Shown here in pieces: positions 1 to 64,000 of a DNA stretch of 64,000 nucleotides (its first letter is position 1; each line of letters opens with the position of its first letter). Location: the NCBI RefSeq assembly GCF_041821045.1, contig NZ_JBGUAW010000002.1, positions 186,001 to 250,000 on the forward strand. Reading direction: 5' to 3'. A model generated the notes under the pieces. That model was not told where the DNA came from. It made no database searches and worked only from the letters and a program-made list of their open reading frames with translations. This DNA comes from Thiohalorhabdus sp. Cl-TMA. GTDB lineage: Bacteria > Pseudomonadota > Gammaproteobacteria > Thiohalorhabdales > Thiohalorhabdaceae. A program made the translations under genes and the position numbers.

Positions 1-815
1 TCCTGCGGCGCACGGGCCTGGATTACGGGCGCCGCTTCACCGCCCGCTTCGGCCTGGAACGGGAGCGCCTGCCCGACGACCTGACCCTGGCCCTGGGAAC
101 CGCCGGCGTCACCCCCTGGGCCATGACCGGGGCATATACCGCCTTCGCCAACCAGGGCGTGCGGACCGAGCCCTACCTGATCGAGCGCATCCTTACCTGC
201 GGGGGGCGGGTCCTACTCGACCGGCATCCGGAGCGCGTCGACACCGGCACCGTGCCGGGGAAGCACGCCCGGCGGGTGATGAGCCCCCAGGTGAGCTATC
301 AGATGACGGCCATGCTGCAGGAGGTGGTGGAAAACGGCACCGGCTGGCGCGTGGACCGCGGCATGGACCGGCCGGTGGGTGGCAAGACCGGCACCACCAA
401 CCGGCAGGAGGACGCCTGGTTCATGGGCTACACGCCCCGCCTGGTAACCGGCGTCTGGGTGGGCTTCGACCGGCCGCGCTCCCTGGGCCGGAAGGAGACC
501 GGATCGCGGGCCGCCAGCCCCGTCTGGACGCGATTCATGGCCCGGACCCTGCGGGGCCGGGCGTACACGCCCTTCGAGCGTCCCGATGGTCTCATCCGGG
601 TCCAGATCGACAAGGAGACCGGCCTGTTGGCGGAATCCCCCGGACCGGGGACCCGTTTCGAATGGTTCCGTGCCGGCATGGCGCCGGCGCGGACCGCCAC
701 CACCCCCACGCTCGCGCAGGGCGAGGAACCGGAAGGCGGGCTCTCGACACCACCTTCCGCGAACGGGAGCGAGGGGTCCGGGGAGGCGCGCTCCCTGCTG
801 AACGACCTGTTCTAG
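1..815 (+). CDS. mrcA: Penicillin-binding protein 1A, C-terminal part (5' end outside window)
   Basis: This is the transpeptidase end of a class A penicillin-binding protein, which polymerises and cross-links peptidoglycan at the outer face of the inner membrane. The frame is open from base 3, giving 270 residues before the TAG at 813. The block LALGTAGVTPWAMTGAYTAF and, near base 384, the KTGTTN motif (third transpeptidase motif) followed by DAWFMGYTP are typical of PBP1A/MrcA. The catalytic Ser of SxxK and the SxN motif lie upstream of the window. The tail after about base 650 is Pro/Gly/Glu-rich and looks disordered. Its stop codon overlaps the convergent PBP5-family gene by 4 bases. Confidence 0.93.
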   Translation, partial: LRRTGLDYGRRFTARFGLERERLPDDLTLALGTAGVTPWAMTGAYTAFANQGVRTEPYLIERILTCGGRVLLDRHPERVDTGTVPGKHARRVMSPQVSYQMTAMLQEVVENGTGWRVDRGMDRPVGGKTGTTNRQEDAWFMGYTPRLVTGVWVGFDRPRSLGRKETGSRAASPVWTRFMARTLRGRAYTPFERPDGLIRVQIDKETGLLAESPGPGTRFEWFRAGMAPARTATTPTLAQGEEPEGGLSTPPSANGSEGSGEARSLLNDLF

Positions 816-2035
816 CCCGGGGGGCCGTTGCCGGTGCTTTCCTCGTCGTGGGCGAGGAGCTTGCGCCGCTGGCGCTTCCAGAACCGCTTCCACTCCAGCC
901 GCACCGTATCCACCACGTGCCGCATCCAGCCGCCCCAGGCGACGCCGTGCTGCGCCACCAGGGGTCGGCGGGCCAGGGCATGGCCGTTCAGGTCCACATG
1001 CAGCCGGCCCAGGCGCTCCCCGTCCCGGATCGGCGCGCTCAGGGGGCGCTCGATCTCGGGCCGGAATCGGAGCGCGTCCCTCCGGTTCCGGGGGATGGTC
1101 AGAAACAGGTCGCGGCTGACGCCGGCGGCCACCTGGTCCGACTCGCCCTTCCAGACCCGCACCTCGCGGATCCGCTCGCCGGCCCCGTAGGGATGGATGG
1201 TTTCGTAGAAGCGGAAGCCGTAGTCGAGCGCCGCCATGGCGTCCTGGAACCGGGCCTCGCTGCTTCCCGCGCCCAGAAGCACGCTCAGAAAGCGCGTCCG
1301 GTCCCGCCGGGCGGAGGTGATCAGGTGGTAGCCGGCTTTCCGGCCGTATCCGGTCATCAGCCCGTCCGCGCCCTCGAAGAACGCCAGGAGCCGGTTGCGG
1401 TTGCGCTGGGTGATGCCGTTGTGCGTGATTTCCTGTTGGCGGAAGCGGCGGTAGTGGCTCGGGAATCGGCGGATAAGGGCGCGCGCCAGGGTGGCCATGT
1501 CCCGGGCGGTGGTGTACTGGTCGGCGTGGCGGATGCCGCTCGGATTGGCGAAGCGGGTGTGCTCCATGCCCAGGGCGTCGGCCTGGCGGTTCATCATGCG
1601 CACGAACCCGGAAACGCTCCCGGCCACATGCCGGGCAAGGGCCTGGGCGGCGTCGTTGCCGCCCGCCACGAGCAGCCCCTGGAGCAGCTTGTCCACGGAG
1701 ACCGTCTCGCCGACGCCCAGGAACATCTGGGCGCCCGACATCCGCCATGTGTCCTCGCGGATCCGTACCTGGTCCGTTACCGCGATCCCGCCGCCGTCCA
1801 GGGCCCGGAAGGAGAGATAGGCGGTCATGAGCTTGGCCAGGCTCGCGGGGGCGTACCGCTTGTCGGGGTGCTCACTGGCCAGGACGCGGCCGGACCGGGT
1901 CGCCATCAGCAGCGAGGCATCGGCGTTCAGGTCGGGTGGCGCGGGGGTCGCCGAGGCGGTGGCCGCGAATGCGAGCAGCGCCGGGGCGAGCATCCAGGGG
2001 AAGCATCTTGCCGGGCAGCGCCTCCGTAGGGGCAT
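812..2035 (-). CDS. PBP5-family D,D-carboxypeptidase homologue with altered active-site motifs
   Basis: A 407-residue exported protein of the DacA/PBP5 (S11) family, whose members trim D-Ala from peptidoglycan stem peptides in the periplasm. The ATG at 2035 is chosen because it begins a clear signal peptide (residues 1 to about 29, ending ATASA). The nucleophile motif is intact: ASLAK with Ser65 and Lys68. The other two motifs are not: the family's SGN reads GGN (residues 125-127) and the family's KTG reads MTG (residues 227-229, in DGLMTGYG). Surrounding blocks such as ITHNGITQRNRN and MMNRQADALGM align well with PBP5. The C-terminus is basic (WKRFWKRQRRK) and may bind the membrane. Carboxypeptidase activity is therefore doubtful; a structural or penicillin-binding role is possible. 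Confidence 0.88.
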   Translation of the reverse strand: MPLRRRCPARCFPWMLAPALLAFAATASATPAPPDLNADASLLMATRSGRVLASEHPDKRYAPASLAKLMTAYLSFRALDGGGIAVTDQVRIREDTWRMSGAQMFLGVGETVSVDKLLQGLLVAGGNDAAQALARHVAGSVSGFVRMMNRQADALGMEHTRFANPSGIRHADQYTTARDMATLARALIRRFPSHYRRFRQQEITHNGITQRNRNRLLAFFEGADGLMTGYGRKAGYHLITSARRDRTRFLSVLLGAGSSEARFQDAMAALDYGFRFYETIHPYGAGERIREVRVWKGESDQVAAGVSRDLFLTIPRNRRDALRFRPEIERPLSAPIRDGERLGRLHVDLNGHALARRPLVAQHGVAWGGWMRHVVDTVRLEWKRFWKRQRRKLLAHDEESTGNGPPG

Positions 2036-2597
2036 CGTCCGTCCTCGCGGTCGGGTCAGCGGGTAATGGTTCGGACGCCACGATTGTAGGAGCCAGGCGG
2101 CTTCGGCGATACCGCCCGAGCGGCCGCCTCGATGTTCTTGCCCTCCGCCGGCTGGAGGCGAATACGGTCCACAGGGGACGGGTTGGTGTCCGTCAGCACG
2201 GGTTCGGGTGGGGCGGACTCCTCGCCGGGCTGAAGGTGCGTCTGGGTGCCGAGCGCTCTCACCACGAGCAACAGGACCGCATTGGCCATACACGCGGCGA
2301 CACGGCCTTTCTCCTTTCCTCATTCGATTCCCGGCCTACAGAACGGATGGCCGCGTGCCGGGCCGGCGGGTTGGGTCTTCAGGGGAAACGGGTATACTTC
2401 GGGAACGGTCGGCGGGCCGCCTTCCCGGCGCGGCGGAGAAACGGCGGCAGTGAACCGGGGCCGTTCGGGCGGAAAGGGTTTGACGAGGGGCCCGCCTTCT
2501 GAGAAATTAATGGGAATGATTTTCATTTAATTTATGGCCCATGGCCGGCCCGGACCCTTCGGGCCTCGGCCGGGGCCGAGCTCGCCGCCTGAGGACC
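2036..2597. other. Divergent intergenic region
   Basis: 562 bases between the PBP5-family gene (minus) and the di-haem peroxidase (plus). I see no convincing gene here. The left two thirds are GC-rich. The stretch around 2500-2535 is distinctly AT-rich and carries a Fur-box-like palindrome, described separately. Confidence 0.6.
2512..2530 (+). promoter_or_regulatory. Candidate Fur box upstream of the di-haem peroxidase
   Basis: The AT-rich sequence GGGAATGATTTTCATTTAA matches the 19-base Fur consensus at 12 positions by eye, including the core AATGAT and TCATT half-sites. It lies about 70-85 bases before the peroxidase ATG, a plausible promoter position in an otherwise GC-rich gap. Fur binding is inferred, not shown. 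Confidence 0.5.
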
Positions 2598-3734
2598 ATG
2601 CGCGGAATTCTCATCGGTCTCGGATTCGTGGCCGGCCTGCTGGTGGCCGCCGCCGGGCAATACCTCCCGCCCGGCGGGAAGGCGGCCGGTGGTCCCGTCC
2701 CCGAAGGGCTGCGGGCCCGCTACGAGGGGCCCCAATCCCGGTGGCCCGCCCCGCGCGTCGATGGGGAGGCCCGGCTCCTGGCGGCCCTCCCCGAGCCGGA
2801 ATACCCGGCATCCAATCCGTATAGCGCCCGCAAGGAGCGCCTCGGCAAGCAGCTGTTCTTCGATCCCCGCCTGTCCGCCTCCGGTCAGATCGCCTGCGCC
2901 TCCTGCCATGACCCCGAGCTCGGCTGGGCGGACGGGCGCCGCTATTCCTACGGCCACGACCGTCAGCGCGGCGAGGTGAGCGCCCCCAGCATCCTCAACG
3001 CGGGCTATCCGGAGCGCCTGTTCTGGGACGGGCGCGCCGCCTCCCTGGAGGAGCAGGCGGTGGCCAGCCTCACCAATCCGGTGGAGATGGCGGCGGACCC
3101 GGATAAGGTGGTGGCCCGCCTGTCCGGTATCGAGGGGTACCGGGCGCAGTTCCGCGCCGTCTTCGGTTCGGGACCCATCGGGATCGGCAAGACGGCCCGG
3201 GCCATCGCCACCTTCGTGCGCTCCCGGACCATGCGGCACACGCCCTTCGACCGCTTCATGCGCGGCGACCGGAAGGCCCTGGACGACCGCGAGCTATGGG
3301 GCCTGCACCTGTTCCGGACCAAGGCGCGGTGCATGAACTGCCACCACGGCGCCAATCTCACCGACGGCCGCTTCCATCACCTGGGGACCTCCTTCTACGG
3401 CGTGGGCAATTACCAGGGCCGGTACGCGGTGACCGGCCGGGAGTCCGACTACGGCGCCTTCCGGACGGCCCCCCTGCGCGGGGTGGCCCATACCGCGCCG
3501 TATATGCACAACGGACTGGTGCCGGAATTGCGGTCGGTGCTGAAGCTCTACAACGCGGGCTGGTGGCAGAACGCCCCGCCGGATCAGGCGGGCGAGCGGG
3601 CGCCTACGGCCCGGCTCTCGCCCCGGATCGAGCCGCTTGGCCTGACCGGGGCGGAGCTCGATGCCCTGGAGCGCTTCCTGCGGGCCCTCTCCGGCGGTCC
3701 ACAGCGCATGGCGCCGCCGGAGCTGCCGGACTGA
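2598..3734 (+). CDS. Di-haem cytochrome c peroxidase / MauG family protein
   Basis: A 378-residue exported di-haem protein of the bacterial cytochrome c peroxidase/MauG family, which acts in the periplasm on hydrogen peroxide or uses peroxide to oxidise a partner. The ATG at 2598 is preferred to the upstream one at 2541 because it begins a hydrophobic leader and follows a GAGGA-like site. The two haem attachment motifs are CASCH (residues 100-104) and CMNCH (245-249). The blocks LFFDPRLS, LFWDGRA and TAPYMHNG (Met303 a possible distal ligand) are typical. The gene is alone behind a candidate Fur box and converges on a LuxR gene 21 bases away. MauG-like modification activity cannot be excluded. 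Confidence 0.9.
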   Translation: MRGILIGLGFVAGLLVAAAGQYLPPGGKAAGGPVPEGLRARYEGPQSRWPAPRVDGEARLLAALPEPEYPASNPYSARKERLGKQLFFDPRLSASGQIACASCHDPELGWADGRRYSYGHDRQRGEVSAPSILNAGYPERLFWDGRAASLEEQAVASLTNPVEMAADPDKVVARLSGIEGYRAQFRAVFGSGPIGIGKTARAIATFVRSRTMRHTPFDRFMRGDRKALDDRELWGLHLFRTKARCMNCHHGANLTDGRFHHLGTSFYGVGNYQGRYAVTGRESDYGAFRTAPLRGVAHTAPYMHNGLVPELRSVLKLYNAGWWQNAPPDQAGERAPTARLSPRIEPLGLTGAELDALERFLRALSGGPQRMAPPELPD

Positions 3735-3755
3735 ATGCCGAAGCGGGCGTACCGC

Positions 3756-4925
3756 TCAGGAAGCTTCCAGGGGGTGACCGGCGAGGCTCCAGGGCTTGCC
3801 CGTGAGGAGACGGACCAGCTCCGTCTGGCGGGAGGTCCCGGTCTTGCCCAGGATGCGCTTGAGGTGGGTGCGCAGGGTCTCGCGGGAGATATTCCATCCC
3901 TCGCTCAGGCTGTTCAGGTCGTGGCCTCGCGACAGGGCGCCCGCCAGGCGGGCTTCGGTGGGTGTCAGGCCGTAGAGGCCGATGAGGATCTCGTGGTTGA
4001 GGAGGCCGGCGTCGGCGAGGTTGCTGACGAAGATCGCCGCGTTGGCCGTGGGCCACGGGCCCCGGAAATACGGCAGGGTGGGCGGAATGGGGCAGGCCAC
4101 CAGCAGGAGCTGCGGTTCCCCGGGGCCCGGAGTGAGCAGCAGGGTTTCCGGTATGGGGGCATCCCCGGACGCCGCCCGGCTGCGGACCAGGCCGAGCAGG
4201 CCCCGCAGCCGCTCCGCATCCGCCCCGCTGGTGGCCATCAGGCGGCCCTGCATATCGGCGAGGCCGCAGCGGTTGCGGAGCAGGGCGTCGGCTTTGCTGT
4301 TGGTGTGGAAGATCTGCTCCTGCTCGTCGAGCAGGATGACCCCCACCGCCAGCGATTCCAGGCCCTGCTCCGCGGCCGCGGTCTGCTGCCGGGCCAGATC
4401 CAGCAGGTGGCCCAGCCGGGCGGCGCGCTGGATGTGGGGCACGAAGCGGCGGATGAAATCGGCGTCACCCCGGGAGAAGGGGCCGGTGCGCCGATCCCGC
4501 TGGAGGCCGAACTTGATGGTGAATTCCTCGTTGCGCATGGCCAGGCCGCCGCAGACGTGGTAGCTGTCCTGCGGCTGCATGTAGTCGGCGAAGAACTCGG
4601 TCCGCTGCAGCTGCTTCAGGCTGAGGTATTGCTCGCCCGGGGCGATGAAGCCGGCGGGCTGGCCGCGCAGGGCCTCTATGAAGATGTCCCGGTTCACGTA
4701 GTACTGGCGGTGGGCCTCCTGGAGCTCCGGGTCCAGGTTGTAGTGCACGTTGGCGCGCACTGCCGGCAGGCGCTCGTCGATCACCCGGAACATGCCCGAT
4801 TTGGCGTTCAGCGCCTCCGCCAGGCCGCGCAGGAAAATCCGCCACTGGCCGGGGTCCAGGGCCGATTCGTAGACGGCCTCGAGCAGGGTCGAGAACGTAT
4901 CGATGCCGGGGACATTACCGCCCAT
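3756..4925 (-). CDS. LuxR-type transcriptional regulator (paralogue A)
   Basis: A 389-residue regulator. The last ~70 residues are a LuxR/GerE helix-turn-helix (YGLTPTEARLAGALSRG, then ISRETLRTHLKRILGKTG). The N-terminal half is a sensory-type region starting GIDTFSTLLEAVYESALDP, with no autoinducer-binding signature that I recognise. The start is the ATG at 4925, just after the hydrolase gene; the frame is open further upstream but only as the shadow of that gene. It closely resembles the regulator encoded at 5796-6995 in domain order and in several blocks, so the two look like duplicates. The three genes run in the same direction with gaps or overlaps under 30 bases and are probably one transcript. 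The ligand is unknown. Confidence 0.85.
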   Translation of the reverse strand: MGGNVPGIDTFSTLLEAVYESALDPGQWRIFLRGLAEALNAKSGMFRVIDERLPAVRANVHYNLDPELQEAHRQYYVNRDIFIEALRGQPAGFIAPGEQYLSLKQLQRTEFFADYMQPQDSYHVCGGLAMRNEEFTIKFGLQRDRRTGPFSRGDADFIRRFVPHIQRAARLGHLLDLARQQTAAAEQGLESLAVGVILLDEQEQIFHTNSKADALLRNRCGLADMQGRLMATSGADAERLRGLLGLVRSRAASGDAPIPETLLLTPGPGEPQLLLVACPIPPTLPYFRGPWPTANAAIFVSNLADAGLLNHEILIGLYGLTPTEARLAGALSRGHDLNSLSEGWNISRETLRTHLKRILGKTGTSRQTELVRLLTGKPWSLAGHPLEAS

Positions 4926-4954
4926 GGGTGCCCTCCCGGGCCGCCTTCGCGGCG

Positions 4955-5818
4955 CTATGCGGGTGCCAGGTCGGCAAGGATCTCCATCCGGCGTCCGAAG
5001 GACGCGAAGTGGGCCGCGCCGGGCCATTCCGTCAGCTCTGCCTCCGGCAGATGGCGGGCCAGCCAGCGCCCCATGCCCACCGGGGCGTTGACGTCGCCGT
5101 CGCCGTGCCAGAGGCGGACCGGGCAGCGAATCTCCGCCACGTCGAAGTCCCAGGGCGCGATGAGCGCCGCGGCGTCCTCTAGCATGCCGTCGAGCCCCTG
5201 CCGCATGGCCTCCTCCAGGCTGCGACGGTAGGCGGCGGCCACCGCCGCGTCCTCGAAGATCGCCCGGTCCGCCTCCGGCGCCCCGCCGACGAGCAGATCG
5301 TAGGCGCCGCCCATGGCCGACACCGCCTCCCCCAGGGCGTGCGCGAAGGCCGGGAAGTCCGCCTCTGCCAGCTCCCAGAGCTGGCGATTGGCGTCCGCCA
5401 TCCCCTCCAGGCCGGCCCGCTGGAAGGGCGCCCAGCTGCTCACCAGGGTCAGGCTCAGGACCCGGCGGGGAAACCGCTGCGCCAGGGCGAGGGCGTGGGG
5501 GCCGCCGCCGGAGAACCCCAGGACGTCGAAGGTCTCCAGGTCCAGCCGGTCGGCCAGGGCCTCCACGTCCGCGGCCTCCTCGCCGAGGGTTCGCCCGGCT
5601 CGGGGGTCGGTGCCGCCGTAGCCCGGCCGGTCGGGGACGATGAAGCGTAGCCCGGCATCCGCGGGCACCCCGTCGCCGGGGAACGGCTCCAGGCGCGAGC
5701 CGGGCATGCCGTGGCAATAGACCACCGGCCGGCCCCGGGGGTCGCCGTACTCCCTCCAGGCGACCCGGCGTCCGCCGGGCAGGTGGAGGGTCCGGTCACA
5801 TAGCGTATCCGCCCGCAT
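4955..5818 (-). CDS. Alpha/beta hydrolase
   Basis: A 287-residue alpha/beta-hydrolase without a signal peptide, so presumably cytoplasmic. Visible elements are the oxyanion-hole HGMPGS (residues 36-41), DRPGYGGT (63-70), the nucleophile elbow GFSGGG with Ser103, a probable acid near residue 240 (HGDGD) and the catalytic His at about residue 270 (GAAHF). The substrate cannot be told from sequence. It sits between two paralogous LuxR regulators, overlapping the upstream one by 23 bases, which suggests that it makes, degrades or modifies a molecule those regulators respond to. That link is inference from position only. Confidence 0.88.
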   Translation of the reverse strand: MRADTLCDRTLHLPGGRRVAWREYGDPRGRPVVYCHGMPGSRLEPFPGDGVPADAGLRFIVPDRPGYGGTDPRAGRTLGEEAADVEALADRLDLETFDVLGFSGGGPHALALAQRFPRRVLSLTLVSSWAPFQRAGLEGMADANRQLWELAEADFPAFAHALGEAVSAMGGAYDLLVGGAPEADRAIFEDAAVAAAYRRSLEEAMRQGLDGMLEDAAALIAPWDFDVAEIRCPVRLWHGDGDVNAPVGMGRWLARHLPEAELTEWPGAAHFASFGRRMEILADLAPA

Positions 5819-6995
5819 GGCGGTCCTCCTTCGCCGTTCGCTCCGCCGTCAGCCTCCAGGATGCCCCGGAAAGCAGGCGCACCAGCTCGGTCTGGCGGCG
5901 CACTCCGGTCTTGCTGAATACGGCTTTCAGCTGGGTACGCAGGGTATGGGGGGAAATGGACCACTCCCGGCTCAGCTCCTGCAGGTCCCGACCCCGGGCC
6001 AGGGACATGGCCAGCCGGGTCTCCGCGGGGGTCAGCCCGTACAGGGTGGCCAGGGACTCGGCACGCAGGACGCCGGTATCGTCCAGGTCGCCCACATAGA
6101 GCGCGACGCGGGCGGTGGGCCAGGCTTGCCGGTAGTACTCACGATGCTCGGGAACCGGGTAGGCCACGGCCAGCAGGCGTTCCGATCCCCCGGTATCGCC
6201 CTGGAGGAGCATGGTTTCCGCCGCAGGCGGGCCGTTCCCGGAGGCTGCCGCCCGGGCGCGGGCCAGGAGCGCGGAGAGGGCGTCGCATTGTTCGGCGTCC
6301 CGGGCTCCCAGGTGCCCGCCGGATCGCATGCGCAGTCCGCGGCCGTGGCGCAGCAGGCGGTCGCCGCTCGGGTTGGCGTGCACCACCCGGGTCTCATCGT
6401 CCAGCAGGAAGGTGGCGATGGACAGCTTGTCCAGCGCCCGCTCCGCGGATTCGGCGCGCAGCGTCTGCAGGTCGAGCATGCGCTGCAGGCCGATGGAGCG
6501 CTGGATGTGCGGGACCAGGAGCTGTACCGCCTCCAGGTGCTCGCGCTCGAAGGGCGTGCTGCCATGGTGCCGGTGGACGCCGAAGATGGTGCTGCGCGTT
6601 TCTTCCCGCTGCACGAAGCCGCCGACGATGAACTGGTTGTCCAGCGGGCGCATGTAGTGGTTGTAGAAGGAGGTGCTCTGCAGGCTCCGCCGGTCCAGGA
6701 CCTGTTCGTCGGTGACCATCCGCCCGGGTGGCAGGCGGCGGAGCGCCGCCAGATAGGGGTCGAGCTGGACGAGATGGGCGCAGTACTCGTCCTGCAGGTT
6801 CGGATCGAGGTTGTGGTGGTAGCTCATCAGGACCCTGGGCGGTCCTTCGAGGTCAATGGTCCGGATCAGGGCGGACTTGGCGTCCAGGGCCGCGGCGATC
6901 GCGGCCAGAAAGCGCGTCCAGCTCTCGGGGTCGGTGGCCGCCCCATAGATCAGGTCGATGAGCCCGGCGAGCCGCTGGTTGTCCAGGGTGGTCAT
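5796..6995 (-). CDS. LuxR-type transcriptional regulator (paralogue B)
   Basis: A 399-residue protein with a C-terminal LuxR helix-turn-helix (YGLTPAETRLAMSLARG and SPHTLRTQLKAVFSKTG). Its N-terminal sensory-type region matches that of the regulator at 3756-4925 in blocks such as ATDPESWTRFL, NLDPNLQDEY and the YMRPLDN segment. The start is placed at the ATG at 6995, which follows a GAGGGGACC ribosome-binding site; an ATG nine codons upstream (7022) is an alternative. It is the first gene of the regulator-hydrolase-regulator cassette and overlaps the hydrolase start. No ligand or target can be named. Confidence 0.84.
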   Translation of the reverse strand: MTTLDNQRLAGLIDLIYGAATDPESWTRFLAAIAAALDAKSALIRTIDLEGPPRVLMSYHHNLDPNLQDEYCAHLVQLDPYLAALRRLPPGRMVTDEQVLDRRSLQSTSFYNHYMRPLDNQFIVGGFVQREETRSTIFGVHRHHGSTPFEREHLEAVQLLVPHIQRSIGLQRMLDLQTLRAESAERALDKLSIATFLLDDETRVVHANPSGDRLLRHGRGLRMRSGGHLGARDAEQCDALSALLARARAAASGNGPPAAETMLLQGDTGGSERLLAVAYPVPEHREYYRQAWPTARVALYVGDLDDTGVLRAESLATLYGLTPAETRLAMSLARGRDLQELSREWSISPHTLRTQLKAVFSKTGVRRQTELVRLLSGASWRLTAERTAKEDRHAGGYAM

Positions 6996-7185
6996 GTCGG
7001 CTGGTCCCCTCTGCCCGGCCATGTCCCGGTGCCCCCGGATCCCTGGCCGGGATCCGGGCCGGGCAGGCGCCCCCCCTGCACATGCCGCCGGATGGCTGTC
7101 GCCCGCTTTCGCCTACAATCTATGCATATTTTCCCGCCATGGAAAGCCCCCGGGAGTCCGCTGTCCGAAGGTATCCGGATGGCGG

Positions 7186-7983
7186 CTACTTGAGACGGAT
7201 GCCCGCCCGGACGATCTCCTCGCGCTGGTCATACGCCTTCCAGCTCTCCATATAGCCGTTGTAGTACTGCACGTAGAACTGGGGGGCGAAGTCCACACCG
7301 AGCAGGGAGGGGAACATGTAGCCCACCTGGACGCCGCCCACGTGGTAATGGTCCTTGCGTCCCGGCCCGAAATCCTCCCGGCGCAGGAAGCCGCGCCACC
7401 GGAGCTGATCCCCCGGAAACAGGCCCACGTGGAAGGACATGGTGGTCTCGTAGACGCTGCGGTAGGAGCGGATATCGAGGTTGTTCTCCCCCAGTCCATA
7501 GTAGGTGAAGAACTTGTTCGACCAGTGGAAATTCACCCCGCCGGGATCCAGCTCCGTGACCAGCTCGAGGTAGCCCTCGTCGTAGGAGCGGCTGTCGGCG
7601 CCGTCCTCGCCGTTGGAGCTGTGCGAGAACAGCCCCAAGCGGACGAAATCGAGCCACCAGGTGGGCAGGTCGTGGCGGTAGAACAGCTCCGGCTCGAACT
7701 TGATGTCGTAGAAGGGGACCGACTCCTCGCGGAGCAGCCAGAAGGCGGTCTCGGTATAGGCGAAGAACAGCTCCGTGTACGGGTAGATCTCGAATTTGAA
7801 GGAGATCTGGGCCTTGGGGGTGGGCTCGCCGTAGACGGCGTAGATGGGCTTGTGCCGGCTCAGCGGGACGAGCACGTCCTCCCGCTGCTGGGCCGTGTCC
7901 TGGGCGAATGCGGCGCCGGGCATCAGCACCGTCAGGGCCGCCAGTCCGCCCAGGATCCTCCGTATCCGGTTCTTCGTGCGCAT
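7186..7983 (-). CDS. pldA: Outer-membrane phospholipase A homologue
   Basis: A 265-residue beta-barrel enzyme of the OMPLA family, which cleaves phospholipids misplaced in the outer leaflet of the outer membrane. A signal peptide ends near AAFA (residue 27). The catalytic region HSSNG places His121 and Ser123 with the spacing of the E. coli His142/Ser144 pair. The third residue, Asn156 in E. coli, aligns exactly (12 residues after Ser) with Asp135 in SRSYD. The C-terminal block YVQYYNGYMESW matches the YTQVYSGYGES region of E. coli PldA. The ATG at 7983 follows GGGGAG. It is transcribed away from the unknown exported protein at 8325. Confidence 0.85.
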   Translation of the reverse strand: MRTKNRIRRILGGLAALTVLMPGAAFAQDTAQQREDVLVPLSRHKPIYAVYGEPTPKAQISFKFEIYPYTELFFAYTETAFWLLREESVPFYDIKFEPELFYRHDLPTWWLDFVRLGLFSHSSNGEDGADSRSYDEGYLELVTELDPGGVNFHWSNKFFTYYGLGENNLDIRSYRSVYETTMSFHVGLFPGDQLRWRGFLRREDFGPGRKDHYHVGGVQVGYMFPSLLGVDFAPQFYVQYYNGYMESWKAYDQREEIVRAGIRLK

Positions 7984-8324
7984 GGCTCCCCGCCGGGCCA
8001 GGATGAAAGGGATGGGCCGGGTCCTACCCGTCTGTCCGGGTTTTGCGGACAATCGGCGGGGGTAGCTTATCATCCCCCCGCCGCTTTCCAGGAAAGCCCG
8101 GACAGCCGTCCTTGCCCGTCCGGAAGCCGGCACTATCCCCGATTCGCATGAATCGCCTGTTAAACCGCCCCCGAAACCGGCGCGATCACGGATTTTGGCT
8201 GATCACCCATTTGGGGGATGAGCCGTGCGGTTCCCGCGCGTATCCTTCTTTTCCAGGACGTAAGGGGAAGCGGGTCGGAAGGTGTCCGGGAGCTCCGGGC
8301 AATGGGTACGGAGAGGAGCGGGAA
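7984..8324. other. Divergent promoter region
   Basis: 341 bases between pldA (minus) and the exported protein at 8325 (plus). No gene is recognisable. It must hold both promoters, but I could not pick a confident -35/-10 pair. Confidence 0.5.
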
Positions 8325-9263
8325 ATGCGAGCAGCGGCTTGGCTTGGCGTGGTCGGGGGCGTGCTGGTGGCGCTGTCCCCGCAGGGAGCGGAGGCGGCGG
8401 AGCGGTCCTATCTGGGCGTGGGCGCCTCCCGGATGGAGATGTCCAACGGCGACGAGTTCGACCGCAAGTACGTGATGGAGCCGACCCTGATCCGGTCGGT
8501 GAAGTTCTCCTGGGACAAAAAGGACGTGGCCGGTCTGTTCGGCGATATCGGCATCGACGAGGACAACCGGCTGCGCGACCTGACCCTGGGCCTGATCATC
8601 GGTGACCACCTGGTGCACGTGGAGCGTGGCCGGATCCGGGGGGACATCGAGTGTGAGGACGCCGATGACGCCTTCTGCAACCCGCGCCCGGACACCTTCG
8701 ACAACCGCTATCTATCGGTCAACCTGATCGAGTATTCCGGGGGAATCGGCGGAGTGAGCTGGGGGTACGGGTTCCAGAAATACGCCATCCCGCGTGTGTT
8801 CGAGTACGGCGACGGCACCATATCCGGGCCCCAATTGCAGGACGACGCCATGCAGGTCTACAACCTCGGCATCGGCCTGTACTCCGACCCGGTGCGCAAC
8901 TTCCTGGTGGACTCCGACGCCGGGAACGGCGCCAAGCACCAGTTCTACGGCGCCACGATCACCACGTATGGCCTGTCCGTGGCGCAGACGAGTGATGCCC
9001 CCGATCTGAAGGAATACGGCGTGGACGGCGAGACCTTCCTGGGCGCCGGAATGGCCGGGAAGCTCGAGGCGGGCTGGTTCTCCGGCTACCGGGGCGACCA
9101 CTGGTCCGTGGCCTTGAACATCGGCTATCGGGTTCAGATGCACATGTTCTTCGACCCCATCACCAGCTGGAATGCGGGGGACCCCGACGAAGGCGAGATC
9201 CAGCTCGGGGTCGCCTACCTGCTCATGCACGGGCCCACGGCCCAGATCCAGGGGAGCTTCTGA
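8325..9263 (+). CDS. Exported protein of unknown function, probably outer membrane
   Basis: A 312-residue protein I do not recognise. It has a signal peptide (cleavage near AEA, residue 24) and then alternating polar/aromatic strands with many Gly and Tyr residues, ending LMHGPTAQIQGSF with a terminal Phe, as is common in outer-membrane barrels. There are two Cys close together (IECEDADDAFCN) that could form a disulfide. The ATG at 8325 follows GGAGAGGAGCGGG. It lies opposite pldA and ends before a strong terminator, so it is a single-gene unit. A barrel role is inference from composition only. Confidence 0.7.
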   Translation: MRAAAWLGVVGGVLVALSPQGAEAAERSYLGVGASRMEMSNGDEFDRKYVMEPTLIRSVKFSWDKKDVAGLFGDIGIDEDNRLRDLTLGLIIGDHLVHVERGRIRGDIECEDADDAFCNPRPDTFDNRYLSVNLIEYSGGIGGVSWGYGFQKYAIPRVFEYGDGTISGPQLQDDAMQVYNLGIGLYSDPVRNFLVDSDAGNGAKHQFYGATITTYGLSVAQTSDAPDLKEYGVDGETFLGAGMAGKLEAGWFSGYRGDHWSVALNIGYRVQMHMFFDPITSWNAGDPDEGEIQLGVAYLLMHGPTAQIQGSF

Positions 9264-9294
9264 GGGGCGGTGTCCCCCGTTTGGGGCTCCACGG

Positions 9295-9319
9295 AGGCCC
9301 GCCTCGCGCGGGCCTTTTT
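9295..9319 (+). terminator. Intrinsic terminator
   Basis: A 7-bp GC stem (AGGCCCG / CGGGCCT) with a 7-base loop is followed directly by a T5 run. It ends the transcript of the exported protein at 8325-9263. Confidence 0.85.
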
Positions 9320-9345
9320 GCTGCCGAGGGATGGCCCGGAAACCA

Positions 9346-9975
9346 CTACAGATCCGGCAGCCCGCGCAGGGTGAAGGGCGTGAAGCCGACCCGCTTCCGG
9401 CTCTCCACGCGGGTAACCTTGAAGCGCAGCCGGTACCCGGAGACCCGGAAGGCGTGCAGGATCCGGATCTCGGCGAATCGCTCCTCCCGGTCGGGGGGCT
9501 TGCCGATGTCGAAGAAGAGCACGCCCTGGTAGGTGGCGCCGGGAGCGATCACCCGCTCGCTGAAGTGGATTTCGCCCAGATAGGTGTGGATCCGCTCCGC
9601 GGTCTTCCGCCGCTTTACACCGTATTCGGTCTCGATGACACCGGCGACGCGATCCACCGGCACGGGATCCACCACCCGGCCGTACTCGTGGAGCAGGAAA
9701 TCGGCGGGCCGCACCCGGATGCCTCGCTCCCCGTGGTTGGACACGGTGATGTTCACGGGGAGGATCCCCGCCTCGGGCAGTGCGACGCCGAAATAGCGGC
9801 GGGCGCGGCGCCCCTGTCCGATGGTGTCCACGGCCACCGAGACGCCCTGGCGCGTCCGCGAGGTGGGATAGACGTCGGCGTCCCGCTTGGGGATGCGGAC
9901 CACCTCGTAGGAATGGGACGCGCAGCCAGCCAGGGCCAGTAGTGTCGCCAGAGCGAGGGACGCTACGCGCAGCAT
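9346..9975 (-). CDS. Lipoprotein of unknown function
   Basis: A 209-residue predicted lipoprotein. The signal peptide ends in the lipobox LAGC with Cys18 as the lipidated residue. The mature part reads like an immunoglobulin-like or DUF4352-type beta domain (GILPVNITVSNHGERGIRVR, later APGATYQGVLFFD), a pattern seen in small exported domains that interact with proteins or surfaces. No catalytic residues are evident and I cannot name a function. It converges on the exported protein at 8325 across a terminator, and lies 90 bases after the end of the antiporter operon on the same strand, so read-through is possible. Confidence 0.75.
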   Translation of the reverse strand: MLRVASLALATLLALAGCASHSYEVVRIPKRDADVYPTSRTRQGVSVAVDTIGQGRRARRYFGVALPEAGILPVNITVSNHGERGIRVRPADFLLHEYGRVVDPVPVDRVAGVIETEYGVKRRKTAERIHTYLGEIHFSERVIAPGATYQGVLFFDIGKPPDREERFAEIRILHAFRVSGYRLRFKVTRVESRKRVGFTPFTLRGLPDL

Positions 9976-10065
9976 GGTGCGCTCCCGCCGGTTGCCTGGA
10001 CCGCCCGTCCGGGCATTCCCACAGCATTGATTTCCAGCGGAAGGGCCTCAATCCGGGTTTCCCGA

Positions 10066-11796
10066 TCAGGATCCCGCGCCCGGTGGGAACAGGGCCCAGG
10101 CGAGGGCGGCGAGAATCAGCAGGAACGCGGCGCCGCTGGTGCCCCAGCCCCAGCGATCGGCGGCCGTGAGGCGCTGGCGGCTCGGCAGCCACAGATGGGT
10201 GTAGACAGCCACCCAGATCCGGTTGTAGGGCCGCCAGAGGGCGCCGAGCGGTTGCCACAGGCCCGTGGTCCGCTTCCCCAGCCAGCGGGTGCCGGCCTCC
10301 AGGCCGGCATAGAGGTCGCCGGCCGGAATCGGCGGGATCCCGGGCAGGCGAAAGCGCTTGGCGGCCCATGCCCAGGCGAGTCCGAGAAGGGCTGCCGCCA
10401 CCACCGGCTGGAGCCCGTCCACGAGCTCCGCGGCGGAGAGGGTCTTGAGGTTCCAGTAGCTCAGGCGCGGCCAGAGCCAGGGCAGCAGCAGGGAGGCCGC
10501 CACCACCGCCCCCCACCAGGCCAGTGCTCGGGCGTCCAGCCCCCGGCCGGCCCCGCCGCCGCGGAGCACCACCAGGAAGCGCACCATGAGCAGGGTGGTG
10601 GCGGCCGCGCCCGCGGTCAGCAGGGTGGCGAAGTCCCAGGCCGCCAGGCCCGGGGTATGGGTCAGGGCCTCCTTGAGCCCCTTCTTGGCCGCCCCGCCGG
10701 AGGTGCCCGGCAGCCCCGCGATGGCCAGGGCGGGAAGGACCACGGCGGTCCAGAGGAGCACCCGCCCGAACCGGCCGCCCGCCCGTTCTCCGGTTACGGC
10801 GGTGGAGAGGAACAGGGCCCCCTTCGCCAGGCCGTGGTGGAAGGCGTAGGCGAGCACGGCCGGGAGCAGTCCGCTCCAGGCCGCCGGTGCCGCCATCCCG
10901 GCGCCCACCGCCGCCGCCAGCCAACCCATCTGGCTGATGCTGGAATAGGCCAGCACCGTCTTGGGGTCGCGCTGGGGGAGCCCCACCGCCACCGCCAGGA
11001 AGGCCCCGGCCAGGCCCAGCGCGATGAGCACCCGGCCGAGCTCCGGAAAGGCTGCCTCCCCAAGGGGCAGGAAGCGGATCCAGCCCAGCAGGCCCGCCTT
11101 GATCATGGTGCCGGACAGCACGGCGCTCGCCGGGGCCGGGGCGGCGGGATGGGCCAGGGGCAGCCAGAAATGCAGGGGGACCAGACCCGCCTTGGAGCCC
11201 AGCCCGGCGATCAGCAGGAGGGCGCCAGCCGTCGTCCCGCCGCCTCCCGCCATCAGTAGCAGGCCGGCGAGCACGAGCACCTCCCCGCCCGCGGTGGCCC
11301 CCAGGTAGACGTTGGCGGCATGGCGGGCGAAGGGGGTGCCGGAATGGACCACCAGTCCGTAGGCCGGCAGGCCCATGAGCGTGAAGAAGGCCAGGAAGCT
11401 CACCGGGTCCTGGGCCACGGTCAGTCCCAGATTGCCGGCCATGGCGGCGAGGAAGAAGCCCGGATAGGCCTTGCGGCCGGCGTCGGCGCCCAGGTAGCCG
11501 CGGCTGAACCCGGCCGCCGCCGTCCAGAGGATGGCCGCCAGGAGCAGGAATACGCGGCCCACCGGGTCCATGGCGAAGCGGGTGCCGGTCAGCATCCAGG
11601 GCCACTGGACGGCCGTTCCGTCGGCCACCAGCAGGCCGGCGGCCAGGGCCGGCAGTCCCCAGAGGGGCGCCCACCCCATTCCCGGCCCGCGCCCCCGCGG
11701 CAGGGCCAGCAGGAGCAGCCCCAGCAGCGGGGCCAGCCAGGCGCCGAGGAGCAGCGGTTCCCCCCAGGAAGCGGGCAGCGCCGTCAGCGGAGCCAT
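10066..11796 (-). CDS. NuoL/MrpD-type antiporter-like membrane subunit (third copy)
   Basis: A 576-residue multi-spanning protein of the NuoL/NuoM/NuoN/MrpA/MrpD superfamily of ion-translocating subunits. The superfamily Lys is present in GLGSKAGLVPLHFWLP and the later HHGLAKGALF motif is intact. The helix that normally carries a conserved Glu (E in FFIFYELLTL of the neighbouring subunit) reads FLAFFTLMGL, so Thr139 replaces it. The C-terminal ~120 residues form an extension ending in a membrane helix. The ATG at 11796 lies 13 bases inside the previous gene. It is the last gene of the operon. The missing Glu suggests altered or absent ion translocation by this copy. Confidence 0.85.
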   Translation of the reverse strand: MAPLTALPASWGEPLLLGAWLAPLLGLLLLALPRGRGPGMGWAPLWGLPALAAGLLVADGTAVQWPWMLTGTRFAMDPVGRVFLLLAAILWTAAAGFSRGYLGADAGRKAYPGFFLAAMAGNLGLTVAQDPVSFLAFFTLMGLPAYGLVVHSGTPFARHAANVYLGATAGGEVLVLAGLLLMAGGGGTTAGALLLIAGLGSKAGLVPLHFWLPLAHPAAPAPASAVLSGTMIKAGLLGWIRFLPLGEAAFPELGRVLIALGLAGAFLAVAVGLPQRDPKTVLAYSSISQMGWLAAAVGAGMAAPAAWSGLLPAVLAYAFHHGLAKGALFLSTAVTGERAGGRFGRVLLWTAVVLPALAIAGLPGTSGGAAKKGLKEALTHTPGLAAWDFATLLTAGAAATTLLMVRFLVVLRGGGAGRGLDARALAWWGAVVAASLLLPWLWPRLSYWNLKTLSAAELVDGLQPVVAAALLGLAWAWAAKRFRLPGIPPIPAGDLYAGLEAGTRWLGKRTTGLWQPLGALWRPYNRIWVAVYTHLWLPSRQRLTAADRWGWGTSGAAFLLILAALAWALFPPGAGS

Positions 11797-13280
11797 GTGC
11801 CGAACTCCCGGGTGGTGATGAGGTTGGCCCACTGCAAGGCGCTGAAGGGCATCTTGGCCAGGAGGCCCAGGAGCAGCGACAGGGCCGCGGTGGCGAGCGG
11901 CGGCGCCAGAAGCATCCAGTGCGCCTCGAAGCGGCGGTGCGAGGCGGGCCATTCGCGCTCCGCCGGCCGGAACCAGCCCACGTAGAGCACCGGAAGGAAG
12001 TAGGCGGCATTGAGCAGGCTGCTCAGCGCCAGGACCGGGATCACCCAGCCCAGCCCGGTCTCCAGGCCGCCCAGCCCCAGGTACCACTTGGTGATGAAGC
12101 CCGCCGTGGGCGGCACGCCGATCATGCCCAGCGCCCCCACCGTGAAGGCGGCCATGGTCCCGGGCATGCGCTGGCCGATGCCGGCCATCTCGGAGACCCG
12201 GTGGACGCCCAGGGTCTCGGCGAAGGCCCCGGCGCAGAAGAACAGGGTGATCTTCATGACGCCCTGATGGACCAGGTGCACCAGGCCGCCCACGGTGGCG
12301 GTGGTGCCGCCCAGGGCCACGCCCAGGGTGATGTAGGCCACCTGGCTGATGGTGGAATAGGCCAGGCGGCGCTTGAGGTAATCCTGGAAAAGCGCCCGCA
12401 GAGAGCCGTAAACGATGGTGGCGGCGGCCATGTAGGCCAGGGGACGGCCCAGACCGAGCGCGGTGACCAGGTCGATTCCGTAGACCTCCTCCACTACCCG
12501 CACGATGCCGAAGGCGCCCGCCTTGACCACGGCCACGGCGTGCAGGAGGGCGCTCACCGGTGCCGGTGCCACCATGGCGATGGGTAGCCAGCCGTGCAGG
12601 GGCAGCAGGGCGGCCTTCACGCCCATGCCGCCCACCAGCAGGGCGAAGATGACGCTCAGGGTAGCCGGGCTGGCCGTGCCAGCATTCAGGACGCCGCCCC
12701 GGGTGAACTCCACTGGACCGATAAGGCTCTGCAGCCAGGCCAGGCCCACCAGCAGGGCGAGGCCGCCGGCCAGGGTGTAGCCGAGATAGGTCTGGCCCGC
12801 CTGGAGGGATTCCGCGGTGCCGCGATGCACCACCAGCGGGTAGGTGGCCAGGGTCAGCAGCTCGTAGAAGATGAAGAAGGTGAACAGGTTGCCGGCGAAT
12901 GCGATTCCCAGGGTGGCGCTCACGCAGAGGCTGAAAAAGCTAAAGAAGCGGCTGCGGTGCGGGGCGCCCTCCAGGTAGCCGATGGCGTAGATGGTGGTCA
13001 GGAGCCACAGCACCGCCGAGAGTCCGGCCAGGAACAGGGCGAGGGGGTCGGCGCGCAGGAAGATCTCCATGCCGGCCACGAAGGGCACCCGCAGGGCGTA
13101 AGTGAATCCGCGGGCGGCCTCCTCGATGAGCACGGTCACCACCACCACTTGCAGGGTCGCCCCCGCCAGGTTCAGTGCCGTGCGCAGGCGGTGGCGCTCC
13201 TCGGCGAGGAAGGCGATGACCACCCCCGGGCCCAGTGCGGAGAGCACCGCCAGTGGCAGGAGCAGGGCGCCGGGCGTCAA
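11784..13280 (-). CDS. NuoL/MrpD-type antiporter subunit (second copy)
   Basis: A 498-residue polytopic membrane protein of the Mrp/complex I antiporter superfamily. It carries the conserved Glu in FFIFYELLTLATY (Glu140) and the conserved Lys in GVKAALLPLHGWLP, followed by APAPVSALLHAVAVVKAG. The start is taken as TTG at 13280, forming a TTGA overlap with the stop of the preceding subunit; no better start is visible and the membrane segments begin immediately after it. It overlaps the next gene by 13 bases. In the complex it should form one of the proton or sodium channels. Confidence 0.87.
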   Translation of the reverse strand: MTPGALLLPLAVLSALGPGVVIAFLAEERHRLRTALNLAGATLQVVVVTVLIEEAARGFTYALRVPFVAGMEIFLRADPLALFLAGLSAVLWLLTTIYAIGYLEGAPHRSRFFSFFSLCVSATLGIAFAGNLFTFFIFYELLTLATYPLVVHRGTAESLQAGQTYLGYTLAGGLALLVGLAWLQSLIGPVEFTRGGVLNAGTASPATLSVIFALLVGGMGVKAALLPLHGWLPIAMVAPAPVSALLHAVAVVKAGAFGIVRVVEEVYGIDLVTALGLGRPLAYMAAATIVYGSLRALFQDYLKRRLAYSTISQVAYITLGVALGGTTATVGGLVHLVHQGVMKITLFFCAGAFAETLGVHRVSEMAGIGQRMPGTMAAFTVGALGMIGVPPTAGFITKWYLGLGGLETGLGWVIPVLALSSLLNAAYFLPVLYVGWFRPAEREWPASHRRFEAHWMLLAPPLATAALSLLLGLLAKMPFSALQWANLITTREFGTWLR

Positions 13281-14737
13281 GGCCGGCCCGCCCCGAGCCC
13301 CCGCATGAGGGGCTCCAGAACCGGCGCCAGGAAGCCCATGCCCAGGGCCCCCAGGGCGAGCAGCAGGGCGGAGATCTCCATGATCCGGGGCGGGACGCGC
13401 GCCAGGTCGGCGGGCTCGGTGCGGGCGTCGAAGACCTGCACCAGTACGCGGAAGACGTAGCCCACCGCCAGGAAGGTCCCCAGGGCGATCACCACCAGCC
13501 AGATCCAGGCCCCGGCCGCCGCCATGGAGCGCAGCAGGAGCCACTTGCCCACGAAGCCGCCCGTGGGCGGCAGGCCGATGAGGCTGATCCCGCACAGGGC
13601 GAAGGCCGCGGTGGAGATGGGCAGCCGGCGGAGGACCCCGCCGATGCGGTCGAGCTCGTCGCCGCCCCCCGTCCACAGGCAGGTTCCCGCCACCAGGAAG
13701 GCGCCGCCCTTGGCCAGGCCGTGAGACACGGCCAGGTAGAGGGCTCCGTCCCGACCCAAGCCCGCGGCGGCGCCGGGAAGGCTCATGAGCGGAAAGGCCA
13801 GGAACAGATACCCCAGCTGCGCCACCGTGGAGTAGGCCACCAGCAGCTTGAGCCTGGGCGCGGCGAGGGCCTGGAAGGAGCCCCAGACCACGGCCACGGC
13901 GCCCAGCCCGCCGAGCAGCGCGGTTCCAGGCGCCAGAGGCCAGCCCGAATAGGCCTCGAACCAGAGGCGCAGCAGCAGGAAGAAGCCCGCCTTGACCACC
14001 AGGGCCGACAGTACCGCGCTCACCGGGCCCGGGGCGCGGCTGTGCGCCGTGGGCAGCCAGAAATGCAGCGGGAACAGGGCGGTCTTCATCAGCAGGCCGG
14101 CCGTCATCACCGCAAGCGCAGCCGCTCCCGCGGGCCCCGGCTGCAGGGCCGCCGCCATGGCCGACAGGTCGAGGACCCCGTAGCGGCCGTACAGCAGGGC
14201 CACGCCCAGCAGGTAGGCCAGCGAGCCGGCGAGACTCACCAGCAGGTAGCGCAGAGCGGCACGCAGGGCGCCGGTGCTCCCGGCCACCGCCACCAGGGCC
14301 ACCGCGGAGAGGCTGATCAGCTCCAGGCAGATGTAGGCGTTGAAGGCGTCCCCCGTGAGGAACAGGGCGTTCAGACCGGCCCAGAGCATCCACCACAGGG
14401 GCCAGAAGGCGCGCTCCCGGCGGTCGGCGTCGCCGCGTCCGCCGGATCCCGCCCAGTAGCCGCGGGCGTAGAGCGTCGTCAGGGTGGTGACGGCGGCGGT
14501 GAGCCCCAGCATCAGGAGGCCGAGGGCGTCCAGCTGCAGCGCGATGCCCGGCGGGCCCCAGGCGCCCACGGGGTAGCGCTCGGGTCCGGCGGTGAGCAGA
14601 CGCTGGCCGGCGCCGACCAGCGCGATCACAATCCCGGCGGGCCCCGCCACCGCCAGAAAGCGGCGCAGCTCCGGAGCGACGAAGACCAGCAGGGAAACCG
14701 ACAGCGGCACGGCCACCAGGGCAACCGCGAAGACCAT
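13277..14737 (-). CDS. mrpD: MrpD/NuoN-type antiporter subunit (first copy)
   Basis: A 486-residue polytopic subunit of a Mrp-type monovalent cation/proton antiporter in the inner membrane. Key residues are visible: Glu139 in ICLELISLSA, Lys in LLMKTALFPLHFWLP, and SHGLAKGGAF. It follows the MrpC-like subunit by 3 bases and overlaps the next antiporter-like gene at TTGA. Its place directly after mrpC corresponds to the usual mrpD position. It is the most MrpD-like of the three copies by position, though I could not build a tree. Confidence 0.88.
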   Translation of the reverse strand: MVFAVALVAVPLSVSLLVFVAPELRRFLAVAGPAGIVIALVGAGQRLLTAGPERYPVGAWGPPGIALQLDALGLLMLGLTAAVTTLTTLYARGYWAGSGGRGDADRRERAFWPLWWMLWAGLNALFLTGDAFNAYICLELISLSAVALVAVAGSTGALRAALRYLLVSLAGSLAYLLGVALLYGRYGVLDLSAMAAALQPGPAGAAALAVMTAGLLMKTALFPLHFWLPTAHSRAPGPVSAVLSALVVKAGFFLLLRLWFEAYSGWPLAPGTALLGGLGAVAVVWGSFQALAAPRLKLLVAYSTVAQLGYLFLAFPLMSLPGAAAGLGRDGALYLAVSHGLAKGGAFLVAGTCLWTGGGDELDRIGGVLRRLPISTAAFALCGISLIGLPPTGGFVGKWLLLRSMAAAGAWIWLVVIALGTFLAVGYVFRVLVQVFDARTEPADLARVPPRIMEISALLLALGALGMGFLAPVLEPLMRGLGAGRP

Positions 14738-14740
14738 GCC

Positions 14741-15043
14741 TCAATCCTCCCCGTCGCCGCGGTGCTCGGCGGCGTGGATGCGCCGGATCAGCGCCAGGGC
14801 CAGGGCGGTGGCGCTTACCGCCACCACGATGCCGGTGAGGACCAGGGCATGGGGCACCGGGTCGGGTGCTGTCCCTCCGGAACGGTAGGCCAGGGAAACC
14901 AGGATCAGGAAGGTTCCCCCGCCGGCCACGTTGAGGCCGAGCACCTTGCGCAGGAAGCGGGGGCGCACCAGCAGCGCGTGGAGGCCCAGGAAGAACAGCA
15001 GTATGCCGGTGGCTCCGAAGATCAGGTCGGGTGGCGGGGTCAT
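14741..15043 (-). CDS. mrpC: MrpC / NuoK-like subunit
   Basis: A 100-residue protein with three predicted membrane helices (GATGILLFFLGLHALL; KVLGLNVAGGGTFLILVSL; HALVLTGIVVAVSATALALAL), the usual size and layout of MrpC, the NuoK homologue of Mrp antiporters. The pair PHALVLTGIVV is characteristic. Its ATG overlaps the stop of the preceding fused subunit (ATGA), so the two are translationally coupled. It acts in the inner-membrane complex. Confidence 0.88.
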   Translation of the reverse strand: MTPPPDLIFGATGILLFFLGLHALLVRPRFLRKVLGLNVAGGGTFLILVSLAYRSGGTAPDPVPHALVLTGIVVAVSATALALALIRRIHAAEHRGDGED

Positions 15044-15975
15044 GGGGTCGCCTCCCCGTCGCGGGCCGGCGGGCTGGTGGCCTCGAACAGCACCACCAGC
15101 ACGGCGGCCAGGGAGAGCGTGGCCGCCGTCTCGATGGCCAGCACCAGCCAGCCCTGCCAGGGCGGCGGATAAGCGAGGAAGGAGCCGGTGGCGCCCATCA
15201 CGCCCAGACCCACCGCCAGGAAGAAGGCGGTGCCGAGCACGGCCAGGGCGGCGCGCGGCCGGGGGTGGTGAAGCAGCGGCAGGGGGAAGCCGCCGAGGCG
15301 CAGCAGGATTCCCGCCGCGGCCAGCACCGCGGCCGCCTGGAAGGCCCCGCCGGTGGCGGTGCTGCCGTTCCACAGGAGCGCCCCGGCCACCACCACCATG
15401 ACCGGAACCAGGAGCCGCACCAGGCCCCGGAGCACCTCGGGCGCCGGGTGCGCGGCCGTGGCCAGGGGCCGGCCCAGGATCCAGACGCCCATCAGGGCCT
15501 CCACCAGCACCGCCGTCTCCAACAGCGTGTCATAGCTGCGCACGTCCAGGAGTACGGCGGTGACCGGATTGTCGAGCTTGCCCGTGTCGGGGAGCGGCGG
15601 TGCGGACGGCGGCGCGCCCAGAAGCAGCCGGCCCATCAGGACCACCATGAGCAGGGCCAACAGGCCGGCGACCAGTCCGGCCAGCCGACGGGCCGTCTCG
15701 GTCCGGGGCCCGGCCCGGGGCTCCTCGTCGGCGGGATGGGTCTCCATCCGGGCCAGGGTGTTGAGGTACAGTGCTCCGGTGACCCCGGCGCCGATGGCCG
15801 CCTCCGCGAGGGCCACGTCGGGCGCGTCCAGGCGCAGCCAGGTCACCGCCAGCAGCAGCCCGAAGACGATAAACTGGACGCCCGCCTGGAACAGGTCGTC
15901 CACCCGCAGCAGGCGCCAGGCGAGCCACAGGAGCAGTCCCGCCAGCAGCCCGTCCATGGCCGCCGTCAGGATCAC
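15040..15975 (-). CDS. Fused MbhD/MbhE-MrpB subunit (MrpA C-terminal part plus MrpB)
   Basis: A 311-residue membrane protein that joins parts usually separate. The first ~70 residues match the MbhD/MrpA C-terminal helix pair (LRLDAPDVALAEAAIGAG). Residues about 95-150 correspond to MbhE, with a periplasmic loop ending in NPVTAVLLDVRSYDTLLETAV. The rest is an MrpB domain (GGAFQAAAVLAAAGILLRL). In classical bacterial Mrp these belong to the large MrpA and to MrpB. Here the NuoL-like half of MrpA is absent from this gene. The ATG overlaps the preceding mrpG by four bases. Confidence 0.82.
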   Translation of the reverse strand: MILTAAMDGLLAGLLLWLAWRLLRVDDLFQAGVQFIVFGLLLAVTWLRLDAPDVALAEAAIGAGVTGALYLNTLARMETHPADEEPRAGPRTETARRLAGLVAGLLALLMVVLMGRLLLGAPPSAPPLPDTGKLDNPVTAVLLDVRSYDTLLETAVLVEALMGVWILGRPLATAAHPAPEVLRGLVRLLVPVMVVVAGALLWNGSTATGGAFQAAAVLAAAGILLRLGGFPLPLLHHPRPRAALAVLGTAFFLAVGLGVMGATGSFLAYPPPWQGWLVLAIETAATLSLAAVLVVLFEATSPPARDGEATP

Positions 15976-16274
15976 GGATCGGCGCCTCCGGAGGAGCGGC
16001 GGACCGCGAGGCGGGCCAGGAGGGTGGCCAGGGGCGCGCTGGCGGCCATGGCCAGCAGCCAGATGACCACCAGGATGCCCGCCTCGCCGGCCGTTTCCGC
16101 GCGAAGGGCCAGACCCAGGATGAGCAGGCCGAGGCCCAGATTGTCCGCCTTGGTCAGGGCGTGCATGCGCGTCAGGGTATCGGGAAAGCGGAGCAGCGCC
16201 ACGGCCCCGGCGGCGAAGAAGAATACGCCCGCAGCCATGGCCAGCAGTCCCAGGGTCTCAGCCATCGCCACCAT
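15972..16274 (-). CDS. mrpG: MrpG subunit
   Basis: A 100-residue protein with three predicted helices and the MrpG signature LLRFPDTLTRMHALTKADNL, followed by LGLGLLILGLAL. MrpG is a small subunit of Mrp-type cation/proton antiporters. The ATG at 16274 overlaps the end of mrpF by 17 bases; the ATG at 16265 is an alternative start. It overlaps the next gene at ATGA. Confidence 0.9.
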   Translation of the reverse strand: MVAMAETLGLLAMAAGVFFFAAGAVALLRFPDTLTRMHALTKADNLGLGLLILGLALRAETAGEAGILVVIWLLAMAASAPLATLLARLAVRRSSGGADP

Positions 16275-16524
16275 CCCGTTCAGGCGGGTGGAACCGGCGG
16301 GCGAAGGCGGCGCCGGAGACGGCGGCGAGAAGCGCCAGCACCAGGGCCACCACCAGGGCCCCGGATGGGCTCCCGCTATTCAGGGTGAGGGCCACCGCCA
16401 CGCCCGCCGAGCCCATGAGCTGGGCCACCAGCATGCGGTCCACGGAGCCGGGGCCGTACACCAGGCGACCCAGACTGACGGTCGCCACCAGGAGCAGGGC
16501 CAGGGCGAGGGCATCCTCGATCAC
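16258..16524 (-). CDS. mrpF: MrpF subunit
   Basis: An 88-residue protein with three predicted helices and the MrpF pattern VYGPGSVDRMLVAQLMG (family: GPs..DRv.al). The start is GTG at 16524, overlapping the mrpE stop as GTGA; the longer open frame upstream is only a shadow of mrpE. MrpF is an essential small membrane subunit of Mrp antiporters and is also linked to solute efflux in some rhizobia. Confidence 0.87.
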   Translation of the reverse strand: MIEDALALALLLVATVSLGRLVYGPGSVDRMLVAQLMGSAGVAVALTLNSGSPSGALVVALVLALLAAVSGAAFARRFHPPERDGGDG

Positions 16525-17000
16525 GGTGACCGCTCCGTGGAGGTGCCGAACACGGCGGCGACGCGCGCCTCCAGGATGGCCAGCTCCGCATCCGGGGAAG
16601 CGGTGCGGTCGAGAACGTGGATGGTCATGCCCTCGGCCTCTTCGCCGACGGACAGCGTGCCCGGCAGCAGATTGACCACGTTGCCGAAGAACAGGCGGGC
16701 CGGCCCGGGCGGCAAGCGGCACGGATAGGTAATGTGGCCCGGGGCCAGTGGCAGGGCGGGATGGAAGGCCCGCAAGGCCACGTCCCAGCCGCCGCGCAGG
16801 GAATGGAAGAGAAAGAACGGCAGGAAGGCCAGCGCCGCCACCGGATGAATGGCGCGCTCCTGGTCGGGCCGGAGGCCGTGGGCGGCCAGGGCGCCCGCCG
16901 CGACGAAGGGGCCGCCGATGATCCAGGAGATCGGTGCTCCCCCCGTCAGCAGGATCCAGAGGCCGGCCAGCGCCGCGCCAAAAAGCAGGGTTCTGACCAC
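16521..17000 (-). CDS. mrpE: MrpE subunit, first gene of the antiporter operon
   Basis: A 159-residue protein with N-terminal membrane helices (LLFGAALAGLWILLTGG; ALAFLPFFLFHSL) and the MrpE C-terminal domain (NVVNLLPGTLSV, MTIHVLD). It opens the run mrpE-F-G-(D'E'B)-C-D-D-D, all on the minus strand with overlaps of 4-17 bases or gaps of 3. This gene order is that of archaeal Mbh modules rather than mrpABCDEFG. The 96 bases upstream, before the GGDEF gene, must contain the promoter. The complex should exchange sodium or other cations for protons. Confidence 0.88.
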   Translation of the reverse strand: MVRTLLFGAALAGLWILLTGGAPISWIIGGPFVAAGALAAHGLRPDQERAIHPVAALAFLPFFLFHSLRGGWDVALRAFHPALPLAPGHITYPCRLPPGPARLFFGNVVNLLPGTLSVGEEAEGMTIHVLDRTASPDAELAILEARVAAVFGTSTERSP

Positions 17001-17096
17001 GTAACTCCCCGTCGCGGTTCGAGTTTCCCCCTGTATGGCATAACCGCGCCGCCGAGCACAATCCCGGTTCCGCCAGCCGTTAGCGGTGCCGGAGCC

Positions 17097-18101
17097 TCAG
17101 GGGAAGTGGATCTCGGCGCGGTTGTGCACCCACGCCCACGCCGCGATCCGGTCGCGGCCGGAATTCTTCGCCTTGTAGAGGGCCTGGTCCGCTTCCCGGA
17201 ACAGCTGCTCGTAGTCCCGGCCCGGCTGGTCGGCGTGCTGGGCGGTGATGCCCACGGAGGCGGTGACCGGCGGAGCCAGGGCCAGTGAGGCGATACGCCG
17301 GCGCAGGCGCTCGGCGCGCAGCACGGCCTGGCCGATGTCCGCCTGGTCCAGGACCACCACGAACTCCTCGCCGCCGTAGCGGGCGATCAGGTCCACTTCC
17401 TGGAACTCCTCCTCCAGGGTCTGGGCCACCGCCTTCAGGGTCCGGTCGCCGTACTCGTGGCCGAAGGAATCATTGATATATTTGAAGTGGTCCAGGTCCA
17501 CCACCAGGAGGGCCAGGGGCCGGCCCGTGCTCCGGGCCTGCTCTAGGAGGGCCGGGGCCTCGTTGTTGAGGAAGCGCTTGTTGTAGAGGTTGGTAAGGCC
17601 GTCGGTGACGGAGAGGCGCTCCATGGCCTTCTTCTGCGTGTAGAGCTTCTTGTAGGCGTGGCGCAGGGCCAGGAGGTTGTGGAGCCGGGCATAGAGCTCC
17701 TCGGGATGGAAGGGCTTGTAGACGAAATCGTTGGCGCCGGCTCGCAGGCTGCTGATGCGGTGGTCGGTCTCCTCGGCGCTCGTGAGCATGAGCACCGGCA
17801 GGAGGGCCAGGTCGTCGTCCCGGGCGCGGATGCGCTTCACGAGGTCGAGGCCCGTGAGCCGGCCGTCGAGGAAGAAATCCGACAGGACCAGGTCGAGCTC
17901 GGAGCCGAGGATCTGTAGCGCCTCCTCGGCGGTGGTCACGTGCCGTACCTGGAGGCCGAACTGCTCCAGGTAATGGACGGTTACCGCCGCGGAGGTCTGA
18001 CTGTCCTCCACGAACAGCAGCCGGCCCCGCAGGCTCTGCTCCTCCCAGGGCTTGCGCTCCGGCTCCGGCCTCGGAGCCATCGGGGGGGTAGATGTGGTCA
18101 T
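17097..18101 (-). CDS. REC-GGDEF response regulator, probable diguanylate cyclase
   Basis: A 334-residue cytoplasmic signalling protein. Residues ~27-145 form a receiver domain with phosphoacceptor Asp75 (LVLSDFFLDG) and the Thr/Lys switch residues (MLTSAE, VYKPF). Residues ~165-330 form a GGDEF domain with active site RYGGEEF (243-247 GGEEF), expected to make cyclic di-GMP. The inhibitory I-site RxxD is not intact: the position of its Arg is Gln234 (QEVD), so product inhibition through that site may be lost. No kinase gene is adjacent. Its ATG lies 26 bases from a 12-base G run. Confidence 0.92.
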   Translation of the reverse strand: MTTSTPPMAPRPEPERKPWEEQSLRGRLLFVEDSQTSAAVTVHYLEQFGLQVRHVTTAEEALQILGSELDLVLSDFFLDGRLTGLDLVKRIRARDDDLALLPVLMLTSAEETDHRISSLRAGANDFVYKPFHPEELYARLHNLLALRHAYKKLYTQKKAMERLSVTDGLTNLYNKRFLNNEAPALLEQARSTGRPLALLVVDLDHFKYINDSFGHEYGDRTLKAVAQTLEEEFQEVDLIARYGGEEFVVVLDQADIGQAVLRAERLRRRIASLALAPPVTASVGITAQHADQPGRDYEQLFREADQALYKAKNSGRDRIAAWAWVHNRAEIHFP

Positions 18102-18127
18102 GGCGCACTCACTCGTGGTGGCGAGCC

Positions 18128-18139
18128 GGGGGGGGGGGG
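18128..18139. repeat. Poly-G (12) tract
   Basis: Twelve consecutive G on the plus strand (C on the coding strand of the GGDEF gene), 27 bases before that gene's ATG and in the divergent region shared with aspS. Long G/C tracts are prone to slippage; no functional evidence is visible. Confidence 0.8.
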
Positions 18140-18298
18140 ACAGTCCAGGACTATAGCCGAGTCTGTCCCTTCAAGGGAAGGTTGCGGTTCGGGCCCTGAG
18201 GACATCGGCGCGCCGGACCGTCCCACGGGCGCCCGCCTTGCCTGAAAGCGGGCGGCGCCGTACCATTTCGGCTTTTCGAGCACCGGGGAAAGGAAATC

Positions 18299-20107
18299 AT
18301 GCGCACCCACCTTTGCAACGCCCTGCGCCGGGAGCAGATCGGCGAGGAGATCCGGGTCAGCGGCTGGGTCCATCGCCGCCGGGATCACGGCGGGGTTATC
18401 TTCGTGGACCTTCGGGATCGGTCCGGGCTCTTGCAGGTGGTGCTCCATCCGCCCGAGGAGTACGGCGAGGGTGAGCGGCCGGCCTTCGATTTCGAGCGCG
18501 CCCACCAGCTGCGCAGCGAATGGGTGATCGCCGTGCGCGGCGTGCTGCGCGAGCGGCCTGCCGGTACCGTGAATCCGGAGCTGCCCACCGGCGAGGTGGA
18601 GCTGGAGGTGCGCGATCTGGAGGTCCTCAACCAGGCGGACACGCCGCCCTTCCAGCTCGACGAGGCGGAGGAGGTGGGCGAGGACATCCGCCTGCGCTAT
18701 CGCTACATCGACCTGCGCCGGCCCGAGATGGCCGCCAACCTGCGCCTGCGCCACCGGGTGGTGCAGACCATGCGGCGCTATCTCGACGACCGCGACTTCC
18801 TGGAGGTGGAGACCCCGGTGCTGACCCGCTCCACCCCGGAGGGCGCGCGCGACTACCTGGTGCCGTCGCGCACCCACCCCGGCAGCTTCTTCGCCCTGCC
18901 GCAGAGCCCGCAGCTCTTCAAGCAGCTGCTCATGACCGCGGGCATGGAACGCTACTACCAGGTGGCCAAGTGCTTCCGCGACGAGGACCTGCGCGCCGAC
19001 CGCCAGCCCGAGTTCACCCAGCTCGATCTCGAGATGTCCTTCATGGACGAGGAAGCCATCATGGGCCTCATGGAGGGCATGGTGCGCTCGGTGTTCGATG
19101 CCGTGGGGGCCGAGGCGCTGCCCGATCCCTTCCCGCGCATGACCTACGGGGAGGCTACCCGGCGCTTCGGCAGCGACCGGCCGGATCTGCGCAACCCGCT
19201 GGAGCTCACCGAGCTCACCGATGTCATGGCGGAGGTGGATTTCAAGGTCTTCCGCGAGCCCGCCACCAGCGGTGGCCGGGTGGCGGCGCTACGCCTTCCG
19301 GGCGGCGGCGAGCTGTCGCGCAAGGAGATCGACGACTATACCGAGTTCGTGGGCCGCTACGGCGCCAAGGGCCTCGCCTACATCAAGGTGAACGATGCCG
19401 CCCAGGGCGCCGAGGGCCTGCAGTCGCCCATCCTCAAATTCCTGCCCGAGGAGGTGATCGCCACCATTCTGGAGCGCACCGGGGCGGAAAACGGCGACAT
19501 GATCTTCTTCGGCGCCGACACCCGGAAGGTGGTCAACGAGGCGCTCGGGGCGCTGCGCGAGCAGCTCGGCAGCGACCGCGGCCTGCTGGCTCCGGGCTGG
19601 CGGCCGCTGTGGATCACCGACTTCCCCATGTTCGAGTGGAGCCCAGACTCCAAGCGCTACGAGCCCCTGCACCACCCCTTCACGGCGCCCTACCCGGAGC
19701 ACCTGGACAAGCTGGAGTCCGATCCCGGCGGGGCCCTGTCGCGGGCCTACGACCTGGTGCTCAACGGCGCCGAGGTGGGCGGCGGCTCCATCCGTATCCA
19801 CGACCCGGAGACCCAGCGCCGGGTGTTCACCGCCCTGGGCATCGGCGAGGCGGAGGCCCAGGAGAAGTTCGGGTTCCTGCTGGACGCCTTCCGCTACGGC
19901 GCGCCGCCCCACGGCGGCCTGGCCTTCGGCCTGGACCGGCTGACCGCGCTGCTGGCCGGGTCCGATTCCATACGCGACGTGATCGCCTTCCCCAAGACCC
20001 AGCGGGCCAGCTGCCTGCTCACCCAGGCGCCCTCGGCGGTGGAGGCGGAGCAGCTCAAGGAGCTCGGGCTGCGGCTTAGCCGCGCCGTGCAAGGGGACGG
20101 CTCCTGA
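18299..20107 (+). CDS. aspS: Aspartyl-tRNA synthetase
   Basis: A 602-residue class II aminoacyl-tRNA synthetase that charges tRNA-Asp (or also tRNA-Asn if non-discriminating). The N-terminal anticodon-binding OB fold starts [18 protein letters not shown] and includes [20 protein letters not shown]. The class II motifs are present: [20 protein letters not shown], the [19 protein letters not shown] block (motif 2) and GLAFGLDRL (motif 3). The bacterial GAD insertion domain lies between. Length is usual (about 590-600). The ATG follows GGGGAAAGGA. A hydrolase gene begins 13 bases after its stop. Confidence 0.98.
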
Positions 20108-20120
20108 GGGGCGGCCGCCC

Positions 20121-20789
20121 TTGACCGGGCCAGCGGCGGAACGTCCGGTGGTCCTGGTCCATGGCCTATGGATGCCGGCCGCGGTGATGCTCCCGCTCGC
20201 TATCCGGCTGCGCCGCGCCGGCTTCACGCCCTACCGCTTCGGCTATCCTTCCCGCCGCCACTCCGTGGCGGACCATGCCCGCAGGCTCGACCACTGGCTG
20301 GGAGCTCGCTTCGAGCCCGGCCAGCCCCTCGGACTCGTGGGCCACAGCCTGGGCGGCCTCGTCCTGCGGGCCCTGGCCCAGCGCAATCCCGCCTGGTTCG
20401 AGACGGCCCGAACCGTCATGCTCGGTACCCCCAACCAGGGCGCCAGCGGCGCCGCCTTCATCGCGCGCTGGCGCGAGGGCCGCTGGTGGCTGGGGGTGGC
20501 CGGACGGGAGCTGTGCGGTACGGGCGAGCTGCCCTGGCCCGCGCTCCCCGGCGAGACCGGGGTAATTGCCGGCACCCGCTGGCGCTGGTGGACCCGCTGG
20601 TTCCTCGACCGTCCCAACGACGGCCTGGTGCGGGTGGCGGAGACGGCGCTACCCCGCACCGAGCTGCGTACCTTCCCGGTGGGGCACACTGGGCTTCTTC
20701 TCAATCGCCGGGTGGCGAAAGCGGCCGCTCACTTCCTTCGCGAAGGGCGGTTCGGTGAGCATGGCGAGCCGGCGGGGGGCTTGTGCTAG
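20121..20789 (+). CDS. Alpha/beta hydrolase, lipase-like
   Basis: A 222-residue small lipase/acyltransferase-like hydrolase. It opens with the oxyanion-hole motif VVLVHGLWMPAAVM, has the nucleophile elbow GHSLGG (Ser76) and a probable catalytic His in VGHTGLLLN near the C-terminus. The start is TTG at 20121, 10 bases after GAGGGG; no ATG precedes the HGLW motif. Proteins of this type often lie near cell-envelope or tRNA genes without known substrate. No signal peptide is evident. It is probably co-transcribed with aspS. Confidence 0.82.
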   Translation: MTGPAAERPVVLVHGLWMPAAVMLPLAIRLRRAGFTPYRFGYPSRRHSVADHARRLDHWLGARFEPGQPLGLVGHSLGGLVLRALAQRNPAWFETARTVMLGTPNQGASGAAFIARWREGRWWLGVAGRELCGTGELPWPALPGETGVIAGTRWRWWTRWFLDRPNDGLVRVAETALPRTELRTFPVGHTGLLLNRRVAKAAAHFLREGRFGEHGEPAGGLC

Positions 20790-20998
20790 AATGCAGGCCG
20801 GGGTAAGGAACGCCCCGTAGCGGCGGTCGGAGCCCGCCGCCTCCGGACGGGGGAGGCGGCCCGGCGTCGGCGTCATCCCCAGGTTTGGATCGTGGCTCGG
20901 AGGCCGTTTCCCGGAAGGGGCCTCCCAGCCGCGATTAGCGGGCAAGAAATTTCCCGGCCGGGCGGGGTACCGGCCGCATCAGCAGGAGGTTCGGGACT

Positions 20999-21748
20999 AT
21001 GGCCGGGCACAGTAAATGGGCCAATATCAAGCATCGCAAGGCCGCCCAGGACGCCAAGCGCGGCAAGATCTTCACCCGCCTGATCAAGGAGATCACGGTG
21101 GCCGCCCGCCTCGGCGGCGGTGATCCCGAGGCCAATCCGCGCCTGCGCCAGGCCGTGGACAAGGCCCTTTCCAACAACATGCCCAAGGACAATATCGACC
21201 GCGCCATCAAGCGCGGCACGGGCGAGCTGGAAGGGGTGAGCTACGAGGAGGTCACTTACGAGGGCTATGCCCCCGGCGGCGTGGCGGTGCTCGTGGAATG
21301 CATGACCGACAACAAGAACCGCACCGTGGGTGAGATCCGGCACGCCTTCTCCAAGGGCGGCGGCAACCTCGGTGAGGACGGCTCGGCGGCCTACATCTTC
21401 CACAAGACCGGCATGCTCATCTTCGATGGGGAGTCCGTGGACGAGGACGCCCTCATGGAGGCGGCCATGGAGGCGGGGGCCGACGACATCCAGGTCGAGG
21501 ACGGCCAGCAGGTGCTCTACACCGACCCGCAGGACTTCGAGGATGTGAAGGCCAGCCTGCAGGAGCAGGGCTTCGAGCCCCAGGTGGCGGAGGTCACCAT
21601 GAAGCCCGACAACACCGTTCGGGTGGAGGGGGACAAGGCGGAGAAGGTCCTCAAGCTCCTGGATACGCTCGAAGACCACGACGATGTCCAGAACGTCTAC
21701 GCGAACTACGACATCCCCGACGAGGTGTTCGAGCAGGTAAGCGTGTAA
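20999..21748 (+). CDS. yebC: YebC/PmpR family protein
   Basis: A 249-residue YebC-family protein, recognised by [20 protein letters not shown] and [19 protein letters not shown]. Members bind DNA as regulators or, in more recent work, act on ribosomes stalled at proline stretches. Length is standard. An AGGAGG site precedes the ATG. It is directly upstream of ruvCAB, the classic order, with a 22-base gap. The 209 bases before it hold GC-rich hairpins but no tRNA or other gene that I can see. Confidence 0.97.
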
Positions 21749-21770
21749 ACGGCCCGCGGAGGGAGCCGGG

Positions 21771-22271
21771 ATGCGAACGCTGGGTATCGATCCCGGCTCC
21801 CGGGTGACCGGGATCGGAATCGTGGAGCAGAGCGGCGGCAGGCTCCGCGCCCTCCACTACACCGCCCTGCGCCTCGGGGACGGTCCGTTTCCGGAGCGGC
21901 TCGGCCATCTGTTCCGGGAGGTGCGGGCGGTGGCCGGCAGCTACGGTGTGGACGCCGCCGCGGTGGAGACCGTCTACGTCAAGCGCAACGTGGAGTCGGC
22001 GCTGAAGCTCGGTCAGGCGCGGGGGGCGGCCATCGCGGCGCTGGTGGATGCCGGTCTGCCCGTGGGCGAGTACACGCCGGCCCGTATCAAGGAGGCAGTT
22101 GTGGGCCGCGGCTCCGCCGGCAAGGACCAGGTGGGCTACATGGTGCAGCACCTGCTGGGCCTGCGCGAGGCGGCCCCCGAGGATGCCGCCGACGCCCTGG
22201 GGGTGGCGGTGTGCCACCTTCACCACCTGCAGGCGGAGGCCCGCATGGCCGGCGGGGGGCGGCGTCCGTGA
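21771..22271 (+). CDS. ruvC: Holliday junction resolvase RuvC
   Basis: A 166-residue endonuclease that cuts Holliday junctions during recombination. The catalytic Asp7 is in MRTLGIDPGSRVTG, Glu in VETVYVKRN, and the C-terminal acidic residues in DAADALGVAVCH. Length is usual (about 170). The stop overlaps the GTG start of ruvA (GTGA), so the two are translationally coupled. Confidence 0.97.
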   Translation: MRTLGIDPGSRVTGIGIVEQSGGRLRALHYTALRLGDGPFPERLGHLFREVRAVAGSYGVDAAAVETVYVKRNVESALKLGQARGAAIAALVDAGLPVGEYTPARIKEAVVGRGSAGKDQVGYMVQHLLGLREAAPEDAADALGVAVCHLHHLQAEARMAGGGRRP

Positions 22272-22870
22272 TCGGCCGGCTGCGCGGACCCATCCTGGAG
22301 AAGGAGCCGCCCACCCTGATCGTGGAGGCCGGCGGCGTGGGATACACCGTGGACGCCCCGCTGTCCACGGTCTACCACCTGCCCGCCGTGGGCGAGGAGG
22401 TGAACCTGCGCATCCACACCGTGGTGCGCGAGGACGCCATCCAGCTCTACGGCTTCCTGACCGCCGAGGAGCAGCGCCTGTTCGTCGCCCTGCTGCGGGT
22501 GACCGGGGTGGGGGCCAAGCTGGCCCTCCAGGTGCTTTCCGGATTGCCGCCCGCGGAGCTGTGGCGCTGCATCCAGGAAGAGGACCTGAAGCGCATGAGC
22601 TCGGTCCCGGGCATCGGCAAGAAGACCGCCCAGCGGCTGGTGATGGAGCTTCGGGACACCCTGTCCGCGCCCGGGGACTTCGCGCCTCCCGGGGCCGCGG
22701 TGGAAGGCGGGTCCACGCCGGCCGGCGGGCCCAGGCAGGAGGCGGTCGCCGCCCTGCAGGAGCTGGGCTACAGCGGCGAGAAGGCGGAGCAGGCGGTGGC
22801 CGGCGTCGCCGAGGAGGGGCTGACGGTGGAAGAGCTTCTCAAGCGCAGTCTTCAGAACATGGCCAGGTAG
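22268..22870 (+). CDS. ruvA: Holliday junction DNA helicase subunit RuvA
   Basis: A 200-residue junction-binding protein that loads RuvB for branch migration. It starts at GTG 22268 ([12 protein letters not shown]), fitting the family N-terminus; upstream frame is antisense-free shadow of ruvC. The helix-hairpin-helix regions are seen in [15 protein letters not shown] and [16 protein letters not shown]. The flexible linker (residues ~140-155) and domain III ([16 protein letters not shown]) are present. ruvB follows by 7 bases. Confidence 0.97.
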
Positions 22871-22877
22871 GGAGCGC

Positions 22878-23927
22878 ATGGAGTCCGCAGACGAGCACGC
22901 TTCCCGCGTCATCGATCCCGCGGCCACCCCCGGGGAGGGCCGGGGGGAGCCCGCCATGCGCCCCGAGCGGCTCGCCGACTACGACGGCCAGCCCCGGGTC
23001 CGGGAGCACCTGGAAGTCTTCATTCCGGCGGCCCGCGAACGGGGCGAATCCCTCGATCACTGCCTGCTCTTCGGGCCGCCCGGCCTGGGCAAGACCACCC
23101 TGGCGCACATCATCGCCAACGAGATGGACGCGGGCCTCAAGGTAACCTCCGGTCCCGTGCTGGAGAAGGCCGGCGACCTCGCCGCCCTGCTCACCAACCT
23201 CGCTCCCCACGACGTGCTGTTCATCGACGAGATCCACCGCCTGTCGGCGGCGGTGGAGGAGATCCTCTATCCGGCCATGGAGGACTACCAGATCGACATC
23301 GTCATCGGCGAGGGGCCGGCGGCGCGCTCCATCAAGCTCGACCTGCCGCCCTTCACCCTGGTGGGGGCCACCACTCGCGCCGGCTTGCTCACCTCGCCGC
23401 TGCGCGACCGCTTCGGCATTACCATGCGCCTGGATTTCTACGGCCTGGAGGACTTGGCCCGGATCATCCAGCGCTCCGCCCGTCTCCTGGGGGTGACAGT
23501 GGAGCCCGAGGGGGCCGCGGAGATCGCCCGTCGCTCCCGGGGGACACCCCGGGTGGCCAATCGGCTGCTGCGCCGGGTGCGCGACCTCGCCGAGGTGCGC
23601 GCCGACGGCGTCGTAACCGCCGCCGTGGCGGAGGAGGCGCTGACCATGCTGGAGGTGGACCCGGCCGGTCTCGACAAGTTGGACCAGAAATTGCTTTCCG
23701 CCCTGATCGGCAAATTCGAGGGCGGTCCGGTGGGCCTCTCCAACCTGGCGGCGGCCATCGGCGAGGAGGCGGACACTATCGAGGACGTCCTCGAGCCCTA
23801 CCTGATCCAGGAGGGCTACGTGCAGCGCACCGCCCGCGGCCGTTGCGCCACGGGGCTCGCCTACAGCCACATGGGCTTCGTCCGGCAGGAGCCGGGCGCG
23901 GATGACGGCCAGGGGCACCTGCTTTGA
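22878..23927 (+). CDS. ruvB: Holliday junction DNA helicase subunit RuvB
   Basis: A 349-residue AAA+ motor. Walker A is GPPGLGKTT (residues ~67-75), Walker B is LFIDEIHRL, sensor I is [10 protein letters not shown], and the arginine finger region is SPLRDRFG. The C-terminal winged helix ends GLAYSHMGF. The ATG follows GGGAGC. It completes the ruvCAB set for branch migration and is followed 38 bases later by ybgC. Confidence 0.98.
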
Positions 23928-23965
23928 CGGGGCCGTGCCCCGCGCCCCGGAAGAGGAGGGCTTGA

Positions 23966-24382
23966 ATGTCGGTTGTCGGCGAGTGGCCGGTGCGGGTGTA
24001 TTACGAGGACACCGACCACGGCGGCGGTGTCTATTACGCCAACTACCTCAAGTATTTCGAGCGGGGGCGCACGGAACTTCTGCGTGCCCTGGGCTTCGAA
24101 CAGGACGACCTGATGGGGCGCGAAGGACTGCTGTTCGTTGTCCGCAAGGTGGAGGCGGACTACCTGCGCCCGGCGGTATTCAACGATCGTCTCCGGGTGG
24201 TTACCGAGGTGGCCGATCTGGGGCGGGCCCGCGTGGATTTCGAGCAGTCGGTCCTGCGCGAGGGGGAAACGAAGCCCCTGTGCCGGGGGCGCGTGCAGGT
24301 GGCCTGCGTCGGCGCCGGAGATTTCCGGCCCAGCCCGATTCCGGAGGCGGTCCGGCGGGCACTGGGCTTCGGCGAGGCGTGA
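23966..24382 (+). CDS. ybgC: Tol-Pal-associated acyl-CoA thioesterase YbgC
   Basis: A 138-residue hotdog-fold thioesterase. The catalytic-site block YYEDTDHGGGVYYANYLKYF with its Asp is typical of YbgC, which hydrolyses acyl-CoA or acyl-ACP and is always linked to tol-pal genes. Start ATG follows GAGGAGGG. A 13-bp inverted repeat separates it from tolQ. Confidence 0.95.
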   Translation: MSVVGEWPVRVYYEDTDHGGGVYYANYLKYFERGRTELLRALGFEQDDLMGREGLLFVVRKVEADYLRPAVFNDRLRVVTEVADLGRARVDFEQSVLREGETKPLCRGRVQVACVGAGDFRPSPIPEAVRRALGFGEA

Positions 24383-24398
24383 GCCGACCCTGGCGGGT

Positions 24399-24441
24399 TA
24401 TTGAGAAACGGTACGCGGCGCCCCGCACCCGTTTCTCAATA
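24399..24441. repeat. Perfect 13-bp inverted repeat between ybgC and tolQ
   Basis: Arms TATTGAGAAACGG and CCGTTTCTCAATA are perfect complements with a 17-base loop. No T run follows, so it is not a typical terminator. It lies just before the tolQ ribosome-binding site (GAGGAGAGCAGG) and could be an operator, an mRNA-stabilising hairpin or an attenuator. Confidence 0.8.
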
Positions 24442-24469
24442 GCCTGATAACCGAGGAGAGCAGGACTTT

Positions 24470-25150
24470 ATGGAAGGGGAGACCGCTTATACCGCCTGGG
24501 ACCTGATCCTCGGGGCCGGCCTGGTAGTGCAGATCGTCATGCTGCTCCTGGTGCTGGCCTCCGTGGTGTCCTGGGTGATCATCTACGTCAAGAGCCGGCA
24601 GATGGTGGCCACCGCCCGGGCGGAAGCCGCCTTCTCCGGCCTGTATCACCAGGCCCGCGACCTGGACCAACTGGTGGCCAACGTCAATCGCCAGGATGCG
24701 GCGGCCGCCAGCGGATCGGCCTCCGTGCTGCGCTCCGGCTACCGCCAGTTCCAGCGCCTCCGGGACGAGGGGCTGCCCCTGCCGGATCTGCGCGAGGCCG
24801 GCCGCCGCGCCATGCGGGTGGCCATGAGCGAGGAGGTGGACCGGCTCGATAGCAGCCTGGCCATTCTCGCCGTGATTTCCTCCAGTGCCCCCTTCGTGGG
24901 TCTGTTCGGGACCGTCTGGGGCATCATGAACAGCTTCCAGAATATCGGCGCCACCGGCCAGGCCACCCTCGCGGTGGTGGCCCCGGGCATCGCCGAGGCC
25001 CTGATCGCCACGGCCTTCGGCCTGGCGGCGGCCATTCCCTCCGTCATCGGATACAACATGCTGACCCGGCGGGTGGAGCACCACCAGACCCGCCTGGAGA
25101 ATTTCATGGACGACCTCACCGGTGTCCTGGAACGCCAGGTCCGTAGCTGA
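24470..25150 (+). CDS. tolQ: TolQ
   Basis: A 226-residue inner-membrane protein of the ExbB/TolQ family, part of the proton-driven motor that energises TolA for outer-membrane constriction at division. Three membrane helices are visible: IVMLLLVLASVVSWVIIYV, then SSSAPFVGLFGTVWGIMNSF, then ALIATAFGLAAAIPSVIGYN. The GLFGTVWGI and IAEALIATAFGL blocks are diagnostic. Its stop overlaps the tolR start by one base. Confidence 0.97.
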   Translation: MEGETAYTAWDLILGAGLVVQIVMLLLVLASVVSWVIIYVKSRQMVATARAEAAFSGLYHQARDLDQLVANVNRQDAAAASGSASVLRSGYRQFQRLRDEGLPLPDLREAGRRAMRVAMSEEVDRLDSSLAILAVISSSAPFVGLFGTVWGIMNSFQNIGATGQATLAVVAPGIAEALIATAFGLAAAIPSVIGYNMLTRRVEHHQTRLENFMDDLTGVLERQVRS

Positions 25151-25553
25151 TGGCCTATCGTCGACGCAAGCTCATGGGGGAGATCAACATCATCCCCCTG
25201 GTGGATGTGGTCCTGGTGCTGCTGGTGGTGTTCATGATGACCGCCCCCATGCTGACGCGGGGCGTGGACGTGGACCTGCCCGAAGCCAGCTCCCAGCCGG
25301 TAACCACACAGAACGAGCCGCTGGAAATCACGGTCCGTGAGGACGGCGTCTATATCCAGAAGACCCGGGTGGCCGACCCCCGCGCGGATCTGGCCACCAA
25401 GGTGCAGGCTATCCTCGAGGAGCAGCCGGGCCAGCACGTGCTGCTGCGCGGCCAACGGACCGTGGACTACGAGGCCGTGGTGGTCACCCTGAACCTGCTG
25501 CGGCAGGGGGGGATTCGCCAGGTTGACCTCGTAACCCAACCGACGAAGAACTG

Positions 25554-25554
<1 letters not shown>
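25150..25554 (+). CDS. tolR: TolR
   Basis: A 134-residue single-pass protein of the ExbD/TolR family. The membrane helix contains the essential Asp in [20 protein letters not shown]; the periplasmic domain follows ([11 protein letters not shown]). It forms the stator-motor with TolQ. It overlaps tolQ and tolA by one base at each end, so the three are translationally coupled. Confidence 0.97.
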
Positions 25555-26467
<913 letters not shown>

Positions 26468-26471
<4 letters not shown>

Positions 26472-27763
26472 CCCGCAAATTACGATACCTCGCCGCGCTG
26501 GCCCTCTTTTTCCTCCTGGTGCAGCCGGCCGGCGCCATTCTGTCCATCGACATCACGCAGGGAGTCCGGAACCCCCTGCCGGTAGCGTTGGTGAACTTCT
26601 CCTGGGAAGGCTCGGGTGAGCGGCCCTTCGACGTGGGCGCCCTGGTGAGCCGGGACCTGCGCCGCTCGGGGATGTTCCGGATGATCAATTCCTCGGCGTT
26701 CATCAGTGCTCCCCATCGCCCGGAGGACGTGGAGTACAAGGACTGGCGCCTGGTGGGCGCCGATGCCCTGGTGATCGGACGCATGGCGCCCGCCGGGGAT
26801 GGCCGGATCGAGGTGCGCTTCCGGCTCTTCGACGTCTATTCCCAGGAGCAGATCGCCGGTGTCCGCTACAAGGTGAAGCCGGGCGGGCTGCGCGGGGTAG
26901 CGCACCGCATCGCCGACACCATCCACGAGCAGCTCATCGGCTGGTCCGGCGCTTTCGCCACGAAAATCGCCTACGTGGTCCGGGAGAACGAGGAGTACCG
27001 GCTGATGGTGGCCGATTCCGACGGCGCCAGCCCGCGGCCGATCCTGACCAGCGAGAGCCCCATCATGTCACCGGCCTGGAGTCCGGATGGGCGGAGCGTG
27101 GCGTATGTCTCCTTCGAGCAACAGCGCTCCATGGTCTACATGCAGGACCTGGAGACCGGGAAGCGCTCCACCCTCGCCGCCTTCGAGGGGATCAATTCCG
27201 CCCCCGAATTCTCCCCCGGCGGCAGGCGTCTGGCGCTATCGCTGTCCCGGGACGGCAATGCGGAGATCTATGTGCTGGACCTCCAGACCCGCAAGCTGAC
27301 CCGCGTAACTCGGCACTGGGCCATCGATACCGAGCCCACTTGGTCGCCGGACGGCGACAGGTTGATCTTCACCTCGGACCGGGGTGGTACGCCCCAGCTC
27401 TATCGGGCTTCCGTGGATGGCGGGGAGGCGGAGCGCTTGACCTTCGAGGGGAAATACAACGCCGCGCCCACTTGGTCACCGGACGGGAAACGGGTAGCCT
27501 TCGTTCACGGGGATGGAACGAACTTCGCGGTGGCCGTAATGAACCTGCAAGAGGAAGGGGCTATCCAGAGCCTCACGGAGCGCGGACCGAACGAATCGCC
27601 GAGCTTTGCCCCCAACAGCCGCATGATCCTGTACGCTACCCAGGGCCCGAATGGCAAGGGGGAGCTGGCAACGGTTTCCGTGGATGGTAACGTTCACCAG
27701 CGATTGAAACGGGAAAATTCCGGGGATGTACGGGAGCCGGCCTGGTCCCCGATGCAACCTTGA
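26468..27763 (+). CDS. tolB: TolB
   Basis: A 431-residue periplasmic beta-propeller protein of the Tol-Pal system that binds Pal and TolA. A signal peptide ends near QPAGA. The N-terminal domain (residues ~24-160) contains [21 protein letters not shown]. The C-terminal propeller shows repeated blades of the form [16 protein letters not shown]. Length is usual. The ATG overlaps the tolA stop by four bases; pal follows after 22 bases. Confidence 0.97.
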
Positions 27764-27785
27764 ACCGGCAGGATAGGAGAACTGG

Positions 27786-28412
27786 ATGCACAAAAAAGGC
27801 GGGATAACTATCTGGACGGGGCTGGCCGCCCTGCTGTTGCTTCTGGGCGGCTGTGCCAGCACGGGCGAGCAGGGCCCCGGCGCGGAACGGGCGGATGAAG
27901 CCGACGCCGGTGCCCAGCAGGATCAGGGTGCCCAGGCCGGCGAAGGTGCCGAGCGGGAAGGCGCCCAGGCCCAGGGCATGGAAGGCGGCGCGGGCGCGCA
28001 GTCCGAGTCCCTGGAAGGTGCCGAGCGCGGCGCCGGCGCCGAGGCGGCCGAAGAGACCGCCGAGCCCGAGGTCACCGAACCGGAGGAGCATCGCATCTTC
28101 TTCGCCTTCGACAGCTCCGAGCTTACCGACGAAGCGCGCAAGCTGCTGCGGTCCCACGCCGAGTATCTACAAAACAACGGCGATGTGGACGTGGCCCTGG
28201 AAGGTCATGCCGACGAGCGCGGCAGCCGGGAGTACAACCTGGCTCTGGGTGAGCGCCGTGCCAAGTCGGTACGTCGTATCCTCCTGGTGCAAGGGGTGGA
28301 TTCCGAGCGGCTGGAAGTGGTCAGCTACGGCGAGGAGCGCCCCCTGGTGGATGGCCACAATGAAGAGGCCTACGCCAAGAACCGGCGGGTAATGCTCCGC
28401 TATAAGCAGTAA
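27786..28412 (+). CDS. pal: Peptidoglycan-associated lipoprotein Pal
   Basis: A 208-residue outer-membrane lipoprotein. The lipobox is LLGGC (Cys near residue 22). A long low-complexity linker rich in Ala, Gly, Glu and Gln (residues ~25-95) precedes the OmpA-like peptidoglycan-binding domain (FFAFDSSELTDEAR; EGHADERGSREYNLALGERR). The linker is much longer than in E. coli Pal (173 residues in total). It anchors the outer membrane to peptidoglycan and binds TolB. Confidence 0.95.
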   Translation: MHKKGGITIWTGLAALLLLLGGCASTGEQGPGAERADEADAGAQQDQGAQAGEGAEREGAQAQGMEGGAGAQSESLEGAERGAGAEAAEETAEPEVTEPEEHRIFFAFDSSELTDEARKLLRSHAEYLQNNGDVDVALEGHADERGSREYNLALGERRAKSVRRILLVQGVDSERLEVVSYGEERPLVDGHNEEAYAKNRRVMLRYKQ

Positions 28413-28423
28413 GGGAGGCCCAC

Positions 28424-29248
28424 GTGAAGCTGGTGCGCCTGACCGCCGTGGCAACGGTGGTCGCGACCCTCGGAGGATGCTTGCCGCCACCGCCTGCTCC
28501 GGGCCGTGGCGGCGGGCCCTCTCCCCATGAAAAGCTGCAGCAGCGGGTGGCGACCCTGGAGCAGGAGCTGGCCGAGCTGCGGAAGGCCCAGAAGCAGGAA
28601 GCCTCCTCTTCGTCGGGTATGCAGGAAGGCCTGGAGACCCTGACCCTGGATGTGGAGGAGCTGCGTAACAACATGCGTACCCACCAGGGCTCCATGGAGG
28701 TCCTCAAGCATCGCGTGGATCGCCTGGAAAAGCGCCAGCGCCGGCTTTACGAGGACATCGATGCGCGCCTGCGCAGCCTTGAGCAGTCCGACCGCGAAAA
28801 GGCGAGCCCGCAGGAACCGGAGGGCCAGTCGGCCGATGCCGACGAGGGCAGCGAAGCCGGATCGGGAAGCGCGGAGGAGATGTACCATGCCGCCTTCGCC
28901 AAGATCCAGAACAATGCTTATCAGGAAGCGGCGAAGGAATTCGGGCGGTTCCTGAAGCAGTATCCGGACAGCGCCCTCGCCCCCAACGCACAATACTGGC
29001 TGGGAGAGGCCCACTACGTGCTGCGGGAATTCGAGAAGGCCTTGATGGAATTCAACAAGGTCCTGAAGAATTATCCCGACAGCCAGAAGGCGCCGGGCGC
29101 CCTGCTCAAGATCGGCTATTCCTTCTACGAGCTGGGCGAGAAGGAAAGCGCCCGGCAGGCCCTGAAACGGGTACGGGAGCGCTTCCCGGACTCTTCGGAA
29201 GCCCGGCTGGCGAGGCAGCGCCTGAACCGCATGGATTCGGCGCAGTAA
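28424..29248 (+). CDS. cpoB: CpoB/YbgF Tol-Pal-associated TPR protein with a lipobox
   Basis: A 274-residue protein with an N-terminal coiled coil (HEKLQQRVATLEQELAELRK and a second heptad stretch to residue ~120), a low-complexity hinge and C-terminal TPR repeats (AAKEFGRFLKQYPDSALAPN; ALMEFNKVLKNYPDSQKAPG). CpoB coordinates cell-wall synthesis with Tol constriction. The start is GTG at 28424 after GGGAGG. Its signal sequence ends in VATLGGC, a lipobox, so unlike E. coli CpoB it may be a lipoprotein. It is the last gene of the tol-pal run. Confidence 0.9.
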   Translation: MKLVRLTAVATVVATLGGCLPPPPAPGRGGGPSPHEKLQQRVATLEQELAELRKAQKQEASSSSGMQEGLETLTLDVEELRNNMRTHQGSMEVLKHRVDRLEKRQRRLYEDIDARLRSLEQSDREKASPQEPEGQSADADEGSEAGSGSAEEMYHAAFAKIQNNAYQEAAKEFGRFLKQYPDSALAPNAQYWLGEAHYVLREFEKALMEFNKVLKNYPDSQKAPGALLKIGYSFYELGEKESARQALKRVRERFPDSSEARLARQRLNRMDSAQ

Positions 29249-29305
29249 TTGCCTGGCCGGGACAGGTCCCGGGGGCGTCCGCGCCCGACCCGGGAGCATT
29301 GCAAC

Positions 29306-29337
29306 CGACCCCGGGGCGGTCTACCGCCCCGGGGTCG
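29306..29337. terminator. Perfect 15-bp GC-rich hairpin after cpoB
   Basis: Arms CGACCCCGGGGCGGT and ACCGCCCCGGGGTCG are perfect complements with only two bases between. It lies 57 bases after the cpoB stop. The following TGGTTTCGG is only weakly T-rich, so termination is likely but not certain. Confidence 0.55.
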
Positions 29338-29357
29338 TGGTTTCGGGGGAACGTGCC

Positions 29358-29609
29358 ATGATCAAGGTCTTGTATTTCGCCGCCATCCGGGAGCAGCTGG
29401 GTGTCGGCGAGGAGCAGGTGGCCCCCGAGTCCCTGGCCACCGTGTCGGACCTGTTGGAGCTGCTGCGGAATCGGGGGGGCGCCTACGCGGAGGTGCTCTC
29501 CCCGGAACGGCGGGTGCTGGTGGCTGTCAATCAAGAATATGCCGATGACGCCCGCTCCCTTTCCGACGGGGACGAGGTGGCCCTTTTCCCGCCCGTAACG
29601 GGGGGCTGA
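29358..29609 (+). CDS. moaD: Molybdopterin synthase sulfur carrier subunit MoaD
   Basis: An 83-residue ubiquitin-like protein starting MIKVLYFAAIREQLG and ending in the diagnostic Gly-Gly (PPVTGG), whose thiocarboxylated form donates sulfur for molybdopterin synthesis. The ATG at 29358 is chosen because it begins the first beta strand of the fold. It stands alone, without moaE, between cpoB and tsaB. SoeA in this window is a client of the cofactor. Confidence 0.92.
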   Translation: MIKVLYFAAIREQLGVGEEQVAPESLATVSDLLELLRNRGGAYAEVLSPERRVLVAVNQEYADDARSLSDGDEVALFPPVTGG

Positions 29610-29624
29610 GCCGGAGGTCCCGTC

Positions 29625-30335
29625 ATGTCCGCTTCCCTTCCCCCCCTCGCGGCCCCCGGCCCCCTGTTGGCGCTCGCGGGGGCCTCCGACGCCACCTCCG
29701 TGGCCGTTCTCCTTGACGGTGTGCTCTATCACCGGTCCCGGGAGGGCGTGGCGCAGCACTCCCTCCATCTGCTGCCCCTGGTGGACGAGCTATTAAGCGA
29801 GCTCGCCCTGGACCGCAGGGCGCTGGGTGCGGTGGCCTTCGCGCGTGGCCCGGGGCCTTTCACCGCGGGTCGCATCGTGGTGGCCACCGCCCAGGGACTC
29901 GGTCTGGGACTGGGTGTGCCCCTGGTTCCGGTTTCCAGCCTGGAGGCCACTGCCTGGGCCAGCGGACGGGAGCGCACGGCTGTAGCGCTGGAGGCCGGGC
30001 AGGGAGAGGTGTATTGGGGGGCGTATCACCGGGAGCCACAGGGGGTGGCTGCTCTGGAGGAGGAACGGGTGCTCGCCCCGGAGAATGCGGCGGTACCCGG
30101 CGGCGAGCCGGAAGGCTGGTGGGGGGTCGGAGGTGGCTGGCGGAGCCATGCGGAGCCCCTCTCCCGTCGCTTTGGCCCGGCCCTGGCGGGCATCGACGCC
30201 GAGATTCCGGTTCGCGCCGATGCCGTGGCCGCCCTGGCCGTCGCTCCCTGGCGGGAAGGTCGGGTGCTGGCGGCGGGGGAGGCGGTTCCTACCTACCTGC
30301 GGGCCTCCTACGCGGAGCGCCCATCCAGCTCCTGA
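29625..30335 (+). CDS. tsaB: tRNA threonylcarbamoyladenosine biosynthesis protein TsaB
   Basis: A 236-residue ASKHA-fold protein, partner of TsaD in t6A37 modification of tRNAs. Diagnostic blocks are LLALAGASDATSVAVL near the N-terminus and GAVAFARGPGPFTAGRIVV (family: GPGSFTGLR). The N-terminal 14 residues are an extra Pro-rich stretch. It follows moaD by 15 bases and converges on the NYN-domain gene with a 13-base gap. Confidence 0.92.
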   Translation: MSASLPPLAAPGPLLALAGASDATSVAVLLDGVLYHRSREGVAQHSLHLLPLVDELLSELALDRRALGAVAFARGPGPFTAGRIVVATAQGLGLGLGVPLVPVSSLEATAWASGRERTAVALEAGQGEVYWGAYHREPQGVAALEEERVLAPENAAVPGGEPEGWWGVGGGWRSHAEPLSRRFGPALAGIDAEIPVRADAVAALAVAPWREGRVLAAGEAVPTYLRASYAERPSSS

Positions 30336-30348
30336 GCCGCGTGCGTCC

Positions 30349-30936
30349 CTAGGAAGGCTCGTGGTCCGGCATGCCCGTGCGCCCGCGGGTCGTCTCGCCG
30401 AACCGTTCGATCTGCGGGCGGAAATCGGCCAGCTCCACGAACTGGTCGGCCTGGCGGCGCAGCTCGTCGGCGGTGACATCCGAGGAAGCGAGCACCGTCA
30501 CCTTTACCCCCCGTTGCTGCACGGCGTCCACCAGCCGCCGGAAATCCCCGTCGCCGGAAAACAGGATGGCGTGGTCCAGGTACTGGGCAAGGTTTAACAT
30601 GTCGATGGCCAGCTCGATGTCCATGTTTCCCTTGATCCGGCGGTTGCCATTGCCGTTCTTGAATTCCTTGGTGGGCTTGGTGACCACGATATAGCCGTTG
30701 TAGGAAAGCCAATCCACCAGGGGCTTCAAAGGGGTGTGCTCGCCGGAAACGTCGAGGGCGGTGTAGTAGAAAGCGCGGGTCAGCTTGGCGCGCTGGCGGA
30801 AGAAATTGAGAAGCGCCTGGTAATCGACATCGAATCCCATATCCCGGGAGCTGCCATGGAAATTGGGACCATCTATGAAAAGCCCGGTCCGGTCATTGGA
30901 GTCCAGCCAAATCGCTTCCTGATCATGAGTCTGCAT
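30349..30936 (-). CDS. NYN-domain (LabA/DUF88) protein, putative nuclease
   Basis: A 195-residue protein of the NYN/LabA family, PIN-like folds expected to cleave RNA. The acidic residues of the fold are visible in TGLFIDGPNFHG, RIKGNMDIELAIDMLN and HAILFSGDGDF. The ATG at 30936 follows GAGG and begins just before the domain; the longer open frame is less likely. LabA was first linked to circadian output in cyanobacteria, but most homologues have no known role. It is divergent from the MutS2-like gene. Confidence 0.85.
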   Translation of the reverse strand: MQTHDQEAIWLDSNDRTGLFIDGPNFHGSSRDMGFDVDYQALLNFFRQRAKLTRAFYYTALDVSGEHTPLKPLVDWLSYNGYIVVTKPTKEFKNGNGNRRIKGNMDIELAIDMLNLAQYLDHAILFSGDGDFRRLVDAVQQRGVKVTVLASSDVTADELRRQADQFVELADFRPQIERFGETTRGRTGMPDHEPS

Positions 30937-31082
30937 TGAAGTGACCTCAACTATGCATTTTGTGGGAGTTCTGGATAAGTAGTCATCCAATTTTTCAAGC
31001 CATGGCCCGCCCGAATTGCGGGAAAACCCGGGCACTATAGCAGTTGTACGCCCCGCTGGGCAGCGGTAAAGGGAGCCTCCGC

Positions 31083-32672
31083 ATGCAAAGCGATTTGAAT
31101 ACCTTGGAATTCGAATCCATTCGCCGCAGCCTTGATGGCGAATGTGCCACGCCCTATGGAAAGGAGGCGGCCCGCAATCTGGAGCCGGCTCCCGGCCTGG
31201 AGGTGGCGCGGGCCTTCCAAGGTGCCGTCACCACCGCCCGCCAGGGTCTGGAGGAAGGGGACGGCCCCCAGCTCGACGAGCTGCCGGATGTCCGGGCCGC
31301 CCTGCGCCAGGCCCGCCAGGAGGGCGCCTCCCCCTTGAACGGCATGGCCCTGCGCAACCTGGTCACCCTCCTGCAGGCCGGGGACTACCTGGGGCGCGCC
31401 CTGGAGAAGCGCCCCGGCCTCTACGTGGGCGATCCCGCCGACCTGAACGGTGCCAGTCCCCTGATCGACCACCTGGATGCCCTGGTGGACACCATGGGCA
31501 AGGTCCGCTCCGGGGCCTCGGAGGATCTGGCCACCCTCCATGACGAGGTTAAACAGGTTCGGGGCGACCTGAACAAGCAGGTGGACAAGAAGCTCAAGGA
31601 TAAAAAGCTCGCCCCGAGCCTGGTGGAGCCCAAGACGGAGCACTACAGCGGGCCACGCCGCGTCCTGGCCGTGAAGACCGAGGCCGTCGGCGCCATCAAG
31701 GGGGTCCGGCGCGAGGCCCTTTCCCGCGGAAGGGGGGTCATGGTGGAGCCCATGGAGTGGATCCCCCTCAACAATCGGCTCGAGCAGCTATCCCGCGAGA
31801 TCGATGCCGAGGAGCGCCGGGTCCTGCGGGAGGCCACGGCCACCGTCCGGGAGCACGTCCAGCCCTTGCAGCGGCTTCTCGATGCCGTCACCTGGATCGA
31901 TCTGGCCCTGGGGGCGGGACGCCTCTCCCTGAAGATCGACGCCCGTCCCCCGGAGCTCGTGGAGGCGCCCCGGCTGGATCTCCGCTCCGCCTGTCACCCG
32001 GCCCTGGTGGCCGGGCACAAGAACGGCGGTCCGGCGCCGGTGCCCCTGTCCGTGCATCTGGAGCCCGAGCACCCCATGGTGCTCGTGACGGGCCCAAACA
32101 CCGGCGGCAAGACGGTGGCCATAAAGACCATCGGCCTGCTCGCCACCATGGCCTTCTGCGGCCTGCACATTCCCGCCGCCGAAGGCACGGTGATCGGTGC
32201 CTACCATCGTATTCTGGTAGACATCGGTGACCACCAGAATATCCTCCACCATGTTTCCACTTTCGCCGGTCACGTGGAGGTGCTCAAGCAGATTCTGGCC
32301 GAAGCGGACGACCGGACCCTGGTGCTCATGGACGAGATGGGCACGGGAACCGATCCCGAAGAAGGCGCAGCCCTGGCCATGTCGGTCCTGGAAGAGCTCG
32401 CCGGGCGCGGGGTCCAGGGGGTCTTCACCACCCATCTGTCGCCCTTGAAGGGCTTTGCCGCGGAGCATCCGGACATCGCAAACGCCAACATGCGCTTCGA
32501 TTTCGACCGGCTCCAGCCTACCTACCGGCTCGAAGTGGGCGAACCGGGCGCCTCGCTGGGCCTGGTGGTGGCGGAGCGCAACGGCCTGGAAGGCCCTCTG
32601 CTGGAGCGGGCCCGCGGCCACCTGGAGGAGCTGCGCCCGGGGGCGACCACCGAGGGCTCGAAGCAGGGTTGA
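31083..32672 (+). CDS. MutS2-like ATPase without Smr nuclease domain
   Basis: A 529-residue protein of the MutS family, closest to MutS2. The N-terminal core and clamp helices (residues 1-270) are followed by the ATPase: Walker A GPNTGGKT (around residue 336), the ABC-like signature STFAGHVEVL and Walker B LVLMDEMGTGTDPEEGAAL. MutS2 proteins are usually ~780 residues and end in a Smr endonuclease domain; here the gene stops soon after the ATPase, so Smr is missing. MutS2 acts on branched DNA or collided ribosomes. The ATG at 31083 is preferred (MQSDLNTLEFESIR). Confidence 0.85.
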   Translation: MQSDLNTLEFESIRRSLDGECATPYGKEAARNLEPAPGLEVARAFQGAVTTARQGLEEGDGPQLDELPDVRAALRQARQEGASPLNGMALRNLVTLLQAGDYLGRALEKRPGLYVGDPADLNGASPLIDHLDALVDTMGKVRSGASEDLATLHDEVKQVRGDLNKQVDKKLKDKKLAPSLVEPKTEHYSGPRRVLAVKTEAVGAIKGVRREALSRGRGVMVEPMEWIPLNNRLEQLSREIDAEERRVLREATATVREHVQPLQRLLDAVTWIDLALGAGRLSLKIDARPPELVEAPRLDLRSACHPALVAGHKNGGPAPVPLSVHLEPEHPMVLVTGPNTGGKTVAIKTIGLLATMAFCGLHIPAAEGTVIGAYHRILVDIGDHQNILHHVSTFAGHVEVLKQILAEADDRTLVLMDEMGTGTDPEEGAALAMSVLEELAGRGVQGVFTTHLSPLKGFAAEHPDIANANMRFDFDRLQPTYRLEVGEPGASLGLVVAERNGLEGPLLERARGHLEELRPGATTEGSKQG

Positions 32673-32936
32673 TTACAGGAAGACGAAAACGGCAACGACG
32701 CTTACCAAGAAGAACGGCAAAAGAAAATAAAAAGCAAATCGGGTAAAACCGTAACGGCTTGGCGGATGGCCTAATAGCTCGGCATCTTATACTAAGTAAC
32801 GGCTTCCCCGGGCTCCTTGGTCTTTTCGGCCCGCGAGCCTGCGATTTCGAAGGGCCTATCCCACCCTGCTTTTGTTGCGTTTTTATTGCTGTCCTTCGTG
32901 TACTTCGTGGTTAATACGCTGTTGCCGGCTGCCGGC
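32673..32936. other. Intergenic region with a CCACGAAG-type repeat
   Basis: 264 bases, clearly lower in GC than the neighbours, between the MutS2-like gene and the convergent aldo/keto reductase. The minus strand at 32893-32914 reads TTAACCACGAAGTACACGAA then GG, a tandem CACGAAG motif similar to an intergenic repeat seen in many environmental bacterial genomes. No gene is supported. Confidence 0.5.
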
Positions 32937-34130
32937 TCAGCCTCCCGCCGGCTCCTCGGCCCCCTCGGCGTCATCCTCCGCCTGCTCGAACATCTTGAGG
33001 AATGCCTTGCGGGGCATGGGATCGGTGCGGCCCAGCTCCAGGGCCTCCGCTACGTGCTCCTCCCGGGCCATGGAGACCATGGCGGTGCCCACGCCGGGGG
33101 TGGAGCGGGCGAACTGCAGCGCCCGCTGGGCGGGGCTAGCAAGCTCCCCCATGGCCTGGCGGAGGATGGGGGGCTGCTGCTCCAGGAGCCGGCCGCCCAT
33201 AAGGGTATGGGTGGCCATGAAGTAGAGCCCCAGCTGGTAGGCGGCCTGCACCGTGGAGGCCACGTTGCCCTGGCCCGTGGCCTGATTGAAGCGGGTGAAG
33301 CCCTCCAGCATATTGACGTTGTAGGGCATGGTCACCAGGCGCATGTGGTGGCTCTGCGGATCGCCGGCGGCCTTCTCCGCCACTCCCACCTGGCTGGTGA
33401 GGGATTGGAACAGCGTGTCGTTGGTGGCCACCCGGCAGGATTTCCAGGTGGCCAGCCCGTAGCTCCGCAGCTTGCCGGCCTGGACCATCATTTCCAGGAC
33501 CGCGTAGACCTTCTGGAGCCTGGTGTTCAGGTCCTCCTTGGTCTGGAGCTCGGGGATGTGGACCTCCGACTGGTCGATGAGAAAGGCGTCCAGGGTCTCC
33601 ACGCCCAGCGCGCGCCGCGTCTGCTCCACCTGCCAGGCGATGTAGGCGGGCGTGAGCAGGTGCATCCCCTGGGCGAGCTCATCGGGGGCGCCGAGCCCCT
33701 TTTTGAGGATCTCCTCCTTGAACCAGGCGGCCAGGTCGTCGGGCGGGCCGTCCTCGAAGGCCAGGAAGCCGCCCTTGCCCACCACGAACAGGGCCTCCCG
33801 GGGTACGCCGGATTCCACCGCGGCGCGGATGGCGGCGCCCGCGGCACGGGCGGAACGGCCGTAGCGGTAGCTGAGTCCCGCCTCGATGACGTTGAGGCCA
33901 CCCTTGAGGCCGCGCGCCAGCGCCTGCCGGTAGCCCTCGTCCACGGCGTCGCTGGGCTCGCCGAAGTCCGATCCCAGGCCGATGGAGGACAGCTTAAGCG
34001 CCTCCTTGCCGTAATCGCTGAAGTGGCCCTCGGCCAGGCCGCTGTTCTCCGCGTAGGTGCGGGTCGCCTCGTGGGTGGCGGAGCCGGGTATGAGCTCGGG
34101 CAGTTCCTTCCGATTCGTGCTTCCTAGCAT
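32937..34130 (-). CDS. Aldo/keto reductase family protein
   Basis: A 397-residue TIM-barrel oxidoreductase of the aldo/keto reductase superfamily, usually NADPH-dependent. The N-terminal LSSIGLGSDFGEPSD and the IEAGLSYRYGRSARAAGAAI block (with the conserved Tyr) mark the fold; the Lys appears in LFVVGKGGF. The usual His of the DxxxLH segment is not evident (AFLIDQSEVHIPE), so catalysis may be altered. It is longer than typical members (~320) because of insertions around residues 200-250. Substrate unknown. The gene is alone, 6 bases after the HDAC-like gene's stop in the opposite order (same strand, upstream is intergenic of that gene). Confidence 0.78.
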   Translation of the reverse strand: MLGSTNRKELPELIPGSATHEATRTYAENSGLAEGHFSDYGKEALKLSSIGLGSDFGEPSDAVDEGYRQALARGLKGGLNVIEAGLSYRYGRSARAAGAAIRAAVESGVPREALFVVGKGGFLAFEDGPPDDLAAWFKEEILKKGLGAPDELAQGMHLLTPAYIAWQVEQTRRALGVETLDAFLIDQSEVHIPELQTKEDLNTRLQKVYAVLEMMVQAGKLRSYGLATWKSCRVATNDTLFQSLTSQVGVAEKAAGDPQSHHMRLVTMPYNVNMLEGFTRFNQATGQGNVASTVQAAYQLGLYFMATHTLMGGRLLEQQPPILRQAMGELASPAQRALQFARSTPGVGTAMVSMAREEHVAEALELGRTDPMPRKAFLKMFEQAEDDAEGAEEPAGG

Positions 34131-34136
34131 GAATGT

Positions 34137-35336
34137 CTACTCGCTGACGGGTTCGGGGTTGGCGACCGTCGCCCCGGGGGTCGGCGCGGGCCGCTGGAGA
34201 TACGGGTGATGTCGGCGAAGACGGTCGAGCGCCTCCGTGACCTCGGGCTTCACCGGACCCGGCTGGGGCGGGTCCAGGCGGCTCCGGAACAGCTCGTCGA
34301 ACCAGTCCTCCTCCTCGTCGTCCAGGTCCCAGTCCACGGCCTCCATGTGCGCGCGCCCGGCCTCCGGAAGCGCCACGGGCAGGTCACGCCCGGATAGCTG
34401 GGCCCACAGTCCCGCCCAGCAGCGCGCTAGCGCCAGGGGATGGTAGCCGCCGCCTCCGGTGACCAGGAGTCTGGGGGCCGCATCGGCCTGGATGCGTGCG
34501 GTCATTTCGAGGAAGGTCTGGGTGGAGATCCGGAACCTGCTCAGGGGGTCGGGCAACAGGATGTCCGTCCCGGCCTGCAGAACCACCGCGTCGGGCTGGA
34601 AGCGGTCGGTGATCGGCCCCCAGATCCCCCCGAAAGCGGCGCGATAGTCGTCGTCGTGGGCGCCGGTCGGCATGGGCAGATTCAGGCTGAAGCCCGCACC
34701 CGGACCCCGGCCCCGGTCCTCCAGGCCGCCGCCGGTGAACGGATAGGCCCGATCGGTGCCCATATGGAGGGAAAGCGTGAATACCTCCGGGTCCCCGGCG
34801 AAGGCTTCCTCCACGCCGTCGCCGTGATGGGCGTCCAGGTCCACGTACAGTACCCGCCAGCCTTCCCGGCGAAGGCGCAGGATGCCGAGCACGGGGTCGT
34901 TGAAGTAGCAGAAGCCCCGGGCCTGATGGGGGGCGGCGTGGTGCATGCCTCCGGCGGGGTTGAAGCCGATGCGTCCGGCGAGAACCGCCTCCGCCGCCTG
35001 GATGCTGGCCCCCGTGGCCGTTGCCGCGGTGGTGAAGAAATCGGCGAAAACCGGGTTCTCGAGATTGCCCAGGTTATAGCGCTTGCGGTCCTCGGCGGAG
35101 GCCCGCCCCGAGGCGTCTATCCGGCGCGCGGCGCGCAGGTATTCCTCGGTGTGGAACCAGGCCAGCTCGCAGTCTGCCGCCGGCCGGGATTCCTGGTATT
35201 CTGCCTCGGGCAGGGCCCCATAGGCTTGGAGCAGATCGATGGTGAGGGAAACCCGGGGAATGCCCAGCGGATGGTTGTCGTTGTAGCTCCGGCGGCGGTA
35301 CCGCGCGGCGCCGAAGAACACCGCCGGACCGCTCAT
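34137..35336 (-). CDS. Histone deacetylase / acetylpolyamine amidohydrolase family protein
   Basis: A 399-residue zinc-dependent deacetylase of the arginase-deacetylase fold. Visible features: FNPAGGMHHAAPHQARGF with the catalytic His pair, VLYVDLDAHHGDGVEEAF with zinc-binding Asp and His, the second Asp in LQAGTDIL, and the catalytic Tyr in VTGGGGYHP. In bacteria such enzymes remove acetyl groups from polyamines, acetoin-related enzymes or other substrates; the target here is unknown. The ATG at 35336 overlaps the stop of the TM2-domain gene (ATGA), implying coupled translation. A C-terminal Pro-rich tail follows the domain. Confidence 0.9.
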   Translation of the reverse strand: MSGPAVFFGAARYRRRSYNDNHPLGIPRVSLTIDLLQAYGALPEAEYQESRPAADCELAWFHTEEYLRAARRIDASGRASAEDRKRYNLGNLENPVFADFFTTAATATGASIQAAEAVLAGRIGFNPAGGMHHAAPHQARGFCYFNDPVLGILRLRREGWRVLYVDLDAHHGDGVEEAFAGDPEVFTLSLHMGTDRAYPFTGGGLEDRGRGPGAGFSLNLPMPTGAHDDDYRAAFGGIWGPITDRFQPDAVVLQAGTDILLPDPLSRFRISTQTFLEMTARIQADAAPRLLVTGGGGYHPLALARCWAGLWAQLSGRDLPVALPEAGRAHMEAVDWDLDDEEEDWFDELFRSRLDPPQPGPVKPEVTEALDRLRRHHPYLQRPAPTPGATVANPEPVSE

Positions 35337-35746
35337 CGCTCCCGGTCCTCCTGCTCGCCGGTGGCGTTCTCCTCGGTATAGTGGCCCTTGAAGCCGCGGG
35401 GCGCGCCGCGTTGGGCGCCGCTCATCATGGTCTGCAGGCGCAGCTCCTTGTTGATGCGGACCAGCCGGCCGGGTATCCAGAACAGGTCGGCGAGGGCCGC
35501 CAGGCCGGGGACCAGCCACAGCCAGGGGAGCCCGAAAGCGAGCTGCACCCCAAGGGCGATCAGGGAGGCAGCCGGATAGGCGAGCCCGCCCCGGCGCTCG
35601 AGGAGATAGAAGCGGTGGAGACCGAGGGGAAACAGCAGCCAGCGCAGGTAGGCCCCCAGACGGGTCCGCGCCACGGACTTGTAAGCCATCTGGACCTGCT
35701 GCAGGCCGCCTCCCTTGAGGTCCATGGCCTCCCACTGCTTGCCCAT
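35333..35746 (-). CDS. TM2-domain-like small membrane protein
   Basis: A 137-residue protein with two membrane segments separated by a short turn. LRWLLFPLGLHRFYLLERRG and LWLVPGLAALADLFWIPGRL fit the TM2 domain pattern (GxHRFYLG ... DLFxIP). The C-terminal 30 residues are polar and charged. The function of TM2 proteins is generally unknown. The ATG at 35746 follows GAGGGGG. It is coupled to the deacetylase gene by a 4-base overlap. Confidence 0.78.
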   Translation of the reverse strand: MGKQWEAMDLKGGGLQQVQMAYKSVARTRLGAYLRWLLFPLGLHRFYLLERRGGLAYPAASLIALGVQLAFGLPWLWLVPGLAALADLFWIPGRLVRINKELRLQTMMSGAQRGAPRGFKGHYTEENATGEQEDRER

Positions 35747-35908
35747 TCTTTTACCCCCTCATAAAATAATTTGGTTTATTATGGGGTTTTTTGTTTGAGA
35801 AAATTTATCAACTTTTCAGGACGCCCGGAAGGGGAAGGCCCCCTGAAGCGAGCCAGACCGGAAAGTCCTGTGGGAGACCCGGTGAATCCGGGCGGATGGT
35901 AGGGAATC

Positions 35909-36859
35909 ATGGCCGATCGCAGGCTGCACGTCTTTCATACCGTTGCGCGGCTTTCCAGCTTCACCAAGGCGGCTAACCGGCTGCACATGACCCAGCCGGC
36001 GGTCACTTTCCAGGTCAAGCAGCTCGAGGAGCAGTTCAACACCCGGCTATTCGACCGCAACCACAACCGGATCACCCTGACCAGCGCGGGCTCCATCGTC
36101 TACGACTATGCCGACAAGATCCTGAGCCTCTACGACGAGATGGAGAGCTCGGTGGGGGAGCTGACCGGGGAGATGCGCGGCATCCTGCTGGTGGGGGCGA
36201 GCACCACCATCGGCGAATACCTGCTGCCGCGGGTGCTCGGCGCCTTCCGGATGGCCTATCCGGCCATGAAGGTCCGCATGAACGTGGCCAATACCCGCGA
36301 TATCGTCCAGCAGGTGGAGAACAACACCATCGACATAGGCATCGTCGAGGGCGTGGTCCATAACAGCAACCTGGCCATCCGGGAATGCCAGCCCGACCAG
36401 CTCATGGCCATATTCCCGCAGGGCCATGCCCTGGCCGCCAAGGAGCGGGTGACGCCCGGGGATCTGCTCGATTACCAGTTCGTCCTCCGCGAGGAAGGCT
36501 CCGGTACCCGCGAGGTCCTGGCCGACTATATCCGGGACGGCGGCGAGGACCCCAACAAGCTGGATATCGTCATGGAGCTCGGCTCCGGCGAGTCGGTGAA
36601 GGGCGCGGTGGAAAGCGGGCTGGGGATCTCGGTGGTCTCCGAGGCCACGGTGCGCAAGGAGGCCCAGCTCGGCACCCTGGAGGTGCGGCCGCTGGAGCCG
36701 GCCCTCAAGCGCGCCTTCTCCTTCGTCCATCAGAAGCAGAAGTTCCGCTCGCAGGCGGTGGAGCACTTCTACCAGTTCATCATGGAGCAATGCAAAAAGG
36801 GCGACCCCTGGGCCAAGGAGAACGGTTCGGCGCAGGACCAGGATCAGGTCGCGCTCTGA
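35909..36859 (+). CDS. LysR-type transcriptional regulator
   Basis: A 316-residue regulator with an N-terminal winged helix (LHVFHTVARLSSFTKAANRL, then MTQPAVTFQVKQLEEQF) and a C-terminal periplasmic-binding-type effector domain (LLVGASTTIGEYLLPRVLGA; DIGIVEGVV). The family resembles CbbR/CysL-type regulators with the ASTTIGEY...LP motif seen in regulators of carbon fixation or sulfur/selenium genes, but the target is unknown. The 162 bases before it include an AT-rich, partly palindromic patch near 35760-35782 that may be the operator. The amidotransferase-like gene follows by 23 bases. Confidence 0.92.
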   Translation: MADRRLHVFHTVARLSSFTKAANRLHMTQPAVTFQVKQLEEQFNTRLFDRNHNRITLTSAGSIVYDYADKILSLYDEMESSVGELTGEMRGILLVGASTTIGEYLLPRVLGAFRMAYPAMKVRMNVANTRDIVQQVENNTIDIGIVEGVVHNSNLAIRECQPDQLMAIFPQGHALAAKERVTPGDLLDYQFVLREEGSGTREVLADYIRDGGEDPNKLDIVMELGSGESVKGAVESGLGISVVSEATVRKEAQLGTLEVRPLEPALKRAFSFVHQKQKFRSQAVEHFYQFIMEQCKKGDPWAKENGSAQDQDQVAL

Positions 36860-36882
36860 CGCCCGCTGGGGGGCTTGCACAT

Positions 36883-37632
36883 ATGCGGCAGTTCTTCGTC
36901 ATTCAGCACAGCCACCACGAATTTCTGGGCACCATCGAGAAGCAGCTGGAGCACCGGGAGATCGGCTTCGTCTATATCCGGCCTTTCCTGGGCCAGTCCG
37001 TGCCCGGCACGCCCCAGGACAAGGACGCCCTGTTCCTGCTGGCGGGCCCCATGGACCCCACAGAGAAGGATGACTTCCCCTATCTGACGGAAGAGGAATT
37101 CCTGGCGGGACAGTTTCTCAAGAACGACCAGCCCGTGGTGGGCATCGGCCTGGGCGCCCAGCTGCTCGCCGAGCACTACGGCGGTGCGGCCTCCGAGGAT
37201 CCGGAGCTGACCGCCGAGTTCGTCACGGCCCGCAAGACGGAAGCAGGGGAGGGGGACGCCCTGGCGGAGGAGCTGGACGGACAGGAGGTCTTTCTGTGGC
37301 ACGCCGGCTCCGTCACCTTGCCCGAGGGCGTGGCGCCCACCCTGGTGGACGAGCGGGACAGATGGCTCGCCTTCCGCCCCCATCCCATGGCCTACGCCCT
37401 CCTGTTCCGGCCCGAGATCAAGCCGGGGATGATCGAGGACATGGTCATGGAGGACCGGCCCTGCCCGGAGGGCGTTGGAAACCTCCTGGAGTACTCGAGG
37501 GCGTCCTGGGGGGCCGGCCGCATGCAGGCCGTCACCGACAAGGTGGTAATGGCCCTGGTGAAGGAGCTGGCGCTCATGCAGCCCCATGCCCAGGAAGGGC
37601 CGGGCTATGAGCTCAACGTCCGGGACGACTGA
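36883..37632 (+). CDS. Class I glutamine amidotransferase-like protein lacking catalytic Cys and His
   Basis: A 249-residue protein with the layout of GuaA-type class I glutamine amidotransferase domains: FLLAGPMDPTEKDDFPYL, VVGIGLGAQLLAEHYGG, EVFLWHAGSVTLPEGV and LLFRPEI. In active enzymes the elbow reads GICLGHQ and the second motif FHPE. Here the nucleophile position is Gly89 and the His position is Arg176, while Glu178 remains. It is therefore probably not a glutaminase and may be a binding or regulatory protein. It lies between a LysR gene and a small acidic protein with short gaps (23 and 15 bases). Confidence 0.82.
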   Translation: MRQFFVIQHSHHEFLGTIEKQLEHREIGFVYIRPFLGQSVPGTPQDKDALFLLAGPMDPTEKDDFPYLTEEEFLAGQFLKNDQPVVGIGLGAQLLAEHYGGAASEDPELTAEFVTARKTEAGEGDALAEELDGQEVFLWHAGSVTLPEGVAPTLVDERDRWLAFRPHPMAYALLFRPEIKPGMIEDMVMEDRPCPEGVGNLLEYSRASWGAGRMQAVTDKVVMALVKELALMQPHAQEGPGYELNVRDD

Positions 37633-37647
37633 GGCGGGGACATTCTG

Positions 37648-38034
37648 ATGACGGAGAACGAGAAGCGCCTTCTCGCGGCGCTCGAGCAGCTTCCCGAGGA
37701 GCAGCAGGAGCAGCTGGTGGATTATGCCGAATTCCTGGTGGCCCGGTCGGGAGGCGCCACTGCCGGGTCCGGGGAGGCGGCCCCTTCCTTGCCGGAGGCG
37801 CCCGAGCCGCCCCAGGACGTGGAGAAGGATCCCGAGGAGGGTCCGGTCCAGGCCATCAAGCGGCTGCGCCATACCTACCCCATGCTGGAGCGCAGCAAGC
37901 TGCTGGACGAGACCACCTCGGTCATGGCCAAACGGTATCTGCAGGACAAGCCCGAGGGCGAGGTGATCGAGGAGCTGGAGGCACTCTTCGAGCGCCACTA
38001 CCGCTGGTACGTGCAGCAGTTCGAGGCGGAGTGA
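37648..38034 (+). CDS. Small acidic protein with DUF2281-like N-terminus, unknown function
   Basis: A 128-residue protein I do not recognise as a whole. The first ~35 residues (LLAALEQLPEEQQEQLVDYA) resemble the short helical DUF2281-type segment often found on antitoxins and regulators. A Pro/Glu-rich linker follows (residues ~45-70), then a helical C-terminus (KRLRHTYPMLERSKLLDETT ... HYRWYVQQFEAE). It is probably co-transcribed with the LysR and amidotransferase-like genes. No toxin partner is evident. Confidence 0.72.
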   Translation: MTENEKRLLAALEQLPEEQQEQLVDYAEFLVARSGGATAGSGEAAPSLPEAPEPPQDVEKDPEEGPVQAIKRLRHTYPMLERSKLLDETTSVMAKRYLQDKPEGEVIEELEALFERHYRWYVQQFEAE

Positions 38035-38217
38035 ACGCGCCGGCTGTCCGGCGCCCAGCCCCCTTGATTCCGAACCGTTCCGCCGCCAGGCCCGCCGGTC
38101 CGGGGACGCTTGCCGAGCCCCGGATTCCGTCTATATCCTGCAATCCGCTTCAGATATCCTCGTCAGGACAATCGGACCCCCCGTCCCCATTCCAACCGAA
38201 TGCTGTCCGGAGGCACG

Positions 38218-39318
38218 GTGCGCACCCCCCTAGAATGGTTCCGAAAGCGGTTCTCCGATCCCCAGATCCTGTTGCTGACCTTCGTCATCCTGGGGGTGCT
38301 GGCGGCGCTCTATCTGTTCGGACAGGCCCTGAAACCGTTCGTTGCCGGGGTGATCATCGCCTATCTGCTGGAAGGCTTCATCCGGCCCATGGAGCGCCGG
38401 CGCGTGCCGCGCTGGGTGGCCGTGGGCATCGTATTCACCGGCTTCCTGGTGGTGGCCCTGTTCCTGATCTTCTCCCTGCTGCCGTTGCTCACCGATCAGC
38501 TGCAGCGGGTGGTCCGCGACCTGCCGGACATCGTGCGCCAGGTCCAGAACCTGATCCGTACCCTGCCGGAGCGCTACCCGGGCTTCATCGAGCCGCAGTA
38601 CGCCGACAGCCTCATCTCGGCCCTGGGGCAGCGCATGCAGGACTGGGGCGGGCGCCTGGTCTCGCTGTCCATCTCCTACATTCCGGGCCTGGCCACCCTG
38701 CTGGTGTACCTGGTGCTGGTGCCCTTCCTCATCCTGTTCATGCTCAAGGACAAGGAGCTGATTCTCGGCTACCTCCGCAGCTTCCTGCCGCCGCACCAGC
38801 AGCTCGCTCAGAGCATCTGGCGCGACGTGGACCGCCAGTTCGGCAACTTCATTCGCGGCAAGGTCTGGGAGATCGTCATCGTCGGTTTCGTGACCTATGC
38901 CACCTTCAGCATGATGGGCTTCAACTATTCGGCTCTGATTGGCGTGCTCACAGGCTTCTCGGTGCTGATCCCCTACGTGGGGGCCGCGGTGGTCACTATC
39001 CCCGTGGCCCTTTTGGGCTTAGTGCAATGGGGGCCGAGCTGGGATCTCACTTATTTGCTTATCGCCTACGGCATCATCCAGGGGCTCGATGGCAACGTCC
39101 TCGTGCCGCTGATCTTCTACGAAGCGGTGAAGCTCCACCCGGTGGCCATCATCCTGGCCATCCTGGTGTTCGGCTCCATCTGGGGCTTCTGGGGGATCTT
39201 TTTCGCCATCCCCCTGGCCACGGTGGTCAAATCCATTCTGGATGCGGTGCCGCGCCTGCATCACGTGGAGGACCCCGGACGGCTCCCGGTGGAGTCCGGA
39301 GAAAAAGAGGCGGAATAG
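38218..39318 (+). CDS. AI-2E family transporter (PerM-like permease)
   Basis: A 366-residue polytopic inner-membrane protein of the PerM/AI-2 exporter family. The GTG at 38218, preceded by CCGGAGG, is the preferred start; ATG 38200 is possible. Typical segments are LKPFVAGVIIAYLLEGFI near the N-terminus, a large periplasmic loop with QRVVRDLPDIVRQVQNL, and the C-terminal VLIPYVGAAVVTIPVALLGL and GLDGNVLVPLIF. Family members export small molecules or act as sodium/proton antiporters; the substrate cannot be read from sequence. It converges on soxB across a terminator. Confidence 0.88.
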   Translation: MRTPLEWFRKRFSDPQILLLTFVILGVLAALYLFGQALKPFVAGVIIAYLLEGFIRPMERRRVPRWVAVGIVFTGFLVVALFLIFSLLPLLTDQLQRVVRDLPDIVRQVQNLIRTLPERYPGFIEPQYADSLISALGQRMQDWGGRLVSLSISYIPGLATLLVYLVLVPFLILFMLKDKELILGYLRSFLPPHQQLAQSIWRDVDRQFGNFIRGKVWEIVIVGFVTYATFSMMGFNYSALIGVLTGFSVLIPYVGAAVVTIPVALLGLVQWGPSWDLTYLLIAYGIIQGLDGNVLVPLIFYEAVKLHPVAIILAILVFGSIWGFWGIFFAIPLATVVKSILDAVPRLHHVEDPGRLPVESGEKEAE

Positions 39319-39342
39319 CCCGAACCCGGGCATTCCGCCAAT

Positions 39343-39369
39343 AAAAAGGCCGGCCCTCGGGCCGGCCTT
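39343..39369 (-). terminator. Intrinsic terminator of soxB
   Basis: An 11-bp stem (AAGGCCGGCCC / GGGCCGGCCTT) with A5 on its left side, which is T5 after the stem when read from soxB on the minus strand. The hairpin may also serve the convergent permease gene. Confidence 0.85.
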
Positions 39370-39390
39370 CGGCGTTTCCGGCGGCCAGGA

Positions 39391-41160
39391 TCAGGCCGTC
39401 CGAACGTCCAGATCCAGCCCGGGATTGCCCTTGACCCCCTTGAGCTTGGGGATGTTGGGCTCGCCCACCGTGACGTTTTTCTTGCCGCGCAGCCATTCGC
39501 AGCAGACGTCGTAGATGTTGGGCCGGCTTTCGTCCACAGGGGTGACGCTCGCCCAGCCGGCCACCTTGTAGTGCTTCTTGGGATCGACGGCCTTGCCGTT
39601 CAGCTCCATGTCCTGGACGCGGTTGCCCTGCTTCTCCTTGGGGTTGAAGGCGAACTTGAGGCCGCCCACGCGTACCATGTCCCCGCCCTGCTGGTAGTAG
39701 GGATCGGGGTTGAACAGGTTCTCCGCCACATCCTCGAGGACGAACTTCAGCCGCTCGCCGGTCATCTCGTTGAGGGTGACCTTGGGGTAGGTGATGGCGG
39801 TCTGGGTGTAGACGTCCTCCAGGGTTATGGGCTGGCCCGGCAGGACGGAGGTACCCCAGCGGAAGCCCGGGGAAAGGGCGATCTCGGCGTCCTGCGACTC
39901 CATGAGCGCCTCGACGATGAGCTGGTCGAAGGTGCCGTTGAAGTTGCCCCGGCGGTACAGCAGGTCCTCGGTGACCGCCAGCTCCTCGCCGAGGTCCTTG
40001 CCGGCCTGCTTCTGGGCCTTGTCCCGCTCCTCCTCGATGAGCTTCGCCATCTCCGGATCCGGCTCCAGCTCGTTGGAGAAGATGGGCAGCATGTGGAAGC
40101 GGTAGTCCCGGACCTTGCCGTTCTTGACGTCGAAGTCGAGGCGGGAGAGGAACTTGCCGTTGGAGCCGGAGTTCACCACGAGCGTCATGCCGCCGATGCC
40201 GCCGCCCTGGTTCTTGATCTCCATGGGAGCAGGCATGGCGTCGTGGGTATGGCCGCCGAGGATCACGTCCACGCCCCGCAGGCGGGAGGCCATCTTCTTG
40301 TCCACGTCCATGCCGTTGTGGGAGAGGATCACCACCACATCGGCCTTGTCGTTGTCGCGGATCTCGTCCACCAGCTCCTGGGCGTGGCTCTCGTCGATGC
40401 CGAAGGACCAGTCGGGGATCTTGTACTGCGGGTTGGCGATGGGCGTGAACGGGAAGGCCTGGCCGATGACCGCGATGCGCACGCCGTTCCGCTCCTTCAC
40501 CGTGTAGGGCTCGAACAGCCCCACCCGCTCGCCCCACATGTTGTCGGTGATGTTGTGGGCCACGAAGTCCATGTCGAGCATGCCGTCCTCGATGAGCTCG
40601 CGTACCCGGTCGGCGCCGTAGGTGAACTCCCAATGGCCGGTCATGACGTCAACGCCGAGCTTGTTGGTGGCGTTCACCATGTCCAGGGCGTTGCTCCACA
40701 GGCTGGTGGCCGAGCCCTGCCAGGTATCGCCGCCGTCCAGGAGCAGGGACTTGCCTTCCCGCTCGCTGCGGAAGCGGTCCACCAGCGTCTTCATGTGGGC
40801 GAAGCCGCCCATCTTGCCGTGCTTCTCGGCCTCTTCCACGTAGTTGATGGGCGTGAAGGCGTGGGCCCGCTTGGAGCCCTTCTTGATGCCGTAGTGCTCC
40901 AGGAAGGCATCCGTAACCAGGTGCGGCGGCTCACCCTTCATGGGGCCAACGCCGATGTTGATGTTGGGCTCTCGGAAGTAAACCGGGTTGAGCTGGGCAT
41001 GGCAGTCGGTGAAGTGCATCAGGGTGACGTTGCCGAAGTCCGGGACGGCGTAGGCGTCCTCTTTGAACCACCCCATGGCCTGCGCCCCGCGGGGACGTAG
41101 CATGCCAGCTGCGCCGGCCAAACCCAGCGCGTGAAGGAATTCACGACGGGACAACTGCAT
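39391..41160 (-). CDS. soxB: Thiosulfohydrolase SoxB
   Basis: A 589-residue periplasmic dimanganese enzyme that hydrolyses sulfate from the thiosulfonate or persulfide carried on SoxY. A twin-arginine signal (SRREFLHALGLAGAAG) begins at the ATG at 41160, preceded by GGGAG. Metal-binding and active-site blocks are visible: HFTDCHAQLNPVYFRE, LLDGGDTWQGSATSLW, MTGHWEFTYG, ILSHNGMD and LGGHTHD. The C-terminal 5'-nucleotidase domain includes YYQQGGDMVRVGG. Length is standard. It is separated from soxA by a terminator and ~600 bases, so it has its own promoter although in the same direction. Confidence 0.98.
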   Translation of the reverse strand: MQLSRREFLHALGLAGAAGMLRPRGAQAMGWFKEDAYAVPDFGNVTLMHFTDCHAQLNPVYFREPNINIGVGPMKGEPPHLVTDAFLEHYGIKKGSKRAHAFTPINYVEEAEKHGKMGGFAHMKTLVDRFRSEREGKSLLLDGGDTWQGSATSLWSNALDMVNATNKLGVDVMTGHWEFTYGADRVRELIEDGMLDMDFVAHNITDNMWGERVGLFEPYTVKERNGVRIAVIGQAFPFTPIANPQYKIPDWSFGIDESHAQELVDEIRDNDKADVVVILSHNGMDVDKKMASRLRGVDVILGGHTHDAMPAPMEIKNQGGGIGGMTLVVNSGSNGKFLSRLDFDVKNGKVRDYRFHMLPIFSNELEPDPEMAKLIEEERDKAQKQAGKDLGEELAVTEDLLYRRGNFNGTFDQLIVEALMESQDAEIALSPGFRWGTSVLPGQPITLEDVYTQTAITYPKVTLNEMTGERLKFVLEDVAENLFNPDPYYQQGGDMVRVGGLKFAFNPKEKQGNRVQDMELNGKAVDPKKHYKVAGWASVTPVDESRPNIYDVCCEWLRGKKNVTVGEPNIPKLKGVKGNPGLDLDVRTA

Positions 41161-41768
41161 GGCTTGGGTAACTCCCTTGGCGTTGCGTGCGTTGGGTAGG
41201 GAGAGCGATGCCGGTCGGCACGGTCGCCCTACTGGAATCCGCCCGCTATGGCGGCATTCCGGTCTCGGGTGATGTTCTGGTCCGTCTCCACGGCGATGCG
41301 CCCAGCCCTCGGCGGGCCACCGGGGTAGTGACGCTTTCGCGGAACCCCCACGCCCGGGCCCAAATGGCACACCCGGTACACCATGCGGGCCCGTGCGCGG
41401 GCGAGATCCCGGTTACGCATCCCCGTGACCTCATCCTGGGCTCCCCGTCCGCGGGCTGCGTACCCTGGCATCGGGCCGGAAGTGCCCTTCCGGGCCTTAC
41501 AGGGGCTCGTCGGAGGGCCGATTAGCGCGGATAGCCCGCGGATCGGTGCCGGTTCCAACGAATCCGGCCCAGCCGGGGACCGCCGAGGAAAATGCAAAAA
41601 CCAGGCCCAGAAAAATCTGCGGTCGGCGGGCTTCCCGGTAGCCATTGCCCGCATTGGGCGCCCTCCCTTTTCCTTGGCCGGATCGCCGCAAGTCCCGGTT
41701 CGGCTCAGGTCGCAAAAAAATAGGCCCGGGGCGGACCCGGGCCTAATACGGCGGCTCCTGCGGAGCGG
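41161..41768. other. Long gap between soxA and soxB
   Basis: 608 bases. The part next to soxA holds an intrinsic terminator (41714-41745). The remaining ~550 bases contain open frames on both strands, but none has a plausible start site, ribosome-binding site or recognisable protein. It must hold the soxB promoter; I could not identify a confident -24/-12 or -35/-10 element. A small RNA cannot be excluded. Confidence 0.6.
41714..41745 (-). terminator. Intrinsic terminator of the soxXYZA operon
   Basis: A perfect 10-bp stem (TAGGCCCGGG / CCCGGGCCTA) with a 5-base loop. On the minus strand the stem is followed by T7. It lies 23 bases after the soxA stop. Confidence 0.93.
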
Positions 41769-42641
41769 CTAGAGGCTGTGCCCCGGCACCCGCATCGGCT
41801 CACCGTTGGAGAGCGAGCCGTGGTAAAGCTCCAGGGCCCGATAGGCGGGATCCTGGAAGGGCAGGTCGTGCGCCCGGACACGGCGGTTGCAGCCCCGATA
41901 CCGGGTATGCATGAGGCGCGTCTGCTGCTGCTTCATGCGGAAGGTCGGGAACTTGTTGTACTGCCCGCGCACATCGGACAGGATCTGTCCGCGGATGCGC
42001 ATGCCGCCGTTCAGCACGTGGCAGGTCCCGCAGGCGAAGTTCAGCTGGCCGCGCTTCATCCAGTAGAACTTCTTGCCCTTCTCCCAGTACTCCTTCGCCT
42101 TGCCGTCGGTGGCGATATCCAGCGGCATGCCGGTGGAGAGGGACTTCACGAAGATGGTCATGTAGCGCATCTTCTTGCCGTGCTTCTGGCTCCAGTTCCA
42201 GGGCTCGGCGTCCATGTTGTTGGCCCGGCAGATGTTGATCTGCATCGCCAGGGTGCGCACGCCTTCGTCCTCGATGGCCTTGTTGGGGTTCAGCGCCTCG
42301 CCCTGCTTCTGGCCCTTATGGACTAGCTCGGGCCCGGAGGTGTTCCCGATGGGATAGACCGAATCCACCACCTTGGGGTATTGGGTGGCGGCGCCCTTCA
42401 GGTCCTCGCCATCCTCACCGTGGCAAGAGGCGCAGGACTTGCCGTTGGGGCCTTCCTGCTGGAACAGGGCCTTGCCCTCATCGATGTCGAGCTCGCCGGG
42501 GTTGAACTGCTCCCCGATGGCCTCGGCACCCTCCTCGGAAACGGCCCGCTGCTGCTCCTCGCCGGTTAGCTGGGCGCCGGCCTGGCTCGTGCCGAGCAAC
42601 AGCGCGAGCGTGGCCGCGGCTACGGACAGACGTTCTTTCAT
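41769..42641 (-). CDS. soxA: Sulfur oxidation c-type cytochrome SoxA (di-haem type)
   Basis: A 290-residue periplasmic cytochrome that, with SoxX, joins thiosulfate oxidatively to SoxY. A Sec signal ends near SQAGA. Both CxxCH sites are present: CASCH (haem 1) and CGTCH (haem 2), together with Cys in INICRAN and the active-site Cys in RYRGCNRRV, the residue that becomes a persulfide ligand. This is the di-haem SoxA type. It is the last gene of soxX-Y-Z-A and is followed by a terminator. Gap to soxZ is 39 bases. Confidence 0.97.
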   Translation of the reverse strand: MKERLSVAAATLALLLGTSQAGAQLTGEEQQRAVSEEGAEAIGEQFNPGELDIDEGKALFQQEGPNGKSCASCHGEDGEDLKGAATQYPKVVDSVYPIGNTSGPELVHKGQKQGEALNPNKAIEDEGVRTLAMQINICRANNMDAEPWNWSQKHGKKMRYMTIFVKSLSTGMPLDIATDGKAKEYWEKGKKFYWMKRGQLNFACGTCHVLNGGMRIRGQILSDVRGQYNKFPTFRMKQQQTRLMHTRYRGCNRRVRAHDLPFQDPAYRALELYHGSLSNGEPMRVPGHSL

Positions 42642-42680
42642 GCTGGGTCCTCCTGCTGGCGTAGTCGGGAGCTAGCGCGG

Positions 42681-43010
42681 CTAGCCGACCTGAACCTGGG
42701 CTTCGGCGGTGTAGGTGCCGCCCTGATTGTCTTCCCAGGTCATCTTCAGGGTGCCGCTGGATTCCGGGGCGATGTAATAGGACATATACGGGTTCTTGCT
42801 GATCGCCACGCTCCAGTCGGCCTCGAAGATACGGGTGCCGTTGAAGTCCGCCTTCACTTTCTGCACGTAATGGGCGGGGATCTTCTCGCCGGTCTTGGGG
42901 TCCTTGCGCAGGCCGGTTTCCATGGGATGCAGGATCAGGGCGCGAACCTGGGTGGGCTGGCCCTTCTTGGCGTTCCCGACCCGGATACGAGCGGTTCCAG
43001 TCTTAGCCAT
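42681..43010 (-). CDS. soxZ: Sulfur carrier complex subunit SoxZ
   Basis: A 109-residue immunoglobulin-like protein that forms a heterodimer with SoxY. The N-terminus ARIRVGNAKKGQPTQVRALI and the MSYYIAPESSGTLKMTWEDN region (split here) are diagnostic. No signal peptide: SoxZ is exported together with SoxY. Length is usual. It lies 59 bases after soxY. Confidence 0.97.
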   Translation of the reverse strand: MAKTGTARIRVGNAKKGQPTQVRALILHPMETGLRKDPKTGEKIPAHYVQKVKADFNGTRIFEADWSVAISKNPYMSYYIAPESSGTLKMTWEDNQGGTYTAEAQVQVG

Positions 43011-43069
43011 CTTGATTTTCCCCTATCGTATTCTGTGTAGGCCGAAGTCTTTGCGGTCTGCCCGGTGGC

Positions 43070-43573
43070 TCAGCCGCCGCAGCCGCCGATGGTGACCCGG
43101 ACTTCCTTGCTGGTCTTGTAGAACTGGCCGTCGGTGGTCTCGGCGACGGCGACGATGTCGGAAGTCTCGTTCATCTTGATGCGGGTGGAGACCTCCGGCC
43201 GGCCGGTTTCGAGCATGTGGAAGCGGGCCGTATAGGGGGCCGGGTTCTTGGTCACGAAGATGTGGAACTTGGCCACCTTCCCGGGCTCCAGATCGCTGCT
43301 CGCGGTGATGGGCACCACGGCGCCGTTCTCGGCGATGGTGGGCGTCTTCAGGCTGACGTGCCCCTCCTGCACGTCGGTGGTCCCGAGAGCCGTCTGCATG
43401 GCGGAATCCATGCTTTCCTGGTTGAAGGCTTCCTTGGGGAACGGGAAGTTGGCGGCCAGGCTCTTGACCGGTTTCAGCAGTCCGGCTCCGGCGGCGGCCA
43501 CCACGGCACCCGTCGTGCCGAGGGTCTTCAGGAAGGAGCGCCGGCCGGTGTTCTGAGTGTTTGCAACGCGCAT
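43070..43573 (-). CDS. soxY: Sulfur covalently-binding protein SoxY
   Basis: A 167-residue periplasmic carrier whose C-terminal GGCGG motif (Cys165) holds the sulfur intermediate. A twin-arginine leader (RRSFLKTLGTTGAVVAAAGA, Arg11-Arg12) fits Tat export of the folded SoxYZ pair. The C-terminus TIGGCGG is intact. It follows soxX by 37 bases. Confidence 0.98.
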   Translation of the reverse strand: MRVANTQNTGRRSFLKTLGTTGAVVAAAGAGLLKPVKSLAANFPFPKEAFNQESMDSAMQTALGTTDVQEGHVSLKTPTIAENGAVVPITASSDLEPGKVAKFHIFVTKNPAPYTARFHMLETGRPEVSTRIKMNETSDIVAVAETTDGQFYKTSKEVRVTIGGCGG

Positions 43574-43610
43574 CGAGTGGTTCCTCCGTGAATCGGTTTC
43601 GCTTCGCCGT

Positions 43611-44000
43611 TTAATAGTGAAGCGTCATGAGGTAGGCGACGATCTTGTCCACTTCCTCTTCGGACAGGATCTCGTGCTTCCCGAAGGGGGGCATGGAGGT
43701 GACCGTGTTGAACTGCTCCGGGTCCCAGATCTGGTTCCGGATGCGCTCCTTGCTCAGCCGGTCGGCGACGCCTACCAGACTGGGTCCGAGATTTCCGGGG
43801 AGCTCCCCGCCGGGAATCTCATGGCAGGCCAGGCAGTTGCCCTTCTTCCGGTCGAAGGCGAGGTCCTTGCCCTGCTGTTCCGTACGGCCCAGCTCTTCTC
43901 CGTCGTCTTGGGCAATGGCAACGTTGGCGGCGCTGCCGACGACGAGCATGGCGGCTCCCAAAAGCGGGGCGCCGAGCCGGGAGATTACATTGATCCCCAT
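43611..44000 (-). CDS. soxX: Sulfur oxidation c-type cytochrome SoxX
   Basis: A 129-residue mono-haem cytochrome, electron acceptor partner of SoxA. The signal peptide ends near ANVAIA. The haem site is NCLACHEIPGGE and the Met ligand is likely in TSMPPFG. The start is ATG 44000, preceded by AAAGGAGG; the frame is open further upstream but that part has no signal-like sequence and crosses the promoter. It is the first gene of the sox operon, 56 bases below a predicted sigma54 start point. Confidence 0.95.
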   Translation of the reverse strand: MGINVISRLGAPLLGAAMLVVGSAANVAIAQDDGEELGRTEQQGKDLAFDRKKGNCLACHEIPGGELPGNLGPSLVGVADRLSKERIRNQIWDPEQFNTVTSMPPFGKHEILSEEEVDKIVAYLMTLHY

Positions 44001-44066
44001 GTGCACTCCTCCTTTGCGGCTTGACTGTAGGGCCGAAGGGCCGAAAACCAGCCCGGGGCCCAAGAA

Positions 44067-44082
44067 TGCATCCTGTATGCCA
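44067..44082 (-). promoter_or_regulatory. Candidate sigma54 (-24/-12) promoter of soxXYZA
   Basis: The minus strand reads TGGCATACAGGATGCA. Compared with TGGCAC-R-N4-TTGCW it keeps TGGCA, the purine, one T and GCA, with the invariant GG and GC exactly 10 bases apart. The start point would fall near 44056, leaving a 56-base leader before soxX. The gene for a sigma54-dependent activator lies just upstream. Confidence 0.7.
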
Positions 44083-44084
44083 TA

Positions 44085-44107
44085 TTGGGCTGCGGAGCCG
44101 CAACCAA
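44085..44107. promoter_or_regulatory. Imperfect palindrome next to the -24 element
   Basis: TTGGGCTGCGG and CCGCAACCAA are near-complements (one extra base) separated by AG. It lies immediately upstream of the -24 box as read from soxX and could bind a second regulator. Function is not known. Confidence 0.4.
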
Positions 44108-44187
44108 TTGTTTTCGAGATTCGTCGTTCATTCCTCATTGGGATGCATTATTCTAAATTGTGTATTGCCTTTGGATTACAGAGGCGG

Positions 44188-44205
44188 GTCGCGCCCCAGG
44201 CGCAC
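44188..44205. promoter_or_regulatory. Candidate upstream activator site
   Basis: The palindrome GTCGCGCC-CCA-GGCGCAC lies about 130-150 bases upstream of the predicted soxX start point, the usual distance for an NtrC-type activator site. Assignment to the adjacent response regulator is inference. Confidence 0.35.
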
Positions 44206-44328
44206 ACTGGCTTTAGAATAGCATCTCCCAGAAGCCTGTCCACAAGCTGAGCCCCTGTAGGAGGCCGATTTTGAAGGAGAAAAGTTTCGTAAATGGGCCC
44301 TTAAAGGATTCGAATGCTCAATTTTGGT

Positions 44329-44348
44329 ATATTAATAAACTTTAATAT
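44329..44348. repeat. AT-rich palindrome upstream of the sox promoter
   Basis: ATATTAA and TTAATAT are perfect complements with a 6-base spacer, in the most AT-rich patch of the region. It may be a bend or IHF-type site; no consensus was matched with confidence. Confidence 0.45.
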
Positions 44349-44431
44349 TTGAGTTTTCTTGTACTCAGACGGCGCAGCAAGCTCTGATTCTTCTACTGCA
44401 AGTGCCGTACCGTCGGTAGCCGCATTGTCGC

Positions 44432-45817
44432 TCAAGAAGGCGCGGACGGGTCGGGGGCGCCCTCCGGCTCCTCTTCACCGTCGCTGCCCAGCAGGCCCAG
44501 GTTCTTCATCTTGGTGCGCAGCTGTTTGCGGCTTATGCCCAGCAGGACCGCCGCCTGGCTCTGGTTCCAGTTGGTCTTCTCCATGGCGTCGATCACCACC
44601 TGCCGCTCGATGGTGGGGAGGTGGTGGGTGGGGAAATCGGCCTTGGCCGAAGCGGCGGGCGGCCTGGAGAGCTCGTGTGGCAGGTCCTCGGAGCCCATCG
44701 TGTCGCCCTGGGTCATGACCACGGTGCGCTCGAGGATGTTCTCCAGCTCCCGTATGTTGCCGGGCCAGGGATAGGCCTGGAGGACCGAGAGGGCCTCCGC
44801 GGTGAGCACCGGCGGATTGCGGCCCAGCTGATGGGCGAACCGTTCCAGGAAATGGCGGGCCAGCAGGGGGATGTCTTCCATGCGCTCGCGCAGGGGCGGG
44901 AGGTGCAGGGGGATGACGTTGAGGCGGTAATAGAGGTCCTCCCGGAACCGTCCTTCCTCAGCGTCCCGGGCAAGATCCCGGTTGGTGGCGGTAACCAGGC
45001 GGGCGTTCACCGGCAGGGCGCGGTGGCTGCCGAGGCGCGTGATCTCCCGCTCCTGGAGGGCGCGCAGGAGCTTCACCTGCATGGCCAGGGGCATCTCCCC
45101 CACCTCGTCCAGGAACAGGGTGCCCTTGCCCGCCTCTTCGAATTTGCCCGGCCGGGCCTGGTGGGCGCCGGTGAACGCCCCCTTCTCGTAGCCGAACAGC
45201 TCGCTCTCTATCAGCTCGCCGGGAAGGGCGGCGCAGTTCACCGCCACGAAGGGCTCCCGGGACCGCGGCGAGGCCGTGTGCAGGGCACGCGCCACCAGCT
45301 CCTTGCCGGTGCCCGACTCCCCCGTGATCTGCACGGTGGACGGGGCCGGCGCCACGAGCTCGATGGTGTGCAGCAGCTCGCGGATGGGCGGGCTGTTGCC
45401 CACGATGCCGTAGTCCTGCTCGGGGTACTGCGTGGGCAGGGCGTGTCCGGAGCGGTTGAGGAGGTTGCGGACCAGCGCCACCAGGTCCGCTTCTTCCACC
45501 GGCTTGGTGAGATAATGGTCGGCCCCGGCCTTCATGGCCTCCACGGCGTGCTCCACGTTGCCGTAGGCGGTGACGATGATCACCGGGAGGTCCGGATGCT
45601 CGGCCTTGAGGGCGTGCATGAGGTCCAGGCCGTTGCGGTCGCCCCCCAGCCGGTGGTCGGTAACCACCAGGTCCGCGCCGTGCCGGGCGAACTGCGCAAG
45701 GGCCTCCTCGGCGTCCTCCGCCGTCCGGGTGCGGAAGCCCTCGCCCTCCACCCAGGCCGCCATCACCCGGCGCAGATTGCGTTCGTCCTCGACGATCAGA
45801 ATAGTGCGCTCTGCCAT
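44432..45817 (-). CDS. NtrC-family sigma54-dependent response regulator
   Basis: A 461-residue activator. Residues 1-120 are a receiver domain with Asp54 (VVTDHRL) and Lys in YLTKPVE. Residues ~140-375 are a sigma54-interacting AAA+ domain: Walker A GESGTGKE (166-173), the sigma54-contact loop GAFTGA (213-218), Walker B LFLDEVGEM. The C-terminal Fis-type helix-turn-helix is NWNQSQAAVLLGISRKQLRT. It is the last gene of the PhnD-like/kinase/regulator set, 8 bases after the kinase, and the next gene downstream is soxX with a sigma54 element. A role as sox activator is a strong inference. Confidence 0.93.
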   Translation of the reverse strand: MAERTILIVEDERNLRRVMAAWVEGEGFRTRTAEDAEEALAQFARHGADLVVTDHRLGGDRNGLDLMHALKAEHPDLPVIIVTAYGNVEHAVEAMKAGADHYLTKPVEEADLVALVRNLLNRSGHALPTQYPEQDYGIVGNSPPIRELLHTIELVAPAPSTVQITGESGTGKELVARALHTASPRSREPFVAVNCAALPGELIESELFGYEKGAFTGAHQARPGKFEEAGKGTLFLDEVGEMPLAMQVKLLRALQEREITRLGSHRALPVNARLVTATNRDLARDAEEGRFREDLYYRLNVIPLHLPPLRERMEDIPLLARHFLERFAHQLGRNPPVLTAEALSVLQAYPWPGNIRELENILERTVVMTQGDTMGSEDLPHELSRPPAASAKADFPTHHLPTIERQVVIDAMEKTNWNQSQAAVLLGISRKQLRTKMKNLGLLGSDGEEEPEGAPDPSAPS

Positions 45818-45825
45818 GGCTCCGA

Positions 45826-47283
45826 TTACCCGGTTCTGGGAAGCGTCAGCGTGAAGCGGGCGCCGCCGCCCGGAGCGTCGTCCACCTCCACCTGGCCCCC
45901 GTGCTGCAGCACCACCTTGGAGACCACCGCCAGCCCCAGCCCGCTACCGTGGTTCTTGGTGGTCACGAAGGGCTTGAAGATCCGCTCGCGATCCGCCTCG
46001 GGGATGCCCGGCCCCGTATCGCGCACGATGATCTTGCGCGTGCTGCGGGGTCCGGGCTCCAACCATACGCTTACCCGGTCCCCCGGCTCCAGGGCGTCCA
46101 GGGCATTGGTCAGGAGGTTCACCAGCGCCTGGTGGAGGAGCTGGGCGTCCACCGGACACCGTTTCTCCTCGGAGCAGCGGCAGTCCAGCGTCACCCCGGC
46201 ATTGGCGTAGTCGTTCTCCAGGCGGCCGCAGGTATCCCTGATCAGGGCGCACAGATCGCGCTCCTCCAGCTGGGGCTCGAAGGGTCGGCTGAAATCGAGG
46301 AAGCCCTCGGTCATCTCGTAGAGCCGGTAGACTTCCTCCTCGATGATCTCGGAGAACTCGGCCTTCTGGGAGGCCTCCGGGTGACGGCGCAGATAGCGGG
46401 CGGCGCCGCGCAGGCTGGACAGCGAATTGCGCAGCTCGTGCGCCACGTGGGCCGACATCTCGCCGATGGTGGCCAGGCAGTACTGGGCCTGCTGCTTGCG
46501 ATGCAGACGGTCCAGCTCGATCAGGTAGCTGCTGAGGGTGGAGCGGAGGCGTCCGAAGCCGTGCTGGAGGCGCGCCAGCTCGTCGCCGGCGGGCGGGCCG
46601 CTCTCGTCCTCGCTGCCGGCGGTGGCGAACTCCCGCTCCATAGCCTCCACCTGTCCGGTTAGGCGTCGGATGGGCCGGGTGACGAAGCCCGAGACCAGGA
46701 AGGCGCCGGCGGTTCCCACCACGCCGGTGAGCAGGCCCAGCCACAGGAGCTTCTGCAGGGTCGCCGACAGGTTCTCGGCGACGATCTGCTGGAGCTCCTC
46801 CGGGTCGAAGCGCACATGGACCCGCCCCAGGAGCTCGTCGCGGACGTTGATGGGATGGCTCGCCGTCTTCAGGAGCTTGCTGGAGGTCAGAGGCAGCAGG
46901 TCCAGGGCCGAGGAGGAAGGGGACGCAGGTGCGCTGTCGCTGGCCCAATCGGGCCGTTTCTGTCCCAATTCGGACAGCTTGGTGGAGGCCAGGGTCCGCT
47001 GGGTGGCGTCGGTGATCACCACCGCCTCCACGGCGCGGTTGCTGCCCGCCTGCTCCACCAGGGTCTGGAGCGCGGCCAGATCGGTGGTGAGCAGGGGGCT
47101 GCGGGCGCTGGTGGAAAGGTCCCGGACCATGCGGAGGTTCTCGGAGACCAGCTGCTGCTCGAGGTCCCGGTTCACGGAGGTATACACCACCAGCGCCACC
47201 GCCAGGAAGATGCCGGTGATCAGCAGCAGGACGTACAGGGCGCCCTTGGTCTGCAGGGGCAGTCGCTGGAAGCGGCTGATCAT
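45826..47283 (-). CDS. Membrane sensor histidine kinase
   Basis: A 485-residue kinase with two membrane helices (about residues 15-36 and 178-200) bracketing a ~140-residue periplasmic domain, then a HAMP-like segment (TRPIRRLTGQVEAMEREF), a HisKA domain with the phosphorylated His282 in VAHELRNSLSSLRG and a HATPase domain (NLLTNALDAL, DTGPGIP, GSGLGLAVV). Its ATG overlaps the stop of the PhnD-like gene by 4 bases and the response regulator follows by 8 bases. A partner relation among the three is therefore very likely. Confidence 0.93.
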   Translation of the reverse strand: MISRFQRLPLQTKGALYVLLLITGIFLAVALVVYTSVNRDLEQQLVSENLRMVRDLSTSARSPLLTTDLAALQTLVEQAGSNRAVEAVVITDATQRTLASTKLSELGQKRPDWASDSAPASPSSSALDLLPLTSSKLLKTASHPINVRDELLGRVHVRFDPEELQQIVAENLSATLQKLLWLGLLTGVVGTAGAFLVSGFVTRPIRRLTGQVEAMEREFATAGSEDESGPPAGDELARLQHGFGRLRSTLSSYLIELDRLHRKQQAQYCLATIGEMSAHVAHELRNSLSSLRGAARYLRRHPEASQKAEFSEIIEEEVYRLYEMTEGFLDFSRPFEPQLEERDLCALIRDTCGRLENDYANAGVTLDCRCSEEKRCPVDAQLLHQALVNLLTNALDALEPGDRVSVWLEPGPRSTRKIIVRDTGPGIPEADRERIFKPFVTTKNHGSGLGLAVVSKVVLQHGGQVEVDDAPGGGARFTLTLPRTG

Positions 47284-48209
47284 TCCCGCCTTCCTTCGGT
47301 GCTCGTGGTCCGGTCCGCGGGATCCAGCAGGTTCAGGGGGGTAGACGGCGTGCCATGGCGGCGCTCCATCGCCCGGATCACATCGTAGTCCGCATCCGTC
47401 GTGGCCACGAAGCCGTTCACGTCGCTGCCGATGGCCCGCAGTACGGATTCGGCCTGGAGACTGGTAAGAATGCCGGTGAGGCGCCGGCGGAAGGCGGCGT
47501 CGATCCCTCGGTTGGCGGCCAGCAGATACTGGGGGATGGGCCGGGAATAGCGGAGTGCCCGCAGCACCCCCTTCTCCAGGAAGGGCCGGGCGGAGGACTC
47601 GTCCACGGCGGTGGCGTCGAAGAGGTCCGCGGCCACCGAGTAGAGGGCATTCTCGTTGGATCCGAGGGTGCGCTTCTCGAAGAAGTCCCGGCCCGGATTG
47701 AGGCCGGCCTCCGCGAACATGGCCTCCGGAACCAGGCGCGATGCGGCGCAGACCGGATTGCCGTAGGCGAACCGCGCCCCCTCCAGCTCCTCCAGACGGG
47801 CATAGGGGCTGCCGTCACGTACCACCACCACCGTGCGGAAGGTGCTCTGCCCGTGACGCTCGAGCCGTGCCAGGGCGGTCAGTGCCCCTTCATCGGCCAG
47901 GCGCGTGTAGATGAGCGGACAGAGGTAGGCGATCTGCGGCCGGTCCTGCCGGGCCAGGCGGAGCAGGGATTCCAGGTCCCCCGCCACCCGCGCTTCCACC
48001 GGAATGTCGAGGGCCTTTTCCAGGTGCTGGGCCAGGGGCTGGAACCGTGCGTAGACCTGATCGGCGCTGGACAGGGGCGGCAGGAGGAGGCGGAGCCGCT
48101 CGGGGGGCTCCGCGGAGGCGGTCGGCGCCCCGGCCAGCAGGAACAGCCCCGCCAGGAGCGGCAAACCGCGGAAGAAGAGGCGTTTGGCGAGTCTAAGGGG
48201 CGCCTGCAT
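47280..48209 (-). CDS. PhnD-like periplasmic binding protein, probable ligand sensor of the adjacent kinase
   Basis: A 309-residue exported protein of the phosphonate/phosphite-binding (PhnD-like) superfamily. The signal peptide ends TASA (residue 33). The fold is recognised by LRLLLPPLSSADQVYARFQP, IAYLCPLIYTRLADEG and VDESSARPFL. No ABC transporter genes are near; instead it is coupled to a histidine kinase by an ATGA overlap. The same domain forms the periplasmic part of the tetrathionate sensor TtrS, so a sulfur-oxyanion ligand is plausible. Two Cys (LCP and VCAAS) may matter. The gene is 45 bases after bepA. Confidence 0.85.
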   Translation of the reverse strand: MQAPLRLAKRLFFRGLPLLAGLFLLAGAPTASAEPPERLRLLLPPLSSADQVYARFQPLAQHLEKALDIPVEARVAGDLESLLRLARQDRPQIAYLCPLIYTRLADEGALTALARLERHGQSTFRTVVVVRDGSPYARLEELEGARFAYGNPVCAASRLVPEAMFAEAGLNPGRDFFEKRTLGSNENALYSVAADLFDATAVDESSARPFLEKGVLRALRYSRPIPQYLLAANRGIDAAFRRRLTGILTSLQAESVLRAIGSDVNGFVATTDADYDVIRAMERRHGTPSTPLNLLDPADRTTSTEGRRE

Positions 48210-48254
48210 GGGATTCCTTGCGGGGAAGCGGGGGGGGCCGGCGCGGGGCCCGCC

Positions 48255-49718
48255 CTATAACTGAAGCTCCTTGATGCGCGCCCGGATCAGGCCAAGCTGA
48301 TCCGAGCTTTGCTCCTGCGCCAGCCGCTCGGCCAGGCGCAGCTGCTCCAGGGCCTCGGCGCGCTGCCCCAGCAGCCAGCGGGCCTCGGCCTCCGCGCGAT
48401 GGGCCTGGATGGGCTGATCGGTCCGGGCGTAGGCCTCGGCCAGGGCGCGATGGGCGGAGGCGCGGTCCGGATAGTCCCGGGTGACCTCCACCAGGGTGCG
48501 CAGGGCTTCGGAGGCATTGCCCTCGGCGAGCTGCGCCTCCCCGAGCTGTTCCCGCAGCTCGGGCGCGTCCGGGCGGAGCTCCAGGGCAGAGCGGATGGCT
48601 TGCACCGCCCCGCCGGGCCGTCCGGCGCTCAGGAGGAGCTCGGCCAGGGCGCTGCGGTAGGCCACCTCTTCGGGGGCGTCCTCCATGAGGCCGCGCAGGA
48701 TGCCGATGGCTTCCTCGGTGCGTCCGCTGAACCGGGCGGCCAGGGCCAGCCCGTAGCGGGCGGAATGGTCCTGGGGCCTCCGCTTCACCGCCTCCCTGAA
48801 ATGGTTATAGGCTTCCTGGCTGGACTCCGCGCTGATGGCGCGCATGCGGGCGCGGATGCGCTGGAAGGTGTCCTCGCCCAGCGGGGTGGAAGCGGAGGCG
48901 GCCTGCATGCGGCTGGCGCGGTTGCGCGCGTCGGAGATCCGATTCGTGGTCAGGGGGTGCGTGGACATGTAGGCCGGGGGCGACTGGCCCTGGAGCTGCG
49001 CCCAGTTCTGCAGCTCCTCGAGGAAGGCCGGAAGCCCCTCCGGGTCGAAGCCGCTGGCCGCCAGATAGCCCACGCCCAGGCGGTCCGCCTCGTGCTCGTG
49101 GCTGCGGCTGTAGGAAAGCATCTCCTGCTGGGAATAGGCGCTCGCGCCGGCAACCAGCGCCTGGGCGGCCTCTCCCTGTCCCTGCATGCCCGCCATCACC
49201 CCCGCAAGCACCAGCAGCAGGGATTCGAGCTGGGTCTGCTGGCTGGCGGCCACCTGCCGGGCCATGTGGCGCTGGGTGATGTGGGCGATCTCGTGGGCCA
49301 GCACGCCGGCCAGCTCGGCGGCGGAGTCCGTCGCCTCGATCAGGCCGGAGTGGAGGAAGATGTAGCCGCCGGGCACGGCGAAGGCGTTCAGGCTGGGGTC
49401 CTGCACCACGTAGAAATGGAACGGGTAGGCGTGGAAATCCGTCTGGGCGGCGATGCGGTGACCGATGGTGCGGACGTACTCCAGGATCTCCGGGTCCTGC
49501 ACGAAGGTCAGCTGCCGCTGCGCCCGGCTCAGGAATCGTTTGCCGATCTCCCTTTCCTGGGTGGCGGTGAGCGCGCCGCCGGTCTGGCTGCCGAGGGAGG
49601 GGAGCTGGTCCGCCGAAACGGTCGGTGCCGATCCGAGCAGGCCCATTAATAGAGCCGCCAGCACGCGGCGGGCCTTACGTGTGCGCAGGGAGGTCCGGAG
49701 GTGGGGCATGGTCGCCAT
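48255..49718 (-). CDS. bepA: Periplasmic M48 metalloprotease with TPR domain (BepA-like)
   Basis: A 487-residue exported zinc protease/chaperone of the BepA (YfgC) family that helps assemble or degrade outer-membrane proteins such as LptD. A signal peptide ends near VSADQ. The zinc motif is HEIAH (His142, Glu143, His146), with the third ligand Glu in HEHEADRLG. The C-terminal half is TPR-like (residues ~290-480: AYNHFREAVKRRPQDHSARY and later repeats). The start could also be ATG 49709. It precedes the sensor operon on the same strand, so co-transcription is possible. Confidence 0.92.
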   Translation of the reverse strand: MATMPHLRTSLRTRKARRVLAALLMGLLGSAPTVSADQLPSLGSQTGGALTATQEREIGKRFLSRAQRQLTFVQDPEILEYVRTIGHRIAAQTDFHAYPFHFYVVQDPSLNAFAVPGGYIFLHSGLIEATDSAAELAGVLAHEIAHITQRHMARQVAASQQTQLESLLLVLAGVMAGMQGQGEAAQALVAGASAYSQQEMLSYSRSHEHEADRLGVGYLAASGFDPEGLPAFLEELQNWAQLQGQSPPAYMSTHPLTTNRISDARNRASRMQAASASTPLGEDTFQRIRARMRAISAESSQEAYNHFREAVKRRPQDHSARYGLALAARFSGRTEEAIGILRGLMEDAPEEVAYRSALAELLLSAGRPGGAVQAIRSALELRPDAPELREQLGEAQLAEGNASEALRTLVEVTRDYPDRASAHRALAEAYARTDQPIQAHRAEAEARWLLGQRAEALEQLRLAERLAQEQSSDQLGLIRARIKELQL

Positions 49719-49817
49719 GGGTCGGTCGGAAAAAAATCGGTACCCAACAATACTGCGTGCTATTAGGCCCTGACCGGAGCCTCGAGTTCCTGCCTGTCCC
49801 GGAAAGGGACACCCGGC

Positions 49818-50312
49818 TCAGTCCGGATCGCGCCGCCAGTGCCCGGAGCGGCCCCCGGATTTTTCCACCAGCCGCACCTGGTCGATTTCCATGGCCCGGT
49901 CCATGGCCTTGCACATATCGTACACCGTGAGCAGGGCCACGTTGACGGCCGTGAGGGCTTCCATTTCCACACCGGTGCGGTTGGCCGTCTTGACCGTGGC
50001 CGTCACCCGCACCGCAGACGGCCGATCCTCGTCCCGGAAGTCCAGCTCCACCGAGGTGATGGGCAAGGGGTGGCAGAGGGGGATCAGGGTACCGGTCTGC
50101 TTGGCCGCCTGGATACCAGCGATGCGCGCCACGCCGAGCACGTCCCCCTTGGCCACCTGGCCGGCCCGGATACGCTCCAGGGTGGCGGGGTCCATGCCGA
50201 TCCGGCCCTCCGCCACGGCCGTCCGCTCGGTAACGGCCTTGTCGCCCACGTCCACCATGCGGGCGTTGCCTTCGGGATCGAAATGGGAAAGGGGGTCTTC
50301 TGCGCTGGTCAT
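49818..50312 (-). CDS. moaC: Cyclic pyranopterin monophosphate synthase MoaC
   Basis: A 164-residue enzyme for the first part of molybdopterin synthesis. Diagnostic blocks are [40 protein letters not shown] and [20 protein letters not shown], which include the active-site Lys, His and Glu. The ATG at 50312 gives the usual length (~160). It lies with moeA and soeABC, whose SoeA subunit needs the cofactor, but in the opposite direction to them. Confidence 0.97.
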
Positions 50313-50335
50313 GGGGCTCCTCCCGGAAAATACAC

Positions 50336-50364
50336 AAAGGGGCCGGGAAGACAGTCCCGGCCCC
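50336..50364 (-). terminator. Intrinsic terminator after the small gene at 50428
   Basis: A perfect 10-bp stem (GGGGCCGGGA / TCCCGGCCCC) with a 6-base loop; on the minus strand it is followed by TTTGTGTATTTT. It separates the small unknown gene from moaC. Confidence 0.8.
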
Positions 50365-50427
50365 GGAATGGGGATAGGTGCCGAAATCGCCCCCGGGCGC
50401 GCCCCCGGGAACCAGCGCGGCGGGCGC

Positions 50428-50733
50428 TTACTTGCCCCGCCCCGGGGCGGAAGCGTAGTGGAACATGGTCTCCCGGTCCCGCCACATCTTCTCTTCGAGC
50501 AGCTCGTCGGGAACGGTGAAGAAATGCGACCGGTCCGCCGGCTTGGTTTTGACGATCTTGACCACGTCATTATACGCCATCTTGCGGAACAGGCCGTCAT
50601 TGTCCGTGGACCTGACGATCATGAACTCATCGAACAGCTTAAATACATAGAAGTTCCCGGGGCGGAGCTTTCCGTTGCGGTCCTTGTAAGTAACCGTAAT
50701 CCGGGTGTTTTCCTGGAATTCGCTGCGGTCCAC
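50428..50733 (-). CDS. Small basic protein of unknown function
   Basis: A 101-residue protein I do not recognise. The first two thirds look like a compact beta-rich fold ([40 protein letters not shown]), with a basic stretch [14 protein letters not shown]. The C-terminus is helical and then Gly/Arg-rich. No signal peptide or membrane helix. The ATG at 50733 follows CCCAGGAGG. It has its own terminator, so it is a single-gene unit beside moaC and divergent from moeA-soeABC. Confidence 0.72.
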
Positions 50734-51032
50734 CGTCAGTCCTCCTGGGGTAACGTAGCCTTCCCGAGAGCGTGGGCCCGGATCGGACCCGGCCGGTTTG
50801 GGGCCATGCCCGGGTGGACGTACAATCCATGGGGGAATTCGCTAAGCGAGGTCAAGCTAGCACGGGGGTTCGGGGGCAACAAATAAAGGGCTTTGATCCC
50901 CGAATTAAAATTACTGCCTTGCCAGGGGGCAGGGCAATCGCCAACATTGCCCGTTCTCAAAAACCCCCGATCACCTCGCGTCTTCCGGGGGTTCGGCGGG
51001 TTGGCGGTCTGGGCTGCATCTGGAGAACTATC
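50734..51032. other. Divergent leader region of moeA-soeABC
   Basis: 299 bases. It holds an AT-rich patch near 50880-50915 suitable for promoters and a GC hairpin (50962-50993, arms AACCCCCG and CGGGGGTT) about 40 bases before the moeA start. I looked for the conserved elements of a molybdenum-cofactor riboswitch and did not find them. Confidence 0.5.
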
Positions 51033-52262
51033 ATGCTGGCCGTGGAAGATGCCCGGAACCGAGTCCTGCAGGAAATCGTGTCCAGCCCGGAGAGCGAAAC
51101 GGTCCCGACGGCCGATGCGGCGGGCCGTTACCTGACCGAGGCCCCCCTGGCCCGGGTGGGGAGTCCGGCCTTCGACAATTCGGCCATGGACGGCTACGCC
51201 TTGCGCGCCACCGATCTGGGCGACGATGGCGGCGAGCTGCCGGTGGCCTTCACCGTGGCCGCCGGCGACGACCCCCAGGCGCTACCGCCGGGCGCGTGCG
51301 CCCGCATCATGACCGGAGCCGCCATCCCTTCCGGCGCGGACAGCGTGGTGATGCAGGAGAAGGTGACCGCCCTGGAGGGACGGGCCCGCTTCGGCGAGCG
51401 CCCGGCGGTGGGCAGCAATATCCGCGGCAGCGGCGAGGATGTGCATCCGAATGCCCGGCTGGCGGAGCCGGGGGAGCGCATCTCCCCCATCACGGTCTCC
51501 GCCCTGGCGACCGCCGGCGTGGGCACCGTCCGGGTGGCCCGCAGGCCGTGCGTGGCGGTGCTTTCCACGGGATCCGAGCTAAGTGATCCCGGGGAGCCCC
51601 CGGCGCCGGGCATGATCTACGACTCCAACCGCTTCGCCCTGCTGGCCATGCTGCGCCAGATCGGGGTCGAAGCGGTGGACGGCGGGCGGGTACCCGACGA
51701 CCTGGATCTCCTGCGCGCTTCCATGGACAGCGCCGCCCAGTACGACGCCGTCATCACCAGCGGCGGGGTGTCCGTCGGCGAGTTCGACCACGTCAAGCGG
51801 ATCCTGGAGGAGAAGGGCGAGATCGGCTTCTGGAAGGTGGCCATCAAGCCCGGCAAGCCCTTCGCCTTCGGACGTCTCGGCGGCGCCTACTTCTTCGGGC
51901 TCCCGGGGAACCCCGTTTCATCCCTGGTTACCTTCCAGCAGTTCGTGCGCCCTGCCTTAATCCACTGGATGGGCGGCACTCCGGTTTCGGTCCGGGTGTC
52001 GGCAATGGCGGGGAGCGAGTACCAGCGGCCACACACGAGCCGCACCGAATTCTTGCGCGCCCGTCTGCAATGGGACGGCGGGCGGCTGGTGGCCAGCCCC
52101 CTTACCCGGCAGGGCTCCGGGATGATCTGGGGCATGAGCCGCGCACACGCGTACATCGTCGTGGAGGCGGGCGATCACGGCTTCCAGGCCGGCGACCCGG
52201 TGGTGGTGGAGCCCATCAGCGACTGGTGCAGCTTTGGCGAGCCGCAATCTAGGGGCGAATAA
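51033..52262 (+). CDS. moeA: Molybdopterin molybdenumtransferase MoeA
   Basis: A 409-residue enzyme that inserts molybdenum into adenylylated molybdopterin. Typical blocks: PAFDNSAMDGYALRATDLG, RIMTGAAIPSGADSVVMQE, LSTGSELSDPG, ITSGGVSVGEFDHVK and FFGLPGNPVSSLVTF. The ATG at 51033 follows TGGAGAA. Its TAA shares its last A with the soeA ATG, so the transferase and the molybdoenzyme are translationally coupled. This suggests dedicated or boosted cofactor insertion for SoeA. Confidence 0.96.
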   Translation: MLAVEDARNRVLQEIVSSPESETVPTADAAGRYLTEAPLARVGSPAFDNSAMDGYALRATDLGDDGGELPVAFTVAAGDDPQALPPGACARIMTGAAIPSGADSVVMQEKVTALEGRARFGERPAVGSNIRGSGEDVHPNARLAEPGERISPITVSALATAGVGTVRVARRPCVAVLSTGSELSDPGEPPAPGMIYDSNRFALLAMLRQIGVEAVDGGRVPDDLDLLRASMDSAAQYDAVITSGGVSVGEFDHVKRILEEKGEIGFWKVAIKPGKPFAFGRLGGAYFFGLPGNPVSSLVTFQQFVRPALIHWMGGTPVSVRVSAMAGSEYQRPHTSRTEFLRARLQWDGGRLVASPLTRQGSGMIWGMSRAHAYIVVEAGDHGFQAGDPVVVEPISDWCSFGEPQSRGE

Positions 52263-55147
52263 TGACTGCGAGCGGATTGACCTACTATTCGGATCCTGAG
52301 CACTACGAGGACCATTCCCGCCAGGAGGTGAAGTACACCACCTGCTATATGTGCGCCTGCCGGTGCGGGGTGAAGGTGTATGTGGAGGACAACAAGCTCC
52401 GCTACCTGAAGGGCAACCCCGACCACCCCACCAACCAGGGCGTCCTGTGCGGGAAGGGGTCCGCGGGGATCATGAAGCAGTACTCCCCGGCCAAGCTCCA
52501 GAAGCCCCTGCTGCGCAAGCCCGGTGCCGAGCGCGGCTCCGGAGAGTTCCAGGAGATCTCCTGGGAGGAGGCCCTGGGCATGCTCTCCGAGCGGCTGGAG
52601 AAGATCCGCTCCAGCGACCCGCGCAAGCTCGCCTTCTTCACCGGCCGCGACCAGATGCAGGCCCTAACCGGCCTGTGGGCGACCCAGTTCGGCACGCCGA
52701 ACTTCGCCGCCCACGGTGGCTTCTGCTCGGTGAACATGGCGGCCGGCGGCATCTACACCACCGGCTCCCCGTTCTGGGAGTTCGGTAGCCCCGACTGGGA
52801 CCGCACCAAGTACTTCCTGATGTGGGGAGTGGCCGAGGACCACGACTCCAACCCCATCAAGATCGGTCTGGAGAAGATCAAGCGCCGGGGCGCCAAGTTC
52901 GTGGCCATCAATCCGGTGCGTACCGGCTATGCGGCCATCGCCGACGACTGGGTGGGCATCCGACCGGGCACGGACGCCATGCTGGCGCTGTCCATGGTCC
53001 ACGTCCTGCTCGAGCGTGAGCTGTTCGACTGGGAATACCTGATCCGCTACACCAACGCGCCCTACCTGGTGATCGACAACGAGGGCGCCTCGGATCACGG
53101 CCTGTTCCTGCGCGATGGCGACGGCCGCCCGCTGATCTGGGACCAGAACGCTGGGGATTTCGCCGACGCCACCGGCACCGATATCGCGCCCGCGCTGTTC
53201 GGCGAGTTCACCGGCCCGGACGGCGAGCGGGTCAAGACCGCCATGACGCTCATGGCGGAGCGCTACCTCTCCGAGGAGTACAGCCCGGAGCGTGCCGCGG
53301 AGATCACCGGCATCGATGCCGAGCGCATCGAGCAGATCGCCCTGGAGATGGCCCACGTGGCCTTCCGCGAGACCATCGAGATCGACCAGGAGTGGACCGA
53401 CTGGGCGGGCCGCAAGCAGGAAAAGTTCATCGGCCGGCCCGTGTCCATGCACGCCATGCGCGGCATCTCCGCCCACTCCAACGGCTTCCAGACCTGCCGG
53501 TCCATCCACTTCCTGCAGATGCTGCTGGGTACCGTGGACGTGCCGGGCGGGTTCCGCTCCAAGCCGCCCTTCCCCAAGCCGGTTCCACCCAACGCCAAGC
53601 CCATGGGGGGTGACGTGGAGAAGGCGCTGGCGCCCGACACGCCGCTGGCCGGGGCACCCCTGGGCCAGCCCACGGCGCCGGAGGACCTGCTGTACACCGA
53701 GGACGGCAAGCCCCTGCGGATCGACAAGGCCTACACCTGGGAGGCGCCGCTGGCCGCCCACGGCATGATGCACATGGTCCTCACCAACGCCTACAACGAG
53801 GACCCGTACCCCATCGATACCTTCATGACGTTCATGGCGAACATGTCGTGGAACTCCACCATGAACACCACGGGCGTCATGGACATGCTCACCGCCAAGA
53901 AGGACGACGGCGAGTACCGCATCCCCTTCGTGGTGGTCTCGGACGCGTTCCACTCGGAGATGGTCAACTACTCCGACCTGGTGCTGCCGGATACCACGTA
54001 CTTCGAGCGCTACGACTGCATCTCCATGCTCGACCGGCCCATCTCCGAGCCGGACGGTCCGGCCGATGCTATCCGCCATCCGGTCATCGAGCCGGACCGG
54101 GACGTGCGCGCCTTCCAGGAGGTGCTGGTGGACCTGGCGGGGCGGCTGAAGCTGCCGGCCTTTACCGACGAAGACGGCGAGCCGAAGTACAAGGACTACA
54201 AGGACTTCATCGCCAACTTCGAGCGCGCGCCCGGCATCGGCTTCCTTTCCGGCTGGCGCGGCAAGGACGGCGAGAAATCGCTGGTGGGCGAGCCCAATCC
54301 CAATCAGTGGGAGAAGTACCTGGAGAATCAGTCCTTCTTCGCCTACCACCTGCCCGAGCGCATGCGGTTCTACAAGGGCTGGAACAAGGACTACCTGGAA
54401 TTCGCCAAGGAGTCCGGCTACCTGGGCTCCAGCGATCCGGTGGTGATGAACTTCTATTCCGAGCCGCTGCAGCGCTTCCGGCTGGCGGGCGAGGGGGTCT
54501 ACGACGGGCCCCGGCCCGAGGATCCGGTGGACCGCGAGCGACTGAAGAGCTACTTCGATCCGCTGCCCTTCTGGTACAAGCCGCTCGAGCAGCAGCGCGT
54601 GGAGGACGACGAGTATCCGTTCTTCGCCCTCACGCAGCGGCCCATGATCATGTACCACTCCTGGGACTCCCAGAACGCCTGGCAGCGCCAGATCCTGGCC
54701 AAGAACTACCTCTACATGAACCGGGCGCGCGCCGAGCAGCTGGGCATCCCGGACCAGGGGTGGGCCTGGGTGGAGAGCCACCACGGCAAGATCCGCTGCC
54801 AGGTGAAGCACATGGAGGGTACCGAGCCCACCACGGTGTGGACCTACAACGCCATCGGCAAGCAGAAGGGCTCCTGGGGACTGAAGACCGAGGCGGCCGA
54901 GTCCAACGAGGGCTTCCTCATGAACCACCTCATATCCGAGCTGCTGCCGGAGAAGATGGGCGAACGGCGGATTACCAACTCGGACCCGATCACCGGGCAG
55001 GCGGCCTGGTTCGACCTCCGGGTCAGGATCTCCCCGGCGGCTCCGGGGGAGCACGGCGTCTGGCCGGAATTCCCCGAGATCAAGCCCTTCCCGGGTGAGC
55101 CGGAGCGTCCCGAGGTGCTGCGGTACGACACGCGGGGCCGGAAGTAA
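52262..55147 (+). CDS. soeA: Cytoplasmic sulfite dehydrogenase molybdoprotein SoeA
   Basis: A 961-residue molybdopterin oxidoreductase of the DMSO-reductase superfamily. The N-terminal [4Fe-4S] site has Cys28, Cys31, Cys35 and Cys63 (TTCYMCACRCGVKVY; GVLCGKG). There is no signal peptide, so the enzyme works in the cytoplasm, as known for SoeA, which oxidises sulfite to sulfate and feeds quinone. The middle includes FFTGRDQMQALTGLWATQFG and HGGFCSVNMAAGG. It is followed by a four-cluster ferredoxin subunit and a DmsC-type anchor, and lies in a sulfur-oxidation cluster; these together favour SoeA over other family members. Confidence 0.93.
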   Translation: MTASGLTYYSDPEHYEDHSRQEVKYTTCYMCACRCGVKVYVEDNKLRYLKGNPDHPTNQGVLCGKGSAGIMKQYSPAKLQKPLLRKPGAERGSGEFQEISWEEALGMLSERLEKIRSSDPRKLAFFTGRDQMQALTGLWATQFGTPNFAAHGGFCSVNMAAGGIYTTGSPFWEFGSPDWDRTKYFLMWGVAEDHDSNPIKIGLEKIKRRGAKFVAINPVRTGYAAIADDWVGIRPGTDAMLALSMVHVLLERELFDWEYLIRYTNAPYLVIDNEGASDHGLFLRDGDGRPLIWDQNAGDFADATGTDIAPALFGEFTGPDGERVKTAMTLMAERYLSEEYSPERAAEITGIDAERIEQIALEMAHVAFRETIEIDQEWTDWAGRKQEKFIGRPVSMHAMRGISAHSNGFQTCRSIHFLQMLLGTVDVPGGFRSKPPFPKPVPPNAKPMGGDVEKALAPDTPLAGAPLGQPTAPEDLLYTEDGKPLRIDKAYTWEAPLAAHGMMHMVLTNAYNEDPYPIDTFMTFMANMSWNSTMNTTGVMDMLTAKKDDGEYRIPFVVVSDAFHSEMVNYSDLVLPDTTYFERYDCISMLDRPISEPDGPADAIRHPVIEPDRDVRAFQEVLVDLAGRLKLPAFTDEDGEPKYKDYKDFIANFERAPGIGFLSGWRGKDGEKSLVGEPNPNQWEKYLENQSFFAYHLPERMRFYKGWNKDYLEFAKESGYLGSSDPVVMNFYSEPLQRFRLAGEGVYDGPRPEDPVDRERLKSYFDPLPFWYKPLEQQRVEDDEYPFFALTQRPMIMYHSWDSQNAWQRQILAKNYLYMNRARAEQLGIPDQGWAWVESHHGKIRCQVKHMEGTEPTTVWTYNAIGKQKGSWGLKTEAAESNEGFLMNHLISELLPEKMGERRITNSDPITGQAAWFDLRVRISPAAPGEHGVWPEFPEIKPFPGEPERPEVLRYDTRGRK

Positions 55148-55156
55148 GCAGCCGTC

Positions 55157-55873
55157 ATGGCGAGCAAGGAGCACACGATGAAACTCGGACTGGTCATCGA
55201 TCTGGATACATGCGTGGGCTGCCACGCCTGCGCCACCGCCTGCAAGGAATGGAACGCCTCGGGCGTCACCGGACCTATCTCGGACTACGATCCCTACGGG
55301 GCCGAGCCTTCCGGGGTCTGGTTCAACCGCATCCGCCATTTCGAGGTGGGGGAGTACCCGGAGAACAAGACCGTCAACTTCCCCATGTCCTGCCTGCACT
55401 GCGAGAACGCCGAGTGCGTGACCGTGTGCCCCACCGGCGCCTCCATCAAGCGGGAAGAGGACGGGATCGTCCTGGTGGACCAGGACAAGTGCATGGGCTG
55501 CAACCTGTGCTCCTGGGCCTGCCCGTACGGCGCCCGCGAGCTGGACAAGTCCAGCGGGACCATGAAGAAGTGCACCCTGTGCGTGGACCGCATCTACGAT
55601 GAGGAGCTCGAGGAGCGGGAGCGCCAGCCGGCCTGTGTGCTCGCCTGCCCGGCCCATGCCCGGATGTTCGGCGACCTGGAGGATCCGGACTCGGCGGTGG
55701 GCGAGACCGTGCGCCGTCGCGGCGGTTACTCCCTCATGCCGGAGCTCGGCTACGAGCCCACCAACCAGTACCTGCCGCCGCGCGCCAGCCGGCCCATTCC
55801 CACCGATGACCTGCCCAAGCCCAACGCCAAGGACAAGGTCAAGGAATGGACCAACAAGGTGGTCAACCGGTAG
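55157..55873 (+). CDS. soeB: Sulfite dehydrogenase iron-sulfur subunit SoeB
   Basis: A 238-residue ferredoxin-like subunit with four [4Fe-4S] sites: CVGCHACATACKEWN, CLHCENAECVTVCPTGA, CMGCNLCSWACPYGAR and CTLCVDR with CVLACPAHA. It passes electrons from SoeA to the membrane subunit. No Tat or Sec signal, in line with a cytoplasmic complex. The ATG follows AGCCGTC weakly; an internal ATG eight codons on (MKLGLVIDLDTC) is an alternative start. The gap to soeA is 9 bases. Confidence 0.94.
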   Translation: MASKEHTMKLGLVIDLDTCVGCHACATACKEWNASGVTGPISDYDPYGAEPSGVWFNRIRHFEVGEYPENKTVNFPMSCLHCENAECVTVCPTGASIKREEDGIVLVDQDKCMGCNLCSWACPYGARELDKSSGTMKKCTLCVDRIYDEELEERERQPACVLACPAHARMFGDLEDPDSAVGETVRRRGGYSLMPELGYEPTNQYLPPRASRPIPTDDLPKPNAKDKVKEWTNKVVNR

Positions 55874-55926
55874 CGGCCGGGCCGCGCCCAATCCGACGCA
55901 CTGCAGTCAAGGAGCCATAGGGAGCC

Positions 55927-56865
55927 ATGAAACCGGCATTCTCGGTGATTCTTTTCACGGTCGCCTCCGGAGCGGGGTTCGGCCTCATCATGCTGGGCAT
56001 CCTCTTCGATCTGTTCGGCCTGGGCGGGGGGCTGGACCGCAGCAGCCTGCTGGCGGCGGGCGGCCTGGCCTTCGTCCTGATCTCGGTGGGTCTGCTGGCC
56101 TCCACCGCGCACCTGGCCAACCCCAAGAACGCGTGGCGCTCGTTCTCCCGGTTCAAGACCTCCTGGCTGTCCAAGGAGGGGGTGTTCGCGGTCCTCTTCT
56201 ACCCCTTCTTCCTGCTCTACATGCTGGGGGTCTACAGCGGCGCCGGTAGTACCCCGGGGTGGGCGCTGTTCTTCGGGGTGATCGCCTTCCTCCTTGGTCT
56301 GGCCACCTTGTTCTCCACCGGCATGATCTACGCCAGCCTCAAGACCATCCGGCAATGGTCGAGCCCGCTGGTGCCGGTGAACTATCTGACCAAGGCCTTC
56401 AGTACCGGAATCCTATTGTTGTATGCCCTGGGCCTGGGCGGCCTGCAGCCGGTCAGCGGGATGATCGCCCTGGCGGCGGCGCTCATACTCCTGGCCGCCA
56501 TGGTGAAGTCCGTCTACTACTTCTGGGTGGCGCAGCCGGCCGGTCCCACCATCAATACCGCCACGGGCTTTACCCGGGCCAAGGTCCAGATACTGGATCC
56601 CGGCCACAGCTACGGCACCTTCCTCACCCACGAGTTCGGCTACGTACCGCCCGCCAACCTCGTGAAGGGCCTCAAGGTGGGGGTCTACGTCTTCACCTAT
56701 CTGCTGCCCCTGGTCCTGCTTTGGCCGGCCGCGGAGGCGCCCGGCAGCGGCGTCATGTGGGTGGCCGCCGTTTCCGCCCTGGCCGGCGCGGCCATGGAGC
56801 GCTGGCTGTTCTTCGCCGAGGCCCGGCATGTGGTCAACCTTTACCACGGCGCGCAAACCACCTGA
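55927..56865 (+). CDS. soeC: Sulfite dehydrogenase membrane subunit SoeC (DmsC-type)
   Basis: A 312-residue polytopic protein of the DmsC/NrfD-like anchor family with about eight helices (for example AFSVILFTVASGAGFGLIML, LAAALILLAAMVKSVYYFW). It should bind quinone and receive electrons from SoeB. HLANPKNAWRSFSRFKTSWL and STGMIYASLKTIRQW are typical DmsC blocks. It ends the moeA-soeABC run; 96 bases separate it from the rhodanese gene. Confidence 0.93.
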   Translation: MKPAFSVILFTVASGAGFGLIMLGILFDLFGLGGGLDRSSLLAAGGLAFVLISVGLLASTAHLANPKNAWRSFSRFKTSWLSKEGVFAVLFYPFFLLYMLGVYSGAGSTPGWALFFGVIAFLLGLATLFSTGMIYASLKTIRQWSSPLVPVNYLTKAFSTGILLLYALGLGGLQPVSGMIALAAALILLAAMVKSVYYFWVAQPAGPTINTATGFTRAKVQILDPGHSYGTFLTHEFGYVPPANLVKGLKVGVYVFTYLLPLVLLWPAAEAPGSGVMWVAAVSALAGAAMERWLFFAEARHVVNLYHGAQTT

Positions 56866-56961
56866 AAATGCACCCGGAGGGAATTCCCAAGCGAGCCTTG
56901 TGGTCTTAATATTAGAATTTGGCTACGTTCCGGAATAGTGAATTAGGGGGTAAATGCGTCT

Positions 56962-57285
56962 ATGGCTTCCTTGCGCGAGATTACTCCGGAGGAGCTCAAG
57001 GGCTGGTCCGGGGGGTCGCTTCAGCTGATCGACGTGCGTAACGATGGGGAGGTGCAGCGCGGGGTGATTCCCGGCATGGTCCACATCCCCATGCACCTCG
57101 TGCCGGTGCGGACCGAGGAGCTGGACCCCGGGCGGCCGGTGGTCGTCTACTGCGCCAGCGGGGCGCGCTCGGCGCAGGTCGGGCATTATCTGGTCCAGAA
57201 CGGGTTTGGCGAGGTTTATAACCTCATAGGGGGAATACAGGATTGGGCACAGCAATATCCCCTAACGGCCCCGCAAGAAGCATAA
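56962..57285 (+). CDS. Single-domain rhodanese
   Basis: A 107-residue cytoplasmic sulfurtransferase. The active-site loop is VVYCASGARS with Cys64; LIDVRNDGEVQRGVIPG is the usual N-terminal motif. In sHdr sulfur oxidisers a rhodanese, TusA and DsrE3 form the sulfur-relay set that delivers sulfane sulfur to the oxidation complex, and this order is seen here. The start ATG at 56962 is 12 bases after GGGGG. Confidence 0.93.
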   Translation: MASLREITPEELKGWSGGSLQLIDVRNDGEVQRGVIPGMVHIPMHLVPVRTEELDPGRPVVVYCASGARSAQVGHYLVQNGFGEVYNLIGGIQDWAQQYPLTAPQEA

Positions 57286-57413
57286 GTCAGCTATAAGGGA
57301 GGAAATAAAGCACCCTTATTCTTTTATCAAAAGATTTGCGTTGCCTGTTGGGTACACCTGGCCCATTCTCTCTGACATTTAGGGCTCACCGCTTTCACCA
57401 GGAGGGATGGCGA

Positions 57414-57644
57414 ATGCCGGAAGCGAATCAGGAACTGGACGCCCGCGGTCTGAATTGCCCGCTGCCGATCCTGCGGACCAAGAAGGCGCTGAAGGACATG
57501 GGCTCCGGCGAGGTCCTCAAGATCCTGGCCACCGATCCGGGTGCCGTGAAGGACTTTGAAGCCTATGCCAGCCAGTCCGGCGACGAACTGCTGGAGCATA
57601 GCGAGAACAATGGCGAGTACACCTTCTTCCTGAAGAAGGCGTGA
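57414..57644 (+). CDS. tusA: Sulfur carrier protein TusA
   Basis: A 76-residue TusA protein with the signature LDARGLNCPLPILRTKKAL; Cys15 carries the persulfide. In sulfur oxidisers it donates sulfur toward the sHdr (or Dsr) machinery. The ATG at 57414 follows AGGAGGG; the frame is open upstream but without similarity. A terminator-like hairpin follows. Confidence 0.96.
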   Translation: MPEANQELDARGLNCPLPILRTKKALKDMGSGEVLKILATDPGAVKDFEAYASQSGDELLEHSENNGEYTFFLKKA

Positions 57645-57650
57645 TAACCG

Positions 57651-57681
57651 AAAGGGGGCGCGGCTACGCGCTCTCTTTTTT
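57651..57681 (+). terminator. Terminator-like hairpin between tusA and dsrE3
   Basis: GCGCG and CGCGC with a 4-base loop, extended by G-C, G-T and A-T pairs into AAAGGGG / CTCTCTTT, then T6. It fits a leaky intrinsic terminator inside the sulfur-relay operon. The dsrE3 ribosome-binding site lies just after it. Confidence 0.6.
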
Positions 57682-57705
57682 GTTCCGGGGGAGGGGAACA
57701 CTGCT

Positions 57706-58179
57706 ATGGCCGATGACAAGAAGCTCGCCATTATCGCCACGAAAGGAACGCTGGACTGGGCCTATCCGCCCTTCATCCTGGCGTCCACCGCGGCGGCATT
57801 GGGCTACGAGACACAGATATTTTTTACCTTTTACGGACTCAACCTGCTGAAGAAGGACATCAGCGACATCAAGGTCAGCCCGCTGGGCAATCCGGCCATG
57901 CCGATGCCCATGCCCATTCCCAATCTGGTGCAAGTGCTTCCGGGCATGGAGGCGATGGCGACCTCGATGATGAAGAAAAAGATGAAAGCAAAGGGGGTGG
58001 CCAGCCTGGAGGATCTCCGCGATCTGTGCCAGGAGGCCGAGGTCACCATGATCGCCTGTCAGATGACCGTCGATCTGTTTGATTACAACCCGAAAGATTT
58101 CATCGACGGAATCGATTACGGCGGCGCGGCGACCTTCTTCGAGTTTGCGGGTGGATCGGATATTTCCCTGTTCATCTAG
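57706..58179 (+). CDS. dsrE3: DsrE3-type sulfurtransferase
   Basis: A 157-residue DsrE/F-like protein of the DsrE3 group found with sHdr genes. It has the fold elements LAIIATKGTLDWAYPPFIL and AALGYETQIFFTFYG and the active-site Cys118 in VTMIACQMTVDLF; Cys108 is also near. DsrE3A proteins exchange sulfur with TusA. A Met/Pro run (AMPMPMPIPN) lies between. It precedes hdrC1 by 155 bases. Only one dsrE3 copy is seen here. Confidence 0.92.
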   Translation: MADDKKLAIIATKGTLDWAYPPFILASTAAALGYETQIFFTFYGLNLLKKDISDIKVSPLGNPAMPMPMPIPNLVQVLPGMEAMATSMMKKKMKAKGVASLEDLRDLCQEAEVTMIACQMTVDLFDYNPKDFIDGIDYGGAATFFEFAGGSDISLFI

Positions 58180-58334
58180 ACGGGGAAGAGCCGGGAATCC
58201 GCCCGGAAGCATGCCGTTTCGTCCGGGAGTCAAAGCGGTAGGGCGGCGATAAGTCCGACTTTTTTGGTCGGGTTCCGGAGCCCTTGCGCGGGCGGTTCCG
58301 GCTGCAGGATCACCACCAATCAGGAGTGGAGGCG

Positions 58335-59018
58335 ATGGCTACTTACGCCGAGATGCAGGATATATTCAACGAGATCACCCAGGACTTCCGTTACGACCAT
58401 GAGCTCAACGGTTGCCTGAACTGCGGCATTTGCACCGCCACTTGCCCCTCCGCGCACTTCTACGACTACTCCCCGCGGGAGATCGTCCAGCTGCTGTGGA
58501 CCGAGAACGTGGAGCAGGTCTACAACGCCATGCAGGAAAAGATCTGGGCCTGCGCCCAGTGCATGACCTGCGCGGCGCGGTGCCCCTTCCGCAACAGTCC
58601 CGGTGGACTGGTCATGATCATGCGCGAGGTGGCCATCAAGCACGGTTTCGAGTCCGCCAAGCAGGTGCTGCGGCCCTTCGGCCGGGTGATGCTCAAGCTC
58701 ATCACCACCGGCAACCAGCTTTCCCCCGACATGATCCAGCCGGACGCCTTTCCCGACTGGGGTCCCAATATCCAGAAGGTGGAGGGGGATCTGCAGACCC
58801 TCCGGAACGCCATCCCCGTGAAGACCCTCCAGACGGTGGAGACTGCTTGGGAGGTAAGCCTGAAGACCTCCGTCGAGATGTACACCATCTGGGAGATGAC
58901 GGGCGTGCTGTCCTCCCTGGAAACGATGGACGAGAACCTCTTCGACGTGATCGAGGACTTCATCGACGAGAAGCGCGAGGACTACGAGGACTGGCTCGAG
59001 GAGCAGGAAGAGGACTAA
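58335..59018 (+). CDS. hdrC1: sHdr complex iron-sulfur subunit HdrC1
   Basis: A 227-residue HdrC-like protein with two [4Fe-4S] motifs (CLNCGICTATCPSAHFYDY and CAQCMTCAARCPFRN) and a helical, acidic C-terminus. The sHdr complex in the cytoplasm oxidises sulfane sulfur to sulfite. The ATG at 58335 follows GAGTGGAGGC. hdrB1 follows after 54 bases. Confidence 0.94.
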   Translation: MATYAEMQDIFNEITQDFRYDHELNGCLNCGICTATCPSAHFYDYSPREIVQLLWTENVEQVYNAMQEKIWACAQCMTCAARCPFRNSPGGLVMIMREVAIKHGFESAKQVLRPFGRVMLKLITTGNQLSPDMIQPDAFPDWGPNIQKVEGDLQTLRNAIPVKTLQTVETAWEVSLKTSVEMYTIWEMTGVLSSLETMDENLFDVIEDFIDEKREDYEDWLEEQEED

Positions 59019-59072
59019 TTCCGGTTAGTCGTCGCTCCGAGTAGCTGCTTCCGAATATACAGGAGAGCAACC

Positions 59073-60416
59073 ATGGCCGATCAAAATACTCCCGATCAGG
59101 GCGGCATCGCCGGGCACGGATCCTTCTTCCAGCCCACCGACCTGTCCCCGCAGGAGGCCCAGGCGGCCACCGAGTGGGTCCGCAAGGAGGTGGACAAGCG
59201 CCGATACCAGAATGAAGAGCGCGTGGACGATATCCGCGAGCACATGTGGGAGCTCGAGAAGGACGGCGAGATCATCGTCCACCGCATTACCGATGACCAC
59301 GAGCCCATCGACGTCGAGACCCTCTATGGCTGGAACAAGAAGGTCCCGACCCGGCAGCTCTGGCATCACAAGTCCTGCGGCCAGTGCGGCAACATCCCCG
59401 GGTATCCCGCCAGCCTCCTGTGGCTCATGAACAATCTGGGCATGGAGCCGGGCAAGGACTACCTGGACGAGACGGACCAGACCTCCTGCACCGCCTGGAA
59501 CTACCACGGCTCCGGCATCGGCAACGTGGAATCCCTGGCGGCGGTGTTCCTGCGCAACTTCCATCAGGCCTACGTCTCCGGCAAGCAGCACGGCTACGAC
59601 GACGGGCACTTCTTCCCGCTGGTGCACTGCGGCACCTCCTTCGGCAACTACAAGGAGATCCGCAAGTACCTCATCGAATCCGCCGAGCTGCGCGAGAAGG
59701 TCACCAAGATCCTCGACAAGCTGGGCCGGACCGTGGACGGCAAGCTGGTGATCCCGGAGGAGGTGGTGCACTACTCCGAGTGGGTGCACGTGATGCGCAA
59801 CCGCATCGCCTCGGAGCTGCAGACCATCGACATGAGCAACATCCGGGTGACGATGCACGTCGCCTGCCACTACTACAAGATGATCCACGAGGACGCGGTC
59901 TATGACCCCAACGTCCTCGGCGGCAACCGGACCGCCATCGGCACCGCCATGGCCCAGGCCCTGGGCGCCCAGGTGATCGACTACTCCACCTGGTACGACT
60001 GCTGCGGCTTCGGTTTCCGGCACATTATTTCCGAGCGCGAGTTCACCCGGTCCTTCACCATCGACCGGAAGATCAAGGTCGCGCAGGAGGAGGCCCAGGC
60101 CGACGTGATGCTCGGCAACGATACGGGCTGCATTACCACCATGGATAAGAACCAGTGGATCGGTAAGGCGCACAACCAGCCCTATCAGATGCCCATCATC
60201 GCCGAGGTTCAGCTGGCGGCCCTGGCCTGCGGCGCGGACCCGTTCAAGATCGTGCAGCTGCAGTGGCACGCCTCCCCGGTGGAGGAGCTCGTCGAGAAGA
60301 TGGGCATCTCCTGGGCCGACGCCAAGGCCAATTTCGAGGCCTACCTCAAGGAAGTGGAGAAGGGCAATATCGAATATCTCTATAACCCCGAACTGGCGTA
60401 CGGAGGCACGAATTAA
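59073..60416 (+). CDS. hdrB1: sHdr complex subunit HdrB1
   Basis: A 447-residue HdrB-like subunit. The two cysteine-rich CCG-type motifs are seen as HKSCGQCGNIPGYPAS with TSCTAWN, and MHVACHYYKMI with YDCCGFGFRH and NDTGCITTM. An N-terminal ~90-residue extension precedes them. CCG domains hold unusual iron-sulfur clusters, the likely site of sulfur chemistry. The stop abuts the hdrA start (TAA then ATG). Confidence 0.94.
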   Translation: MADQNTPDQGGIAGHGSFFQPTDLSPQEAQAATEWVRKEVDKRRYQNEERVDDIREHMWELEKDGEIIVHRITDDHEPIDVETLYGWNKKVPTRQLWHHKSCGQCGNIPGYPASLLWLMNNLGMEPGKDYLDETDQTSCTAWNYHGSGIGNVESLAAVFLRNFHQAYVSGKQHGYDDGHFFPLVHCGTSFGNYKEIRKYLIESAELREKVTKILDKLGRTVDGKLVIPEEVVHYSEWVHVMRNRIASELQTIDMSNIRVTMHVACHYYKMIHEDAVYDPNVLGGNRTAIGTAMAQALGAQVIDYSTWYDCCGFGFRHIISEREFTRSFTIDRKIKVAQEEAQADVMLGNDTGCITTMDKNQWIGKAHNQPYQMPIIAEVQLAALACGADPFKIVQLQWHASPVEELVEKMGISWADAKANFEAYLKEVEKGNIEYLYNPELAYGGTN

Positions 60417-61469
60417 ATGTCCGACACCGTTCTTGTCGTAGGTGGCGGTCCGGCTGGCCTGGCGGCGGCGAACGCCGCCAGCACCGCCGGCAAGAAGGTC
60501 GCCCTGGTGGAGAAGGAAGACATCCTCGGCGGGGCTCCCATCCTTTCCGGCTACGCCAAGCTGGTTCCCAGCGGGGAATGGGCCAAGGACGCCATCGGGC
60601 GCATGGTCAAGCGGGTGGAGGATGACGACAACGTGACCGTCTACACCTCCACCAAGGTGGAGCAGTTCGACGGCGAGCCCGGCAGCTTCACCGCCAAGCT
60701 CTCCAACGGCGAGACCGTGGAGTGCGGCGCCACGGTGCTCGGCACCGGCTTTACCCACTTCGACTCCATCAACAAGCCGGAGTGGGGCTTCGGCATGTAC
60801 GAGGACGTGGTGACCACCACCCAGCTGGAGCAGATGGTGGGCAGCGGCGCGGTGAAGTGCCCCTCCGACGGACGCGTCCCGGAGCGGGTGGCGATTCTCC
60901 TGTGCGTAGGCTCCCGGGACCGGCAGATCGGCCGCGAGTGGTGCTCCAAGATCTGCTGCACGGTCTCCTGCAACCTGGCCATGGAGGTCAAGGAGCTGTC
61001 GCCGGAGACGGACGTCTACATCTACTACATGGACATCCGCACCTTCGGACTCTACGAGGACAAGTTCTACTGGAAGTCCCAGGAAGAGTTCAAAACCAAG
61101 TTCGTCAAGGCCCGGATCGCCGAGGTTACCACCTCCGAGGACGGCCGCCTGCTGGTGAAGGGCGAGGACACCCTGGTCAAGCGGCCCATCATCATCCCGT
61201 TCGACATGGTGGTCCACGCCATCGGCATGGATCCCCAGGACGACAATCCGGAGATCTCCAAGACCTTCGGCATCGGCCTGGAGGAGCATGGCTACATCGC
61301 CCGGGCCGAGATGTACACCAACACCCAGGGCACCACCCGCGAAGGGGTGTTCGTGGCCGGCGCCGCCACCGGGCCCAACGATATCGACAGCAGCGTCGCC
61401 GAGGGCCAGTCCGCGGCCCTGCGCGCGGTAGCGACCGTCAATGGCGTGGCTGAGAAGAAAGCAAGCTAA
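60417..61469 (+). CDS. hdrA: sHdr complex flavoprotein subunit HdrA
   Basis: A 350-residue FAD-binding subunit, shorter than methanogen HdrA as is usual in sHdr. The dinucleotide fold starts VLVVGGGPAGLAAANAAS. A cluster-binding region CVGSRDRQIGREWCSKICCT and VSCN follows. The C-terminal GVFVAGAATGPNDIDSSVAE is the second FAD-binding block. It takes electrons from HdrB/C; the acceptor in vivo is still unsettled. Its end overlaps the next gene by 29 bases. Confidence 0.95.
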   Translation: MSDTVLVVGGGPAGLAAANAASTAGKKVALVEKEDILGGAPILSGYAKLVPSGEWAKDAIGRMVKRVEDDDNVTVYTSTKVEQFDGEPGSFTAKLSNGETVECGATVLGTGFTHFDSINKPEWGFGMYEDVVTTTQLEQMVGSGAVKCPSDGRVPERVAILLCVGSRDRQIGREWCSKICCTVSCNLAMEVKELSPETDVYIYYMDIRTFGLYEDKFYWKSQEEFKTKFVKARIAEVTTSEDGRLLVKGEDTLVKRPIIIPFDMVVHAIGMDPQDDNPEISKTFGIGLEEHGYIARAEMYTNTQGTTREGVFVAGAATGPNDIDSSVAEGQSAALRAVATVNGVAEKKAS

Positions 61470-62271
61470 AGGGTCCGGGGAGGCCCTCGAGCCTTCGGAG
61501 CTGGGGGTTGAGCTCAGCCCCCAGCGGTTCGAGCAGATGCTTCACCAGCTCTTCGAGAATCTCGAGTCGGACGGCGGCGTGGAGCGCTATGTCGCCGCGC
61601 TCAAGATGAAGAGCGAGCTGTTCGGCCGCCTGCTCGCGCCCGATGCGCTCGCCCAGCTGGACGAGGAGGCGCGGGACACCGTGCTGGAACGGGTGTTCTC
61701 CGCCCGTCGCCGGCTGGCGCCGTTCCTGCGGGAAATGGAGGTTTCCGACTTCCGCGCCCTGGTGAGCGACCTGCTGCACGGCAAGGGGAGTGTGGAGGAG
61801 CGGATGGAGGCCTTCGTGGAGGCCCTGCCCTGCGAGGGAAAGGCGTGCCGCGCGCGGCGCGACCTGGCCGCCGACCTCCTCCATTTCTACGACCCGGCGC
61901 GGTATCCGCTCATGAGCCGTTGGGTCTGGGACGTGAGCACGGATTCGGGGGCCCTGCGGGAGCTGGTTCCGTACAGCGACCAGATCAACCAGCTGCCCAC
62001 CGGAAGCGATCCCGGGGTGTACCTCACCCTGCGCAACTGGGTACGGGAGCAGCTGGAGGCCCAGGCGTTCTATCGGGACCTCGATCTGATGGCCGACCTT
62101 TTGCTGGCCCAGGTGTACGCCCAGTACATCAAGGCCATGGCGGAAGGCATGCTGCGAACGGATTTCGGGTCGAACAGCGAGGACCCCAGCGAGCACGTGC
62201 GCAAGCTGCTGGGGATCGACGAGCAACGGCTCAAGGGGCGGTCCCGCCTCAAGGGCGAGTCCGAGGGCTGA
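61441..62271 (+). CDS. Conserved sHdr-locus protein of unknown function (hyp)
   Basis: A 276-residue protein always found between hdrA and hdrC2 in sHdr loci, where it is usually listed as hypothetical. I see no catalytic or metal-binding signature. It is helical and acidic overall, with a Cys pair in LPCEGKACRARRD and an unusual helix LMADLLLAQVYAQYIKAMAE. The ATG at 61441 is inside hdrA (29-base overlap), which implies coupled translation and a place in or near the complex. It may act in assembly or as a structural subunit. Confidence 0.85.
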   Translation: MAWLRRKQAKGSGEALEPSELGVELSPQRFEQMLHQLFENLESDGGVERYVAALKMKSELFGRLLAPDALAQLDEEARDTVLERVFSARRRLAPFLREMEVSDFRALVSDLLHGKGSVEERMEAFVEALPCEGKACRARRDLAADLLHFYDPARYPLMSRWVWDVSTDSGALRELVPYSDQINQLPTGSDPGVYLTLRNWVREQLEAQAFYRDLDLMADLLLAQVYAQYIKAMAEGMLRTDFGSNSEDPSEHVRKLLGIDEQRLKGRSRLKGESEG

Positions 62272-62338
62272 AGGGGTTACCCGGTTTCGTCGAGCCCACG
62301 GGGCGACGCGCCGGATGAGGCCTGGCTAGGAGTCAGTA

Positions 62339-63058
62339 ATGGCGATTCATGAAAAGTCTCTGATCGATGCCGAAAACATAATGGAGGAGGAGGACCTCAC
62401 CGTTGACGGTGTGGATGTCTCCGGCCATTGGAACACCATGATCCGCCCGCGGTACCTCACGGATTACGATCCGGAGCTCCGCAAGGAGATCGCGGCCATG
62501 CCGCAGGCGGAGAACGTGCACCGGTGCTGGCAGTGCGGCTCCTGCACCAATTCCTGCACCGTGTACGCCCTGAATACCGACTTCAATCCGCGGTATTGGA
62601 TCTACCTGATCAATCTCGGGCTCAAGGACGAGCTCCTCAAGGACAAGGACATCATCTGGCAGTGCGTGTCCTGTAACAAGTGCACCAACATCTGCCCCAA
62701 GGACGTGCGTCCCGAGGGGGTGATGAAGGCCACGGCACACTGGCTGGAGGAGAATGGGTACACCGATACCACCAACTCCACGCTGTTCGACGAGGAGTTC
62801 ACCGAGCAGATCCTCGAGCGCGGTCGCATCGAGGACGGCGAGGTTCTGAAGAATTTCTACAAGAAGAGCAACCAGTCCCTGTTCCAGGAGTGGATCGTGG
62901 AAATGGGCAAGCGCATGGTGAAGCACTTGCCCTTCAGCCACCTCATGCACATGGGGCTTGCTTCGGTGTTCCGGCCGAAGTCCAAGTCCTGGGGCAAGAC
63001 CGGCGAGGTGCTGCGCGAATACATCCGGGAGCAGAAGGAGGCCAGGCAGCATGCCTAA
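62339..63058 (+). CDS. hdrC2: sHdr complex iron-sulfur subunit HdrC2
   Basis: A 239-residue HdrC-like protein with motifs CWQCGSCTNSCTVYALN and CVSCNKCTNICPKDVRP, each binding a [4Fe-4S] cluster, then a helical C-terminus. It is a paralogue of HdrC1. The ATG follows AGGAGTC. Its last 8 bases overlap hdrB2. Confidence 0.94.
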   Translation: MAIHEKSLIDAENIMEEEDLTVDGVDVSGHWNTMIRPRYLTDYDPELRKEIAAMPQAENVHRCWQCGSCTNSCTVYALNTDFNPRYWIYLINLGLKDELLKDKDIIWQCVSCNKCTNICPKDVRPEGVMKATAHWLEENGYTDTTNSTLFDEEFTEQILERGRIEDGEVLKNFYKKSNQSLFQEWIVEMGKRMVKHLPFSHLMHMGLASVFRPKSKSWGKTGEVLREYIREQKEARQHA

Positions 63059-63965
63059 TAAAGTCGCTTACTACCCGGGCTGTGCCCTGGAGGGGTCCGG
63101 CGGTCCCTACGACAAGTCCACCAAGGCCCTGGTGAAGGCCCTCGGTCTGGAGATGGAGGAGGTCTCCGACTGGAGCTGCTGCGGCGCCATGGAGGCCAAG
63201 AACGTCCATCCCATGCTGCAGACCTACATGTCCTCCCGGGTCATGGCCATCGCGGCCGAGCAGCAGGGCTACGACACCGTGATGGCGCCGTGCAACGGCT
63301 GCTACCACAACCTCAAGAAGGCCGAGTACGAGTGCGCCACCGACGAAGAGACCATGGGCACCGTCCAGGATCTCGCCAAGAAGTCGGACGACCCGGTCTA
63401 CAACGGCGACGTGCGTACCGTTCATGCCCTTGAGTGGTTCATGGAGGAGCTGGGCCCCGAGGGCATGAAGGCCAAGATCAAGAAGTCCCTCAACGGCATG
63501 AAGATCGCCAACTACTACGGCTGCATGTACACCCGGCCGCGGCAGATCTTCCCCGAGAAGGACCAGGGACCGGGCAGCGAATCCTCCTACCGGCCCCATT
63601 TCATGGACGACCTGCTGGAGTCCGCCGGCGCCGAGAACGTGGAATACCCCCTGAAGACCGCCTGCTGCGGCGGGGCCCACACGTTGTCCGACGCCGATAC
63701 CTCCACGCAGCTGGTGCTCAACCTTCTGCAGGCCGCGGAGGACGCCGGCGCCGAGGTGATCGCCACCGAGTGCCCCACCTGCCATTCCGGTCTGGAGATG
63801 CACCAGATCCGGGCGGAGAAGGAGTTCGGCATCGAGACCAACGTGAAGATCATCTATTTCACGCAGCTGCTCGGTCTCGCCATGGGGCTCTCGCCGCGCA
63901 AGCTCGGCATCCATGAAAACATCAGCGACTCCATGGATCTGCTCAAGCAAAAAGGCGTCGCGTAG
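63051..63965 (+). CDS. hdrB2: sHdr complex subunit HdrB2
   Basis: A 304-residue HdrB-like protein with two CCG-type motifs: YYPGCALEGSGG with DWSCCGAME and APCNGCYHN, then YYGCMYTRP with TACCGGAH and TECPTCHSG. It starts MPNKVAYYPGC, overlapping hdrC2 by 8 bases, and lacks the long N-terminal extension of HdrB1. It completes the hdrC1-B1-A-hyp-hdrC2-B2 set. Genes for the lipoate-binding protein and its assembly would be expected just beyond the window. Confidence 0.95.
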   Translation: MPNKVAYYPGCALEGSGGPYDKSTKALVKALGLEMEEVSDWSCCGAMEAKNVHPMLQTYMSSRVMAIAAEQQGYDTVMAPCNGCYHNLKKAEYECATDEETMGTVQDLAKKSDDPVYNGDVRTVHALEWFMEELGPEGMKAKIKKSLNGMKIANYYGCMYTRPRQIFPEKDQGPGSESSYRPHFMDDLLESAGAENVEYPLKTACCGGAHTLSDADTSTQLVLNLLQAAEDAGAEVIATECPTCHSGLEMHQIRAEKEFGIETNVKIIYFTQLLGLAMGLSPRKLGIHENISDSMDLLKQKGVA

Positions 63966-64000
63966 GTCCCGGGAATCCGGAAGGCGGGCCGCTCGGGAGC

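Follow-up and report, generated by a model that had tools for sequence, protein, structure and literature searches.

Eight genes of Thiohalorhabdus sp. Cl-TMA that resemble an Mrp antiporter and include three large antiporter-like subunits (D1, D2 and D3) raise the question of whether they encode a cation/proton exchanger that works by itself or the membrane arm of a respiratory complex, and of what the third large subunit contributes.

Operon architecture and its relatives

In the window (the whole stretch of 64,000 nucleotides that was analysed), open reading frames and start codons place eight overlapping genes on the minus strand, from position 17000 to 10066, in the order E-F-G-(MbhD/MbhE/MrpB)-C-D1-D2-D3. 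Because each gene shares 4-17 nt with the next or lies no more than 3 nt from it, they very likely form one operon. Its first gene, mrpE (16521-17000; 159 aa, GTG start), matches Pfam MNHE at 8.7e-22, and mrpG (15972-16274; 100 aa) matches PhaG_MnhG_YufB at 2.4e-20. Between them, mrpF (16258-16524; 88 aa, GTG start) had no Pfam match and was assigned from its position and from NCBIfam subunit F models reached at about 1e-6; Asp29/Arg30 are conserved in the alignment of its family. The fusion gene (15040-15975; 311 aa) joins a NuoJ-like MbhD-MbhE module to MrpB (Pfam MbhD 2.9e-16, MnhB 3.9e-10) and is devoid of an N-terminal NuoL-like half according to Pfam and NCBIfam. Its product matches MbhD (6cfw_D), MbsD (6u8y_D) and MbsE (6u8y_E), and its residues Asp149/Glu153 correspond in the alignment to the Asp/Glu of the FDTLGE motif in MrpA. 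The MbhG/MbsG-like mrpC (14741-15043; 100 aa; Oxidored_q2 4.3e-15) has 6u8y_G and 6cfw_G as best PDB matches. The large subunits follow: D1, of MrpD/MbhH type (13277-14737; 486 aa; Proton_antipo_M 4.3e-48; best PDB match MbhH, 6cfw_H, 2e-50), D2 (11784-13280; 498 aa, TTG start; Proton_antipo_M 1.1e-53) and D3 (10066-11796; 576 aa; Proton_antipo_M 1.8e-29). A downstream lipoprotein gene (9346-9975) was rejected as a member of the operon, as it belongs to no Pfam or NCBIfam family and nothing similar to it was found next to the operons in L053-L056, L017 and L018.

The preliminary description had seen in this order (E-F-G-fusion-C-D-D'-D'') an Mbh-like arrangement, which ORFs, Pfam and NCBIfam bear out. 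Its view that the order is that of archaea in particular does not hold: the arrangement is that of the published group 3 Mrp (PMC8415708, PMC7784846), and it is widespread in bacteria. "Group 3" is defined by the absence of mrpA and the possible presence of several mrpD genes. The operon likewise combines the absence of mrpA with three mrpD-like Proton_antipo_M proteins and with MrpE, F, G, B and C; the architecture itself is already known, and it occurs in many bacterial phyla. As had been noted earlier, full-length MrpA is not encoded among the eight genes; elsewhere, the genome carries a canonical group 2 Mrp with an MrpA-B fusion (947 aa) together with C, D, E, F and G (G000:C9), as well as another group 3 operon with three antiporter-like subunits.

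The gene order is retained in most of 80 named related loci from many phyla, a conservation far beyond chance. The array of large subunits in related operons comprises two (D1+D3), three or four members. Several operons drop D2 yet keep D3, which is the copy retained where there are only two large subunits (L054, L158, L189, L193 and L194), and others have two D3 copies (L113 and L133; also G309 and G361). Relatives of D2 were not found on viral contigs.

Among characterised systems, the stand-alone group 3 Mrp of P. furiosus (mrpEFGBB'CD) shares with the operon the absence of mrpA, the order E-F-G-B-B'-C-D, the MbhD/E and MrpB domains and the lack of an energy-input module (PMC8415708). In contrast, it has one antiporter-like subunit instead of three, whereas in the operon described here the MbhD/E and MrpB domains are fused in one protein and a carboxylate of D3 has moved. 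The stand-alone group 3 locus of Ca. Nitrospira alkalitolerans is similar in that mrpD is followed by two genes resembling NuoM/NuoL, which its authors regard as additional mrpA/mrpD-like genes (PMC7784846). Mrp groups 1 and 2 (Bacillus, Anoxybacillus, Dietzia) have the same modules and key lysines, an MrpD comparable to D1 and a histidine of MrpA/NuoL that recurs in D2. They differ from the operon, which has three large subunits instead of two, no MrpA, no MrpC histidines and no TM5 Glu in D3.

Search for a catalytic partner

The Mbh-like gene order, the MbhG/MbsG-like C subunit and the MbhH-like D1 would also be consistent with the membrane arm of an Mbh/MBS-like redox complex whose catalytic subunits are encoded elsewhere, an option that the preliminary description had raised. 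It had reported no attached catalytic gene, and indeed catalytic subunits were sought on the same transcript and none was present. Neither at the locus nor elsewhere in the genome did we find a [NiFe]-hydrogenase-like or 49-kDa large subunit together with a NuoH-like subunit that could be attributed to the operon: the genome has only two 49-kDa and only two NuoH homologues, all within its two complex I (nuo) operons. With the E. coli proteins as queries, no NuoD, NuoF, NuoG or NuoH homologue was detected near the 80 related loci; the sole weak match of catalytic type was NuoI-like (locus L150, E 0.001). The P. furiosus system is moreover a precedent for a group 3 Mrp that stands alone (PMC8415708). 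We therefore consider a redox complex with distant catalytic genes highly improbable. The operon shares with the membrane arm of complex I (NuoL/M/N) the number of antiporter-like subunits, but has no Q or N module.

A moved carboxylate in the third large subunit

How distant proton channels are coupled in complex I and Mrp is still debated, and the pair formed by a TM5 glutamate and a TM7 lysine is central to the models. This conserved pair is present in D1 and D2, but not in D3. The TM5 Glu (E139 in D1) occurs in 76 of 77 D1 sequences, the remaining one having a gap at this site, and in all 80 of D2. In D3, it is replaced by T139, and a carboxylate is found instead on TM6 (Glu172), where NuoL has Asp178; the lysines K202, K233, K325 and K371 are kept. 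In a pattern-based set, the TM5 Glu was absent from 85/85 D3 sequences and the TM6 Glu present in 85/85, a count that is partly selected, since the search pattern covered the TM5 site; the channel lysines of the same set were conserved in 85/85 (TM7), 80/85 (TM8) and 85/85 (TM12). A second set, found with a D3 profile and hence informed by D3, lacked the TM5 Glu in 29/29 sequences and had 28 Glu and one Asp on TM6. The only D3 count free of such information comes from a position-based, D3-blind set, in which the swap occurred in 12/12 operons compared with 0/7 in a paralogous operon type.

The swap, which had escaped the preliminary description, is the most unusual point of the operon and seems to be new. 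Literature on several MrpD subunits, on DUF4040 with Mrp and on group 3 Mrp yielded only PMC8415708 and PMC7784846, and the available part of the latter does not mention such an exchange for the Nitrospira locus. Hydrogenase-4 HyfB, the best NCBIfam match of D3, was rejected as its source: HyfB, HyfD, HyfF and HycC all keep the TM5 Glu, as do the antiporter subunits of E. coli Nuo and Hyf/Hyc without exception. In trees, D1 belongs to a broad clade shared with MrpD, MbhH, MbsH and NuoN (support 97-98), while D2 and D3 form separate clades of their own (99-100) outside those of NuoL, NuoM and NuoN; the tree comparison proposed earlier thus places all three outside the NuoL and NuoM clades. D3 as a relative of NuoL or DabB found no support in the trees, in which its deep placement is tentative owing to long branches.

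The single-chain AlphaFold model of D3 (pLDDT 87.7, pTM 0.88, with low confidence in the tail after residue ~520) has NuoL as its closest solved fold (Z 39), and the C-terminal tail is predicted to follow the NuoL topology of TM15, an amphipathic helix and TM16; some Marinobacter D3 proteins are only ~495 aa long. D3 is thus like NuoL in predicted fold and TM6 carboxylate, but NuoL additionally keeps its TM5 Glu144. The idea that one of the additional copies stands in for the NuoL-like part of MrpA is too simple: the NuoL/MrpA-type marker histidine lies in D2 (residue about 246-247; His in 80/80 at the NuoL H254 column), whereas the NuoL-like C-terminal topology belongs to D3, the copy retained in operons with two large subunits.

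Proposed mechanism and alternative roles of D3

We propose that the operon probably encodes a cation/proton antiporter of the group 3 Mrp type that functions by itself, with D3 as a terminal, differently gated proton channel. In this hypothetical scheme, (i) proton entry through D1, D2 and D3, powered by the proton motive force, would drive the export of Na+ (or K+) via the module formed by E, F, G, the fusion protein and C, as in Mrp; (ii) D1 would occupy the MrpD/MbhH place adjoining the cation module and D3, with its NuoL-like tail, the end of the array, leaving D2 between them like the middle subunit of complex I, positions that we infer from homologous subunits and from operons with D1+D3 only; (iii) the lysine-carboxylate switch of D3 would be rebuilt from Lys202 and Glu172 on TM6, comparable to Lys229/Asp178 of NuoL, a published ion pair, and to Lys235/Asp185 of DabB2, which lacks Glu144 and retains the pair (PMC13144422); (iv) D3 would still conduct protons but couple differently to the TM12 lysine of the neighbouring subunit, and as the last channel it would increase the driving force (more H+ per cation) instead of repeating the switch of D1 and D2.

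Alternatively, D3 could be non-conducting and serve to cap the end of the array structurally or to regulate it, with the D1-D2 pair carrying all proton transport in the manner of MrpD and MrpA-N. Loss of the TM5 Glu abolishes the activity of MrpA (E140A) and MrpD (E137A) (PMC5703873), and D3 evolves faster than D1 and D2, with its longer branches and a same-genus identity of 64% vs 81% for D2. However, family-wide conservation of the channel lysines and of the new carboxylate would be surprising in a subunit that only caps the array, and several operons have D3 but no D2. We regard this role as unlikely.

The antiporter might also move a different ion (K+, Ca2+) or be linked to inorganic-carbon uptake, with D3 acting like DabB. 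Because the histidines H37/H40, two conserved residues near the proposed Na+ path in Mrp (PMC7419157), are absent from operon-type MrpC (72 family members aligned with B. pseudofirmus MrpC), the cation path or the transported ion may differ from that of Mrp groups 1 and 2. A Thermomicrobium Mrp moves Ca2+ (PMC5703873), bicA is present at the group 3 locus of Nitrospira (PMC7784846), and DabB shares with D3 the loss of the TM5 Glu and a TM6 carboxylate beside the TM7 Lys/Arg (PMC13144422). On the other hand, D3 keeps the TM12 lysine that is missing in the genome's DabB, and the two do not group in the trees. The DabA/DabB-like pairs of the genome lie away from the operon; inspection by eye recognised no ORF resembling DabA (PF10070) beside it or among the recurrent neighbours of the 80 loci, and no inorganic-carbon transporter among those neighbours, whose clusters were likewise judged by eye. 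We regard this option, too, as unlikely.

For the proposed antiporter with a conducting D3, a broader generalisation is possible, and we advance it tentatively: a widespread bacterial Mrp lineage in which the TM5 Glu of D3 has moved to TM6 family-wide, resulting in a differently gated terminal channel, and in which the array is modular, so that gene number may set the H+/cation stoichiometry. Operons with two, three and four large subunits would allow H+/Na+ stoichiometry to be compared with array length, and the D3 family offers a natural means to ask which position of the carboxylate is important and whether the channels fire together. The two residues on TM5 and TM6 also serve as a marker to sort antiporter-like genes, which frequently appear in annotations as NADH dehydrogenase subunits.

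Architecture of the operon

The eight genes mrpE-mrpF-mrpG-fusion-mrpC-D1-D2-D3 run from 17000 to 10066 on the minus strand and overlap or abut one another, the fusion joining MbhD, MbhE and MrpB parts and D1, D2 and D3 being the antiporter-like large subunits. Each gene was assigned by Pfam and NCBIfam, and these assignments, together with the open reading frames, confirm the gene order given in the preliminary description. In architecture this is a group 3 Mrp locus, the group that lacks mrpA and has one or more mrpD genes (PMC8415708); for the Ca. Nitrospira alkalitolerans locus, mrpD followed by two extra antiporter-like genes has been described (PMC7784846). Taken as a whole, such an operon is nothing unusual in many bacteria. 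The part worth experiment is D3, in which the TM5 Glu is lost and a TM6 carboxylate is present, a swap for which we found no report in the literature searched, most subscription journals lying outside that search.

The residue swap in D3

The TM5 Glu is needed for activity in MrpA (E140) and MrpD (E137) (PMC5703873) and is central in coupling models (PMC7419157). It is kept in D1 and D2, as well as in all of E. coli NuoL/M/N, HyfB/D/F and HycC. At this site, all 85 D3 sequences carry Ala, Thr, Ser, Gly or Val instead, and all 85 have a TM6 Glu at the column of NuoL Asp178; channel lysines are present on TM7 (85/85), TM8 (80/85) and TM12 (85/85). Because one search pattern used for the GTDB relatives in this set spanned TM5, the test was repeated on other sets. 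Among profile-found D3 sequences, the TM5 Glu was missing in 29 of 29, with 28 Glu and one Asp on TM6. When operons were located through the fusion protein only, 19 were obtained outside the window: all 12 of the window type were swapped, and none of the seven of the paralogous type, a second kind of three-antiporter group 3 operon.

NuoL has both carboxylates, whereas D3, like DabB, has only that on TM6. A 2026 structure paper on DabB interprets the TM7 Lys and TM6 Asp as an ion pair that has been retained, and the loss of Glu144 as an adaptation that serves proton transfer (PMC13144422); by analogy with this ion pair, Lys202 of D3 should pair with Glu172.

Other residues also deviate. By alignment, MrpC of window-type operons lacks H37 and H40, two histidines close to the Na+ path that has been proposed (PMC7419157). 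In the fusion, Asp149 and Glu153 line up with the acidic residues (Asp/Glu) of the FDTLGE motif in MrpA, and neither varies among the 27 full-length fusions.

Relationships and spread of the large subunits

In two trees, the D1 clade falls within the group of MrpD, MbhH, MbsH and NuoN (support 97-98), D2 forms its own clade with D2 of the paralogous type (support 99-100), and D3 forms a long-branched clade of its own (support 100) whose deep position is uncertain; all three fall outside NuoL and NuoM. At the NuoL H254 column, D2 carries His in 80/80; NuoL and MrpA conserve this residue, which is not conserved in MrpD, NuoM or NuoN (PMC4938563). The predicted D3 fold (pLDDT 87.7, pTM 0.88) is closest to E. 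coli NuoL (Z 39, 458 residues, 3.0 A), and its tail is predicted as TM15, an amphipathic segment and TM16, with low confidence beyond about residue 520.

With a D3 profile, relatives turned up in 20 of the 369 genomes sampled from the class; the GTDB contig set yielded at least 506 matching stretches, and 80 of these were kept. Record titles among the kept matches include Marinobacter, Ectothiorhodospira, Thioalkalivibrio, Halomonas, Nitrosomonas and Thiobacillus (Gamma-/Betaproteobacteria), as well as Desulfobulbaceae, Nannocystis, Myxococcus, Verrucomicrobia, Planctomycetes, Chloroflexi, Rubrobacter, Gemmatimonadetes and Bacteroidetes. When every ORF was assigned by profile, most kept loci showed the window order; in certain loci (Bacteroidetes and several Chloroflexi) mrpE is found at the 3' end instead. 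Some loci encode the MbhD/E and MrpB parts as one fused protein, and others show two open frames for them.

D1+D2+D3 is the commonest array. Five loci (L054, L158, L189, L193, L194) have D1+D3 only, Thiobacillus has four antiporter-like subunits with tandem D3 genes (D1+D2+D3+D3; L113:7306-10623, L133:7306-10617), and adjoining D3 pairs also occur in two further genomes (G309, G361). We infer an arrangement with D1 adjoining the cation module, D3 at the end and D2 as a middle unit that can be inserted between them.

Another gammaproteobacterium carries an orphan D3-type subunit (L056:4059-5888; TM5 Ser, TM6 Glu), with no other Mrp genes nearby and a MoxR/vWA-like gene cluster upstream. Upstream of the operon, about eight loci (mostly among L084, L085, L089, L092, L104, L113, L133, L147 and L153) share a protein of ~327 aa that resembles a universal stress protein.

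Genomic context

Antiporter domains were matched 16 times in the source genome (3.74 Mb, 45 contigs, 99% complete), three of these matches lying in the window operon. Three more belong to another Mrp operon, of the paralogous type (L017:3026-10380; contig C1, about 121000-128380), whose Mbh-like order resembles that of the window operon: E-F-G-DE-B-C-D-D'-86 aa-D'', where 86 aa stands for an additional protein of that length. The TM5 Glu is present in the last subunit of this operon, and seven relatives of this type were found. The others are MrpA and MrpD of a canonical Mrp in which MrpA and MrpB are fused (L018, C9), NuoL/M/N of two separate complex I operons (L019, C5; L020, C8) and two DabB-like genes adjoining DabA-like genes (L021:5519-11077, C14; L022:2916-7051, C4), putative inorganic-carbon pump pairs that suggest an autotroph that concentrates CO2. 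The 49-kDa and NuoH homologues occur once in each complex I operon and nowhere else in the genome, which leaves no orphan catalytic subunit as a partner of the window operon; no NuoD/F/G/H homologues were found near the relatives' operons in the 80 kept loci.

Downstream of the operon is a lipoprotein gene with no counterpart beside the compared operons (L053-L056, L017, L018). A response regulator-GGDEF gene (17097-18101, minus, the operon's strand) lies 96 bp upstream of mrpE and holds the same position in the same-genus relative L053 (79% identity). At 3756-7022 (minus), by-eye reading placed two similar LuxR-type regulator-like genes either side of an alpha/beta hydrolase-like gene.
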